This document shows, piece after piece, positions 1 through 64,000 of a stretch of DNA of 64,000 nt. The number at the start of each line of letters is the position of its first letter. The first letter of the stretch is position 1. Position numbers and translations under genes: made by a program. Where the stretch lies: assembly GCA_921293015.1 (NCBI GenBank), contig OV121083.1, forward strand, positions 29,628,908 to 29,692,907. The letters run 5' to 3'. The stretch is from Phorcus lineatus. Its lineage: Eukaryota > Mollusca > Gastropoda > Trochida > Trochidae. The notes below the pieces were generated by a model, which worked only from the letters and a program-made list of their open reading frames with translations, ran no database searches and was not told the DNA's origin.

Positions 1-514
1 ATTTATAAGTTCATAATTACTTTTTAAATGCTCAAAATGAGATAAAATTTAAGATTTACTGTGCTGGAATGTCCCGCTCCTCGCATTATAAGTCACATGA
101 TAAATCAGTAACAACGAACTTCTTCGCGTACACATTACACCCAGTGTTCCTTATTTTCAAAAGTATGTCACCTGTTTTTTCCTTTGATATTAGTGAAAAT
201 TATTTTATCATTCCAACACAGGAAATGACCTAGAAAATATTTTCTTGATAACAATCAATTGTGAATAATCGCATGAACGTACACGCAATTGATGAAATTC
301 AAATCTTCTCATTTATTGTTATTTAAATGAATCAAGCTTTTGTTAGTGAACTAATAAAGAAACTTTTTAATTACATCTAATAAGTATCTAATATTAAAAA
401 CTGTCGCAGGTTCACTGTTTTGGGGCCATAGAATCACGAAATCTATAAATTACAATCCAAATGAGGTAAGGAGTCTGTACACAAGGTTTCTGGAGAGGAA
501 GATGATAAATAGAG
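1..514. other. no gene seen
   Basis: AT-rich sequence with no open frame showing recognisable protein similarity and no convincing splice-bounded exon. It precedes a small inverted repeat. Confidence 0.5.
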
Positions 515-616
515 AATACTAAACGAATGGTAATGTGATAACATTTTTATGCAACGAGTGAATGGAATTTGGTATCAGACGAACGAAAGTTATCACATTA
601 TCATGAGTTTAGTATT
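515..616. repeat. imperfect inverted repeat, possible MITE end
   Basis: Two 28-base arms (515-542 and 589-616) are inverted copies. Both contain AATACTAAAC and TAATGTGATAAC and differ mainly in a six-base block between those motifs. The loop is about 46 bases. This suggests a small foldback or the stem of a MITE. No target duplication was found, so its boundaries are uncertain. Confidence 0.5.
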
Positions 617-1435
617 TTATTTATTACTCATCCCGACGTATCAATATTTTTGATAAATTAATCGTCAAAACAACTATATATAAACAGTCAGCTGATTGCG
701 AACAGGCGTAAGAATATCAATCAGTCAAACAAAACACAGAACAAAATAGTTCGCTAATTGTAATTGTCTACATAAGTGACTCGCCTAAAAACATGAAACA
801 AAAATAATTTTGGTGAACAAGTATTTCATTTTCAAGAAATTCATTGATATAACAAATGCTAACAAGCAACGAAAATGTCAAGCCATTGTGCACGTCATCG
901 GAATGCGACCTCTTTCTAAGTCAGTCAGCTTTAAAAAGTTGGAACGTACAGTGTCGGCAGTTGAGGAGGATTGAAAACATGTGAATAACAGAATTGTTGA
1001 TAGGACCCACAAACATTGAACTAAGGAAAAGTATTACCCTGTGTCCATCTTCCCATATGGGTAATATAGTAATGTTACCTAAATTCATGGATTACCTTGA
1101 TTCGTGGATGATCGTAATTAATGCGATATCTCATTACTGAAATCTCGCACGACATCACATATCGGTACTTTTGAAGTGCAGTCCCTCCCGTGCTCTGCTG
1201 ACCCAAATGTACTAAACTGCTCCACTACAGGCAAGTTTACACATATAAATTGTCAAGCATACTGAAAATGTATCCTAGATCACTAATATAAAATTTCAAG
1301 TTCATCTAAAATCAAATTACAAAGATACGATAAGCACCAACCTTCTCATCCGACACAATTACAAGAGTTATTCACAAACAGCTCTAACAAATGCATATTT
1401 AGATGTGAAAAACAACCGCACATCAGTTCATAAAG
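617..1435. other. no gene seen upstream of pogo-like remnant
   Basis: Intergenic or non-coding transposon leader. No open frame here resembles the transposase downstream, and no terminal inverted repeat was recognised. Confidence 0.4.
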
Positions 1436-3933
1436 CTGCAATCACGTACCGGAACAGACACTCAGAGACCGTGTAATAGGAAAGATTGACATTGATACTG
1501 TCAAGTCAGGGGCATCACCAATATTCGACGAAGAGGAAGAAGATGAACTTGTCAATCATATCACGTATATGGCATCTATTGGATACGGGAAAGAGCTAGG
1601 TTCTGACTTTGCAAGTCATTAAGGGAAAAGTGACAACGTTCATCCCTTGTCTGTCAAGTGGTTTTATGGTTTACTAAGACGATGGCCAGAAATTAAAGTC
1701 AGAAACCCGAAATCCCTCATAGAAATTTGTGCCAAGGCTAGCTCAGAAGTATGTGTGAAACGTATTTTGATGAACTTAGCCATTTTTGAGAAATACAATT
1801 TCACAACCAGACCCGAGGCTATTTATAATGTAAATGAAAAGGGTATCAACCAATCACATGTGGCATCAAAAATAGTTGGTTCCAGAGACTCATTAGCATA
1901 CGAGATATCAGAAAAATCCAGTCTCGTCACACTCTTGGGTTGTGGAAATGTGCTCAAGACATTTATCCTGCGTTTGTTCGTATTTGCTGGCGCTAGTGCG
2001 AAGTGAGTTACTTGATCATGAGGGTTTTGTGGTGGAACAATATCTGAATCTGGATGGTCAAATGATGTTATATTTTAAGACTATTTGGACAAACATTTCT
2101 TCCGTTATGAGACATCCACCATGGCGACGAAACCACTTCTTCTGCTGTACGATGGTCATTAGTCACACATACCGCCATCACTGATCGACTGAATTAAGGA
2201 TCACAATATTGTGCTATTTGTGCTGCCAGCACATACCATTCACATCTTACAGCCAATGGACATCGGGTGCTTCAGACCTTTTGCAAAAATTTACAATGCT
2301 GAGTGTCACAAGTTGTTGAAGACGGGACAGACTGTTAGCAGATACAACATGGCGTCTGTTACCTGTAAGGCGTATACTGCTGCATTGACACCCAGTCATC
2401 TCAAATCTTCATTCATTCCCTTTTCCAGAGAAGTAATTGACAAGATGGCCTTTAAGACACATGAGAAGGAAACTGTGAAGCAATTAACAGCAAGTGAAGA
2501 TGAACCGACACCTGATGTTAAAGGAAACAGACAGTTCAATCTCACTGAAATCAGCTCTTACCTCACTGCCTATGTTATCCATAAAAGCTGTGTCAGACGG
2601 CCTTGACCGCCAGACTGTGTGAGCCAATGAGCATCGAGGCTGGAAAGACATTGGCAACTTTTGAATTGACATACAAAACATCACACACAACCTTTCAGAA
2701 TATGAGTTTTTCTGAACAGACCCGAGAAAAGCTGAGCTGGGATGACGAATACGTGCATGTTTGGTCGGAAATTCAGCAATTTCTGCGATCCCAAGGAAGA
2801 TAGTGATTTGATTCAGCTTTTTCTTTGTCCAAAAACAATTTTCAGTAAGTTGGGGAGTTATAGTGAAGAAATTTACCAAAACAAAACTATGACAAATTAT
2901 TGAATAGGTCCTACAAGGTATATTTATCTCAAAATTAGGTGGACAATAATTTTTACAAAGGGACTTTAGGAATTCATTACTATTTTTGATGTAAGTAAGA
3001 ATTTCTCTGTATGGGGGCAGATAAATAAATCAGCTGTAGAAATAGAACCATTTGCAGTTGCATTTGATAAATGACATCCAGTTACCATTATTCTGATTCT
3101 CATCCCCCCCCCCCCTCCCATGGTTTATCGACCATAAAATGGATGACCCCTAGTGTGACCCCCCTCTTGCTCCTTTGTTTTCAGTGACAATTATATTTTC
3201 AGTAAAAAAAGCTGGTCATACACCTCAACATGGTATATCTCCACATTGCAACAACAATGATGTTACTTTTTCATGCTCTCTATTTAAAACTTTGGCAAAA
3301 CATTTCAGAGAGTCCCTTACTCTCTAACTTGCAATCTTTGATGATCACACAAAAGGGATATGTATGCGGACCTGTGATTGGTTAGAATAATTGATGGTGA
3401 AAGGTCAAGGACAAGGGCGTCGGACACTGCTTTTCTGAAGCCATGGTCATATCAAGAAAGACAGCGAGGAATGTTGGACAAGTTTTGATCTGATTTCAAA
3501 TAGATTGCAGACAGTTTGACACGTACATGTCAACCTGAAGCTGATCAGACCACATTCTGCTGATCATCTAACAGTTCTAAAGAAAAAGTCACGAAAACCA
3601 AGAAAATCAAGTAAATCAATTCAAAAGAAATCTAACACCATCATTGAACAGTAATTAGGTCTATCAGGTGCTGTAAACCTCCTATACAGCGGCGACAGTG
3701 ACGACGAGTCACCTGTAACCGACGAGGAAAAGTGTTGTGAGTGCAGTCGCTTTCAGCCAAGTGATTTGTCATGATGTACATCTCTTTTCTTTATGAAGTG
3801 GGGACAGTGCATGTATCACAACTGTGTTCACAGGGTCCATTTGCAATTTTGTTGTCCAGTGCGCGTGCTTCGGACACATGACACTTTCTACTGTCCTTGC
3901 CATGGTGTACCATGCAAGCCATCGGAAGAATAA
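1436..3933 (+). pseudogene. decayed pogo/Tigger-like (DDE_1) transposase
   Basis: Remnant of a DDE_1 transposase of the pogo-like type common in invertebrates, which would cut and paste its element at TA sites. Pieces appear in the correct order: a helix-turn-helix/CENP-B-like N-terminus (about 1447-1620), the block FYGLLRRWPEIKV (1660-1700), the first catalytic region with NVNEKG where the family has an Asp (1829-1846), the second as LLYDGH followed by a stop (2142-2162), and LQPMDIGCF with the third Asp retained (2250-2276). A Cys/His zinc finger of the kind that ends this family lies at about 3726-3925. In-frame stops near 1620, 2160 and 3772, a frameshift near 2000, the Asp-to-Asn change and non-coding sequence at about 2880-3650 show it is dead. 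The apparent starts of its open frames are not real initiation sites. Confidence 0.85.
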
Positions 3934-4213
3934 CTTCAAAATCGACACAAACCTATCTGTATATACTGTACATAATGTACAAAGTTAATTGAAAATATTT
4001 ATTGACTTCCTGAAATACGATGTGACATGTATACATTCTAACATAAACTGTGGTGTGTTACAACATCTGCTGCAAACCCACACGCTAAGTTGGTGAGTAC
4101 AAACATTTTTACTCATGAAATACGACACTGGGCTTCAATACATAGCTCTATTACATTATCCACTAGGTGACGTCACGCTTTGTGTGCACTGAAAGAGATG
4201 ATGATTGTAAATG

Positions 4214-4240
4214 GTGGCGGAACATAAACAACTCCGCCAC
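4214..4240. repeat. short hairpin
   Basis: A perfect 8-base inverted repeat (GTGGCGGA / TCCGCCAC) with an 11-base loop, in otherwise featureless sequence between the pogo remnant and the exon at 4734. It lies among a CRE-like TGACGTCA (near 4170) and AT-rich DNA. Function unknown. Confidence 0.5.
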
Positions 4241-4733
4241 AAATCGATATTATGGCCATTAAAATTGCTGAAATGATGAATTACCTATTATTTATTCTGA
4301 ACATTGAAATTGATAAATTTACTGAGCTATCCCCGTGATTTCCTAACATCCACGAATAAAGGTAACGTGAGTGTTCTTACCTGTTTCTAAGATTTTTGTT
4401 TATATGTTATTACTTTTCACACAAAACATCTTGTTTATCATTTCAGAAAATTTTTTGCATTTTTCTCTGGTATCGTGGTGACGTAATGGCTGTAGAATTC
4501 AAGCGACATGTTACAAAAAAATTTCAGGTGCATAAGGAACTTCAACAAAATATTTTCAGTATGTAATAACTTGTAGGCCCTTATTTGAGGTGAGGGTCTG
4601 TCAAAGTAAAAAACTTTGATATCCTAGGTGCAAGGAAGCTCTCCACAAAATTTCAGTGCTTTTAGTAATGAAAACTGATACACTAAAAGGGTGAGTGAGA
4701 AATAAGTGTGCGAGTAATCAATTGATTGCTCAC

Positions 4734-4920
4734 TTGGGGAGGAGCTGGAACTGGAGGAGCTGCTACAACTGCTGATGACTGCCTGACCATCTGAGGTGCG
4801 GATGATGGCCACCGGCCGGGCCAAATTTGGAGGCGGTGGTGGCGGAGGTGGAAGCATTCCTGGAGCGAAGAATTGGGGCAGTTTGGTCGGGCTCTTCATT
4901 GGTGGAGTCGATGGACTGGA
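4734..4920 (-). CDS. Ser/Pro-rich exon of an unidentified gene
   Basis: Minus-strand exon of 187 bases. It is bounded by an acceptor ending TTTTCAG (intron side 4921-4923) and a donor GTGAGC (4733-4728). It reads in phase 0 from TCC AGT, giving a Ser/Pro-rich segment, an eight-proline run, the motif NLARPVAIIRTSDGQ and then a poly-Ser tract, and it leaves phase 1. The composition suggests a disordered region of a nuclear or adaptor protein. I do not recognise the family. Its phase-0 start fits the phase-0 end of the exon at 14291-14439, so both may belong to one long gene. The internal ATG at 4899 is probably not a start. Confidence 0.55.
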
Positions 4921-4923
4921 CTG

Positions 4924-5690
4924 AAAATTTGTTTACAACAAAATCACAATCAGTTTGAAGATATCAGGCAAAATTGGCATAAATGAATGTAGTATTTCCA
5001 TCATGTCCTCATTCCACAAGGTTTAGAATTAATAACTAATGATGAACAAACATGAAGAAATTAAGTTTTCTAAAAAGATATGGCAAGCAGAGATAAACAG
5101 AAATAAAATTGTGTTTCACTTAGCACAAGTTAGGGCTCTATGCTGATCAATTGGCTTAATGCCAGCGTAATTCTGTTATGACAAGACAAAGCCCCTTTTG
5201 AAGAAATGTACTGCAAATAATCATATCGTCATAAATAATAACTAGACACTGGTAACAAATTAGTTGAAATTCAAACTGAATATCAATATTACACAAAATT
5301 TTGCAATTGTTTCTTTGTAAAGATATATTTATTTAAAAAAATAGAATTTGATGATATGATGAACTACCCAATCAAAAATATTTGAAGAAAATAAACAACC
5401 TATTGATGACACAAGGACTAACTTGATTTTCATGAAAAAAAGAAACATATAAAGAAGAAGCAAAAGTTCAGCCTAAATGTGAATGGAGTAAATTTTAACA
5501 AGACAAGATATTTGACAGTTTGTAGTTGTAGTTTTTGAAGTTCTATGTGTATCAAATTGATGATTACTTAAACTTATAAAAAACAATGTAATGCATGATT
5601 ATCAGACACTAAATTACATATATGTTTCCTTATAGCTGTTAATATAACCAGAGAAATTGTAGGTTTTTTTAATACTTTCACGAATTCAGA
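4924..5690. other. AT-rich intron-like sequence
   Basis: No open frame or repeat recognised. It is probably intron upstream (on the minus strand) of the exon at 4734-4920. Confidence 0.4.
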
Positions 5691-5893
5691 TTAAGACCCC
5701 TATTGGTTGGGGGGAAGAGCCCAGAGAAAGAGATGTAACTGCAACCTATTTCCCTGGGGCGCTGTGTTGATGTGGTATAGAGACATGACTCTTGAGCAGG
5801 CCGAGTTCCATCTCTTGGGGAAAATATTATGAAGAGGTTTGATTTGATGAGAGTGAAGCTTCAACTCAGTGCCCTGGGGTTGTGGAATCTTAC

Positions 5894-6175
5894 AAAAAAA
5901 GTCTATAGTGCTGCAATAGCTCTGCTTCATTGCCGCAACTTTGAGTGAAACATCAATTGTCCCATGAGTGAAACCGTTGTCCATCATATTATAGTCCACA
6001 ACCACAACAGTTCTGCTTAAATGAGCAAGGTAAAACAATGCAGCAATGGTTTTGCAATAATTTACTGGGTGAGCTAAAAAGTTTCATCTACTTTGGAAAC
6101 ACAACATCCTTCTCACCATCATTTTTGTTGTTGTAGCTAATTGGTCAAATGACATAATGTTAAAAAAATCTAATT
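5894..6175 (-). repeat. duplicated exon-like unit, copy 1
   Basis: Minus-strand copy of a segment of about 290 bases repeated at 6822-7133. Both carry an open frame with KTIAALFYLAHL and TVDFFC-like ends and finish at the same splice-donor-like position (GTAAGA here, GTAAGG in the other copy). They also share intron-like sequence upstream (block CCAATTAGCTACAA). Relative to the other copy, a 2-base indel near 6065 shifts the frame, so at least one copy is probably non-functional. The duplication covers exon plus flanking intron, as expected of a genomic tandem duplication or a repeat. Protein family not recognised. Confidence 0.5.
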
Positions 6176-6821
6176 AACAACCTAAATAAATAAATGCAAG
6201 ATAAAAGAAAAATTCAAAAATTATATAGAAAAATGTATTCTATGCATATTTGATTTGGATTTTATGAAAAAATAGCATGAAGTGACAAAAATGAACATAA
6301 TTACCTGAATTTTAGTGACATAGCCAAAATAAAACTCGATTGGCTACATTGTTTACGATAGGTTGAGCTTTCAATTTAGTAGTGGACCAATGAAAAGAGT
6401 GGAGAAAATCCACCCACTGTGCATGGCTGTAAACAATTTTGTTAATTGCTACCTTAATAGGTAAGTGACTTCATAGATCCAGTGTTTAACAAGTTTGTCT
6501 AGTTAGTTGTTTAGTAGATATATAATTCAGGTTGTAATTCAAAGAGTCATTATCTTATCAATTCCTATTAAGACTTATGTTCTCAAGACTTCTTTACTTT
6601 TATGTTCAAGTACATTTGTAAGGGAGATGACACTTTTGATAAACAAGTTCTCTGTGTACCTGTATAGTTGCTTAGTAACAAACACATTGTACAAAAAGGT
6701 TAAATTGTAATCTCAGGTTGTGATTCAGAGAGTATCTTTGGTTACTTTCACATTCAAGTCATGTCACTATATTGAAATTGATAGCAAATATAGGAAACCT
6801 TGCAAAGTTGAGCTCCCTTAC

Positions 6822-7133
6822 AAAAAAAATCTACAGTGCTCCAATAGTCCTGCATCAATGCAGCAACGTTGCGACTTTGAGTGAAACATTGTCCAATGAG
6901 TGAAACCGTTGTCCATAATTTTATAGTCGATAACTGATCAGTAATCACAACGGTTCTTCTTAAATGAGCAAGGTAAAACAATGCAGCAATGGTTTTGCCA
7001 TTAATTACTTGGTGAGCTGCGAAGTTAATCATCTACTGAAAAGGTATACTTTGGAAACTAATCATCCTTCTCACCATCATTTTTGTATTTGTAGCTAATT
7101 GGTCAAATGACAAAATGTTAAAAAAAATCTTTA
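6822..7133 (-). repeat. duplicated exon-like unit, copy 2
   Basis: Second copy of the unit at 5894-6175. It has an open frame from an ATG at 7032 to a donor-like GTAAGG at 6821-6816. Just upstream lies a good acceptor-like tract (CCTTTTCAG, ending near 7036), but the base triplet TAG directly before the ATG would be an in-frame stop if that acceptor were used in phase 0. It could be a first coding exon, a cassette exon or a repeat. Function unknown. Confidence 0.45.
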
Positions 7134-7559
7134 ATTCAACCTGCAAAATACTTTGTTCAAAATATTTCTATTCATTAATGCAATTATTCAGGGAAGTACT
7201 TTCTACCATTGGATATAATTAAGTTCTGAGGAGGTTTGATAACTGTGTAAAAAGAATCTAAGAAAATACTTGTTTTAGTGAAATATGAAATAACGTTTAT
7301 ACATTCAAGTTGTGTTAAGATTGCTAATATAGTCATATCATGACAAGGGAATACTTAATTTTCAAATATATAACATTTTACATTTATTGATAATATATCC
7401 AAGTTTCCTAATAGATTAATGGTTTATAGATTATCTATTATTAAATACAATTTGCAAAAAATGAAAATTTATGTTGAATTTATATTTAGTTCTTGATACT
7501 CTGAGTGTCTTCAAAATATGTGAATATAATGTGAATAAATTATATGTTTAAAAAAATAG
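7134..7559. other. AT-rich sequence, no gene seen
   Basis: Very AT-rich with short dinucleotide runs. No open frame of note. Confidence 0.4.
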
Positions 7560-7960
7560 TTTTTACCAGATACCATAAATATATGGAATGCTTTACCTTG
7601 TTCCAAAGAGTCGTGTACATTTTCAGAATTCAAACATCTAATCACTAAAAGTGAAAATAAAATTTATTTCAACCTTAACTATGGCAGTCCATTTTGTCAA
7701 ATTATTCACTGTCAACTCAGACTCGGTTGTCTAAACTCGGATAAATATAACAGACACATATTGGACAGTCCATGCTGCACTTGCGGTAATTATGCCAACC
7801 TAGGACAAAATATGTACTTTTAATACACTGGTCATACCCTGGATACAATTCTGAACGGAAACGAAAAACTAAGCCACTTTGAAAATCAGAATATAATTGA
7901 TTCAGTTCACGATTTTATCACCAAAACTCAACGATTCAAATCTGACACCCAAAAATAAAA
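7560..7960 (+). pseudogene. LINE reverse-transcriptase C-terminal fragment
   Basis: The conceptual frame carries the C-terminal Cys/His block typical of many invertebrate LINE polyproteins: IPNIWNALP, then LRLGCLNSDKYNRHILDSP, CCTCG, a degraded His/Cys half after a stop near 7817, and the closing pattern LNGNEKLSHFENQNIIDSV. This is the 3' end of a 5'-truncated or eroded element. Clade assignment (CR1/Jockey/RTE-like) is not certain. No poly-A tail or target duplication was seen. Confidence 0.6.
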
Positions 7961-8099
7961 ACTGATTTTGATTCCCTTGATAGATTTATATGTATACAAA
8001 TGGGTTGCTAGACACACCAAACCATTTCTGTCTACTAAATGACCTCACCCATATTGAAATCTGCCCAAGGGTTCAGAACACAGCACGTGTGATAAGAGG

Positions 8100-8363
8100 G
8101 TGTGCATATGGTTGAAATGTACGCATGTTTTTTATTTCTAGCGTTAATTTCTGGATATTTCATACATATTTCACACCTCATGACGTTTTCAGCATCGAAG
8201 TACTTTACCCACGGATACAGGCCTTTCCAAGATGGAATGAATTTTCTTTCCCGTTTCTCGTTATCATATTTCTTATTTTTAGATGAAATACTGTCTTTGT
8301 TTTCTTCTATTTTACGTTTAGATGCGAGGTGACTTGATTCATCTTTCTTCCCCCCACCAAAGA
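8100..8363 (-). CDS. TTF-type/ZNF862-like zinc-finger exon fragment
   Basis: The minus-strand frame reads SFFGGGKKDE at its start, followed by a basic, Lys-rich stretch and then IPSWKGLYPWVKYFDAEN and MRCEICMKYP. The pattern of a Trp-x-Tyr-Pro-Trp-Val block followed by Cys-x2-Cys is characteristic of the N-terminal zinc finger of hAT-transposase-derived proteins such as ZNF862-like and C17orf113-like families. A stop lies just upstream, and an AG acceptor at about 8364 could start the exon. The frame loses resemblance after about 8120, and the rest of the finger and the hAT catalytic domain are absent nearby. It may be an exon of a domesticated gene or a transposon remnant. Confidence 0.5.
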
Positions 8364-8639
8364 AACTTCAAATAGATCGCTGCGACCTTATCGGAAAGCG
8401 TGTCTCGTCGCCATGCACACCAACTAGGTGTTATACCTTGTTAGCAATGCGCTATCTCTACTGTAATGAACGAGAAGGAACCCAGTCTCAATACGACTTA
8501 CCGCTCTAGGCATTAATAAAAATAAGGGACGTTACTCTTCCCGAACGAAGTTACTATTTTATTACGTGATGAAGAAAGATAAGATAAAATATTATTAAAA
8601 ATCATTTTCTATAGGAAATTGCGTGAAAATAAGGGCAGG

Positions 8640-8745
8640 ATGACTTTTAATTTTTTACTTGCCCCCGGGCAAGTTGAAATACCCTTTTTACTAGCCCGAC
8701 ATTGATTTCTTACTGTACCCGGTAGTCGGGCAATCATATTTTTTT
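8640..8745. repeat. C/G-rich interspersed repeat fragment
   Basis: A short segment with a CTTGCCC / GGGCAAG palindrome followed by two further GCCCGAC / GTCGGGC motifs, unlike the surrounding AT-rich DNA. It may be the end of a transposable element. Boundaries not determined. Confidence 0.3.
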
Positions 8746-9059
8746 ACCCCTGCGTATGTATATAATCACAGTGCTTGTAACCTTGAGTATCACTTGCTTG
8801 ATAACAGTGTTAGTATCTACACCGAAATGTCGCATCTCTTTGCAATAAAGAAGTTGTTAATCCATAAATTTCCTATTTTCTTTGTCTGAGAACTGTTTGA
8901 GGACCAAATGGACGTTGTGGCAATTGTTACGAACTTTATGAACTGGCTCGGACGTACTAAAAACGGGAAGGTGGTCCAGAAAATTTGACATGTTGAACAT
9001 TCTCCCCGTCCTGAAATTGGTCGGAGTACAACCAGACTGAAAACTGAACTGCCGTACTT

Positions 9060-9389
9060 CGATCTGACTAAGGATGAGTAAGAACTTTGCCCAGTCAGGA
9101 ATCGATTATATAGAATTTCATTACCCTTGAGCCATTCTACCATGTCTTCTTGTTCGGGTTTGAGGTTGACGTGAGTTTTGCCTTTTCTTTGTTTGCTCTT
9201 CTGAATTTGATCTGTCTCAGACATATTAGTCTCTGACTGTGTGACAGAAGATTCAGAAGGTGCAGTCGATAAGGCTATCTCTGGAACAAAAGCCTCTGCC
9301 ACTATGGCTTCTAAAGGGCTAGTGGATCTGGTATTTGATTTCCTGTGAACAACCTTCCTCTGACCATATTTCTTCTTCTTTGGAGGCAT
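9060..9389 (-). CDS. possible MADF-like DNA-binding protein, N-terminal exon
   Basis: Starts at an ATG (9389-9387) with MPPKKKKYGQRK, a basic N-terminus. A Ser/Thr/Glu-rich linker follows, then KPEQEDMVEWLKGNEILYNR, which resembles the first helix of MADF/Myb-SANT-like domains (usually an acidic helix ending in Leu-Tyr-Asn/Asp). The frame stays open to 8817, but after about residue 110 its sequence looks like chance translation of a degenerate AACGG/GAACTG repeat, so the coding exon probably ends near 9060. No clear donor was found. MADF-like proteins often accompany PIF/Harbinger transposases, so this could be host or transposon derived. Confidence 0.4.
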
Positions 9390-9420
9390 GATGTTTTCAC
9401 CTTGAAATTTAGAATGCTAA

Positions 9421-9770
9421 TGAGAAAGGGCAAGGAAATGATGGGTATTTTTTGAAAACGGGCAAGAACTGGATGATATCACAATTAAGACACACTGAGA
9501 ACGGAATCAGGATGTAGTGAAAACGGAAAGAACTGTCTTAAAATGAGTTGGTCGCAGCTAGGACGGAATTGTGCGTATCAAGAACGAGATTGGTCTAGTT
9601 TAGAACGGATATGAACTGTCTAAGAACGGAATTGAACTGGTTGAAGACGTCCTGAAAATGAAGTGAACGGGCAATACTATCCAATCTAAACGTGTTAGAA
9701 ACTGCCTGAGGACGGGGTAAAGACTAGATGAACATGCTGAAAACTGTGAACGAACGAACTGGCGTCATAT
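9421..9770. repeat. degenerate minisatellite, about 21-bp unit
   Basis: The stretch is built from diverged copies of a unit close to TAAGAACGGAATTGAACTGT. Copies with one to six changes follow each other, for example around 9575-9660. Similar motifs (AAACGGGAAGG, GAACTGGCTCGG) appear at 8930-9075 on the far side of the MADF-like exon, so the array may once have been continuous or the exon may lie inside it. Confidence 0.5.
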
Positions 9771-10739
9771 TTGGATAAAATACTAACAATCGTTACTCAT
9801 TTCCATCCTGTCAAAGGCCGTTTTGCTTTTAATTTTGGAGGGAGTGCGACGTAGTGAGAATGACCTTGGTGTAACTCAGGCATAAGAGTAAAAAAGTTTG
9901 AATAGTGAAAATAAATGCCTAAAATTCTATTCGTACAATTGTACAACTTAAGCATGCTATTAATTGATTATTTAAGATTTTACTGAGACAGTACCAACAG
10001 ACAATTCACTCTCTGTACAAATTGAAAAATTTACGATGTGCGATCAAACTCCGATAGTTCTTGAAATTGGATCACAATTATGATTCTTACTTGCTAAATC
10101 AGTAGGCAATGTTTTGTAGTTTTCATTTATATAAAAAAACAAATAAAATTCTTAATGCTTTGGGAATCATGATTCAAGGACAGTGTATAAGAAACTCGTT
10201 GCCATATATATATATGGATTGATGATTTTACACATGGTATGGAAAAAGCAATAGTTCAATGTTTTCAATTGGCAACAAAATCTTATTTTCCCCAATACTT
10301 TTCTAATGAAGAAATATTTTCTATCACAATTAAAGATAAAGCATGGATATCTTTATGAACAGATTAATGTAAGAATTATTTACCCACTTAAATTTTGTCA
10401 GAACCAGATAGGTAAAAATTTATTTTAGAAAGAAAAAACGCGCATCAACGCTTCCTTCAGTAATTGAAACTATTGTGAAGATTTGAAATTACCAGTTCTA
10501 GATTAAAAAAAATGTTAAGCTGATAACATTTACACCACGAGAAAGACCATTGATCCGTGATTCAGAAAATGTTTACTATCATTTACAGAACTTCATCGCA
10601 TATTTGTCATATGTACCCAGTACCACACTTCTTCGCTAAATATAACATAAAAGACACTTGAGCATTAAAGTCAAGAAATCATACTTACAAATAATAACAT
10701 TTGGATGTCATGACTTTGTTTCGGTGACATCACACAATT
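9771..10739. other. no gene seen
   Basis: AT-rich sequence with a short TA repeat near 10203. No recognisable coding similarity or repeat structure was found by eye. Confidence 0.4.
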
Positions 10740-11270
10740 TTGAATGTTTGTTAGTGACTTCAGACCTGTAACTTTGTTACTTGAACTGAGAGCTTGAATG
10801 TGAACATGTCCAATGAATTCCCAGGGGTATAATCACAAAATGATTACTACAATATCTCAAAAAGCTATTTCTGATTTCAAAATTTTCACTTATCTTGTTA
10901 CATTGACCTTTGACATTCAAGATCATACAATAAATGATAATTTTCATTTGGTATAACACTCATGAAATGATTAAAAGTATCAATAGTTAAATAAAGCATT
11001 TTCGCAAAACCGTACTCAAGTCATGATCTTATTGTGACCTTGACCTTTGACTGATTGTAGCAAAAACCTTTCCAAATCTTGGTAGTTCACCAAAGTTGAT
11101 ATATACCAAATAAGAGCCTTGTAGCACCAAAACAAACAAAAGTTACTGTGTTTACAAGGATGTTTTAATGATTTCATTACTCATGACCTTGACCTAGAAT
11201 AGGAAAATGTCAATTGAATTCCTAGGAGGTATAATCAATAAACAGTTGATGTGAGTTCTTTATACCTTTT
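10740..11270. repeat. interspersed repeat with GACCTTGACCTTTGAC motifs, copy 1
   Basis: It contains several TGACCTTGACCTTTGAC-like phrases (near 10903, 11034 and 11184). A block at about 10986-11150 is repeated with roughly 70% identity at 13750-13930. This has the look of an old, widespread repeat family. The two blocks bracket the degenerate array at 11.7-13.4 kb. Confidence 0.5.
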
Positions 11271-11759
11271 CTGGGTTTAGATTGTATTAAAGGGTTAATA
11301 TGGCCATAACCAATCGGTTAACCTGTATGGGTTGAAATTAGCTTTGACCGCATGTCCTCCAGGCGAGATGCGACAACCATACTCAGTTTTTCTCACGCTA
11401 GCTCATTATCGCTGTGGTGCCCAGTAGCAAAAAACGGGCCATTGTTGTATGGCAGTAGTGTCAGTTCAACGCTAGTACTTTCCGTCCGTCTGTCGCTAAG
11501 CTACCGAATTTTGTTTCGTTGGTGTTCTAAATAATGCGCGTACATGTTCCTAAAATTATGCAACATTGATAACGTTTATCATACCGAATATAAGCGTTAA
11601 AATCACTCAATTTTCCCCCACTCCCCGCCGCACGTGCTAATAGCCTGTGGGCACTTTCTTCCCTCTCGCACGAGCTTACTGTCCCGCACGTGCTATCGTT
11701 TGCTTACAAGCATGCACTCACACCAAACTTACAACCTTCTATTGCACGCCCTTTGCTTT
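11271..11759. other. no gene seen
   Basis: Less AT-rich than its surroundings, with CACGTG-containing segments. No open frame with recognisable similarity. Confidence 0.35.
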
Positions 11760-13400
11760 GAACCCTTGGGCGGATTTCAATACCGGTTGGATCATTTGAA
11801 AGAGCAGAAAATTGTCTTCAATTCAATATAAAATACATGACTACGCTACCTGAATTGAAGATACAGCATATGCCACAAAAAAGGCGATTTTTACATATTT
11901 TTAGTTTTACACCATTTTGTCACACCGATTTTCACATGATGTGCTCAATGTATTTTGACAATTTTTATATCATAAGATAGAGAGAAAGATTGTCTTTCAT
12001 TCCATGTAAAATTTGTACATGAGCAAACTTACAGAAAGACACAGCGAGCGCCGCACAAAAAGCTAATTTCTCTATTCAAATCATGTGAACTGAATGGCGA
12101 TTTTGACATGTGCCTTTCTGTTGCTCATATCTTCTCAACAGCCAGGCATATATTGAAATATACCTCGTGATAAAGAAGGAATAATTGTCTTCGATTCGAT
12201 ATAAAACATTTATATGCGCTATATAAAATAAAGATACAGCAAGTGCCGAAAAAATTGTGACTTTTGTTTATCCTTTATGTTTTTACCATTTTCTCGCACT
12301 TTATATCACATAAACTTCTCAGCACATTTTGAAATTTCATATATCAAAATATAGAGAAAAGGATGATCTTTATTTCCATATAAAATTGGTATGTAAACAA
12401 AAGTCAGTAAAGACCCGGCCAGCATCGCACTAACAGGCAATTTCTCTATTTATATCTTGTTAACCGAGAAGCGATATTTTCAACAGCTTTTTATACTTCC
12501 TATACATTTTACGGCGGAGCGCATTATCAACATTTTTATTTCACAATAAAGAGGAAATGATCGTCTTTAATTCTGTTTAAAATTTGCAAATTACAATGAG
12601 ACAATAAAGGAGCGGTAAGTGATGTCGCAATTATCAAAATCTGTTCTCAAATACCTGAGAGTACCCTCTTTGCAAACTATATCAATTCCAAACCAAGTGG
12701 TACATATTTATTATTTTTATATCGTAAAGAAGAAATAAATACCTTCATTTTCATGTGTAATTTGCCCATATTTGCTTCAAAATAAAATGTGTGGAAATAA
12801 TGCGACAAATGTCGCGGTAAGGCGATTATCAAATACTTTATTCACTAGCTTTACCCATGTTTCGTCGGTAATAACTTCTAAATACACTGCAAAAGATTAT
12901 TATGATTTATTTCTTCGTAAAGAAGAATAAATTGCCTTCAATTCCATATATAATTTGCATGTATACAAAGGGAATAACTTGATTTATGAAGTTGGAAATA
13001 AAAGACAATTGCTATTATGTGTGAGTGTATTTTTCAGCGGGGGTAGCCCCGCTGAGCGCGTGCGTTTGCCTTGGGCAACTAGCTTAGTAATATTACTGTA
13101 GGGGTTAGAACTTTATCAGGGTTTATCACTACCCTGCTTTCGTAATTTCTATCGTTCGTTTAAGATGGCGTATCGTAATGAAATTTATCGTAAAATATAG
13201 AGCAATAAATTAGCTTCATTTCCGTAAATAATTTGTCTATGTGCACTCAGTGATTAAATGATTTTATAGAGTTTGAAATATAGACAATTTTTAAATAATT
13301 GTAAAATTCGTTCTAAACACGTTTTTGTAAAAGTTTTATATCGATGTCAAGAGGAACTATTCGTCTTCAGTTTCGTATTGATTTCGTCTATCCGCTCTCA
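11760..13400. repeat. highly degenerate tandem array, about 185-bp period
   Basis: The phrase GTAAAGAAGAAATAAATTG-CTTCAATTCCATATAAAATTTG-CATGTA recurs in diverged form near 11806, 11988, 12180, 12355, 12553, 12730, 12918, 13200 and 13352, mostly 175-195 bases apart. A second phrase (ACAGCAAGTGCCGCACAAAAA-GGCGATTT) follows each copy about 50 bases later, for example near 11860, 12040, 12230, 12410, 12610 and 12810. Two ordered motifs in each unit argue for a true tandem array rather than chance AT-richness. Divergence is high, so the array is old. No coding frame runs through it; the 107-codon open frame at 13273 is probably accidental. Confidence 0.6.
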
Positions 13401-13739
13401 GAATTTATGGAGTTATGGCGCCCGAATTAAAAACAAGTTTACTTCAGTTATAGAAACTTTTCTAGGGGCGATAGAAATTTCATTCAAAGTGCCTGTTAAG
13501 TATCATCCATTTGTGACACAGGATTGGCCGACTAGTTTTGTATACAACGAAGATAACGTCCGTATTTCGCTATGTAAACACACCATATGTTGTTAAAACG
13601 GTCGCATTTTGCGGCCCTGGAATATTCAGCCACGGGTGGTAGTTACGCTTTTACGGTAGCGAGGCAAGTGCTGGAAAATTCAGCCAAGGGGCATATCTGG
13701 TCAAAATAATATTCAGCAACGTAAGAGTTAATGACTGAA

Positions 13740-13960
13740 AGTATTAACAATTAAAATAAAGCATTTTCCCCATAATCATGCACAAGTTGTGACCTCGTTG
13801 TGATCTTGACCTTTGACCAATTGCAGTAAAAACATTTTCAAATTTTAGTACTTCTCCACAGATGATATATATCTAAAATGAGCCTCATAGCCCCAAAGCT
13901 TTTCAAGTTATCATGTTTACAAGTATCTTTTTCTGGATTTCTAACTTCAATAACTTGACT
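13740..13960. repeat. interspersed repeat with GACCTTGACCTTTGAC motif, copy 2
   Basis: Direct repeat of the block at 10986-11170, sharing AAATAAAGCATTTTC, TGACCTTTGACC-like and TTCACC/TTCTCC segments in the same order. Confidence 0.5.
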
Positions 13961-14290
13961 TCAATGTAAGCATGTCAAAACATGTTTTCCGCGGATATTA
14001 GTATGAATTTATGTTCTGAGTTCTGAAACTTTAGTGGGAAAAATTTATAGCTAAACATGTGGTGCAGTGGCTGCAGCGGTGGCAGCGGCAATCAGACAAA
14101 AACTGATAGCAGCCGTAATTAAGTCAGGGCTGCTAAATTTGAGGGATGAAGTTGGATGACCTGAGACCAAAAATATTCTCTTGATAGTACATAATTGGCA
14201 AAGTGTTTCCTTATCTGTGGCTAGGTGGAATTTGTAGAGAAGTACTTAGAATGTGAGTAGAGGTTAAGGGTGGAAGATATATCAACATAC

Positions 14291-14439
14291 CTGTGATTGT
14301 GAATTCTGAGCCTCTTGACAAACTAGTGTGACAAAGTCAGAAAAAGTGTCACTTCCATGGTTTTCTTGATACTTCATTACGTTTCCATGGCCAACATGAC
14401 TTGGATGGCTTGTACTCATAATAATAGAATCTTGCAAGC
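14291..14439 (-). CDS. internal exon of an unidentified minus-strand gene
   Basis: A 149-base exon with strong splice signals: acceptor tract TTTTTTTATTTCAG (intron side 14440-14453) and donor CACAG/GTATGTTG (intron from 14290). It starts in phase 2 and ends in phase 0. It encodes about 49 residues including LQDSIIMSTSHPSHVGHG and the likely helical SDTFSDFVTLVCQEAQNS. No family recognised. Its start phase matches a donor at the end of the exon near 21026, and its end phase matches the exon at 4734-4920, so the three may be spliced together. A TTAA MITE lies 33 bases upstream of the acceptor. Confidence 0.65.
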
Positions 14440-14472
14440 CTGAAATAAAAAAATGACTGTATATCATCTTAA

Positions 14473-14902
14473 AGAGCCACTCCGTGATTTTCATAACATA
14501 TTATTTACCTTTGATACGAAGCAAAGGGTCATATGTGGTGATATACAATCGAAACATCTTAACTTTTCATGTCCAAAAGACATATAAATGACAAATACTG
14601 GTTTTCCATGAAAATCTAAAAACAGCCTAATAAATGCACAGAGGTGTAGATTTCACGTCCAATATACGTGGATACTAGTTATATAACCTAACAAACGCTA
14701 TCAACTCCTTACTGTCCTCCTGGCTGTTTTAGATAAGTCTCCACAATTACGTTTGACTATTTGACGAGCGCTATTGTCACCGTAAAAACCAACAATGTAG
14801 CTTTAAAATGTGTCCTTTTGGTAACAGTCGATACTTCGCGATCAAATGACACCCTTTATTAAGTTTGGCATATATGACTCCAACAACTCACGGAGTGGCT
14901 CT
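14473..14902. mobile_element. TTAA-flanked MITE, family B, copy 1
   Basis: A 430-base element with terminal inverted repeats AGAGCCACTCCGTGA / TCACGGAGTGGCTCT. It is flanked on both sides by TTAA (14469-14472 and 14903-14906), the target duplication of piggyBac-type elements. It has no coding capacity. A second copy lies at 22010-23232. It sits in the intron next to the exon at 14291-14439. Confidence 0.8.
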
Positions 14903-15039
14903 TTAAACTTTTATCATAGTTACAAAGTGTCACATTCTAAATGCAGAAAAAGGGGGGGAAAAAAGTGAGCACTACTCACATACCACTCTGCAATCTGCTA
15001 TCCACTAAAAACATTATTTAAAAAACAGCTTTCAAATTC

Positions 15040-15112
<73 letters not shown>
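15040..15112. repeat. AAT trinucleotide microsatellite
   Basis: About 24 uninterrupted AAT/ATA units. It follows AGTGAGCACTACTCACAT (near 14965), a motif related to the left end of the pearl-like element at 52510, so the microsatellite may belong to a decayed member of that type. Confidence 0.9.
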
Positions 15113-15179
15113 TCTTCAGGAATACTCAAATATGAAACTTTATTTCCCTAAATGTAAAAGTGTTTAAAAATAACTTGTC

Positions 15180-15540
15180 CCCATTGGAGCTTCAGACCTG
15201 TAATTGCACCAAGTTCAAACACTCAAGGGCCATAACTACGCCAAAAATAACATTTTGGAATCAGCTCCAATGAATCATTAGGGACCCATAACCAAAACTT
15301 CATTCATCTAAATGTTAAAGTTTCCTTTTGGCCCACAAGACATGTGATGTTATTTGCACCAACATCAAACAATCATTCAAGGGCAAAAACTCTGTCAAAA
15401 ATAATATTTTGGACTCTGCTTTGAAACTCAATGTAGAGCACTATCAAGGGTACACATAACCAAAATTTCATTTATCTAGATGTAATAGTTTCCGAGAAAA
15501 CTTCTCCCCAATTTGTACCAAGTTCACACATTCAAGGACC
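15180..15540. repeat. two to three tandem units of about 155 bp
   Basis: CACCAAGTTCAAAC-like phrases recur near 15207, 15357 and 15515, each followed by CATTCAAGGGC and, in the first two units, by AAAATAA-ATTTTGGA. Identity between units is moderate. No coding potential. Confidence 0.55.
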
Positions 15541-15574
15541 ATATATCTGTTTAAATGGCTGATTATTTGGAGAC

Positions 15575-17098
15575 AGTGGTGTTGTAGACTACGTCTTATG
15601 TAACAGTAACTGTATGGAAATCTTCACGCAATTTGACATACTGAGTGAAATTGACTCAACACACGTGCCGATATGCTACTCACTTGCTATTCACAATGTA
15701 CCTGTCAATCAAAATGTCTATTGCAACCTGAGTACTGAGCAATGCTTCATCTGGAAGGACAATAGACCTTCGTATATCTAAACTTCGAATACTATCCCAG
15801 ACAAACATAAACGTGACTTTGATGAATATATCACCAAAGATGATATGCATAAAGCAACAGATAACCATCATAAAACACTTGAAACATGTGCTCTAAATTT
15901 CAGAAAGCCGAAGAACCGAATCTGTGACAACTCTTAGGGAGACAACTGGTTTGACTTTGAATGCTGATCAGCACGAACACTCGCTCGCCGACAACTTCGT
16001 GCATTCCATGCCAGCAACAAGGAGTGTGATCACGGCTACTACACTGAAACAAGAAAACACTATAAAAAACTGTGCTGAATAAAACTCTTTTTAAAATTAT
16101 GTTGACTAACTTGAAAATGCTCTTCTCTGTAAAAACAGTTAATTATTTTGGTCTCAAGTAAAATTGAGACAACCCCTTTTTTCTGTAAATATCACTGCAA
16201 CTGAATGGTTGAATCATTTTAAAGGACAAATATATCACCAAATGAACTTGATTTTTATGCATCTGTGAATGACTTTGTCTATTCAATATCTGATGAATTA
16301 ATAGTTAATACTATCAATTGTGAAAATATTCTTGATAAAGATGTCAACATCTTTGAAATTCAAGAGGCTATTTGTAGCCTGGAAAAGTCTGGAAAAAACC
16401 CAGGACATAGTGGACTTACATTGAATTCTTTAAAATGTTTATGTTTGAATATGCTTTGTAATTTGTTAAATTTAATCCTGTCTACCGGTATTTATCCACA
16501 ACAGTGCACACTTGGTGTAATTATCCCTCTTCATAAGAAAGGATCTTTAAATGACCCCTCAAACTTTAGACCCATTACTCTGCTAGAAGTAAGTGGTAAA
16601 ATATTTTCAAAAATAATTTGCAATAGACTTAACAGTTGGGCAAATAATGAGGAATGTATTACACCCGAACAAGCTGGTTTTCGGAAAGGATTCCAAACTA
16701 CAGATACTGTTTTTGTGATTGATACTATTATTAATGAGTACTTATCCATATATAAAGGAAGGTTATATTGTGCATTTGTGGATCTTAAAACTGCGTTTGA
16801 CTCTGTTTCTAGAGTATCACTGCTTTACAAGCTTTGGGTAGGAAATGTTAAGGGAAGGACGTTCAAATTGATTCGCAATATGTATGAGAACGTTAAATCA
16901 TGTGTTTCGCTTGAAGAAGGCTGCAATCCATTCTTTGACTGCTTATTCGGTGTCCGTCTGGGTTGCCAGTTGTCTCTCTTCTCGTTTTCCTTTTATGTTA
17001 ATGATCTTGTCAAGTTTCTAAATGCAGATGGTCAAAGGTGTATTGATATTGGCATTCTGAATATGTTTATACTTCTCTTTGCTGAGGATATCATTCTA
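15575..17098 (+). pseudogene. CR1/Jockey-like LINE, 5' part (endonuclease end and reverse transcriptase)
   Basis: 5'-truncated LINE polyprotein. It begins in the last part of an AP-like endonuclease (SGVVDYVLCNSN then ILSEIDSTHVPI) and continues through a linker with stops to a reverse transcriptase. RT blocks visible are FRPITLLEVSGKIFSKII (about 16565), QAGFRKGFQTTDTVFV, AFVDLKTAFDSVSR, GVRLGCQLS and LLFAEDIIL (about 17075). The catalytic YADD motif is FAED, with an Asp-to-Glu change, and GVRQGC is GVRLGC, so the enzyme is unlikely to work. It is interrupted at TA 17097-17098 by a Tc1-like element and resumes at 18684. Confidence 0.85.
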
Positions 17099-18681
17099 TA
17101 CTACTCAAAAGAAGTTCTGTGTCAAACCTTTTTTTCTACAAGGCAATTGTCTATGCACATATCAGATATATATATATAAAATTATTGGCGGAAATCTTGT
17201 CAAAATTGGTTCACAATATCCTGATGACAAAACCTGTGTACAAAGCATATGTCATTTTCAAACAAAATGATTTTGAAAGTCTCCTTAGAAACCATAAACT
17301 AAAGCTCAAGACAAGGCTCCACAAAACTGTTTGCATCGCCCAAACGCAGTAGGGTACGACATTTTGGTGTTGATTATGTCCTTGCACGTGCACTATGCAT
17401 TTTCCATGAACAGTTTGGGCATAAAAAAACCTTCCATGACCGTGCTGCTCTCAGTTGAAATTTCAACATGGTCAGACGTCAGCTGAGTGAACTTATCAGA
17501 GGATGAGCCATTGCGTGGCTTAAATAGGGTTTTACACAGAGGAATATGGCACAGAGAATCAGTTGTAGCCAGACTGTGATTAGGAGACTATGGCAGCGTT
17601 TCCAGGCAACCAATTCAATTCAGAATCGCCCACTGTCTGGTAGGCCAAGATCAATGTCGCTACGTCAAGACCGACATGTTATTCAAATGGCCTTATGTCA
17701 TAGCGTTGTTACAGCGAGATGTCTAAAAGATGAACTGCGAAATGCAAGTGGTGATTACTTATCGGACCAGACCATAACAAATCATTTGCAAGCCCACAAC
17801 ATTTGATCTCGACGACAAGGGTTTCGACCACCTCTTCTTCAATGTCATAGGGCAGCACGTCGTGATTGGTGCAGATGTCAAAGAGACTGGAGACGACGAC
17901 AATGGGGGTGGGAACTCTTCACTGATGACTCACGATTTGCATTACAGTTCAATGATGGCAGACTTCGCGTCTATAGGCGGCAAGGAGAAAGATTTGCTGA
18001 TGTCAATGTCTGACAACGCCATCGCTTTGGAGGTGGTACGGTAATGGTGTGAGCTGGAATTTCGGTACATCACAGGACTCCTCTTTTTGTCGTCCAAGGA
18101 AATTTGACGGGTATCAGGTACAGAGACAAAATTTTACAGCCTTTTGTCATCCCAAGTCTTCGTCAAATTGGAGCAGGTTCTGTTCTTCATGATGACAATG
18201 CTTGACCGCATAGAGCACGAGTTGTTAATGATTTTCTCACCCAAAATGGTATTGAACGAAGGGATTGGCCTGCATACACTCCTGACTTGGCACCAATTGA
18301 GCATGCATGGGATGAGTTGGGCAGATGTGTGAGAGACAATCATAGACAACCTGATAATCTTCAAGAATTGGTGCAATTCCTTCAGGCAGAGTAGCAGGCC
18401 ATTCCCCAGATGACAGCATGCATCGTCGTTGTGTCGACTGCTTATGAGAACATGGTAGTTTCACTCCTTATTACCAAAGTTATCAAATTTTAAACAGTTT
18501 TGTTGGACCTCATTATGCTCAAAATGGTGAATTTTCATCAGATCCTCAGAATAGTTGTCTATAAAAAGTGAATATGCTTTGCATAACAGAATCAACATTG
18601 AGACATATTAAACTCATTCTGACCAAAATTAAAATGTCAAACAAAAATAATTGGTTGACCCTTAACTTCTTTTGAGTAGTA
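17099..18681 (+). mobile_element. Tc1-like transposon inserted in a LINE
   Basis: A 1583-base element starting TACTACTCAAAAGAAGTT and ending with the inverted copy. The left and right ends also share a GTCAA-C-TTTTT segment further in, giving imperfect terminal repeats of about 40 bases. TA dinucleotides flank both ends (17097-17098 and 18682-18683), the Tc1/mariner target. Length and structure are typical of the family. It interrupts the LINE reverse transcriptase right after its FAED box. Confidence 0.85.
17470..18445 (+). pseudogene. Tc1-like DD34E transposase, inactivated
   Basis: N-terminal paired-like helix-turn-helix domain includes the block RISCSQTVIRRLWQRFQ and the GRPRSMSLRQDRHV linker (17546-17700). 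The catalytic core shows LFTDDSRF (first Asp, about 17923), LHDDNA with the second Asp at 18194, and DLAPIEHAWDEL with the Glu at 18299. That leaves 34 residues between the last two acidic residues, the DD34E signature. Several stops (near 17804, 18008, 18200 and 18392) and frame changes inactivate it. All three acidic residues survive. Confidence 0.85.
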
Positions 18682-18683
18682 TA

Positions 18684-19130
18684 TTAGATAGCACTGTAAT
18701 TGGAATCCAGAAGAGATTGAATAAATTGTCAAGTTATTGTGATAAGTGGCAACTACGGGTTAACTTAAATAAGACAAAAGTAATTGTTTTTCGGAAAGGT
18801 GGCAAGTTGAAAATATATGAAATTTCTTTGCTAAAAAGTACCGGTAATTCACTGGAGATAGTATCTACACATAAATATTTGGGAGTCCATTTGTCTAGTT
18901 CAGGGTTGTCGTTTAATAGTTAAAAGGTGTTATCCTTACAAGCTTGGAAAGTCGTCTTTATGTTGAAACAACAAATTCATAATTTTGAAAACTTGCCTAT
19001 TAATGTTCTGTTACACATTTTTTCATTAAAATTCCCCCTATCTTGCTTCATGGATCTGAGGTAATGGGTTTCCACCCCTCACCAAATATAATGAATAATC
19101 ACGATAAATTCTGTAAAATGATTTGATTGA
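18684..19130 (+). pseudogene. CR1/Jockey-like LINE, 3' part after the Tc1 insertion
   Basis: Continues the LINE from before 17098. IQKRLNKLSSYCDKWQLRVN, then LNKTKVIVFRKGG and THKYLGVHL are the segment that normally follows the YADD box. The RT thumb follows in a shifting frame with LSLQAWKVVFML and FENLPINVLLHIF. Stops and frameshifts are frequent. The reading frame breaks down near 19130, and the true 3' end was not found. Confidence 0.8.
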
Positions 19131-19272
19131 GAAGGTAGATTTTCTCTTAGAGTCAACCAATTTATACTCCCGACTTGATCCCAAACACCCAATCATCAGA
19201 ATGTAAATAAAACAAAAGGGTACCCAACATGGGGATCAGTGCCCCTTTATGCTCTGAACTCTCATTCTATTA

Positions 19273-20160
19273 TCTCAGAATCAGAATCAGAATCATGTTT
19301 ATTCGGTATTTCAGGCCACATGGCCCATGGTACAATTGTATGAGAAAATCAATACAACATTGTCACACGACCAAAATTAAACTAGGAAGATCTTAAGAAA
19401 GAAAACATGGTACTCATTTTCTACAGTATTTTTGTCAAAATGCAAACAAATAAGAGTCTATGTCGGAAAAATTAACACTTTTCTTACGTTGATGATTCAC
19501 TCTAAAATCGTGAAAGGAAATGCGACATTTACACATTGATCTGATCATTCTTCTGTTATTAAGAATTTTAATGTATTGTTCGCATTGCAATAAATTCTTA
19601 ATACTGCAATAATGTGTTAAATATGATGAAGATTCTATATTTTGTTTCCAAGATTGCATATACTTATCAATTAAATGTCTTTTAAATACAGATATAAACA
19701 TAGTGGCATCACCAACATCTTGCATAATCCACACATAGCTAAAACCACTTGAAAAAAACATTTCCCGAACGTGAGAAACCCAGTTTACTTTACCATTATC
19801 ATCCTGAAGCTTAAGCATTTCATATAAATGAATTGGAAAACGTGAAATATCCATTCTAAGCATTTTTATCCAGTATTTTAAGACTTTAATCTGTGTTTTT
19901 ATGAATAAACAATATTGTACCGTTTCCCCAAGAATAGCCTTATTTGAAGCATATATTTACTAACTCCTAGAAACCTTTTAAAGAAGCTTGTTTGAACTTT
20001 TTCTATAACTTCGTGATATTTTACTCCCCATATTTCTGAACCATATGTTAGAATAGGAGTTATTTTGGAATCAAATATTTTACAGGAAGTGTGGAAATCA
20101 TTATGTCTATTATTATTCAGTAATAAAGTTATTAATTTTAATCTATTATTAAGTATGTGA
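19273..20160 (-). pseudogene. CR1-like LINE 3' end with TTCTGA-repeat tail
   Basis: Minus-strand LINE fragment. The RT thumb appears as ITPILTYGSEIWGVKYHEVI and FFKRFLGVSK (about 20090-19950). The conserved C-terminal domain follows (19863-19435), with SRFPIHLYEMLKLQDDNGKV, VSHVREMFFSSGFSYVWIMQ and CRISFHDFRV. The 3' UTR ends in AATAAACATGATTCTGATTC, with three ATTCTG-like units at 19275-19295, the kind of microsatellite tail seen on CR1-clade elements. Stops and frameshifts separate the thumb from the C-terminus. It is tail to tail with the plus-strand LINE ending near 19130. Confidence 0.8.
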
Positions 20161-20169
20161 GACTTTGTG

Positions 20170-20445
20170 AAGGTTTGTTACATTTGCAATAGACTATTTG
20201 AAAAACTTTTAAAACCAGTATTTTCTGCTCTTAGGAAAAAGGGCCATGTCTCCAGTGCTTACATTGATGATTCTATTTTATTTGGAGAAAATTTCGGTGA
20301 ATGTAAAGAAAATGTGAAATAAACTGTTGATATGATGAATTGTCTGTGATTTGTTGTGCACCCTCACAAGTCTGTGTTCAAGCCCACACAGGAAATAATT
20401 TTCTTGGGTTTCATCCTCAATTCTGTTGAATTTAGTTAATGTTCA
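20170..20445 (+). pseudogene. DIRS/Ngaro-type reverse transcriptase fragment
   Basis: The frame shows KLLKPVFSALRKKGHVSSAY, then IDDSILFGENFGECKENV and VHPHKSVFKPTQEIIFLGFI. This spacing after a YIDD catalytic box, and the LRKKGH and PTQEI-FLGFIL blocks, are typical of DIRS-like tyrosine-recombinase retrotransposons. Two stops (near 20320 and 20350) break it. Only the palm region remains. A strong foldback lies 125 bases downstream. Confidence 0.7.
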
Positions 20446-20570
20446 AATAAATTCGGGTATCTAACCCTGACATAAATTGTCTTTTGTCGTGATTGTTGGT
20501 ATTTTCTTCATGGACCAATATGCTTTCAAGTCTCACATGGATACGAATGACATCAGAGATGTAGTAGAAT

Positions 20571-20829
20571 TGATAATCAAACGAGCCTTACCTGTTGATT
20601 GTAATTCTACGTAGTCTCTGAAAGGAATGGAGTATTCACGTGCCCTCCCAAAACACAGGTATTAAGCCACCAAAACAAGAATGCACCAAATATGTGTCCA
20701 TTCAGGTTTTTTAAAGAATGAGGCTAGTACGCATGCGCTATCTCACGTGAATACTCCATTCCTTTCAGAGACTACGTAGAATTACAATCAACCTTCACCT
20801 CACAGATAAGGCTTGTTTGATTATAAATT
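20571..20829. repeat. foldback with a perfect 48-bp inverted repeat
   Basis: Arms 20595-20642 and 20744-20791 are perfect inverted copies over 48 bases and contain CTACGTAG and GGAATGGAGTATTCACGTG. Similarity continues outward to about 20571 and 20829 after a 12-base insertion in the right arm. The loop is about 100 bases. Read on the minus strand, the left arm contains CAACAG/GTAAGG, a good splice donor. It may be the terminal repeat of a DIRS-like element, given the neighbouring RT fragment, or an independent foldback. Confidence 0.8.
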
Positions 20830-21025
20830 AAACATGTGAGCTCAGCAAATAATGGAAAGAAGTATGAGTATTTGTCTAACCATTTTCTTAGAAATACAAG
20901 AGTTTATTGTGTACCATTGCTGTTGAGGTCTGTATTTGACCTGTGTACAAAGATCTGAATAGCCAGAACTAGGACGGAAATGTTCCTTCAAATACTTTGT
21001 TTTTTTCCGGATCATTAAGGGTTGT

Positions 21026-21322
21026 CAGTTCAACCTTTCCCAAAAGTTTGTGGCGAACTTTTAAACTTTTTCAGTTCTGGCTCTTGATTATCACCAAAAT
21101 TTGTCTGAAGTCCTGGTTTCCGGAGAGAGTCATTGTCAGGGGATAAAGGCTCAGTAGCTGCAGCTTTTTGATTATTTGACATTGCAAAGCTTTCCTGCGC
21201 TTCAGACTTAAGAGGCAGCTCAGTTTGGGGACATCTTTTATCAGGCAGTGTTTCACTGAAATATTCATTTGTCCCAGTCTCATGCTCAACACTTGTACAA
21301 CACACAAAGTTTTCATCTGTGT
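21026..21322 (-). CDS. candidate exon, hydrophilic protein segment
   Basis: Open minus-strand frame of about 95 codons encoding a polar, Ser/Pro/Glu/Lys-rich segment with TEPLSPDNDSLRKPGLQTNF and PELKKFKSSPQTFG. A stop lies just upstream, and an AG at about 21323 (GACACAG) could be the acceptor. The likely donor is GGAAAG/GTTGAA near 21026, a GT with a weak +3 position, which would leave phase 1 and so match the phase-2 start of the exon at 14439. No family recognised. The start at 21305 implied by the open frame is a GTG and is not credible as an initiation codon. Confidence 0.45.
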
Positions 21323-21529
21323 CATATGTATCAGTTTATCAATTCAGTTTGGGCTACATGACACAAAGTGATTAGGTTTCCACTGAACATCATTGGTATC
21401 TGTTACATGTGTCCACATAATACTTAGATCACATGATTCATCACATTTTCAAGAAAGAGGAGTTAAAGTTTGGTTCATAATAATTCTGTCGACAGCAACA
21501 GAATGATTTGGGGATGAACTGATATCATA

Positions 21530-21645
21530 TTCTGCCCAAAGGTATTGCATGCAGCGTACAGATGAATAAAGAAGCTGTATGTTCCACAGTTTTCTTAACT
21601 TCTTTCTTATATGTTTCAAGCAAACTTGATTCTTCACCATAAGAT
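21530..21645 (-). CDS. weak candidate exon upstream of 21026-21322
   Basis: A minus-strand frame encodes ESSLLETYKKEVKKTVEHTA followed by LFICTLHAIPLGRI before a stop. The Lys/Glu-rich amphipathic segment looks coding, but no clear acceptor was found and donors are weak. It lies next to a poly-G tract and a mobile element, so it may be a chance frame. Confidence 0.25.
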
Positions 21646-22009
21646 ATTGGTCAAAGATTTGGAGGGGGGGGGGGGGGCATCATCTGGATATGATTTGCAG
21701 GAAATCTTGTCTTTAAGAAATGCTGAGGTGTCAACACTGTCAGTAGGAAGCTTATATTGTTTAAAGCCCAACTCACACTACGCAGGATTGCACTATGATA
21801 ACATTACGATTCGGTCGTACTGGTATCGTATTGTGTTTTTTACGATCTGTTATGTGAACACGGTTTCTGTGCGTGAGGTACACGATGTGAGTACAATTAT
21901 TGCACGAAAGATCACGATTCTAACACGGTCGGAACACAATCAACACAAACTTGACACAACGCTTTTACGATGCAATCACGAATGGTGTAAGACTAATGCA
22001 CGTTTTTAA

Positions 22010-23232
22010 AGAGCCACTCCGTGATTTTCATAACATATTATTTACTTTTGATACAAACCTAAATGTCATGTGGTGATATAAAATCGAAACATCTTAACTT
22101 TTCACGTCCAAAAGACATATATATGACAAATACTGGTTTTCTATGAAAATCTGAAAACAGCCTCATAAATGCACAGAGGTGTAGCTAGCATGTCCAGTAT
22201 ACTTGGATACTAATTATATGACCTAACAAACACTATCAACTCCTAACTGCCCTCCTGGCTGTTTTAGATAAGTCTTTAAAACAATCTCATTGAAATGAAA
22301 GCTACATGCTCCACTACATGACGCGTGTAGATCTCACCAGGCTCCGTTACGTGAGCCGTCAGGTTTGCCTCTGACATAATTCAAATCAGCCAATCAGCGA
22401 GGTCGCCCCGTAATCTATGGTGCAGGCTAATTGTATTTTGCTTGTACGCTTTTCAGATCTCGGAAACCAAAACCTTCCGACTGTTTTCCGATTGTCGAAC
22501 TGCCTATATACCCGAATTAATGTATTTTATGTACATTCAATTTTCCCTAGCACGGTTTCTTGGACAAACAAGTCAATTCGAAAGCTATGAAGTTATCTTT
22601 CGCAATGCTGAGAAACGAAAACAACCAAAACATGTACAAATACCAATACTAGGTTTCTTTATAATTATATATTAGTCATATGCGACGTGTATATGCTAAT
22701 ACGATTGACCCATGTTTCGTCAAAGACTTAAATGTTATAACTAAATCTACTGGGTTAAATGGTATTAATAGACATATGCAAATGAACTTGTTCTCTTAAA
22801 ATCTAAAATTTATAAGAGTTTCAACTTCACTTTTGCTTTTCTAGTTGTAATCTCTTTGAAAGCCACCCATAGACGCGCATTGTGATTGCTTGAAGTTGTC
22901 TGCGGCAAGCCAATGAGATTAAGAGGTTTTAAGAACTGAAGCAAAGGTTAACCTGACGGCTTGAGTAAGGGAGCCTAGTGAGATATATTATCTGCGTAAC
23001 GTAGTGCAGCAATACAAGATTTTATTTTAATGAGATTGGTCTCCAAAATAACGTTTAACTATTTGACGCGCTACTGTCCGGTTTTCGATCATAATTGCGA
23101 GGTTCTACCTTCATATTGTCACTGTAAAACTTTAAAATGTGTCTTTTTGGTAACAGTCGATACTTCGCGATCAAATGACACCACTGATTACGTTTGGCAT
23201 ATATGACTCCAACAACTCACAGAGTGGCTCTT
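22010..23232. mobile_element. TTAA MITE family B, copy 2, with nested insertion
   Basis: Same ends as 14473-14902 (AGAGCCACTCCGTGA left; one mismatch at right, CAGAGTGGCTCT). TTAA lies on both sides (22006-22009 and 23233-23236). About 770 bases at 22280-23040 have no counterpart in copy 1 and form another inverted-repeat element. The shared flanks (TTCATAACATATTATTTAC left, CAGTCGATACTTCGCGATCA right) are close to identical between copies. Confidence 0.8.
22280..23040. mobile_element. long-TIR element nested in MITE B
   Basis: Starts CAATCTCATT and ends AATGAGATTG. Its arms of about 150-190 bases are diverged inverted copies: GATCTCACCAGGCTCCGTTA on the left corresponds to the inverse of CTCAAGCCGTCAGGTTAACC and its neighbours on the right. 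Comparison with the empty site in MITE B copy 1 suggests GTCT or TCT as target duplication, so the superfamily is unclear. It encodes nothing recognisable. Confidence 0.65.
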
Positions 23233-23599
23233 TTAATAATTTATGCAAAGGCAAAAGAGGTTAACCATGGCTTTTATGATCAATGTAGAATTGTTATTTA
23301 TTCTGTGATGCATTGCAGCTATGAAATACAGTTTCATTGCGATAAAGACATGAGAGCATACCTTACCAATTGTACATTATCTTCGGACAATGTTCCTGAG
23401 TTTACGTTAATTTTTCTCTCATCTTCTGGCTTTATGCAAAAACCTACTGACGGTGTTTCACAGGCATTACCACTTTCGAATGTTCGGTCATTAATTAATT
23501 CCAAAATTTGAGGCTGTGGTAAAAATCAGTTGTGCTCATCGGATATTAATTTTGTCTTGTAACTGCATTTCTATCGTAGGGTAAAATATTCATAGAAAT

Positions 23600-23850
23600 T
23601 GTATTAGTAGTGTCAGTGTGAGAAAGTTTCGTATTTTTCTTAGTAGGTTTCGCTACTCTAATAAAAGGGATGATCGCCTTTGCCCGCTTTGTATTATACC
23701 TTATATTGAAAACGAATTCCATTTTTGTTTATAAAATGCTCTTTTTATAAGAAATTGAGAAATGATATTCTGCCGGAATATTTCAGAACATATCAAAATC
23801 CTGTATGACTTCGTGTATAATGGGCCTGTGGTCCCTTTACTGACTAAGCA
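23600..23850 (+). pseudogene. LINE C-terminal zinc-knuckle fragment
   Basis: The frame reads VRKFRIFLSRFRYSNKRDD, then RLCPLCIIPYIENEFHFC. This is the conserved KFR...R-LCPLC...IE-E-HF-C block at the end of CR1/Jockey-like LINE polyproteins. It breaks down after a stop near 23732. It lies inside TTAA element A copy 1. Confidence 0.6.
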
Positions 23851-24442
23851 CTCTCTCCCATTAATACCTTACCATCGTTTGTGCTGACATGTTGAGTGAA
23901 AGTAAGACACGCGAAGCACACGTGATGAAAACGTTTTGACGGGAAACGCTCTTATTTGTGCAAGTTCAATCTAATATCGTGTAACGATTGTATCGTGATC
24001 GTACACTTATCGTGTGACTCCGTGCTCTGCACGAGCTGTCATCGTGGTCCTCAAGTTTAGTACTATAAGGGTTAATTTAACATAAGTACGATAAGAGTAC
24101 GATTGCAAGAGGGACAATTTATCGATCGTGTTGTGGTTGTGTGGTAGTTGTGCTGTTATCGTGTCCTAAGGCTGAAGCACGATCAACACAATCACAACAC
24201 ATACACTACACAATCACCACACAATCACTACACGATCGACACGCACACAACACGATTTTCTGAAATCAGGAACATGTTTGCGATTTGAAGGAATCATGTT
24301 GGACAAATTGCACGATCACTGTACGCACTGTACGGTAACCACACAATAACATCACAATAACCACACAACAACAACACGATGACTATACAACATTTTCGTA
24401 CAGCGATCGTAGTAGATCGTACGTAGTGTGAGTTGGGCTTAA

Positions 24443-26207
24443 TTCTGCTTTATGCTTTGAATAACATTTGTTTTTTTTAGGGCAGGCCATCCAGCTTTCG
24501 CTGCATTCTATGCTACTCCATTGTAATTTCTTCTCAAATCTTTTCAAACCTTTCCAAACGGGCGGAAGGAATCATTGGCAAATGATGGTACTGTCTACTT
24601 TTGACATTGAACTGCAGTAGCAGGTTGACAGTGGTGCTTGGAGTTCAGAAACATTCACGAAGCTATTCTATTTGTTGGAGAAGAAACATAAATCTATATC
24701 CCTTAATTCATATTCATTCATCTCTTTAACAGCAATAACAAAAGAAGTGAAGTAATATGCAGAGTTAAAATGAATGAGTGTTTAAACTGGAAGAAAAGTA
24801 CTCTTAAATGGAACTGAGCCAGTGAAATTGCCCTTTACATTCAAAACCTTCAGCCAGTGAAATCACCGTTTACATTCAAAACCTACGCTTAAGTCTTCAG
24901 ACCTTATAAGGAAAATCGATGTGAAAATTTGATATTATACTATAGCTCGCTGGATTATTTTCAAGTTTTTACTGAACATGCCAAGATTATAAAATTTTGA
25001 CAAATTTAATCACATCGGGCTGTATTCTTTAAGTAATGCTTTTTCCCTTCTGTCTAATAAACAATTTTTAAAAACCCAAAAACAATTTCTGTGTAACTTA
25101 TTCTTTTATAACTTTAAATAACTATTGTTAAAATATGAGGGTTTTTTCTCTTGTCGATGAACTGAATGAATAAAAAAAGAAGACATAAGTCTAACCTATA
25201 TTTCTTTATTGTCTTATTCTATAAATAATCCTCTTTTTAAGCATGTTTTTTACATCATCAGAATTAGATTCTTTACCAGAGAACTGAGAGTTTGTCACTA
25301 ATGATGTTCATTGAAATGATAAAATTTCTCTGTTATGTACGTGCAGCGGTAAATATATACCTTATTGTACGCTGCATTTATTGCCGTGTTGATATTTACA
25401 CAAATATCCAAGTTGTTAAGAATTATACAGGTATCTCATTTTTCTGTTTTCGGAATTTGGTTAATAATTAACATAACTGAACGTCGATCAAGGCAGATTA
25501 AAACACTTATTCATAAGGTTGATGACAAAGTTTTTGAATTCCAGACATTTCGAAAACATCATCTTTTAATATCAAATTAAAACATAGCCAAATTACATAT
25601 TTCCGGATTGGCTGTCTAAGATTAATTGCAATTTACAAACAACGATTGATTCGCCCAAATCTCAACTAAGTCACGTCATGACCCAAGTTTTGTTTGTTAT
25701 TCAGAAATAAATGTTATCAAGTGTGTGAAATTTAATTGCTTATGATTCTTGTTAATTTCCTGGATGTAATGACACATTTATAACACAAAACTATGGCCCC
25801 ATTTTACATGCCATGACTTCCAACTTAAGATTTGACGAGATTAAAAAATATGAATATATAATGAATATCTTTACAATTCTATTCATATTTCTATGAATAT
25901 TCTATTTCATATTCACGTTAGTTATAAACTTTACAAACTCTAAACAAACAGTAAATATCGATCGACCACAAATGTGAAAGACCTACCATGTGTCCATCTA
26001 AATATATGCCTGGAATTACACTTGAACTTATTATCTTCAACAGTCTTCGTTTGATATGAGGTACCGTATCGCTCCAAACGCGCGGCTCACTGCTGCTATC
26101 TTTGTCATTGAAATCAGAAGGTCATTTTGCAAGCTGTCTTCTGATTGGACTATCAGAAAGGCCTGCAGTAGGCTAAAATCTTAGCAAAGAAAATGTGGGG
26201 GGCCATG
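24443..26207. other. no gene seen; AT-rich
   Basis: Between element A copy 1 and a LINE fragment. It holds short ATTCATATT-type repeats near 25850-25915 and a small GC-rich patch near 26070-26100. Open frames here (for example at 25365) are short and resemble nothing known to me. Confidence 0.4.
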
Positions 26208-26739
26208 TCAAGGGCGGAATGGGAAGAGTTGGAAATCTTTTTGTTTAGGCCGTGACGTTGTGAAGATGCACATATGTTTAAGCGTCTCACATTGTCTGAC
26301 TATCTTATAATTCAGGTCGATCATTTTTTTCAAATCAAGGCTAAATTTAATGCCAAGGAATTCAAAGCCACCAATTTGCAATTGTGACATAATCTCATTC
26401 TCCTTCGCTTTTTGGATCCAAGCCATACGAGTCTCATCTTATCAACATTAACCTTTAACCCTGAAATTCTTGCGAAAAACACCAGCAAGTGTAACATTGC
26501 TTGCAAACTAAGTTCAGATCCGTCAAACATACATGTAGCATCAGCAGCACACTGATTCAAGAGGTATTCAACATTGTCTACTTGAATTCCTTTAATATCA
26601 TTAACATTTTTATCATTATCAGTTTTTATTGCTAATTCTTCAGAGAATGGATAGGTAGAAGGAGAGAGGATCACCTTGACGCCAACCCCTAGAGATATTA
26701 AACCTTTGCGACATAAATCCATTAATGATGACACTTAAC
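26208..26739 (-). pseudogene. L1/Tx1-like LINE reverse transcriptase, 3' piece
   Basis: Minus-strand RT palm. It starts at the TTAA insertion site with SVIINGFMSQRFNISRGWRQ and GDP, then GIQVDNVEYLLNQ where a degraded YADD region (CAADATCMF) follows, then ISGLKVNVDKMRLVWLGSKK and GGFEFLGIKFSLDLKKMIDL. It continues the reading frame of the RT piece at 32871-33610 once element A copy 2 and one TTAA are removed. Stops, frameshifts and the altered catalytic box mark it as dead. It ends near 26230. Confidence 0.85.
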
Positions 26740-27484
26740 TTAAGCCCAACTCACACTACGTACGATCGACTGCGATCGCTGTACGAAAGCGTCATGTAGT
26801 CATCGTGTATTTATTGTGCCGTTATTGTGTGGTTATCGTACAGTGATTGGGCTGATCATGCTATTTGTCAAACACGATTCATTCAAATTGCAAATATGTT
26901 CCTGATTTAAGAAAATTGTATTGTTGGTGTGTCGATCGTGTAGTGATTGTGTGGTGATTGTGTAGTGTATGTTTTGTGATTGTGTTCATCGTGCATCAGC
27001 CTTAGGACACGATAACAGCACAACCGCAACACAACCACAACACGATCGATAAAGTGTCCCTCTTGCGATCGTACTATAATCGTATGCATGTTAAATTCAC
27101 CATTATAGTGCTAAACTTTAGGACCACGATGACAGCTTGTACAGAACAACGAGTCACACGATGACTGTACAATCAGGATACAATCGTTACACAATATTGG
27201 ATTGAACTTGCACCAGTAAGAGTGTTTGCAATCAAAACGTTTCCATCACGTTTGCTTCGCATGTCTTACTTCAGTCAACATGTCAGCACAAACGATGGTA
27301 AGGTATTGATGGTAAGCGAGGGAGACAAGCGAATCGCCACATGCATACCGACTGTTTTGTCCAGTTATAGCATGATTAATTCCTATACAACCTCTTCCCG
27401 CCCTTCCAGCATTATAATGCAACATAAACTTCAACGCTGCATGCTTGGATAACATAATTGTCGTCGCACAAGCCTATGCAATGA

Positions 27485-27537
27485 CACGCCGCTAATGGCT
27501 GAAATATTGCCCAAGCGGCGTTAAACAATAACTCACT
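27485..27537. mobile_element. 5'-truncated SINE tail with 12-bp target duplication
   Basis: A 53-base insert, GCTGAAATATTGCCCAAGCGG followed by a GTTAAAC-AATAACTCACT tail, matches the well-known 3' end of mollusc tRNA-type SINEs (family resemblance from memory). It is flanked by perfect 12-base repeats CCTATGCAATGA (27473-27484 and 27538-27549), which proves target-primed insertion. The tRNA-related head is absent. Confidence 0.75.
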
Positions 27538-27549
27538 CCTATGCAATGA

Positions 27550-29780
27550 TGCTTTGCTGTGTAAAGAAGACTCAAAATGCAAAGTGCATATTTGATATAA
27601 TGCATACTTTTCAGTTTATTATAAACTTGAAATTATATTTTGTGCAGACTGCAAAGTTTAAAGATGCATAAAGGGGCAATATTTGTGAAAACTAACAATG
27701 AATTTTCGACATGAAAGTATACCTTTAAATGATAGGGAAGATAAATGTTACGAATTACTGCTGCAAGATTTTGATTCAAGGTATGATATAATGCAACAAG
27801 AATTCATCACAAGCAAAACTATGTGGTAGCCCATCAAAGTTATGGTTGACCTATAAACTGTATACTGCAAAAATTGCATATCAGAAAATGAGTGTTTAAG
27901 ATCTTCATGATATTATGAAGGATTGGTCTCACTGAGACACCGATATAAATGAAAGTCGATATATCCTAATCAGTCATTGCAAAATGGCAAATGAACAGGT
28001 AGACGTTCACTTCATTCCCAACGACATGGTGGCAGAAGCCTTGTACAGCAAGGTTATGAGTATCAAATAAAAAGAACCAGAGGTACCAGCATCAACAGGA
28101 AATTTTGCTTATCTACATGTTCCGCTACCATCAAGACATAGAATGACTCCATCACGACAATTAACAACATCCACAACCATGGTTCAAATCATACTAAGAT
28201 TTTTTCATCAGTGAACATGGTTAAGTCATTAACGCCGAGATAGCCTCAGGGCTCAACGCCTGGCCTGCTGACCACAGACGCTGCCCGCTATAGCGAGACC
28301 AATTAGCACAAAGAACAGCTCTTTTCACGATAGCCTTTGTGGTCAAGTTTTGAACGGAAACTGTCTAGCCTTATACCATAAAGTCTTGATTGTTTTACAG
28401 TTTTCATAAAGATAGATGCAGGTGCTGAATATTGATACTTTACAGGAATATAACATGTGATATTTCACCATTGAGTTTTTATTTTGCGGTTTGTCCGATT
28501 TCAATTCATAAACATACTCAAAGAGAGAGAGAGTGAAATTGTTTTCATTGTCTCACCAAATAAAATTAACAAGTAAACTGCTTTAGATATCGCACCTTTT
28601 ATATTGGTCGAAATTTTATGAGAGACAATTTCTCTTACTTATACCTAAACAACAGTACTTAACGAACAGCAAATAATAAATGCAGACACACACTTACATA
28701 TTATAATATATATAGTATATACATAACCAAATATCACTTGTAAGCATTTGTCAATCTTCATGTTAGATTGTCTTTCTCAATCTACCACTACAGTGATTTG
28801 ATGGCGGCATATTGTTCACTCCTTTGCAAGTGCTAACACATAAACACGTAACGTACCCCATATTTTCACATGTTGATTTACATGCATTTTCATTTGTAAA
28901 TACAAATACTGCATATCGACACACCGTGTTGAGTAGATACAGTCCGTCGGTATTTCAACTATCTGAATAGTAATTAAGAATTTATGGAAATGATATCACG
29001 ATTTAAGAGATAGCACGTAACATTAACGAATGTAATGGTTATTAATATTGACCAAGTGATTTATTCTGTTGGGACGTTCTCAACTCTAATTATTATTTAA
29101 CATGTGTATTTATCCATTCAATGGCAGACAGGGTCGTGGATCTATGAAGCAAATTGTAGAATTTTAAAAAAACATGTACATGTTCAAACTATTATTGTTA
29201 CAGGACCGCTTCTGACCATGCTTGATATAGGATGCTCTCAGCTTCAGTAAAGTAATATTCGAACAAACTGTTACATTAATAATAGTATTCAAAGTAGAAC
29301 AACACTGGCGTTCAAAATATCAATTATATGCAATTATCAAATTGAAAATTCATGACATGACATCCCCAAAGTGATGCCTTTAAGAAGTAAAGGTAAAATC
29401 AAATTGTCAATTCCAAAAGCCTCAAATTCTTAACAAATAATTAATGAATAACGCTTCCTCTCATTTCGTCTTAGATATATGAATTCAATGCGTTTTTACA
29501 AATAAAATGTATCTAACAATGTTTCAAAATTGGTAACTTCACAAACACTCCAATTATTTCATCTGATTTAATAAACCTTCTTTTTAAAGTATTTATTTTT
29601 CCCTTCCAAGACCAACAAATGCTGAATGTTTTCATTTACCAAACGTAGTATATTTTTGCACAAAGAGCAACGATTTTAATTTCTTAATGCTTTCCTGAGG
29701 ATAGCATCTTATTTACGAAACTGTTTATCTACATTAATGGATGCTAAACTGATTTAAAAAATAGGTTTATTGTTATACTA
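27550..29780. other. no gene seen inside element A copy 2
   Basis: AT-rich filler with a GA run near 28522 and TA-rich runs near 28700. No recognisable frame or repeat boundary was found. It may be cargo or unrecognised insertions within the element. Confidence 0.35.
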
Positions 29781-29782
29781 TA

Positions 29783-29935
29783 CGACGGACGCACATATGC
29801 GGCTCTTGCTGAATAAGAGGTGCTTTCAATTAACGCACATAAGCGTCCATCGCTGTGAGAAAGTGCTAATTAACGGACGCTTATATGCGGCTCTCGCTGT
29901 GAGGATCTCATTATTTTCACGCTCTTGGTGTTAAT
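29783..29935. repeat. GGACGC-TATGCGGCTC direct and inverted repeats
   Basis: CGGACGCACATATGCGGCTC at 29784 recurs as CGGACGCTTATATGCGGCTC about 90 bases later, and an inverted partial copy (CGCACATAAGCGTCC) lies between them. This looks like a fragment of a small foldback or satellite unit. Confidence 0.5.
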
Positions 29936-30001
29936 GAGTTAAGAAGGACAATCAATTTAGCTTCCTGAGGTACATGGTATGTACGAGTAGAATCATACTA
30001 T

Positions 30002-31908
30002 ATATATATATATCCAGAGGATGTAGACAAGGAGATCCTATATCTCCATATATATTTCTACTTTGCGCAGAAGTCTTGGCAATAATGATAAGAACTAATC
30101 CAAAGATCAAAGGCATAAACATTGGTGATACTGAATATCTCATTTCTCAATACGCCGATGACACCTCACTTATCTTAGATGGTAGTGAAAAATGCTTACA
30201 GGCGACTTTAGAAACTCTGAAACAGTATGCTTCTATTTCATGATTAAAAATAAATGTCAACAAGACACAGGTACTATGGATAGGCGCTGCGAAAAACTCC
30301 AAAAAAAAACTTTGTCAAAACTGGAATTTAGATTGGAAGAATGACACCTTTACACTACTTGGTATAATATTTACGCTCAATGTAGCAGAAATGGTAGAAC
30401 GCAACTATAAAGATAAACTTAAAACCTTTAAGATATCTATGAATCAGTGGTTAGCAAGAGACATAACTCCACTAGGTCGCAACACCATTTTAAAAAGCTT
30501 ACTTTTACCTCAACTTAACCATTTATTTGCAACTTTACCAAACCCAAACAATCAAATGATAAAAGAAATTGAACAACTCTGCTACAAGTTTATATGGAAA
30601 AACAAACCCGACAAAGTTAATCGCGATACTATCACTAACAACTATGAACAAGGCGGAATAAGGCTTCCAGATATAAGATGTTTCATTCAATCACAAAAAA
30701 TATCATGGATAAAAAGGTTAAACAACTCCGATTCAAAAATAAAGACATTGCTGACAACAACCATTAAAAGTAATATAGACCGCTTTATACAAACATGTGA
30801 AACACACATAAACGAATCTGTAATAACACCCCGAACAAATCACTTTTGGAGAGATACATTAACATCGTGGGGAAGATTTATTAACAAAAAAGGTCAAAAC
30901 GCTAAAAAAGCTGAAGATGTCTTATCACAACCAATTTGGCAAAATGACAATGTCAAGATAAGTGGAAGACCTATCAATTATAAACATTACTCCTCTAAAG
31001 GGATCACTTACATAAACGACATCCTGGATTGCCATGGTAACTTTTTAACCATTGAACAATTAAGAAAACATTTTGGTTGCAAGACAAATTTTCTTGATTA
31101 CCAAGGGATAATAGAAGCTATAAGATATTATTATAGCACAAAAACTCTTAAATATCGAGAAAAATGGCAAAAAGAATTAAACGAGTTCATCAGCGAAAAT
31201 ACATGGGAAACCATAGAAAGATTAACATTTAAATCCTACAATAGTGCTAAACATTCATGGCTCCAATATAGTACATTGCATAGATTTCTTCCAACAAATG
31301 AGCTTCTAACAAAAATGAGATACAAAGAATCAAACAAATGCAAATTTTGCAAAACAGAAAATGAGTCAATTTTACATCTGTTTTATGATTGTAACTTTAT
31401 CAAATCTATATGGGAAAAATTGGAAGAATGGATACTGGGTACTTGAAAAAACAGGAACTTCCATCATCTTTTCTAAAAAGAACATCATCTTAGGATATTC
31501 CGAGAAACGAAACTATGTTCTGAATTTACTGACAATCATTGTGAAATACAACATATTTAAAATGAAACAACAGGAGAAAATCCCAAATTTTAAACATATT
31601 AAAGAGGATATTAAATCTGCATATTTTGTTGACCGATTTAACGCTTACACAAACTGTAAATATGATAGCTTTATGAATTTCTGGTCAATTTGTCATACTC
31701 TTATATGAAATATTAGATTAGTTTTTAATTATTACTATTTTCAACCTACTGTCAGAATTTATTTTGAAGACTGCCTATCCATTATATCTAGCATACATTA
31801 ATGAAATATTACTTGTGTAAAATTTGTTTATGTTGGGAACTGTTATTATAATATGTGTTTTTTTGTATGGAGTTTGGGAAAATAAAAAATTAAAAAAAAA
31901 AAAAAAAA
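30002..31908 (+). pseudogene. L1/Tx1-like LINE, 5'-truncated, with poly-A and target duplication
   Basis: Starts in the RT palm with SRGCRQGDPISPYIFLLCAE, intact QYADDTSLILDGSE, then (after one in-frame TGA at 30241) LKINVNKTQVLWIG, the thumb (30391-31446) and a C-terminal CCHC knuckle CKFCKTENESILHLFYDCNF, the L1/Tx1 type. A frameshift near 31440 separates the last 85 codons (to 31708). The 3' UTR ends in poly-A (31892-31908). A 13-base duplication AGAATCATACTAT flanks it (29989-30001 and 31909-31921). With only one stop and one frameshift it is among the younger insertions here. A shorter, about 96% identical copy lies at 44471-44875. Confidence 0.9.
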
Positions 31909-31921
31909 AGAATCATACTAT

Positions 31922-32480
31922 TTATATTATTGTTTATTATTTATCTTTATATCATTTTATCATATGCAAGTCATAATATATTAAGATATGAGTAGAATTG
32001 CTTTCAGAAATGCAGAGAGATGAAGCCGATCTGATCCACTGAACATGCAGATATTATATCTCACCTTGTTGGACTTAAAAATAAGAAACTATGAGTATAT
32101 AGAAGTGCTTTTGTAATGTTTCTGAATGTGATGAATAAATCTGTTTGAGATGACCCCTGTATCCTCTAATTTCTGACCAATTAGCACACATGACCAACTT
32201 TGGTATGGAGAACAATAGGTGGTGGCAAAGTGGGAAGACACCATTCTGAAGATCATGTGCATAGGACTTTCAAAATTTAGAAGTTCAGAAAATTCAAATA
32301 AATAGAAATCAGCTCCCGAACACATTACTCACAGAAATAGTGATTTCACTGGTAAATTGAATATAATGTTTGATTAGGTTTGTTCTCTGTTAGAATGAAT
32401 CGCACATGTACTTGTTATCAATAAGAAATTAAACTGAATCATTTTGAACAAAGCAGGTAATAATGATAACAATGGGGATA
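31922..32480. other. no gene seen
   Basis: AT-rich interior of TTAA element A copy 2. A minus-strand 78-codon frame at 32089-32325 has no recognisable features. Confidence 0.35.
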
Positions 32481-32870
32481 CTTATATTGCGCTAGACTCA
32501 CACTACATTGTTCTCTCAGGCCAATTGTAAAGTATCTTCATAGCTGCAATGCATCACAGGATGAATTACAATTCCACATTGATCATTAAAAGCAATGGTT
32601 AACCTTTTTTGCCATTGCACAAATACTTTAAAAACGTGCATTATTCTTACACAATTGATGATTGCATCGTGTTATGTTAAGTTTGTGTTGATTGCGTTCT
32701 GACCGTGTTAGAATCGTGATCTTTCGTGCAATGATTGTACCCACATCGTGTACCTCATGCACAGAAATCTTTTTCACACAACAGATCGTAAACACCACAA
32801 ATTGATATCAGTACGATCGAATTGTAATGTTACCATTGTACAATTGTGTGTGGTGTGAGTTGGGCTTTAA

Positions 32871-33610
32871 TGTCAAAATAGATTATCTTAATCCATTTCT
32901 TAATGCAGTCTCCAAAGTTAAAATGCTTACAGTTTTTTCCCCAGAAATTGACCATTTTAAGCATCTTAACGTAACTGAATATTTATCGAATCATATATAT
33001 ATTTGTCTTATTTCCCCAATATATCTTCCTGACATGAATCCATTTTGGTTTTCATTTATCAATTGGTGCAGAATTGATTTAAACGTGATAAACATAAAGC
33101 TGCAATTTTGTAAAATACAGACAGTTGTAATATTGAGCGCCAGTTCTTTATATAGTCTTAGTTTGTTCCCTAAAGGGATACAGGCAATAATTCCTAACTT
33201 TTTAGAATTCGCCTTTATCAAAAGCGCAAAAGAGAGAACAGACATGAAATTTACCAATATCATTCCCAAAAACATTTGATAAAATCTTCAGTAAATCCAT
33301 CAGCTCCTGTGCTCTTGTTCTTAAGACATTTTATGGCAGTGAGTACTTCCTGGTTAGTGAGTTTGCCTTCCAGCAAATCTTATGCAATTTGGTTTATTTT
33401 GAAGCTTATCAAGGTCGACTTCTAAAACGTCTTGTTTGAAAAAGAGTTTTTTGTAGAATAGTTTCACTTCGTTTTTAATATCGGTCAGTTTGGTGAGTAT
33501 ACGTCCGTTTAATTCCTTTATGTGAGTATATGACTTGTTGAGATAAAACTGAATTTTTTTTTTAAAAGTGCCAAATATTTCGGGAGATATGAACTGTGAG
33601 GGGTACACTC
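32871..33610 (-). pseudogene. L1/Tx1-like LINE, linker and RT N-terminal piece
   Basis: The minus-strand frame shows SYTHIKELNGRILTKLTDIK and EVKLFYKKLF (linker between endonuclease and RT), then EGKLTNQEVLTAIKCLKNK and STGADGFTEDF, IIACIPLGNK, LINENQNGFMSGRYIGE and finally KHFNFGDCIKKWIKIIYFDI, at which point element A copy 2 interrupts it. It resumes at 26739. Frameshifts are scattered and the downstream catalytic box is degraded. The 5' end is lost near 33610. Confidence 0.85.
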
Positions 33611-33790
33611 AGCCATTGGTGAACAAATTTAGATTATTACGACAATTTTCACATCACTTGCTGCTTCTTTATTGTTTTATGCACATATGCAAATGTCATA
33701 CTGAATCAAAGCCAGGTCTTGTTGGAAAGTGACGACCATGAAGACATAACACACCAACGTCGCTTATGCCTTGCTGGCCATGAGGACCTC

Positions 33791-33878
33791 TGCACAGGGA
33801 TGGCACTTATTCTGTGTTGGCAAAAGTTCTCATGTGCACAGGGATGGCACTTATTCTGTGTTGGCAAAAGTTATCATG
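33791..33878. repeat. 44-bp tandem duplication
   Basis: Two adjacent units beginning TGCACAGGGATGGCACTTAT, differing at one base. They lie just beyond the C-terminal side of the piggyBac remnant and may duplicate part of its tail. Confidence 0.85.
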
Positions 33879-33939
33879 TGCTACACCAAGTCTTTTCTGA
33901 ATTGACGGCTTGTTTTCAAGGTTTTATCCTATAAGAATT

Positions 33940-34640
33940 CTTGTTAAAGGATGTGGGCATTCAACATGGCAACGTTCAACACGTGAAACCACACACACTT
34001 CTACCATATAAGAGTTTTTATTTTGAATGGGATGGAGGACAGCATCTTGTCGGCCAAATCCACACTTCCCACATACTTGTTATAATTATTGACAGTACAT
34101 GCTTTCTGTCCTCATATCTCAAAACGAGAAGGTCTTGGTGGTGATAGAAATTCATATTCCCTTTTGACTGTTTCCCCTTTGCTTTCCTTACCTTGTAAGG
34201 ATTGCCTTTGCGATTTCCTCTCAACATTCCCGTCGCACTGGTACCCATTTCACACAAGTTTATATACAATGAATAGAAATTATCCATGAACACATGATAT
34301 ACTTTCCCAGCGTAATCCTTCACCAAATCAAAAGATTTTCAACCAACAGAAACAGTTTCATTGTTTTTTCTGTTGTACAGTTGGAACTTGCATTCATAAC
34401 CATTGTGAGAGTGGCACAACATCTAGGCCTTTATCCCATACTTCGGCTTGTCAGGATTGAATACTTTGAAATTCAGATTGCCTTTCAAAGGCGCCAACAC
34501 TTCCTCCACTCATATATTTTGATGCTACTTTCGAAAAACAATATACAATTCTCTGTTTCAAATAGCCAAGTTCATTGATTGTTGAAAAATTCAAACAAAC
34601 CTGCAGAGGTCTCAGATTCTTTGGAGCAGATCCTCCTTGG
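33940..34640 (-). pseudogene. piggyBac-like transposase, decayed
   Basis: The minus-strand frame reads LKQRIVYCF, NLNFKVFNPDKPKYGIKA, a stop, then CHSHNGYECKFQLYNRKN, another stop, then SFDLVKDYAGKVYHVFMDNF and CEMGTSATGMLRGNRKGNP, with a final DLLVLRYEDRKHV. The MDNFYS block (with a catalytic Asp), TGMLRGNRKG and the D-R-K-x-V block are hallmarks of the piggyBac DDE domain. The C-terminal half after about 34020 is unreadable. piggyBac enzymes insert at TTAA, and two TTAA element families occupy this window, but a direct link is inference. Confidence 0.8.
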
Positions 34641-35029
34641 GGTACTTTTGCATAAAATCTGTTAATTTTTGCTATATGACAGGTTGTGACTATATTTTGA
34701 ATATACAAAAAACACATAAAAAACTTAGCGATTGCCATAGGACCAAAGGCAGGTAACTCTATTCTTATCATTTTTCAATCTAGCATAAGCAGACAGAATA
34801 AGGGGAGGTGGGTGGCCGTTCCTCAAGGAGGATTCTCTTCAAAGAATCTGAACCTCTGTCTGCAACCCTTAAAAAGGAAAGAAGATACATGTACAAACTC
34901 ACGGAGTCATGTAACTTGCCACACTGACGGACTTGGACTCTCAATATATACAGGCTAATCTGCCTAATACAGATATTTTAGTCAAACTCCCCAACCCCCC
35001 CCCCCCCGCCTCTTTTTTGAAAAAAGGAA
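34641..35029. other. no clear gene; poly-C tract
   Basis: Remnants of piggyBac-like sequence may continue to about 34770. A C14 run lies near 34995-35010. No other structure was identified. Confidence 0.35.
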
Positions 35030-35964
35030 CTAGGGGAGACTTCATTTAAACTAGACTAAATTACCCCGATAAAGAATCACTCAGTTGAATGCTGACTCTT
35101 CCTTATGAAAAACATTCAGCTTGGGATCAGACGACATCGGATGAATGTCTCCTACCTGCCTGCCCGGCATGACCGCCACCAAAAAGGCGGTTTTCCATGT
35201 CAATAACTGTAGAGAAATGTTATTGGGGCCCTGAAAAGATGGGCCAGATGATTAATCAACAACATAAGCCAGTTCCCACACCTGCTAAGAATAGCTGGAC
35301 CATAGGATGACTATCCAGCAGCAAGCTTCATATTGAATGTTTGTTGAATCCCTACTCTTCAAACAAACCGAGCCATGCATAGTGGCTGGGTGCCTGCAAG
35401 AACTGCTGTGTGGTCTGGGCAACCTTGGTCACACAGTCTAAGGCTAGTGAAACTGAGCCCTCTGCCATGTTTAACCTTGCCCCCTTTGCAACCTCATTAG
35501 TCAAGGAGTCTGTATTCAAGATTTCAGGTTTCCTGAGTCAATTGTCCTGGAGAAGAAGATGAAAAATGACGCCTAACAACATGCCATGGCATAAGCTCAT
35601 CAGGCCTTTCAGGTAAGGAAAACTAAAAATAAGAAGGCGATCTAATGTCTTGGATAGTAGAAGATCTTCGAGTTGGTATGGGCAGCATCTGATCCCACTG
35701 CTAAACCTTGCAAATAAAAATTCAGACTATCGCCAAAATGTACCCATCTATATTACCTACCTCAAGCTTAATGTTTTGTCTGAAATATAGGAAGAATTCA
35801 AGAATTAATGGAATGGTGACTAAAGAGTCTAACAGATCATTATCTCTTCTCCACAGTCGGAATGTCTTCCACTTTGCATTATAGAGATAAGCTGAGGTGG
35901 CTCTGACTGCTTGAGAAATCGCTGAAGTAGGCTTGAACAAGTATGAGAAAGGAGATTGTTGCAT
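35030..35964 (-). pseudogene. DIRS-type tyrosine recombinase remnant
   Basis: The N-terminal, core-binding part is clear at 35964-35722: YNAKWKTFRLWRRDNDLLDS, PLILEFFLYFRQNIKLEV and NIDGYILAIV. This matches the SAM-like domain of DIRS/Ngaro recombinases that resemble phage integrases. After an unreadable middle, the catalytic domain start appears at 35240-35100 as LTWKTAFLVAVMPGRQVGDI followed by SSDPKLNVFH, with the first catalytic Arg position retained. The HxxR and Tyr motifs were not found. Many stops; a dead copy unrelated in position to the element at 59-64 kb. Confidence 0.7.
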
Positions 35965-35989
35965 TGCGGAAATGAAAGAGGATCTTTGG

Positions 35990-36370
35990 ACAGTAGGTTT
36001 AATAGCTTTTTAAATTATTACAGACATGGAAAATATCAAAATATTTGAATTGGTTTGTTACAGCATAGAACAATGTTTTAATTAATCAAATCATCATATT
36101 TGTCAAAAAATATATTAAAAAATCAAAAGAATAAAATATAGTTTTAGGAGTGATATTCATTGTAGAAAAATTTATTTCCAAAAGAAATATTGAAATAAAC
36201 AAATTTAATTAAAAAATGGAATTCACTCATCTATTTATTCAGCAATAATTACTCTTTAAGCAAATTTTTGGGCTTCATTGTGTATATTACAATATGTTTT
36301 CCTACTGTATGCAGTCATTGTCTCTGTCAACATGAAATAAATTAAGAAAAAAAAAACACCGCTAAAAAAC
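35990..36370. other. AT-rich, no gene seen
   Basis: No recognisable frame or repeat. Confidence 0.4.
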
Positions 36371-36379
36371 TCTGGGAAT

Positions 36380-37030
36380 TAGGGGTACCGGTCAAAATGC
36401 TAACTTGCCCGTCCAGACTTTGTGAAATGTCGATGCAGCCGCATTGCCCTTGGGTCGGGGTAGCAAGATCAGAACACTGTTATCTTGTGGTTCATCCATG
36501 TGACAATAAAGTACATTGAGTAATGACCCTCGTATTCTTCTCTCCTCGGTGCTACTTGATCGTAGGTTAGCTAGCAATGCTTCGACTTCGTTTCTGAGTT
36601 TTCTTCAGAGAGGTATGGGCCGGAGAAAGTGGGCGCCCACGAATATACAGTTGTAAATGGCAAACTATGAGTGTTGACAAGAAACAGGGACTCATCTTGA
36701 TCTTTTCCCATTCACTGACAAACATATTCAGGGGGCCCTAGACTGGGATGTGTGGCAACAATCAAAGAAACTCGATCCCAAATATTTGCTTAACGACAGG
36801 CGGAAGGATCTCTAGAGGTACTTTCTTATTGACTACTTGGACGCCTTTGGCTTATCTTGGCTGGGAGCTGCCTCTGCTTCTCCCTTTATTACATATGCAC
36901 TGCTTCTTCAGTTTTGACTTATCTCACAGGACCTTGATCTCAATGGTGGAGTTTGCTGTCTCAGCAGTGTCCTTCTCCAAATGTTTCACCCCAGGGAAAG
37001 GGTGTCCACCAACCAAAAAGGCAAAACAAG
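36380..37030. other. unrecognised coding-like sequence
   Basis: The plus strand near 36685-36775 reads FPFTDKHIQGALDWDVWQQS and KKLDPKYLLNDRRKDL before a stop at about 36806, then YLDAFGLSWLGAASASPFIT. The minus strand at 36577-36392 has LRSSSTEERRIRGSLLNVLY. Both look more protein-like than chance frames, but I recognise no family. The region may be a further transposon remnant. Confidence 0.3.
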
Positions 37031-37042
37031 TAGATTTCCATG

Positions 37043-37437
37043 GGGCACTTTTCAGTACATTTGATTGTATGGTAACCTCAATTCTTTTATATGGTTGTGA
37101 AACTTGGGCTTTTGAAAACGCTTTATGTTTTGAAAATGTCCATCTTCGTTTTCTTAAATATTTAACCTCACTGCGGAAATGTACACCTAACTACATGGTA
37201 TATGGGGAATTTGGGAGATTCCCTCTTATAAACGTTATCAAAAGCAGGATGGTATGTTTTTGGGCTAAACTTATATCTGGAAAATCTTTCAAATTGTGCT
37301 CCTTGGTCTATAAATTGATTTTCAACAATTTCATATTTGGCAAACATGTATCTTCAGACAATTTTTGATGATCGTGGATTGAGTTTTATTTGGAAATTTC
37401 AAAACTTTAAAAACATCTTCTAGCTAAAATCAGTTGT
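37043..37437 (+). pseudogene. CR1/Jockey-like LINE, RT thumb
   Basis: Reads MVTSILLYGCETWAFENAL, LRFLKYLTSLRKCTPNYMVY and GEFGRFPLINVIKSRMVCFW, the conserved thumb of the same kind of LINE as at 19.3-20.2 kb. It is cut at TAA 37438-37440 by a 530-base MITE and continues after 37970. Confidence 0.75.
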
Positions 37438-37440
37438 TAA

Positions 37441-37970
37441 GGCCAGACTTTTTTTTGGGGGGGGTTTACGGAATTTAGAGTAAAAAAAAAGTTCTGTAGG
37501 TAGGAAAAATTTTTTTTTAAAAATTAAGTTTTCAAATTATTTTTTACAGTTTGTATTAAGTGAAGGTCGGTAGGCAAAAAAAAAATAATAAAATTTTTCA
37601 ATTGTTTTTATTCATAACGGCACAATGCTCACCATCCTGATAAATTGTCAAACATATATGTTTACATTACCGCGTGGTTACAGTACAACAAATTTAGAGT
37701 TACCTCCCTTCCCTAATTCTCGGAACGGGGGATATTCTGAAACGAATCGGACGCGTTTCGATATATTGTATATTTCTATCTGGGTTTTTTTACAGATACA
37801 GATCGTGAAATTGGATTTGGATTTATATGATATATTATATTTATTTTTTTTACACGCTTTCGAGTCGGCGGTTAAAAAATAATACCGTTATTTTAACTAT
37901 ATTTTTTTTCCACATTTCCACTTTTTAAGGTCGGCGGATCCGTAAACCAATAAAAAAAAAAAGTCTGGCC
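37441..37970. mobile_element. PIF/Harbinger-like MITE in a LINE
   Basis: Ends GGCCAGACTTTTTTTTGG and AAAAAAAAAAAGTCTGGCC, with TTTACGGA / TCCGTAAA further in. TAA lies on both sides (37438-37440 and 37971-37973), the 3-base TWA target duplication of PIF/Harbinger elements. It has no coding capacity. Insertion is in the C-terminal part of a LINE. Confidence 0.7.
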
Positions 37971-37973
37971 TAA

Positions 37974-38410
37974 AAGTAAATTAAAAGATACCTTTCAGTA
38001 AACATGGATATCAACAATTGAAGCCTCTTCAAAAGCAACAACTAATAGTGTTTTAAAAAATCCATCTGTCAATTTTGAGCAATACCTAAACCCCCTGCAC
38101 TACAATAATTTGTTGAAATTCCGAACTTCTAATCATTATCTCCCAATTGAAACAGGTAGATGGTGTCGAATCCCTGTAACTGACAGGTTATGTACTCTTT
38201 GTAATTTAGATGATATTGGTGATGAATTTCATTTTTTATTTTTATGTCTGAAATTAGAACTAGAGAGAAAAAAGTATATTCACAAATATTTTTATATCAG
38301 ACCAAATATGCACAAAATGAAAACTCTGTTTAATACCAAAAAGTTAGGAACTCTAAGAAAATTGTCATTATTTTGTAGAATCATCATGTCACATTTTACG
38401 AGATAACATA
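37974..38410 (+). pseudogene. CR1/Jockey-like LINE C-terminus
   Basis: LLKFRTSNHYLPIETGRWCR, RLCTLCNLDDIGDEFHFLFL and the following RKKYIHKYFYIRPNMHKMKT form the conserved C-terminal Cys/His domain of this LINE type, nearly free of stops from 38110 to 38405. It continues the thumb at 37043-37437. Confidence 0.8.
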
Positions 38411-39114
38411 CTTAACCTTAGAATGGCATATACTTGACAGAGGGTGGAGGCAATCATGGGTTATGGATCATGATCTCAAGACTCTTCAATCCTCATTTGA
38501 TTACTCAGACAACCTTGCACGACAGTCCACTTGACATCCCATAGGCAGTTGAAGCAACTTTGGAAGTAATATCTAAGCCCTAAACTATGACTGTGCCAAG
38601 ACCTGGGAAAACCAGCAGCCCTTCGGCGAGGACACTGTTAGGCAGGAGGATAATTTCTGTTACAATAATGTAGAAGTTGTGATCAGTGGCGGAGGCCAGG
38701 ACATCCCACATAAAATAGTTTCCAATTAATTGCAAAAGGAATTGCAAGGAAAGAAATGATTTAAAATGGTAAATTAGCAAAGTCCAAATTAAGCTCTTCC
38801 CAACACACTTGTATTAAGTATAAAATATAAATATCTATATATATATATATCTCCATACAGTCTCGCGTTTATTCGGAATAGCATCACAACAATAAAGTAT
38901 TGATATGAGTTCAAAGAAATGTTATTGTTTCGGTAAAGAATTCGACAAACACATCCACATGTGATAGCTGTAGTGAATGCTACCGAATAGCCCTATAACT
39001 TTTGGACTGATATTATCTTTAATTAATTTCTCGAATTTTGTTTCCACAAAAAGTACCTAAGACGTCCCTGCTTAAAAGCAGCCATGGAAGAAGTAAACAA
39101 AATAAAAAATATAG
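38411..39114. other. no gene seen; TA microsatellite
   Basis: A TA run at about 38836-38852. An open frame of about 55 codons on the plus strand near 38585-38730 (ENQQPFGEDTVRQEDNF) looks mildly coding but is unrecognised. Confidence 0.3.
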
Positions 39115-40860
39115 TCGCAAGCGACAATAACCGGATTCAGTCAGATATGAGCACCCGCGGCCTGAGACAAATTAAGTGCATTTCTAATTGAAATTACTTT
39201 TTGGAGACATTTTTTCTTTAATGCAGTCCTTTTAGTCTAATTCTGAGGCAAAATGACGTTTTGGGTAAGTTTACAGTACGTAGCAGACATACAAACTGAA
39301 GTGAGGTTTACTCAGTTTACACGGCTTGCTGCCAGTTTAGCAAAGAGAGCAAAAACAGCAAAATGTAGGGGATATCTAGAAGGGCGGGGGTCCATGTTCA
39401 ACTTTGAAAAAGGGCTGCTGTTTTCGTTTGGAGTCGTATGATGACACTGGAATATGGTACCTGACATGCTGGTACATAGCTGGCGGATGCTTTTTCTTAT
39501 ATTATTATAAAAAACGTGTCAGTCAGCAGATTTTAATGTGACGCATGTAAGTGCATTTGGTCATCTCACAGATGCTGACCATATGTTCAGTCGTACAGAC
39601 TTAATTCTGCTACAAAGAGTAATTTTGTCCTTCAGGATCTGTCAATTACGTGATTTAAAAAGGGGCGGAGGTTGCTTTTAGGACATACAAAAGTATTTCT
39701 TTCAACTTTTTCCTTTTCACATGTACACAAGCGCATTTACATGCATTTGTTTATGACTGTATCTTCAATATTATAAGAGCAATTGTAATACCCCTTCACA
39801 CGTCCTGTATTGGTTTTAAAGAGAACAGGGGAAGAAAGTGTGTTTTCCTTCAACTTTTTGCAATTTAACCCTTGCTTATGCTCTTAATGAATCTTGCTAC
39901 AAGAGCAATGTAATACTTCTGTCCTGTATTGGTTTTAAAAAGAAGAGAGGGGGAGGGGTCGCATTTCATCACGCCAGAGTGTGTTTTCCTTGAAATAATT
40001 GCAAATTAATCCTTGCTAACGCACTTAGCTATCATATAATATGATGCAAACTTTGACTCTCTTTTGTGAACTGAAATGACTGTTTGCGATCGATTTTACT
40101 CTTGATTCTTAAAGACCCTGGTCATGTCTAACTCTCATGCAAAAATCATTAAATTTGACAGGTTTTTCAGTTAGAAAAATCGCCAACTTTGAATGGTCGC
40201 TGTGGCTAATTATTGAGAATTTGCAGATGGGCAATGTTTTGGCTTCAGTATATGCAAGTATGAGCTCTCTAGTGGAGTAATTAAAAAAGAAACAACTCTT
40301 CAGAGGTACATGGGGGGTCGGAAGTTTTTAAAAAGGTTGCAAATTCAAGATGGCGCCTAAACCAAGTGACCTATAACTACGCCATGATTTAATTTTTTGC
40401 TTCTTATGTTACTGCGCATCGTTTAAAACAAGTTGCAAGTATCTAAGTGCGTTTTTAAATAAAATCCCATGTTAATTTCTTTAACTCTGGATCGTACAGT
40501 GCCTTTAATGCTTAATCCGATTAAGCCCAAAAGTTTATTGGAGCTTCTTTTCATGGCATGGCATGTTTGGCGGTAATAGCTTTAGACGTTTTGGCTAAAT
40601 TGTGTCCACAAGAATCGTGGAACAAAAATAATAGAAACTAGGACTGCCGAGGCAGTACTTGTCTAGGTCTTCAAGACCCCCTAGCATTTTGGAGACATTT
40701 TCTCTACAATGTAGTCGATTTAGCCTTATTCTGAAGCAAAATTACGTTTTGTGTACGTATTCAGTACCTAGCAGACGTGACGTGCAAATCAGCAATATGT
40801 AAGGGATATCTGGATGGTATGAATTACGTGTTTGGATGTTCAAAACTTAATTGCCATATA
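39115..40860. repeat. family D repeat domain, segment 1
   Basis: Non-coding repeat family with internal duplication: the block TTTTGGAGACATTTT...GTACGTAGCAGACAT at 39198-39290 recurs at 40688-40780. The block GTGAACTGAAATGACTGTT...GATCGATTTTA (40067) recurs at 51243 and in diverged form at 55113 and 56051. CTGTGCCTTTAA...TTAAGCCCAAAAG (40498) recurs at 51724 and in part at 56522/58307. It is interrupted at TA 40859-40860 by a Tigger-like element. Confidence 0.7.
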
Positions 40861-41029
40861 CAGTCAGACCTCGATAATCTGAACACTTCCGCTTTTCATC
40901 AAAAACGTTCGCATAGTGAAACATTGGGACTACTGAAACGAACCAAATCTACAGACAGACGACAACGTATTACAAATATTTAATGAGTTTTATTTCATGT
41001 ACACATAACAACTGGGATACATATATCAA

Positions 41030-41395
41030 TAAACAATCATTGCACAAAAGCATAGCCCAAATCAGTAATTTGCAATTTATCACCAAATTCTTTTGCCTTT
41101 ACTAACAAAATGTCATCACTGACCGCGGCATTTTTACTGGTCATTTCATTAGTCCAAACATAAAGTGCTTCCTTTAGTTTTTGATGTTTGGCATTTCTTG
41201 CCCTGATAAGTGAAGCAGAATCTTCAGAAATATTTAACCATCTTTATCTTTACTACGCCAAATGTCCGAAATTGTGCTCTTGCCGATAGAATGTCCAAAT
41301 TCCTGTCCAAAATGTTTGCTTATGAAATCATAACTGGCCTTTACATTTTCCTGCTTAAAGGATTTTAAAACCCTATTTTGTGTTATTTAGTTTCA
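41030..41395 (-). pseudogene. Tigger-like transposase DNA-binding domain remnant
   Basis: Minus-strand frame: FKQENVKASYDFISKHFGQE, GHSIGKSTISDIWRSK (psq-type helix-turn-helix), then a stop near 41235, RARNAKHQKLKEALYVWTNE, VSDDILLVKAKEFGDKL (CENP-B-type second helix-turn-helix) and a stop near 41040. The catalytic DDE domain that should follow is missing, since only about 170 bases separate this from the left terminal repeat. The element is therefore internally deleted or rearranged. Confidence 0.75.
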
Positions 41396-42946
41396 CTATT
41401 GTGCTAGATTTCAAAGGTAAATGCAAGCCCGCATGTTTTTACGTAAATTTTGCAAACCCACGCTGACACTTGTGCGCCGCTTTGCGAATCCGGCTGGCCG
41501 ATATGCAAAAAGATCGGCAGCTTTCGGCACCTTCCGTAACGTGACGTAATAGTGGCCCGTCACTCTCGCCCAGGCGTGAAGAACTGCAGTATGCCGATAT
41601 GTCAAGCAGTTCAAAAACATGCGTTTGGTTGGTATATTCCGACACTTGTGATATGTTTCTCCCCAAAATATACGTCAAAGATATTAAATCAATGTCGGAC
41701 GAAGTAAAAAGATCGTTTTTTATTTTTTTTCGATATTTAAAAATAAATTTATTTTGGATACGAAGCTATACACTACTGTAGGCCTATGGCTATGGTTCGT
41801 CATTTCGAAGTTTAAAATTCGTTGTGCCTTTGTCGTTGGGTTTATATTTTTTTATTTCCTTATTTGGTTGAAGGTAGATCTCTATTTTCTTCAATAAATA
41901 CAATAAAATGAATGTACATATTTCCTATAGGCCTAGTTACAAAATTCTAGGCAGTGTTTCAGATTAACGGCGCGACCGCATTCTCGCATGATTTCTAAAA
42001 AATGTCGCATGTGTTTTCAGCTTTATGCGCCTAACTGTCTCGTTTAATTGCTTAATTGTACAAATAAATTTTGAAAGAGCTGTCAACTTATCTTCATAGA
42101 GGATACAATAATAAACTGTCAGGGAATCGCAAGTCGTTATTGTTTACATGCTGTTACTATACCCTCCCTCCAATAACTTCAAGTTCCGGTTACCAAGCTC
42201 CATGTATCGACTGAGCACGGTATATAACAAGCCAACGGTATTTGGAGCTTGCGTTAAAAGGGGTGCACAAAGGAACAGCGACCTATATCATATCTGAAGT
42301 TATTGTTACTGTCTGCTTTCTTAACAGAGTCAAAACATTACGTGGTGTGTGTCAAGTAATTTGTACACATCATAACTCTACTTTATAATGTTTAAAAGAA
42401 CTTGAGTGTTTTTAGTTTACTTAATGTAATGTATTTTCAGTATTTTACCACAGCACGGTTACACGTCTATAATCAGAATTATTTGAGTAACTGAATTAAA
42501 ATTAAAGTTTAAACACCTCCTACATGGTTCCCATATTTTTTTCAATATAGGCCTAGCTATATCTTTTATGACCGGCTTTAATAATGAAATTATGGAAATG
42601 GAAATGTTTATGTCACAAATATACATAAACAATGTTGATCACATGAATTTAAAGAGATAATTAGCAAGTATAAGTGTTGAATTCTCTTTAGAATACAGAC
42701 AGTAATCCCCTTTTTGTTTTTTTCAATATCATGATGTAGATATATACCCCTTATGGGAATTTTACAAATGATAATTGATTGTTGGAAGGTGAATGAAAAT
42801 AACAATTAAAGTAAATATGTATCATTAGATTACAATGATTTTGGGAATACTTAGTTATTAGAAAACATGTATGCAACCACAGGGGCGTGTATCGCTTAGA
42901 AATAGCTTTAGAAAGACATATATACCCATAGACCCTACCCTACTAC

Positions 42947-42956
42947 TATATAAAAG
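42947..42956 (+). promoter_or_regulatory. TATA box in left arm
   Basis: TATATAAAAG lies 38 bases upstream of an ATG (42985), pointing inward. The same box is present in the right arm at 49172-49181 in mirror orientation. Its conservation in both arms and its spacing to the start codon make a promoter plausible. Confidence 0.5.
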
Positions 42957-42984
42957 GAAAGGGATGTAACGACCAAACCACCCC

Positions 42985-43328
42985 ATGCTCGAACAAAGTC
43001 AGTTTTCGCATCCAAAATAATTTTTCTGGACAAATTGTTCACTACGATTCGAAAGCTAAATGATTTCCCTACAAAACGAGCTATGGATTGTCAAAATCGG
43101 GTAATTATTTCAAAAGTTACATGCAACGACGTCCCGAAAATCGCTACCGCCAGATTTTCAGGCCAAAATCCCCACTCACGGAAAACAGCAAAAACTCACC
43201 GTTTAACATCGTTTATTGATTCCAGCAATGTTGACAACACCAATGGAGAGCTCGATTCGATCGGCGACATCGAACTACATGTTCACAATATGAGAACAGC
43301 ACCTAATTATTGTTTCTACGAGTGCTAG
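42985..43328 (+). pseudogene. left-arm copy of the inverted-repeat ORF (frame broken)
   Basis: Left-arm counterpart of the ORF at 48811-49143. The start ATGCTCGAACAAAG is present but a stop (TAA, 43018-43020) created at the short insertion cuts it off. The rest stays open in the other frame from about 43035 to the same final codons (YCFYEC then TAG). Only about three residues differ from the right-arm product over the shared part. Confidence 0.6.
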
Positions 43329-44470
43329 CATACATTTTATCAAAAATCATCTGCTTTGCTGTTGTCTTGTCTGCCATAACAGTGGCCTTGACATTCATTT
43401 GACCTCGTAGCCGCAGCAAATAAGCAACTGAGCGAACTCCGAACTCTGATCGAACTCCTCACACTCCTTTCAATACCATGTTTGTAAACATCACAACGTG
43501 GTCGAAAAAAGTTTCGGATTTATAGACGTGTCCACCTTACCACAAGCAACTGGAGCTGTTGTGTTTTGGAAATTAGTCACATATAGTAATTTAAGAGAGC
43601 CTTTTTTAGGAGTTTAAATTTTTATGTCTGAATCGGCAAAGGAAAAAACGATTCTCCAACTCCAGGCGCTTCGAATCATTTCTCTCCGCTGCTGGCGGTG
43701 CTGGGAATAATTAATGGACCGATGCTTTCAATTTACCAAGCCTCCATCAGGTAAGCATCGGCGTATACGATGTTTTCATTATATTTTTTTCTTTAATTGC
43801 CATCATTCTATCATTTTAACATCAATTTATTATTTTACTTTAGTGATTGTTTAAACATCTCTAAAATGTTATTTATAAATCGAATTACTTTGCCAATATG
43901 CCATAAAAAAACCCCAATAAGACAAGCTTAATTGATTATTGATTTTAGATGAAAATGCCATGTTTTTAAACATATGACAATAATATCAACTTTATCGATT
44001 AGGTATGCACGCCTTTTGAAAATTTGAAGGTGCTATATCTGTATATGATTATAAAATATATATATGTGAAACTAGAATAGGTAAATGATTAGTTAAATTA
44101 AGTTTGAAACCATTTTAACAAAAGTCTAAGTCATGATTTTTATTTTGGATTTCAGATGAAGGCATGTCACAGACATAAACACTAAGTATTTGATTGAGAA
44201 TTAATGTCATTTTAATGATCTGGTTAGCAATTTGATATAACACCATCAAATGTATTTACCAGCACTTCTATTTCTAAGCTGCTCAATATTTGATTTATAT
44301 TCAAGACTGTTAGAATACTAGTACCTGAATTATTCCCATTTTGTAATATCATATTTATACATGTAGATAATTTAAAGATTGAGCCTTCCGTATTACACTT
44401 ACAAACTGATGGTGACAGCTGGTTAATAGCCTTCTGGCTTTTTGTAATAAATATCTAATATATGATCATG

Positions 44471-44875
44471 ATATGAAACTATATATGTTCTGAATTTACT
44501 GACAAACATTGTGAAATACAATATATTTAAAATGAAACAACAGGAGAAAATCCCAAATTTTAAACATATTAAAGAGGATATTAAAACTGCATATTTTGTT
44601 GCCCGATTTAACGCCTACACAAACTGTAAATATGATAGCTTTATGAATTTCTGGTCTATTTGTCATACTCTTGTCTGAAGTATTAGAGTAGTTTTTAATT
44701 ATTACTATTTTCAACCTACTGTCGGAATTGATTTTGAATATAAGATTGCCTATCCATTATATCTTGTATACATTAATGAAATATTACTTGTGTAAAATTT
44801 GTTTATGTTGGGAACTGTTATTCTAATATGTGTTTTTTTTGTATGGAGTTTAAAAAAAAAAAAAAAAAAAAAAAA
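44471..44875 (+). pseudogene. short 5'-truncated L1/Tx1-like LINE copy
   Basis: Matches 31470-31905 with about 15 differences by eye: the last part of the ORF (NIFKMKQQEKIPNFKHI, YDSFMNFWSICHTL), the 3' UTR and a poly-A tail of about 25. A perfect 13-base target duplication ATATATGATCATG flanks it (44458-44470 and 44879-44891). It is inside the 6.37-kb element, so it arrived after it. Confidence 0.9.
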
Positions 44876-45083
44876 TATATATATGATCATGTACATATCT
44901 ATTCATTTGGGTAAAAGTTTCTAAAGAGAGTAGCAGAGCAAGTATGGTTTTAATTTGACAAGCACAAATACATGATGTAGCCTAGAATTATCCAAAAAAA
45001 TAATAATTTAAGAAATAAAAGGATGAAATGTACATTGTTTAAAATATAGAAGTGTTTTTTCAAAAAAGATTCTCTCTTTGCAG

Positions 45084-45148
45084 GCATGTGTCTCAATACA
45101 GGAGGAGAGAGTGGAGACACTTTTCTATCATTATTTGAAAGTTTTCAG
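45084..45148 (+). other. exon-like segment with strong splice sites
   Basis: A 65-base segment between acceptor TTCTCTCTTTGCAG and donor TTTTCAG/GTAAGCA. It is open in two frames. It would join upstream to a segment ending at a matching donor ATCAG/GTAAGCA (43750) and downstream to an acceptor TATTTTTCAG (45851), whose exon runs to an AATAAA at 45969. Coding capacity is doubtful; it could be a spliced non-coding RNA. Confidence 0.4.
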
Positions 45149-45851
45149 GTAAGCACAGCAGCCACAATCTAAAGATTTGGATCATTGCATGATATACTTT
45201 TTAATTTTTTTGTTAATATATTTCAGCAGATAATGTAGAGTATTAGATATATGCCACTGAGACATGATCAAGTTGAAATATGTTTGTCAAGGTAATTTTT
45301 TTTTAGATATATTACTTAATAGTTGTGTTTACCATGAGTGAGAAAAGGGAAGACAATTGTCACAACAGGTTCAATGGGAGGAGAGGTAGTGGAAGGGCCT
45401 AACCATGGGGGAAAATAAGGAGATAACAAGGGGGCTTTAGGGTTATTGGTTAGGTACCATGTCTTAAGCTGTTGTTAATGCTGTATGAAACTTTTTTGGT
45501 GAAAAGTGTCACTTTGTTTCTAGAGTTTGATTGAGCAATTCTGTAAAAGAGGCAAAAGAAATCCAACTTAAATTTAAAACCTATTTATTTCAGCTATCTT
45601 AAAAGCAAAATGCTGTAATCATAAATGTTTATACAACACACCTTTACCAATGTAGATTATGATTAACCAAATATTAAGTTCCATGATTGTTTGAATTATG
45701 AGAGCAACCACTTTGACTATACTTTGTTATTTTAAATGTTAGTTTGTAACATTAAATACAATTAATATTGTAGCACTTGAAGAGCTATAATGACAATGGA
45801 ACAATCTTTTTTTGCCTCATATTCAATTTGGTTCCAATTTATATTTTTCAG

Positions 45852-45990
45852 TTACAAGATTCAGTATCAAGAGGGGACAGTTTAATCTGGAGAATATCCT
45901 TGCTGCATACATGGAAAAGAATCTCTAATACATGGACACTCTTGAAAACTTTTCTGCTATTGTAATTCAATAAAATCTTCAAATAAAATA
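45852..45990 (+). other. possible terminal exon with AATAAA signal
   Basis: It follows the acceptor-like TATATTTTTCAG. In phase with the frame MCLNTGGESGDTFLSLFESF of the preceding exon it encodes LQDSVSRGDSLIWRI and then a hydrophobic end, stopping just before AATAAA (45969-45974). No known domain. Confidence 0.35.
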
Positions 45991-48721
45991 AATAAATTGA
46001 CTATCAATGAATTTATTTGTGAGGATTCTTTAATATGTTTTTGTATATATATACAGACATACAAGTGAGTCCCCAATTAAGAAAACAATACATTTACTTT
46101 CATCACTTATATCCAATTATATTGATTGTATTGAATTCAATTGATTCTTATTATTTGATATGTGATCATTTTAGGTGCCATTAGCCTTCAAAGAACTAAA
46201 AGTGTGTTTTGTAGAGTGTAAAATAGATATTTCATGTGTTTAATACATGAATTTCTAGCCACCTATGGATAACACCTCCCTTTTCTAAGTTTTAGTTTAA
46301 TACCATTAACCATGAGGAATTGTTAACACTTTGCATATCTTAGATGATCAGTAGGTTGTTCTTCATAAAAGCCTTTCATGATGTTTTTATGAATATTTAA
46401 AAGGTTGAGTTGATAAATTTCAAAGGATGTTCAATACTAGATACAAATACTTTTATGACTATAATATACACATCAATAATAGGCAAGGAAAGTTTATTTT
46501 GGCATAACTTGTAATGTGTGCTTAACAGTAGGTGAAATATGGGCTACAAATCAAATCTGTCTGTTTCGTGCTGGATATATAACAGATGATGTACAAAGAA
46601 TGTGTTTTTAGATTTTCAATTATAATTTCTACATCAAATATTCTATGCCAATTGAATTATACTGCAAGCGAATAAGTGATTCAATTTCACTTTTCACCTC
46701 ATCTAGCCTGACATGGGACGGTGTCCTTATATAATTTTGTGTACCAATTCCTTGACTACTAAGGATCTAAATTTATAAATTTGGTGACCTAAGAAAGGCC
46801 TCTAGGGCCAATCCTAAAGCCTATTTTCATTTTTTTCTCCTGAAGATGATAGTGAAGAAACTTGAATTTTTTTGTACATTCTAATGAGGATTCTAAACTA
46901 TATATTATATATCTTGTTTGTCCCTGACTAAAGTCACACAGGTCATGGCCTTATAAATATCTTCTTCTTTAATAATCTTAATAAAGCTAAGAAAGATGGA
47001 ATATTTATATGCTCCATAAGCGATTGGTATAACAATACTATAGCCTGGTGATAGTAGATTTTAAAGACTGATGAGCTCCAGGGTCATGACTCTATTCTTT
47101 TAAAACTGAGAAAAATATTACAGAACTGATGTGCCTCTGAGCCTGTGAACCTTGTAAAAAGGTTGAGTGTGTATCACTGTTAAGGTTTGTGTTATTTTAT
47201 CACGCTCAACCTAAATTAATTTCAGTGAGCTTAATTAATTTCTTTGAAGTGTAAAAAAGGTAGAGCCTTCATTCTAACCATTACAGACATGTTTATGAAA
47301 CTAAAGAGTTTATTGCTTGCAAGGCAAACAAATTCAGGACATTTTGGGGAAAATGCCCTCATACGCAAATATTCTAAAAAATATAACTAAATCAGATTTA
47401 TTGCATTTGAAACAGCAATTAAAGATACAAGTACTATGCCAGTCTGGAGATCTGTCACTTCAGACATGCTTTTTTTGACCTTATACATAATAAAATATAC
47501 TGATTACTTTAAGAATGAAATTTATTATGTTATCTATTGGACACACTGTTAATGTTTGTTCCTTTATTGGGGAGAGACTGGCCTTATTTTAGTAACTTAA
47601 ATCAAATCACCTTTTCATGAGGCATAAAAATCTACCTTTCAACTGAAGTTATAAGAAAAGTTATTTTTTCAACATGATTATACATAACTGTTAATAAGTT
47701 TTAATGCAGCATATTGTAACTTAATATGTTTTTGTTGTTTTAATCTTTTAACTATGAAAATCAAAATTGCTTCCAATAAAGAAAACTAAGGTAACCTTCA
47801 AAGCAAGGCATTGCATTTATGCCCCTAACCACCAGGGTGGTTGAACAGTATGAGTTACAAAATACAAGTCATTATATCAATGATTGCTATCCACATTTTT
47901 TATGATTTACATGATCTCTCTCCTGAGCCAAGCCAATATTGATAAAAATATATAATTCTGTCTGACCTCTGAAAATAAATATCCCCTTTTTTGTCGAACA
48001 CAGTTTTGATAATTTTAATCATATCACTATTGTTTGAAGAAATAAAATTAAATCACCTATCTAATTGTAACAGAGGTACTCTATAGTCTATATGGTATAA
48101 TGGTTAACTTATTTTATTAAATAATGTATCTGAACTGCACATCAAATATTCAACATGGAAGTAGTTTATCAAGAATTAGGAGTTGCTTTCAAATTTGCCT
48201 TTGAGATTCAAACCTCTTTACAAATTCTTTTAATTTTTGAATATTTTCTTTTCCAATTATAAGACATAACTGAGTTTATATGCTTTAATTAAGAAGGGTA
48301 GCGAAATCTATCAAGTTAATGTTGGTAACAGGTTGATATTATATATGCCATCACTTTTTGGAGGAAAAGATCAAAACAATATTTTTAGGTAAACCGAGTA
48401 AAAGTTGTTTATATATTCTTTAATAAAACATGAAAAATCATACTAATAAGTATATTGTTCTACATAAATTACCCAAAAAATTTTTTGTCAATTAAAGTTT
48501 ATGTTGCGATTTTCTAACGATTCGTTTGAAATTTTGACATTTGCCAGTCAAATAATTTCATATTTCTGGAACGTTTAAAAAAAATTATGATTTGACCCAT
48601 AGTTATAAAGAACGAGTTTATTAAATATTTTGGGCTCATTAAAACACACACGACTGCAGAAGGGAATTTAATAGAAAATACTCAATGTTAATTTCTACCA
48701 AATCCTATAATTTTTAAATTT
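45991..48721. other. AT-rich interior of the 6.37-kb element, no gene seen
   Basis: About 2.7 kb with no open frame of note and no recognised transposon. Uniform AT-rich, intron- or intergenic-like sequence. Confidence 0.45.
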
Positions 48722-48810
48722 ACTGCGGCTACGAGGTCAAATGAATGTCAAGGCCACTGTTATGGCAGACAAGACAATAGCAAAGCAGATGATTTTTGAT
48801 AAAATGTATG

Positions 48811-49143
48811 CTAGCACTCGTAGAAACAATAATTAGGTGCTGTTCTCATATTGTGAACATGTAGTTCGATGTCGCCGATCGACTCGAGCTCTCCATTGGT
48901 GTTGTTAACATTGCTGGAATCAATAAACGATGTTAAACGGTGAGTTTTTGCTGTTTTCCGTGAGTGGGGATTTTGGCCTGAAAATCTGGCGGTAGCGATT
49001 TTCGGGACGTCGTTGCATGTAACTTTTGAAATAATTACCCGATTTTGACAATCCATAGCTCGTTTTGTAGGGAAATCATTTAGCTTTCGAATCGTAGTGA
49101 ACAATTTGTATTTTGGATGCGAAAACTGACTTTGTTCGAGCAT
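48811..49143 (-). CDS. 110-codon ORF in the right inverted arm, unknown
   Basis: Starts at a true ATG (49143) 38 bases downstream of a TATA box (49181-49172) and ends at a TAG. It encodes MLEQSQFSHPKYKLFTTIRK, then NRVIISKVTCNDVPKIATAR, THRLTSFIDSSNVNNTNGEL and a Cys-containing end YCFYEC. It is basic and has no signal peptide or membrane segment. I recognise no domain. Near-identity with the left arm covers the whole repeat, so similarity alone does not show selection on the protein. Confidence 0.4.
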   Translation of the reverse strand: MLEQSQFSHPKYKLFTTIRKLNDFPTKRAMDCQNRVIISKVTCNDVPKIATARFSGQNPHSRKTAKTHRLTSFIDSSNVNNTNGELESIGDIELHVHNMRTAPNYCFYEC

Positions 49144-49258
49144 GGGGTGGTTTGGTCGTTACATCCCTTTCCTTTTATATAGTAGTAGGGTAGGGTCTAT
49201 GGGTATATATGTCTTTCTAAAGCTATTTCTAAGCGATACACGCCCCTGTGTATGCAAC

Positions 49259-50560
49259 ATACTTAAATTCATGCAGGCATTCTTCTCAAATTAAGTTTAT
49301 TATTCTGAATTTCTGATACTCACCTTAATTTATTTATGATAAAATTTCTGAGAATATTTAACTAAACACTTACACATATGTACATTTCTGGCATATTGCA
49401 TGTGTAATTTAATCAGAAAACATCAATTCAAAAATAACTTCTCATGCAAGAACTCTCTTGTTAATATAAAAACACTATCTCAATTGAAATATGATAAGTA
49501 GGAGAAGCACCAAAATCAGTGTAAGGAAAATCTGCCCTTAACAGTATCATTTCTGTTGTTAAAAAAATAAAATTTGCATTGATTTGGCTTTCTTGTAGGA
49601 AGTGAGTAATAGGGGGAAAAATCTCTTATATTTTTTTGGGGGGAGGTGGGGGTGTTATTGAAGTGATTTGTTTTGTAAAATATTTAAAAATATTAAAAAA
49701 ATATTTTAATTCAACATGGAAATTACCTGGACATAACTTCCACTTTTTGGACCTGCAATTATTATTGCCTGATTAATTGTTAGTCTTCTGACTTGAAAAC
49801 AGAAATATCTTAAATTTTTTGCAAAACTTAAATCACAGAAAGCAGATGATTTTGTAGATGTAGCAATAGACAGGCATATTGAATGTGTCTGCTAACATAA
49901 TCATCATTTAAAACAAATTTACTAATCAAACAAACTTACATGATAAATGTCAAACATATTTTCCCTATGTGTAATATTTTTCTATCAATATTCCGTTTGC
50001 TGTCCATTGCCTAGTTTTATCTTTGCTACTAGATATACTATAAATATGGAGAGAAAAAATTCATTCAGCTTCGCTGTCTGATTCTGCAAACTTGGACAAC
50101 AAAAAAAGATAAGAATTGATTGATGATATTAGCTTATAAACTATCCACCTAATGGCCGTATTTAGAGACAGTTACTGGGACCCCCTTACAGTAAACGATC
50201 GCAGTTTCAACAATAATAACATAATAAAATCCATTTGTCATAAGAAAAAATTCATAAAGATATTTCGTCAAAAACTGTTAGTTAGACAGTCGGACGTTTC
50301 GTCAATATAAACCCATAACCCAAGTTTCGGGCTTCATGAAATGAAATGCTGATTCAAATACGATTTCACTCGCACGTGGTCGGGTAATGGCCCGGAATAT
50401 TGATTATAAAATGGGAAAATAATGTATCGAATAGAATAAAGTTTTTTGTCGAATAAGTTCATAATTAGTTTTTGATAGCATATGTAGCATTATATGTTTA
50501 TTTCTAATGACAGTTACATCAAAATTCGGCTTTATAAACTCACGCCGAAAAACTCTCCCT
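49259..50560. other. AT-rich Tigger-like element interior, no gene seen
   Basis: Sequence between the nested element and the outer inverted segment of the Tigger-like element. No open frame recognised. Confidence 0.4.
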
Positions 50561-51217
50561 ACATTTACATGTCAACAACTGCACACTTCCGGGTTCGTCG
50601 GGCCACTATTACGTCACTAGTACGTGCGCTCATTAATGTTCGGTTTTCGGCTTTCGCTCGGAAAGCGTGACATTGCAAGATTACCACGAGGGACAAATTT
50701 TTTATCTGGGCGATGTCGTAAGATGTGTTGTATGATTGAAACATCACGTATCTGACCACAATAGTTTCTAAGTGGGGTTTTAAAATCCTTTAAATGCAAC
50801 TGACCTCATTCTGACACGATATTTATAACTATCACACAAATCACAAACTCCAGATACACAAAGTGAGACATCTCAATTTATTACAATCACAAACTGCTGA
50901 CACGCTCAACTCCCGTGTCAATCCACTGTCATTGATGTTTACCGATTCAATCAGTGTGGTGCTCGCTTGACTAGTGGATTACCGAACGCTTTGATGAACA
51001 GTCCGATTAATGAAGCAGAAATAGCTGTAATTAACTAATCCGTTACAGCTAATTAGCGTTCGGATACGGAGACTGAATCAACGGATTAATGAATCAACGG
51101 ATTAATGAATCAACATTTAATGAGTTTATATAGAGATTAGTTTGGTTACAGTTTGATACCGTTCGGATACTGCGAGATTCGGATTATCGGTGGCCGGATT
51201 ATCGGGGTCTGACTGTA

Positions 51218-51869
51218 GTATGATGCAAACTTGGACTCTCTCTTGTGAACTGAAATGACTGTTCGCGATCGATTTTATTTTTGATTCATTAAGAACTTGT
51301 TAATGTCAAACTCTCATGCAAAAATCATAAAATTCCAAGCCTAGGTTTTTGAGTTACTTGCCCTTGAAGTTGTCAATTTCACAATTTAGGTCAAATTTGA
51401 AAGGTCACAGCAACAAAGGTATTTATGTTGGGACCTTGTAAAGGTCAAATTCAAAACAACAATGCTTTAGCTACATTAACTATGAATTTCAGCTCTCTAC
51501 TGCAAGTATCTTCAGAGAAATAGATTGTCAAAGGTGCATTGGGTTTCCGGAAATTTAAAAAAGTACAAAAAAGCAATATGGCAGTGAAACTATGCATGCT
51601 ACGAATTTGCCATGATTTACTTTTATGCTCCAAATGTCATTGTCTATCTTTAAAAAAACGTTTCAGGTCTCTAAGTACATTTTGAAAAGATTTTCAATGT
51701 TAATTTGAAAATTTGAGTGGGTCTGTGCCTTTAACGCATGATCTGATTAAGCCCAAAAGCTTCCCAAGTCTATTCCTCAGTAAGGGCTTTCAGCATACCA
51801 AATTTTAAGCAGCTGTTTTAGCTGTATCTGTGTCAAAAAAAAGTACAAATAATGATAATACGGATAAAA
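51218..51869. repeat. family D repeat domain, segment 2
   Basis: It resumes family D directly after the Tigger-like element with ATGATGCAAACTTGGACTCT, matching 40049 onward. It ends at the 8-base duplication of a hAT-like element. Confidence 0.7.
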
Positions 51870-51877
51870 TCAATAGG

Positions 51878-54745
51878 TAGGGGTGTCACGATTTGGTTCG
51901 GTACATCGAAAATCGAATCGGTAGAGGTACGATTCGATTTCAATTCTGTATGGATTCATTTCCATTCGATTGTTCAAGTACCTACTTGAGTAAATCAAGT
52001 TATTTTATCTAAAGCACATGAGAAAATAGTGAACATTCGCTGTCGTATCGCGTTTCCTTCATAGATTGACGTTGATTCATAAAAGTAAAGACATGCCCCT
52101 GCACTATATAACCAACGTCCGTGGATGGATTCGTATCCAAAACGATCTCATCCCTGTTGGATAATTTTTACACAAACACGTTCATAAATTTCAAAAAGGA
52201 ATTTGCTGTCACCAGATTTCAGGATTGTCTGTCAAATATGACACAATTAAATATTTATAATCTTTAATTATGCATGAAATATAAAATTATTCATTGTAAA
52301 CCAACAATATGAGAATCAATTTATTTCTTTATATGATTGCGTTTTCAAAATGTGTATATAACTCTTTTCATGTACGCGCAAGACTTATCCCATTTCATAT
52401 AAGTTATCATTTTCATATTTTCTATTCATATATTGGTTTGTCCTAAAATTAATAAATGCTATTTGCTTTAAAGAAAAATATGAAATACAATTTCAATACA
52501 AGTAAAGAAGTGAGCACAGCTCACATACACCCGCTTTAAACTATAGTCTGGCTTTCTTTGTTGGTCTTAAATTACCCTCAAAAAGCTCACTTAGGGATCA
52601 TGGTTGATAAGTGTATTAAGTTTGTTGAAGCTAGCATGTATAGTTTAGGAGATATGCTCAGGAAATAGCACTTTGTCAGATAGTCATTGTTTTAGTAACG
52701 TTTCCATGTAAAACGCAAAAAAATAAAAATAATTTTTTGGTCTCACCCTCAAGAGACGCACCAATATGGATAAGTGTATGAAGTTTGGTGATGATAGCAT
52801 GTACGGTTTAGAAGATATACTCCGGACAAAGGACTTAGTCATAAATTCACTGTTTTAGTCATGTTTCCATGGAAAGCGCAAAAAAAATAAAAATCATTTG
52901 TTGGTCTAACCCTCAAAAGGCACATCAATGGTTGATAAGTGTATGAAGTTTGGTAAAGATAGCATGTATAGTTATGAAGATATACTCTGTACAAAGGACT
53001 TTGTCACTGTTTAAGTCATGTTTCTATGGAAACCGCAAAAAATAAAAATCATTTGTTGGTCTAACCCTCAAAATCACATCTAGGGATCATGTTTTATAAG
53101 TGTATGAAGTTTGATGACGATAGCATGTATAGTTTAGGATAAATGCTCCGGACAAAGGACTTGGTCATAGAGTCACTGTTTTAGTCATGTTTCCATGGAA
53201 ACCGCAAAAAATAAAAATCATTTGTTGGTCTAACCCTCAAAAGGCACATCTAGGGATCATGGTTGATAAGTGTATGAAGTTTGGTGAAGCTAGCATGTAT
53301 AGTTTAGGAGATATGCTCCGGACAAAGGACTTGGTCATAGAGTCACTGTTTTAGTCATGTTTCCATGGAAACTGCAAAAAATAAAAATCATTTGTTGGTC
53401 TAACCCTCAAAAGGCACATCTAGGGATCATGGTTGATAAGTGTATGAAGTTTGGTGAAGCTAGCATGTATAGTTTAGGAGATATGCTCCGGACAAAGGAC
53501 TTGGTCATAGAGTCACTGTTTTAGTCATGTTTCCATGGAAACCGCAAAAAATAAAAATCATTTGTTGGTCTAACCCTCAAAAGGCACATCTAGGGATCAT
53601 GGTTGATAAGTGTATGAAGTTTGGTGAAGCTAGCATGTATAGTTTAGGAGATATGCTCCGGACAAAGGACTTGGTCATAGAGTCACTGTTTTAGTCATGT
53701 TTCCATGGAAACCGCAAAAAATAAAAATCATTTGTTGGTCTAACCCTCAAAAGGCACATCTAAGGATCATGGTTAATAAGTGTATGAAGTTTGGTGAAGC
53801 TAGCATGTATAGTTTAGGAGATATGCTCCGGACAAAGGACTTGGTCATAGAGTCACTGTTTTAGTCATGTTTCCATGGAAACCGCAAAAAATAAAAATCA
53901 TTTGTTGGTCTAACCCTCAAAAGGCACATCTAGGGATCATGGTTGATAAGTGTATGAAGTTTGGTGAAGCTAGCATGTATAGTTTAGGAGATATGCTCCG
54001 GACAAAGGACTTGGTCATAGAGTCACTGTTTTAGTCATGTTTCCATGGAAACCGCAAAAAATAAAAATCATTTGTTGGTCTAACCCTCAAAAGGCACATC
54101 TAAGGATCATGGTTAATAAGTGTATGAAGTTTGGTGAAGCTAGCATGTATAGTTTAGGAGATATGCTCCGGACAAAGATTTGTGACGGACGGACAGACGG
54201 ACAGATGGACAGACAGACGGACAGAATGAACGCTATATACCCCCGCTTACGCTGTAAGGCGGGGGTATAATTACCGTCAAAATGACCGGGTGCGAGTTGC
54301 GTTTTGGTGACGAAGTCACCGCAAGATTATTGTTAACTGCCATTTGATTGGACGTTGCACCTCTATCTTAGCCAATCATTATTGATGTTACTAACGAATG
54401 CTAGTGGTCTTTGATAAAAAAATGGCGGATCCAACATCGCTTTGCAAAACACATGGGTATAAATTTGCTACAGGGAGAATATATTTTGACATGTGTAAAA
54501 CCTACTACGCAGATATAAAGTGTAAAACAGGTTATACATAAATTCTTTTCACTCTTAACACGATCTTGATCTCATTCCCAACGACAGCATTCCTTATCTT
54601 GATGTTTGCGAAATTAAACTGTTTTTCCCCTACACAATTCGACTTTGTTTTTAGTTCAAGTAAATCGAATAAAAAATAATCGAATCGAAGACTTTGAATC
54701 GATAATCGAATCGAATCGAAGTGAAAGTGAATCGTGACACCCCTA
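51878..54745. mobile_element. non-autonomous hAT-like element
   Basis: Ends TAGGGGTGTCACGATT and AATCGTGACACCCCTA, flanked by the 8-base duplication TCAATAGG (51870-51877 and 54746-54753). Subterminal regions are rich in AATCGAATCG-type repeats (51905-51970 and 54650-54735). The interior has no transposase but contains a pearl-like tandem element. It is inserted in family D. Confidence 0.85.
52505..54270. mobile_element. pearl/Helitron-like element with 170-bp tandem core
   Basis: The left end has a GTGAGC-ACA-GCTCAC hairpin (52510-52524). About nine to ten tandem units of 170 bases follow, with start phrases near 52602, 52769, 52934, 53094, 53261, 53431, 53601, 53771, 53941 and 54111. Units from 53261 on are nearly identical and earlier ones diverge. 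After them come a GACG/GACA tetranucleotide tract (54184-54224) and a terminal hairpin with 11-base arms TATACCCCCGC / GCGGGGGTATA (54236-54269). This order matches the pearl elements described in bivalves, which are regarded as Helitron-related. Confidence 0.75.
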
Positions 54746-54753
54746 TCAATAGG

Positions 54754-55146
54754 TCTTCAAGACTTTGTCATGAAGACCTAAATACAGTCACAAGCAACGA
54801 CAAAAGGATTCATCGCTGCAAAAGCATATTCAGTACAAACATAGTGATGTGAGCAATCAACCCTGAAAGTTTAATGAAAATCGCCTTATGCATTAAGATA
54901 CAACAGGATGTTTTATGTGACCAAGTCTCCTAACCAAACTGTGATTATTGCAAAGAAGTTGATAATGTGAAAAAACCATGACACTTACGCATTCGTTTTG
55001 TTTGTATTGTAATAACGCCTCCTTCAAAACAAGTTTCAAGTCTCTAAGTGCATTTTTAAAAAATTACCCGTTAAGTTTTGAAAAGGTATTTTTCCCGATT
55101 TTGATCATTTATTGTGAACGGAAATGAATGTTTGTGACCAATGTTT
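54754..55146. repeat. family D repeat domain, segment 3
   Basis: It continues family D after the hAT-like element. The block AAGTTGATAATGTGAAAAAA...TTTTCCCGATTTTGATC (54955-55110) is repeated at 55870-56040. Confidence 0.65.
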
Positions 55147-55587
55147 CAGGGCTCCAGATAATTATTTGGACTTAGGGGTATTTCACTCCTCAAAATAAAA
55201 ATTGAGGAGTAAAATTACCACATGAAAAAAACTAGGAGTATTTCACGGTTTATCGTTTTCGGATCCTCATTTAGACTTTAGCATCTTTTTCGATGTTAGT
55301 CGTGAATTAAATTTTCCACACGTTTAGTCTGTAAATAAATGAGTGATTTCTCTTTCACAAATATGAACTCGGTAATCTTTGTTTTCATTCAGGTTGGCAA
55401 GATTTCAAGTTAGCTACTATTCAAAATGTCAAGATCAGACATGTATAAATGAAACTTTGTAAAAAATATCTGACTCGTATTCTGTGAGAGTTGTGCGTAT
55501 CTGTCACTTGTTGATTTCATTTTCAATGCGTATATCTGAATTACCCGTTCGTATTTTACGCAGATACGCATCTTATCTGGAGCCCTG
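55147..55587. mobile_element. hAT-like MITE in family D
   Basis: Ends CAGGGCTCCAGATAA and TTATCTGGAGCCCTG, perfect 15-base terminal repeats starting CAGGG as in hAT elements. The flanks (AATGTTT left, ATGTTTTT right) look like a damaged target duplication. The paralogous family D site near 56078 (CAATGTTTTAATGG) lacks the insert and serves as an empty site. Confidence 0.7.
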
Positions 55588-56540
55588 ATGTTTTTATTGA
55601 TTTGGAATGAGTACATACTGGTCTTACATTCCTATAAAAATTGTGCAATTATGAGTTCACTTTGAGTTATTGCCCCTTGAACATGGTCACACGGGCAAAG
55701 TCGCCCGACTTTGAAGGGCTGCTGACAAAAAAATACGAAAAAATTTGCAAATATTGAATAATATCGAAAAATGACGTTACTCCCCAATGCTTCAAATATC
55801 TTGTAGGCGAGTTTCAGCACCTAATTGCAAGTATCTTCAGAGGAAAGGTTTCTCTAAGGTACATGGGGTCTGAAAAAAGTTGATAATGCGAAAAAACTAT
55901 GATAGTTATGAATTCGTAATAATTTACTTTTTTGTTTGTATTGTTATTACACATCTTTCAAAACAAGTTTCAAGTCTCTAAATACATTTTGAAATAATAC
56001 CCCATGTTAATTTTGAAAAAAGTATTTTTCCCGATTTTGATCAATTATTGTGAAAGAAATTGACTGTTCGTGATCAATGTTTTAATGGATTCGTAGAGGG
56101 TACATACAGGTCCTACATCCCTGAAAAAATGGTGCAGTGATAAGTCTAAATTCTTTAGTCATCGCACCTTGAACAGAGCCACATGAGCTAAGTCGCCCGA
56201 CTTTGAAGGGTTGATGAGAAAAAAGTATTAAAGTTTAAGCAAAAATTTCTCTAACTTTTTCTCCTCAATACTTCAGCTAAAACATTGTAACTTTCAGGTC
56301 TGAGATGCAAGTATCTTCCGAGGAGAAGATTCTCAAAGGTGCATGGGGTCCGGAAATTTCAAAAAGTAAAAAAAAGCAATGCAAAAACTATGCATGCTAC
56401 GAATTTGCCGTAGTTTACTTTTTCGCTCCAAATGTAATTGCCTATTGTTTAAAAAATGTTTCAGGTCTCTAAGTGCATTTTGAAAAAAATTCCCATGTAA
56501 AGTTTTAAAAATTTGAGTGGTACTGTGCCTTTAACGCTGA
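55588..56540. repeat. family D repeat domain, segment 4
   Basis: Two diverged units of family D: AAGTCGCCCGACTTTGAAGG occurs at 55699 and 56190, and CAAGTATCTTC-GAGG occurs at 55830 and 56309. It ends near CTGTGCCTTTAACGCT, where a MULE interrupts it. Confidence 0.65.
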
Positions 56541-56811
56541 TTATATCCCATTACACAGACAGCCATTATGCAGACACTTTCAAAAACCCAGTACGCAGAC
56601 ACTTAAACACAAGGCCAATGATGGCAATCCCTCTGAATATAATGGGACAGTCCACTTGTCTTGTCACATTGGAATTCAATACTTAGAAATAATTGTTTAT
56701 TTGACAATACAATTTATTTACTAAACTTTGCATTAGTTTCAATTTACTCCATTCAAATTTGAAATGACTTGTTATATAAATGTAACTTGGAATATAAATA
56801 TTAAATAACTC

Positions 56812-57075
56812 TTCTTTTACTAGTTAATAGTGATACAATGATATCACCAGTTGGGCTTGTGATGTCTACATAACTTTGATTTTACTAGCAAAAAGTGATC
56901 CACAAATGTCACCCGTTAGTCTAGTGATCTCTACAAACTTTGTTTTCACAAACAAATGTCACCTGTTGGTGTAGTTGTCTCTACATAACTTTGTTTCTAC
57001 AAGCAAAAGGTGATCCAATGATGTCACAAGTTTGTCTTATAATCTATTCTCAACTTTGTTTTTATTAGCAAGAAG
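56812..57075. repeat. four imperfect tandem units of about 60-68 bp
   Basis: ATGTCACC-GTTG-CT-GTGATCTCTACATAACTTTGTTTTTAC-like units repeat four times immediately before the transposase start. The position inside the MULE suggests a promoter or transposase-binding array. Confidence 0.6.
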
Positions 57076-57125
57076 CTATTTTTTTTTTTTTTGTCATTAA
57101 AGGTTTAAAAATGTAAACCAGATGT

Positions 57126-58140
57126 GTGTTTGCTATCAATATGGCTGGAGTGCGTAGAGTTGAATATTTGATGTCAAGAAAAGGAACCCCTCAGATTCTT
57201 TTGAATGGATTTGTCTATACCAGGAATAAGGTCAGACAAACCTGTACCCACTGGAGATGCATCGTAAAGACCTGCACGGGAGATGTTCAACTGTCGGGGA
57301 CTTCCTTCGAACACAGACAGAACACAACCATGCGGCAGATGATGACACCAGGCAGAAGTTTGTCAGCGAACTACGCAAGCAAGCTAGAGAGAAGACCACG
57401 CCAATGCCGACCTTGTATGAGCAGCAGCTTGCAGCAGGGTATGAAGATAATCTACACGTTCTTCCATCTTTCCCAAGCGTCAGCAGCGCCCTCTACAGAC
57501 ATCGCCGCAAGACCATTCCAGTGGTACCTAAGACCCTCCCAGAAGTGAATTTGGAAGACAAGTGGACAGAGACAAGTGATGGGCGTCGTTTCCTTCTACT
57601 TTCTGATGGTGAACAAGACAAGATTCTGGTTTTCTCAACTGCTGCACAACTCCAGGCCTTGCAGACTGCTGATACCATCTACATGGATGGAACATTCACC
57701 GCTTGCCCTGAGCTTTGGGATCAGATTTACATCATGCATGCCCGTTGCAACTCTGTGTCATACCCCTTAGTCTTTGCCTTGCTGCCTGATCGTCGAACCG
57801 CCACCTACGTCAGACTGTTCAGACTTCTCAAGGCGAAGATGTTGGAGGAACTGAACAGTCCACTGGCCCCAAGAAGGATACAGACAGACTTTGAGCTTGC
57901 CGCCATAAGAGCCATTGAGTCAAGAGTTTCAAGCTGCAGAGATCAAGGGATGCTACTTCCACTTCTCTCAAGCACTCTGGAGGAAGACACAAGACCTCGG
58001 TCTCGCAGTTGCCTACAAGGAGGACCCAGCTATGAAGCAGTTCATAAAGAGAGCAGCCGCCCTTGCCTTGCTTCCTCAAGACCAAGTTCAAGACACATCA
58101 ACAATAAAACATGTATCTAACATATATCTATATTTGTCAT
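57126..58140 (+). pseudogene. MULE transposase with N-terminal FLYWCH zinc finger
   Basis: Reads ILLNGFVYTRNKVRQTCTHW and RCIVKTC, then (after a one-base frameshift near 57270) TEHNHAAD, completing a FLYWCH finger. TPMPTLYEQQLAAGYEDN and an RRKTIP region lead into the catalytic domain: DTIYMDGTFTACPELWDQIY (first Asp), YPLVFALLPDRRTATYVRLF, IQTDFELAAIRAIES (second Asp), and after another frameshift near 57920 IKGCYFHFSQALWRK (the C/H-x-H block) to LLPQDQVQD. The C-terminal Glu region is truncated near 58130. FLYWCH-MULE fusions are a known invertebrate type. With two frameshifts and a short C-terminus it is probably inactive. Confidence 0.8.
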
Positions 58141-58301
58141 AAATAGATGTATAAATTCATATAACAACCACATCTTCTTGTTTATTATCTGGACTATTCC
58201 ATTTAGTTAGTTAAGGTGTGAGGCTGTAGCTAAGCTGTTCACTGAAGCATAAATGTTGTTGTTTTAAAGCGTCTGCATACTGGCTGTCTGCATAATGGCT
58301 G

Positions 58302-58440
58302 GTTACCTTACGCTTAATCCGATTTGGCCCAAGAGTTTATTGTGGCTTCTTGCCATGAAGTTCAATCAATCTGCCAACTTTGGCTGTTATAGCTTCAGCA
58401 GTTTTGGCTGAATTATTTCCACAAAATCGGTGGCAATAAA
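58302..58440. repeat. family D repeat domain, segment 5
   Basis: TTACGCTTAATCCGATTTGG through TTTTGGCTGAATTATTTCCACAAAATCG matches 40505-40620 and closes the family D domain after the MULE. Confidence 0.65.
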
Positions 58441-58458
58441 AAAAAAGAAAAAATGAAG

Positions 58459-58809
58459 GAACAATTACAGTTATTGTTAGTAATTATTTGTAAACTTACC
58501 TCTGGGATGAGCTGAGCCTTTCTTTCCGTCCCATGGACGTGACTGCAGAAGTCTTAATAAAAGTTAAAAAAAAAATAAAAAAACATCTATACATAATTAC
58601 CTTTGGTAGTATGCAGCTCTCCTCTTCTCTCTGGAGTTATCTCCCCTTTGACACTAGATGTGAGCCTCATATTCCGTATCGTACCCCACATACATCACCT
58701 GGAACACACGAGGGGAGGAATTAGTAAAAGCTTACATGGGAGGGAGTAAATTTGCTCATCCCAGCGGTAAGTTTACTAATAATTACTAACAATAACTGTA
58801 ATTGTTCCT
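58459..58809. repeat. inverted repeat with mirrored splice donors (DIRS 3' region)
   Basis: Arms of about 55 bases at 58459-58512 and 58751-58809 are inverted copies with few mismatches (GGAACAATTACAGTTATTGT on the left). Each arm contains a consensus splice donor facing outward from the loop: CAGAG/GTAAGT on the minus strand and CAGCG/GTAAGT on the plus strand. CTCTGGGATGAGCT recurs once more at 58832. Its position after the recombinase gene suits a DIRS terminal or internal complementary repeat. Confidence 0.6.
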
Positions 58810-58819
58810 AATTATTGGT

Positions 58820-59345
58820 GTATACATTCCCTCTGGGATGAGCTGTGTCCTGAATCCCACATAAAAGGTGGCGGGATCCAGGGGAATGTCTATGGAACTT
58901 TTGATAACTCTTAACCTTAGTTTATCTCATTTATCTTATTCTGTTAGAATTATATCTAATCAAATTAACGAAACACCTGATGGAATTCTCTTTTACTCTT
59001 TGGTTCTACTGAACGAGCTAGACTAAATTGTACACCTTCTCCAAAACTCTGAACTCCATGCTCAAGTCCCATCTCCTCAGTGAGCGAATTCGATAACAGG
59101 AGAGCCACCACCATCTAGTAATATTTGTTAGAAACCTGTCCGACTATGACGTCCTTTAAATGAATACTTTCTCTTTTTTCTCCCACATGCTGACGTCACT
59201 TCCGGTTTGAATGACTTCACCTCCAGGTTTGGATGACATCACTTCCGGTTTACTCGTAATACCCCCACTAAAAGGCCTAGGACATCATAATCCGACATCA
59301 TGACAACCCCTCCCCTCCCCTTCTTTTTCTGACCCTCTAGGCAGT
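58820..59345. other. non-coding, probably DIRS 3' untranslated region
   Basis: No open frame recognised. It includes several CTTCCGGTTT-type repeats near 59200-59250. Confidence 0.4.
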
Positions 59346-60249
59346 TGAGATATGCTGAGCCGCTACCAACGGACCCAGTTCACTGATTCCATCCAACGTG
59401 GGCGTGATGTCGCGCAGGTAAGATGAAATGAAAGCATTGACATCTTTTCATTGATACGTTTTCACTAACTGTTCAATTGACACTGATTTCCATGCCGATA
59501 GGGAGGTCGCTAGAGCTCTAATTTCATGAGGCGAAAACTTCTAATTTACTGTATCCTGATCCACTGCTTGATAAGCGTATATAACTGTTTTCCTCAACCA
59601 AGATGCTATAGTAATCTTTGAAATTTCAGTATCCAGCCAAGTCTTGCAGGATAGAAAAAGTCTCCTTCTAGAGCATCTAAAACATGCTGTCCTTTGTAAG
59701 TACCATCTAAGAGCTCTTATAGGACAAAGCAGACGATTCTTATCTGAATGAGAAGTGGAATGCGGTAGTGCCGGAATTCGATAAGCCCTCGCTCCCAGAG
59801 GGCCCGCTGACGAGGATTGATTCTTAGCCACAAACTTCGGTAGCGCTCGACATGTCATTTCTTTATAACCACTCGCAAACCTTATTGAAGAATTGTCAAT
59901 AGCATGTAACTCTGAAACCCTAGCTGCTGAGGCGAATGCTATAAGAAAAGCCATCTTGAAGGATAAAAAGTTTAATGAAGCCGTTTGCAAAGGTTCATAA
60001 GGCGCTTTGATAAGAGATTGTAACACCAAACATAAATCCCATTTTGGAAAAATAGAAGGTGAAGAGATATCCTTGATTTGAAAAGCCTTGATCAGTTTAT
60101 GTAAGGAGCAATCCGCACCAACTGATAATCCCTGAAGATCGCATACCGATGCAATGGCTGAGCGGTACCCTTCAATAATCCCATGAGTTTCCTAACAGTT
60201 CTCAAATAAAGCAAAAATTCTGCTATCATTGGAATTGAAATGTCTTGGT
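59346..60249 (-). pseudogene. DIRS-like tyrosine recombinase
   Basis: Terminal gene of the element. AFQIKDISSPSIFPKWDLCL leads into SLNFLSFKMAFLIAFASAAR with VSELHAID, which contains the first catalytic Arg (near 59917). The domain continues through CPIRALRWYLQRTACF, and after a frameshift near 59530 SPHEIRALATSLSAWKSVSI gives the HxxR motif (about 59525). The frame then runs on to about 59350. The enzyme would integrate circular cDNA without making a target duplication. Frameshifts and a stop upstream of 60250 suggest it is inactive, though its motifs are well kept. Confidence 0.8.
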
Positions 60250-62097
60250 CTAGGCACTATCGCTGCTCTCTCCATTTGTAGAAAACTTTCCACTTTGAAT
60301 CGTAGAGACTTGCTGTTGAAGGTCTAACAGACTGGGACATAGCTGTTGAAGATCCCTCGCTGAAACCCTTACTTGCAAGGGATTCCTGGATAATCTCCAT
60401 ACGTGTAGATTTAGGAATGCTAAGTTCCCGTTAGACACTCCCGATTGAGGTTGACGTAACAGACGTTCCCACAGAGGTAGTCGGAGTGGAACATCGGTCA
60501 ACAGATCCAGAAGATTTGGAAACCAAGCGCGTGTGGGCCATGAGGGAGCCACAAGATAAACCACACAATTGTGAAGAGCTATCTTTGCGATTACATCCGG
60601 TAGAATCTTTACTGGCGGAAAGACGTAGGCAATCATTCCTTCCCATGATATGGATAGTGCGTCTACCGCCCAAGCTGGAATTGGGCTGAAATAAATCAGA
60701 AGTTGACAATTCCTAAGAGATCTATTGTAGGTGTTTCCCACCTGTCCGCTATGATCTGGAAGGCTTCCTTGTGCAAGGGCCAATTCTGTTGGAAGTAACT
60801 GATTCTTTTTGGACAGAGAATCCGCCTAATGCGTTTAGCTTCCCTGGAATATGCCTGGCTTTTAGAGTTATCCTGCACTGGTCCACTAGACGAAACAACA
60901 TGCGGGTTAGATCCATGAGATTCCTTGTTTGTTTATATATGCAACAACTGTCGCATTGTCTGTGGCTATCATCACACTGGTCCCGTACAGACGACGCTAC
61001 CATTCCTTGAGGGCCCTGATCACTGCAAGCATCTCTAGAGCATTCATATGCAACATTGATTCCCGACCTGTTCACAAGCCCTGGGCCTGAAGGTGATCTA
61101 CGTGAGCTCCCCAACCCTTGCGAGAAGCGTCTGAAAAATTGTGAATCGAGGGGGCGGATGCATGAATTGTGTTCCCGACAGCACACTGTGTTCCTATGTA
61201 AACCATAACAACTCGCTCCGCACGTGGTGAGGGCATATAATCGAACAATCCAGAGAAAGAACTCTGTTGGCATTGAGCCAAACCTGAGTGTGGCGAAGGT
61301 TCAGTCGACCCCTGTATGTATAATCCTGAATTGAAGTAAGGCAGCCTAGTAGTGACATCCACTTCCTTACCGTCGCCGATCCCAGATGCAACAGAGACAC
61401 TATCAAACTCCTGGTGGCAAACCAACGATCCGTGATGGGAAAGATGAAACCTTTCTCTGCATCTAGAATCGCTCCTAGAAACTTGATCTGAGATGTAGGC
61501 ACGAGTTCCAACTTTTCCGGATGTACAATCCATCCCAGATGCATAAATCATCACACGTGTATCATATATTTTGTCTGGATGTTGAAAGTCGTGGCCGAGA
61601 CGTGTCTCCCCTGAAAATCGTCCAGGTATCCATGTACGGCAATGCCTCTGAGATAAAGAAAATGAAAAATTGGTTTGATTGTCATGGTGAAGAGCCAAGG
61701 CGCTATTGACACCCTGAAGAGTAGGAGTTGAAACTGAAATCTCCTGCCATTCACTGCGAAAGGAAGATATTTCTGAGAATACTTGTGGATTGGGATGTGC
61801 AGATAAGCATCCTTCAGATCCATGCTGATGAACTTTGAGTTTGGCATGATCAACTTACTGACATTTCGTAAGGATTCCATAGTGAACTTTGGGGGATAGC
61901 AGAGATAATCCTTGTTTAGAATCTTTAAATCTATGATCATTCTCATGTCTGTTGAATCACGCTTGGGAACCAGGAAGACTGGAGAATAAAAACCTCGTGA
62001 AGTGTCCAGAGGGGACACTTAATTCAACCACTGCCTCCTTCAGAAAACGCTGCTCTATGGCTAGAAGAGCCGCATTCAGATGATGACCCTGTAGAGT
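60250..62097 (-). pseudogene. DIRS-like reverse transcriptase/RNase H
   Basis: It begins LNAALLAIEQRFLKEAVVEL and, after a frameshift near 62020, runs YSPVFLVPKRDSTDMRMIID, FISMDLKDAYLHIPIHKYSQ, PFAVNGRRFQFQLL and GIAVHGYLDDF (catalytic YLDD at 61613-61630). Connection: LGWIVHPEKLELVPTSQIKF. RNase H: IHNFSDASRKGWGAHVDHLQ (about 61140-61090), a frame-shifted ALEMLAVIRALKEW and VMIATDNATVVAYINKQ. Then ELALAQGSLPDHSGQVGNTY and WPTRAWFPNLLDL, as in DIRS/Ngaro polyproteins. Three or more frameshifts break it. Confidence 0.85.
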
Positions 62098-62795
62098 AAC
62101 ATACATGGCATATTACCCGATTTCAGGCCGTTCGGGTATGGAAAAAACCCGATTTTAAGAGAAGTGCTAAGAATATTTTTCTGAGGCTGTGTTACCTATT
62201 TTTAATCTTCAACTTGATAAAATTTCAAACTTATCAATAATTTTTAGTTGAAATTAAAACAAATATTTGTCAGAAATACAATCGCAAGAGCACGTTGCTA
62301 TTGTACACCAGTGATTCGAGAATTAATTACCGAGTAGTTTTTATTTCTATAGGATAGCTGAAGCTCGATTAATTCCTTTTAAACTAATGATAAGATATTA
62401 CAGTATCATTATGATAGACTAATAAAGATCGACAACATACCTCTTAAACTTCAAAAAATTTAATAATCGCACAAATGACCGAAACTAAACATTGAAGTCG
62501 TGAACATTATCTTACAGGAGCTTTAAAAAGGAAACACCGTTTGGAAAATCAATGCCTTTTCTTAACGACAAATAACATTAAAATTATGCTGTCATGTCCA
62601 TGATTTTCTTTACGATTGTCTTTCTTTGAGTAATATATAAATAAATAAAATCATTTATTGTATGTTTCATTATTTTAATAACATACGAATAACTGCAAAA
62701 CAGATTATGGGATATTTAAACATTTTATGTTGTATCGGTAATATGTTGCATGAAATTATGACGACCACGTGTTTCGACCAACCTGTAAAGTTTAC
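62098..62795 (-). other. AT-rich gap between gag and RT, possible intron
   Basis: About 700 bases of AT-rich non-coding sequence separate the gag frame, ending at TTTACAG/GTTGGT (62795), from the RT frame, starting after TTACTCTACAG (62098). The boundaries fit a GT-AG intron on the minus strand. The reading phase would not be continuous, so the two frames would be separate ORFs or need another shift. A random AT-rich insertion is the alternative. Confidence 0.35.
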
Positions 62796-64000
62796 TTCAG
62801 CAGTCCGGAGTCGTATTTTCGTGTCCGTGGGCATTTCCAAGTCGTAAGGATCTATAGGTGTTGAAACGGTTGGCGGAAAGTCAACTTGCTGACCCCCTAC
62901 TATCCTTCGTTTGCTGTCCCTGAGATGACGCAGGTTGGCGCTTCCTAGACGAGTAGTTAGCCCTGTCAAAGGCAGGAGGGGAGTTGGGGAGTAGCTGAGA
63001 GGGAGCCTCTGTTGCCCCTGAAAGCATCACGCTGATGTGACTGACCAATGAGAGCTGACACTAATCTCGGATTCAAGGTCCTAGAATTCTGTGCATCCTT
63101 TTGTGCAATAGCCTGGCCACACTGCAGGTTGAACATCGATTCTGATCCCAAGGGTTGTTGAAATAATTCTTCCTTGGAATCCTAAGGGAGATTTCTCACA
63201 CCCCCAGGCAGATGAGACTGTTCAAGAGCAGTAATCCCACCCAAGGTACCCAGCTGTGTTTGAGTCGCATCATTCACTGCATGATATATGACATCCAGGA
63301 AGGAATGTGCCATAGCAACCTACTCTGTGCTCATTACTACTAGTGATTGTGGCTTGACACCAGTATAGTCCTGAAAGGTGGGAGGTAATAGTTGTCTAAC
63401 ACCTGCTGCAAACCAGTTAATATAGGAGGGAATGTCAACAGCACTTCTAGCCGCCATATCAATATCCTTCAAATCTTTCCGTGAAAAAAAAATCTTGTCC
63501 AATTGTTTTCTCTGAAAACCCTTCGCATCCAATCGGGCAAAATCCCAATCAACATCAGGGGATGAAGACGAAAACACACGGTCATGAATGACATAAGCTT
63601 GCTTAAGTGGGAGTCGAGGGAGAGCCAACACATCCTTTGCCTTGGTCAGGTTGTTATTGATTAGATCAAGTGCAGGTTTAACTACAGATGAATAAGATAA
63701 AGACTGCTTGGGAGGCCGTTTAGGAGGTAGTATACCCACAGTGCCCAGCTCCTCTGGCAATACTTGATCCACTGAAGATGGTTGTGTACAAGGTTTAGGC
63801 CTATGCAAAATGTCAATCTTGTCAACAAAAGATCATTCAGGTACTAAGTTCGGACCCAACAGATCGGCGGGAGGAATAGTTATTAAACCCTCATGTGAAT
63901 ACAGCTTGGCATCCAAGGGAAACTTTAGATCGGCATCCTCATCAGTAATGATAGGCAAAATCGGAGGGTTGAACACATCCACAAACTCCGTAGAAGGCCC
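62796..64000 (-). pseudogene. DIRS-like gag protein, partial at window edge
   Basis: First gene of the element, entering from beyond 64000. Frames chain in order: EFVDVFNPPILPIITDEDAD, LYSHEGLITIPPADLLGPNL, a stop near 63832, then VLPEELGTVGILPPKRPPKQ, LALPRLPLKQAYVIHDRVFS, DVDWDFARLDAKGFQRKQLD, NWFAAGVRQLLPPTFQDYTG, a frameshift near 63320, VAMAHSFLDVIYHAVNDATQ, FNLQCGQAIAQKDAQNSRTL and LGSANLRHLRDSKRRIVGGQ. The pattern fits the structural protein that precedes RT in DIRS elements. At least one stop and two frameshifts are present. Confidence 0.65.

Follow-up and report, generated by a model that had tools for sequence, protein, structure and literature searches.

The segment between positions 42878 and 49250 of the analyzed DNA, a 64-kb stretch of the Phorcus lineatus genome that we refer to as the window, is one insertion unit, a cut-and-paste DNA transposon of about 6.4 kb. 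In the reading that we prefer, with a probability of roughly 0.6, it is a non-autonomous transposon with long inverted arms, whose core is captured host DNA that was already CpG-poor at uptake, and whose arms carry a 110-codon open reading frame that does not function as a gene.

The element has inverted arms and exact CAC...GTG ends. We confirmed the mirror ends described in an earlier note on this sequence (CACAGGGGCG...CGCCCCTGTG at 42878 and 49250), as well as the 8-base duplication TATGCAAC, which stands directly outside both ends on the plus strand (42870-42877 and 49251-49258). It is because both the ends and the duplications match that we regard the segment as a single insertion unit, and this combination of inverted ends and flanking target-site duplication is the one that characterizes class II TIR elements. 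If equal base frequencies are assumed, an exact 8-base match at both outer borders would be expected by chance about once in 65,000 cases. On the plus strand of the window, TATGCAAC occurs six times, including the two copies at the element borders and four that are far off, and none inside the element. The end motif CACAGGGGCGTGTATCGC is present in the whole window only at the two element ends, even with up to three mismatches allowed, while shuffled sequences (n = 100) are expected to contain none. Searches of viral contigs with the end motif and with an arm stretch gave no matches for either, and no paper was found that combines the end motif with the word 'transposon', a weak result given that articles do not spell out the sequences of most families. 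A 14-base end pattern matched at least 118 stretches in prokaryote genomes, and the 80 listed among them carry bacterial titles; as we estimate about 1900 matches by chance, this pattern is a poor query.

The left arm comprises 544 bp (42878-43421, plus strand) and the right arm 533 bp (48718-49250, minus strand), in agreement with the earlier estimate of more than 500 bases. The two arms differ by four substitutions over 533 aligned bases and by one 11-nt gap, and all 25 CpG sites are retained in either arm, with observed/expected ratios of 1.14 (left) and 1.17 (right). The predicted RNA fold of a single arm is unremarkable (z = -1.49, with 9 of 100 shuffles folding equally well). Two other inverted pairs were seen in the window, namely 23858-24442 and 26740-27312 (about 585 bp, 86% identity, about 2.3 kb between them), and a MITE-like 56-bp pair at 58457-58512 and 58754-58809 (96% complementary, 241 nt apart).

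Scanning the whole element against Pfam in six frames, with stops read as X and E-values up to 1, returned no families. The interior thus contains no recognizable transposase, as had been proposed, within the limits of a scan that an unfamiliar or spliced transposase could escape, and therefore the element is probably non-autonomous. A search of the window against Rfam also gave no matches. The earlier description of a non-autonomous element with TATA-driven reading frames holds in part: a long-armed DNA transposon without a transposase domain and with inward-reading boxes is present, whereas translation of the reading frames is doubtful. The candidate superfamilies are hAT, P, Mutator and Zisupton.

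Promoters in long arms had been regarded as abnormal, a view that is not supported: the arms of Mutator elements are described as containing promoters, which in MuDR serve two convergent genes (excerpts of PMC3310237, PMC6446971). According to parts of the literature, Mutator-like elements, including Pack-MULEs, combine long arms, 8-10-bp duplications, arm promoters, and interiors of captured host DNA (PMC5225508, PMC3310237, PMC6446971), and the arms of Phantom range from 18 to 613 bp (an excerpt of PMC6446971). The element resembles this group in its long arms (533-544 bp, more than 100 bp) and in its 8-bp duplication, which is within the 8-10-bp class; it differs in that duplications of the family are most often 9 bp and in that no transposase is present here. 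Neither a transposase nor shared ends assign it to the MULEs. A Phantom-type MULE remnant is located 8 kb away at 57126-58120 (plus strand), with matches in overlapping frames to FLYWCH (PF04500, E = 6.5e-07) and MULE (PF10551, E = 6.7e-05, below the Pfam cut-off). The end motif of the element was not found near this remnant with up to three mismatches, the remnant's own ends not being delimited, and no relatives of the remnant were found in viral contigs.

For the P superfamily, sections of the published descriptions report that Galileo arms measure between about 300 bp and 1.2 kb and can expand, that non-autonomous copies of Galileo exist (PMC3573991, PMC4168063), and that P elements generate 8-bp duplications (PMC1562414). 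However, Galileo duplications are mostly 7 bp, the arms of Anopheles P elements are only 27-31 bp long, and neither THAP nor P transposase domains were detected in the six-frame Pfam scan of the element. A duplication of 8 bp is usual for hAT and is also described for Zisupton/Dileera (KDZ) in the consulted portion of PMC12730594. The element shares this length with both groups, and in the case of KDZ it has no transposase that could be compared. In addition, CAGGGG occurs two bases into its end. A CAG start is typical of hAT ends; however, the 8-bp duplication fits only with the end CACAGGGG, and placing the start at CAG would result in unequal 8-bp flanks. The six-frame scan revealed no hAT transposase domain in the element. 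Most likely, the element is a further member of an already known type of mobile DNA, and no new mechanism is required.

Other repeats in the window include a DDE_1 transposase remnant at 1647-2606 on the plus strand (PF03184 in 2211-2606, E = 4.1e-07), which we take to be pogo/Tigger-like, and a tandem array at 52574-54177 with 9.6 copies of a 170-bp unit (91% matches). By eye, the frames at 59541-63808 (minus strand) resemble a DIRS-type retroelement, in which only RVT_1 at 61551-62018 was confirmed (E = 2e-10) and the recombinase-like frame has no Pfam match.

Between the arms, we distinguish a left rim (43422-43800), a core (43801-48399) and a right rim (48400-48717). Both rims are unique sequences and, like the arms, they are CpG-normal, with observed/expected ratios of 1.12 for the left rim and 1.32 for the right rim (6 CpG at a GC content of 0.24), so that arms and rims together span 1.12-1.32. 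The AT-rich core, 4.2-4.6 kb in length and probably of host origin, lies between these CpG-rich arms and rims, with a GC content of 0.29 and 16 CpG (observed/expected 0.17). Positions 44000-48300 have the lowest ratio (0.13) among 597 intervals of 4300 bp, and the best-fitting CpG-poor segment near the element is 44051-48300, with a rate of 0.12 versus 0.84 outside. The core contains the window's longest run without CpG (1844 bases, 44723-46567); the second longest (753 bases, 49241-49994) starts at the right end of the element. GpC in the core is normal (1.09). The TpG/CpA ratios are 1.27/1.23 in the core, 1.01-1.12 in the arms and 1.24/1.19 in the whole window, the core being barely above the window. 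Methylated CpG is lost through deamination, and the pattern in the core fits such a loss. In a bivalve, methylation is described as mostly intragenic (part of PMC3840415). Sequence immediately outside the element shares the low CpG and high AT content of the core (CpG ratios of 0.34 in the left 500 bp and 0.24 in the right 1000 bp), and at a distance of 1500 bp either side has returned to normal CpG values.

The core contains the 5'-truncated 3' end of a LINE with a poly(A) tail (44475-44875, plus strand), which is 92.4% identical to 31504-31905, a segment adjoining a LINE reading frame that encodes a zf-RVT domain. It is flanked by its own 13-bp duplication ATATATGATCATG (44458-44470 and 44879-44891, plus strand), and therefore represents a separate, later insertion into the interior. 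The LINE has 3 CpG (0.50), compared with 13 CpG (0.14) for the rest of the core. This retention suggests that the CpG loss in the core is older than the LINE, as far as only three CpG sites permit.

As a lead, we note a possible three-exon transcript at 43714-45964 (plus strand) with a 71-codon frame and putative exons ending at 43750, spanning 45084-45148 and starting at 45852. The CAG/GTAAGC donors are at 43750 and 45148, and AATAAA is at 45969; the acceptors before 45084 and 45852 were placed by eye and are absent from the acceptor scan. A spliced frame of 71 codons appears in 3.5% of 2000 resamplings under a short transcript model and in 24.7% under a long one, which is within the range of chance, and its product gave neither homologues nor a Pfam family in our searches. 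With no domain found and a frame of this frequency, we rejected a coding interior.

The sequence TATATAAAAG occurs exactly twice in the 64-kb window, once per arm and reading inward, at 42947-42956 (plus strand) and 49172-49181 (minus strand, from 49181). Each copy starts 38 bases ahead of an ATG (42985 and 49143), as previously noted. The description of the 110-codon frame as intact on the right and broken on the left was also correct: the right copy (48811-49143, minus strand), for which no homologue was found, is probably not translated, and the left copy (42985-43020, plus strand) consists of the ATG and 11 codons followed by a stop that results from the 11 extra nucleotides. In the left arm, the downstream frame stays open as the continuation of an upstream frame that has no ATG. 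In both arms, an additional ATG with an immediate stop (42964 and 49164) is located between the box and the ATG of the 110-codon frame. A TATA-like box alone is common, being present in 24% of 5000 resampled arms, and the window has 55 matches to TATAWAWR per strand. Among 1000 first-order resamplings of the arm, 10 contained an ATG frame of 110 codons or more, and 43 a stop-to-stop frame of 115 or more.

Could the arms nevertheless represent a real duplicated small gene, in which a promoter and a 110-residue protein serve the element, for example by binding DNA at its own ends? The window's only copies of TATATAAAAG are the two arm boxes, the frame itself is infrequent among the resamplings, and a box with a frame of at least 110 codons within 60 nt appeared in just 1 of 5000 resampled arms, in a test picked post hoc. 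Being rarer than chance, this combination counts against dismissing the frame as meaningless. However, homologues of the product were absent among proteins sharing three words with it, no loci of the frame were found in viral contigs, and a profile search with the 110-residue product, which the earlier note had suggested, gave no Pfam match. Transcription typically starts about 28-34 nt past a TATA box, and the expected leader before the ATG is about 4-10 nt. Translation is doubtful because the ATG follows so closely after the expected start. Moreover, the ATG is surrounded by C at -3 and +4, which is a poor start context, the left copy is broken, and two of the four substitutions between the arms are within the frame and both alter the residue. 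We infer that the frame is not a working gene, and consider the duplicated gene very improbable. Less probable still is a version in which each arm is a full expression unit (a TATA promoter with the 110-residue gene) on a transposase-less transposon, the arms being unmethylated in the germline and the cargo methylated in a gene-body-like manner. An arm promoter without the 110-residue protein is plausible.

For a captured core in a non-autonomous transposon, we envisage that a transposase made elsewhere would move the element in trans, and that the transposase sites, and perhaps promoters directed inward, would lie in the arms, as they do in Mutator elements. The core would derive from non-coding host DNA resembling a gene body, acquired when two ends of the family came to enclose it. 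CpG would have been lost from the core before the LINE entered it, and the arms would have reached near-identity afterwards, either via recent movement or by one arm copying the other. We favor capture of depleted DNA over loss in place because the LINE keeps its CpG and each arm keeps 25, small as these numbers are. On the other hand, loss in place, or a shared origin of core and flanks, is possible because the immediate flanks are also CpG-poor, and the element could have entered a CpG-poor tract by chance. A possible but rather unlikely alternative is an old resident element, in which prolonged germline methylation of the interior extended into 0.5-1 kb of the flanks, while the arms and rims, as promoters, escaped methylation and gene conversion kept the arms identical. 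Such a history would account for the CpG-poor near flanks, for the normal CpG content beyond 1.5 kb on both sides, and for CpG-rich arms and rims bearing the box and a splice donor. It agrees poorly with a target-site duplication still identical at all eight positions, and with a core and flanks that are low in GC as well, beyond CpG alone. The similarity of the core and near flanks in GC and CpG would equally be expected if a short arm-bearing element had inserted twice, separately and in opposite orientations, with native host DNA left in between; each arm, together with its rim, does make up a CpG-normal block of about 0.9 kb. This scenario, close to the earlier suggestion of cargo between two small solo elements, is improbable, as the exact 8-bp duplication is common to the outer ends, inner ends are absent with up to three mismatches, and there is no inner copy of TATGCAAC.

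If other copies confirm the captured-core reading, the element would define a family of long-armed transposons in this species and provide a clear case in which CpG content separates the transposon ends from their cargo. In genomes with methylated gene bodies, such a CpG contrast could be used to date captured DNA and to trace its source.
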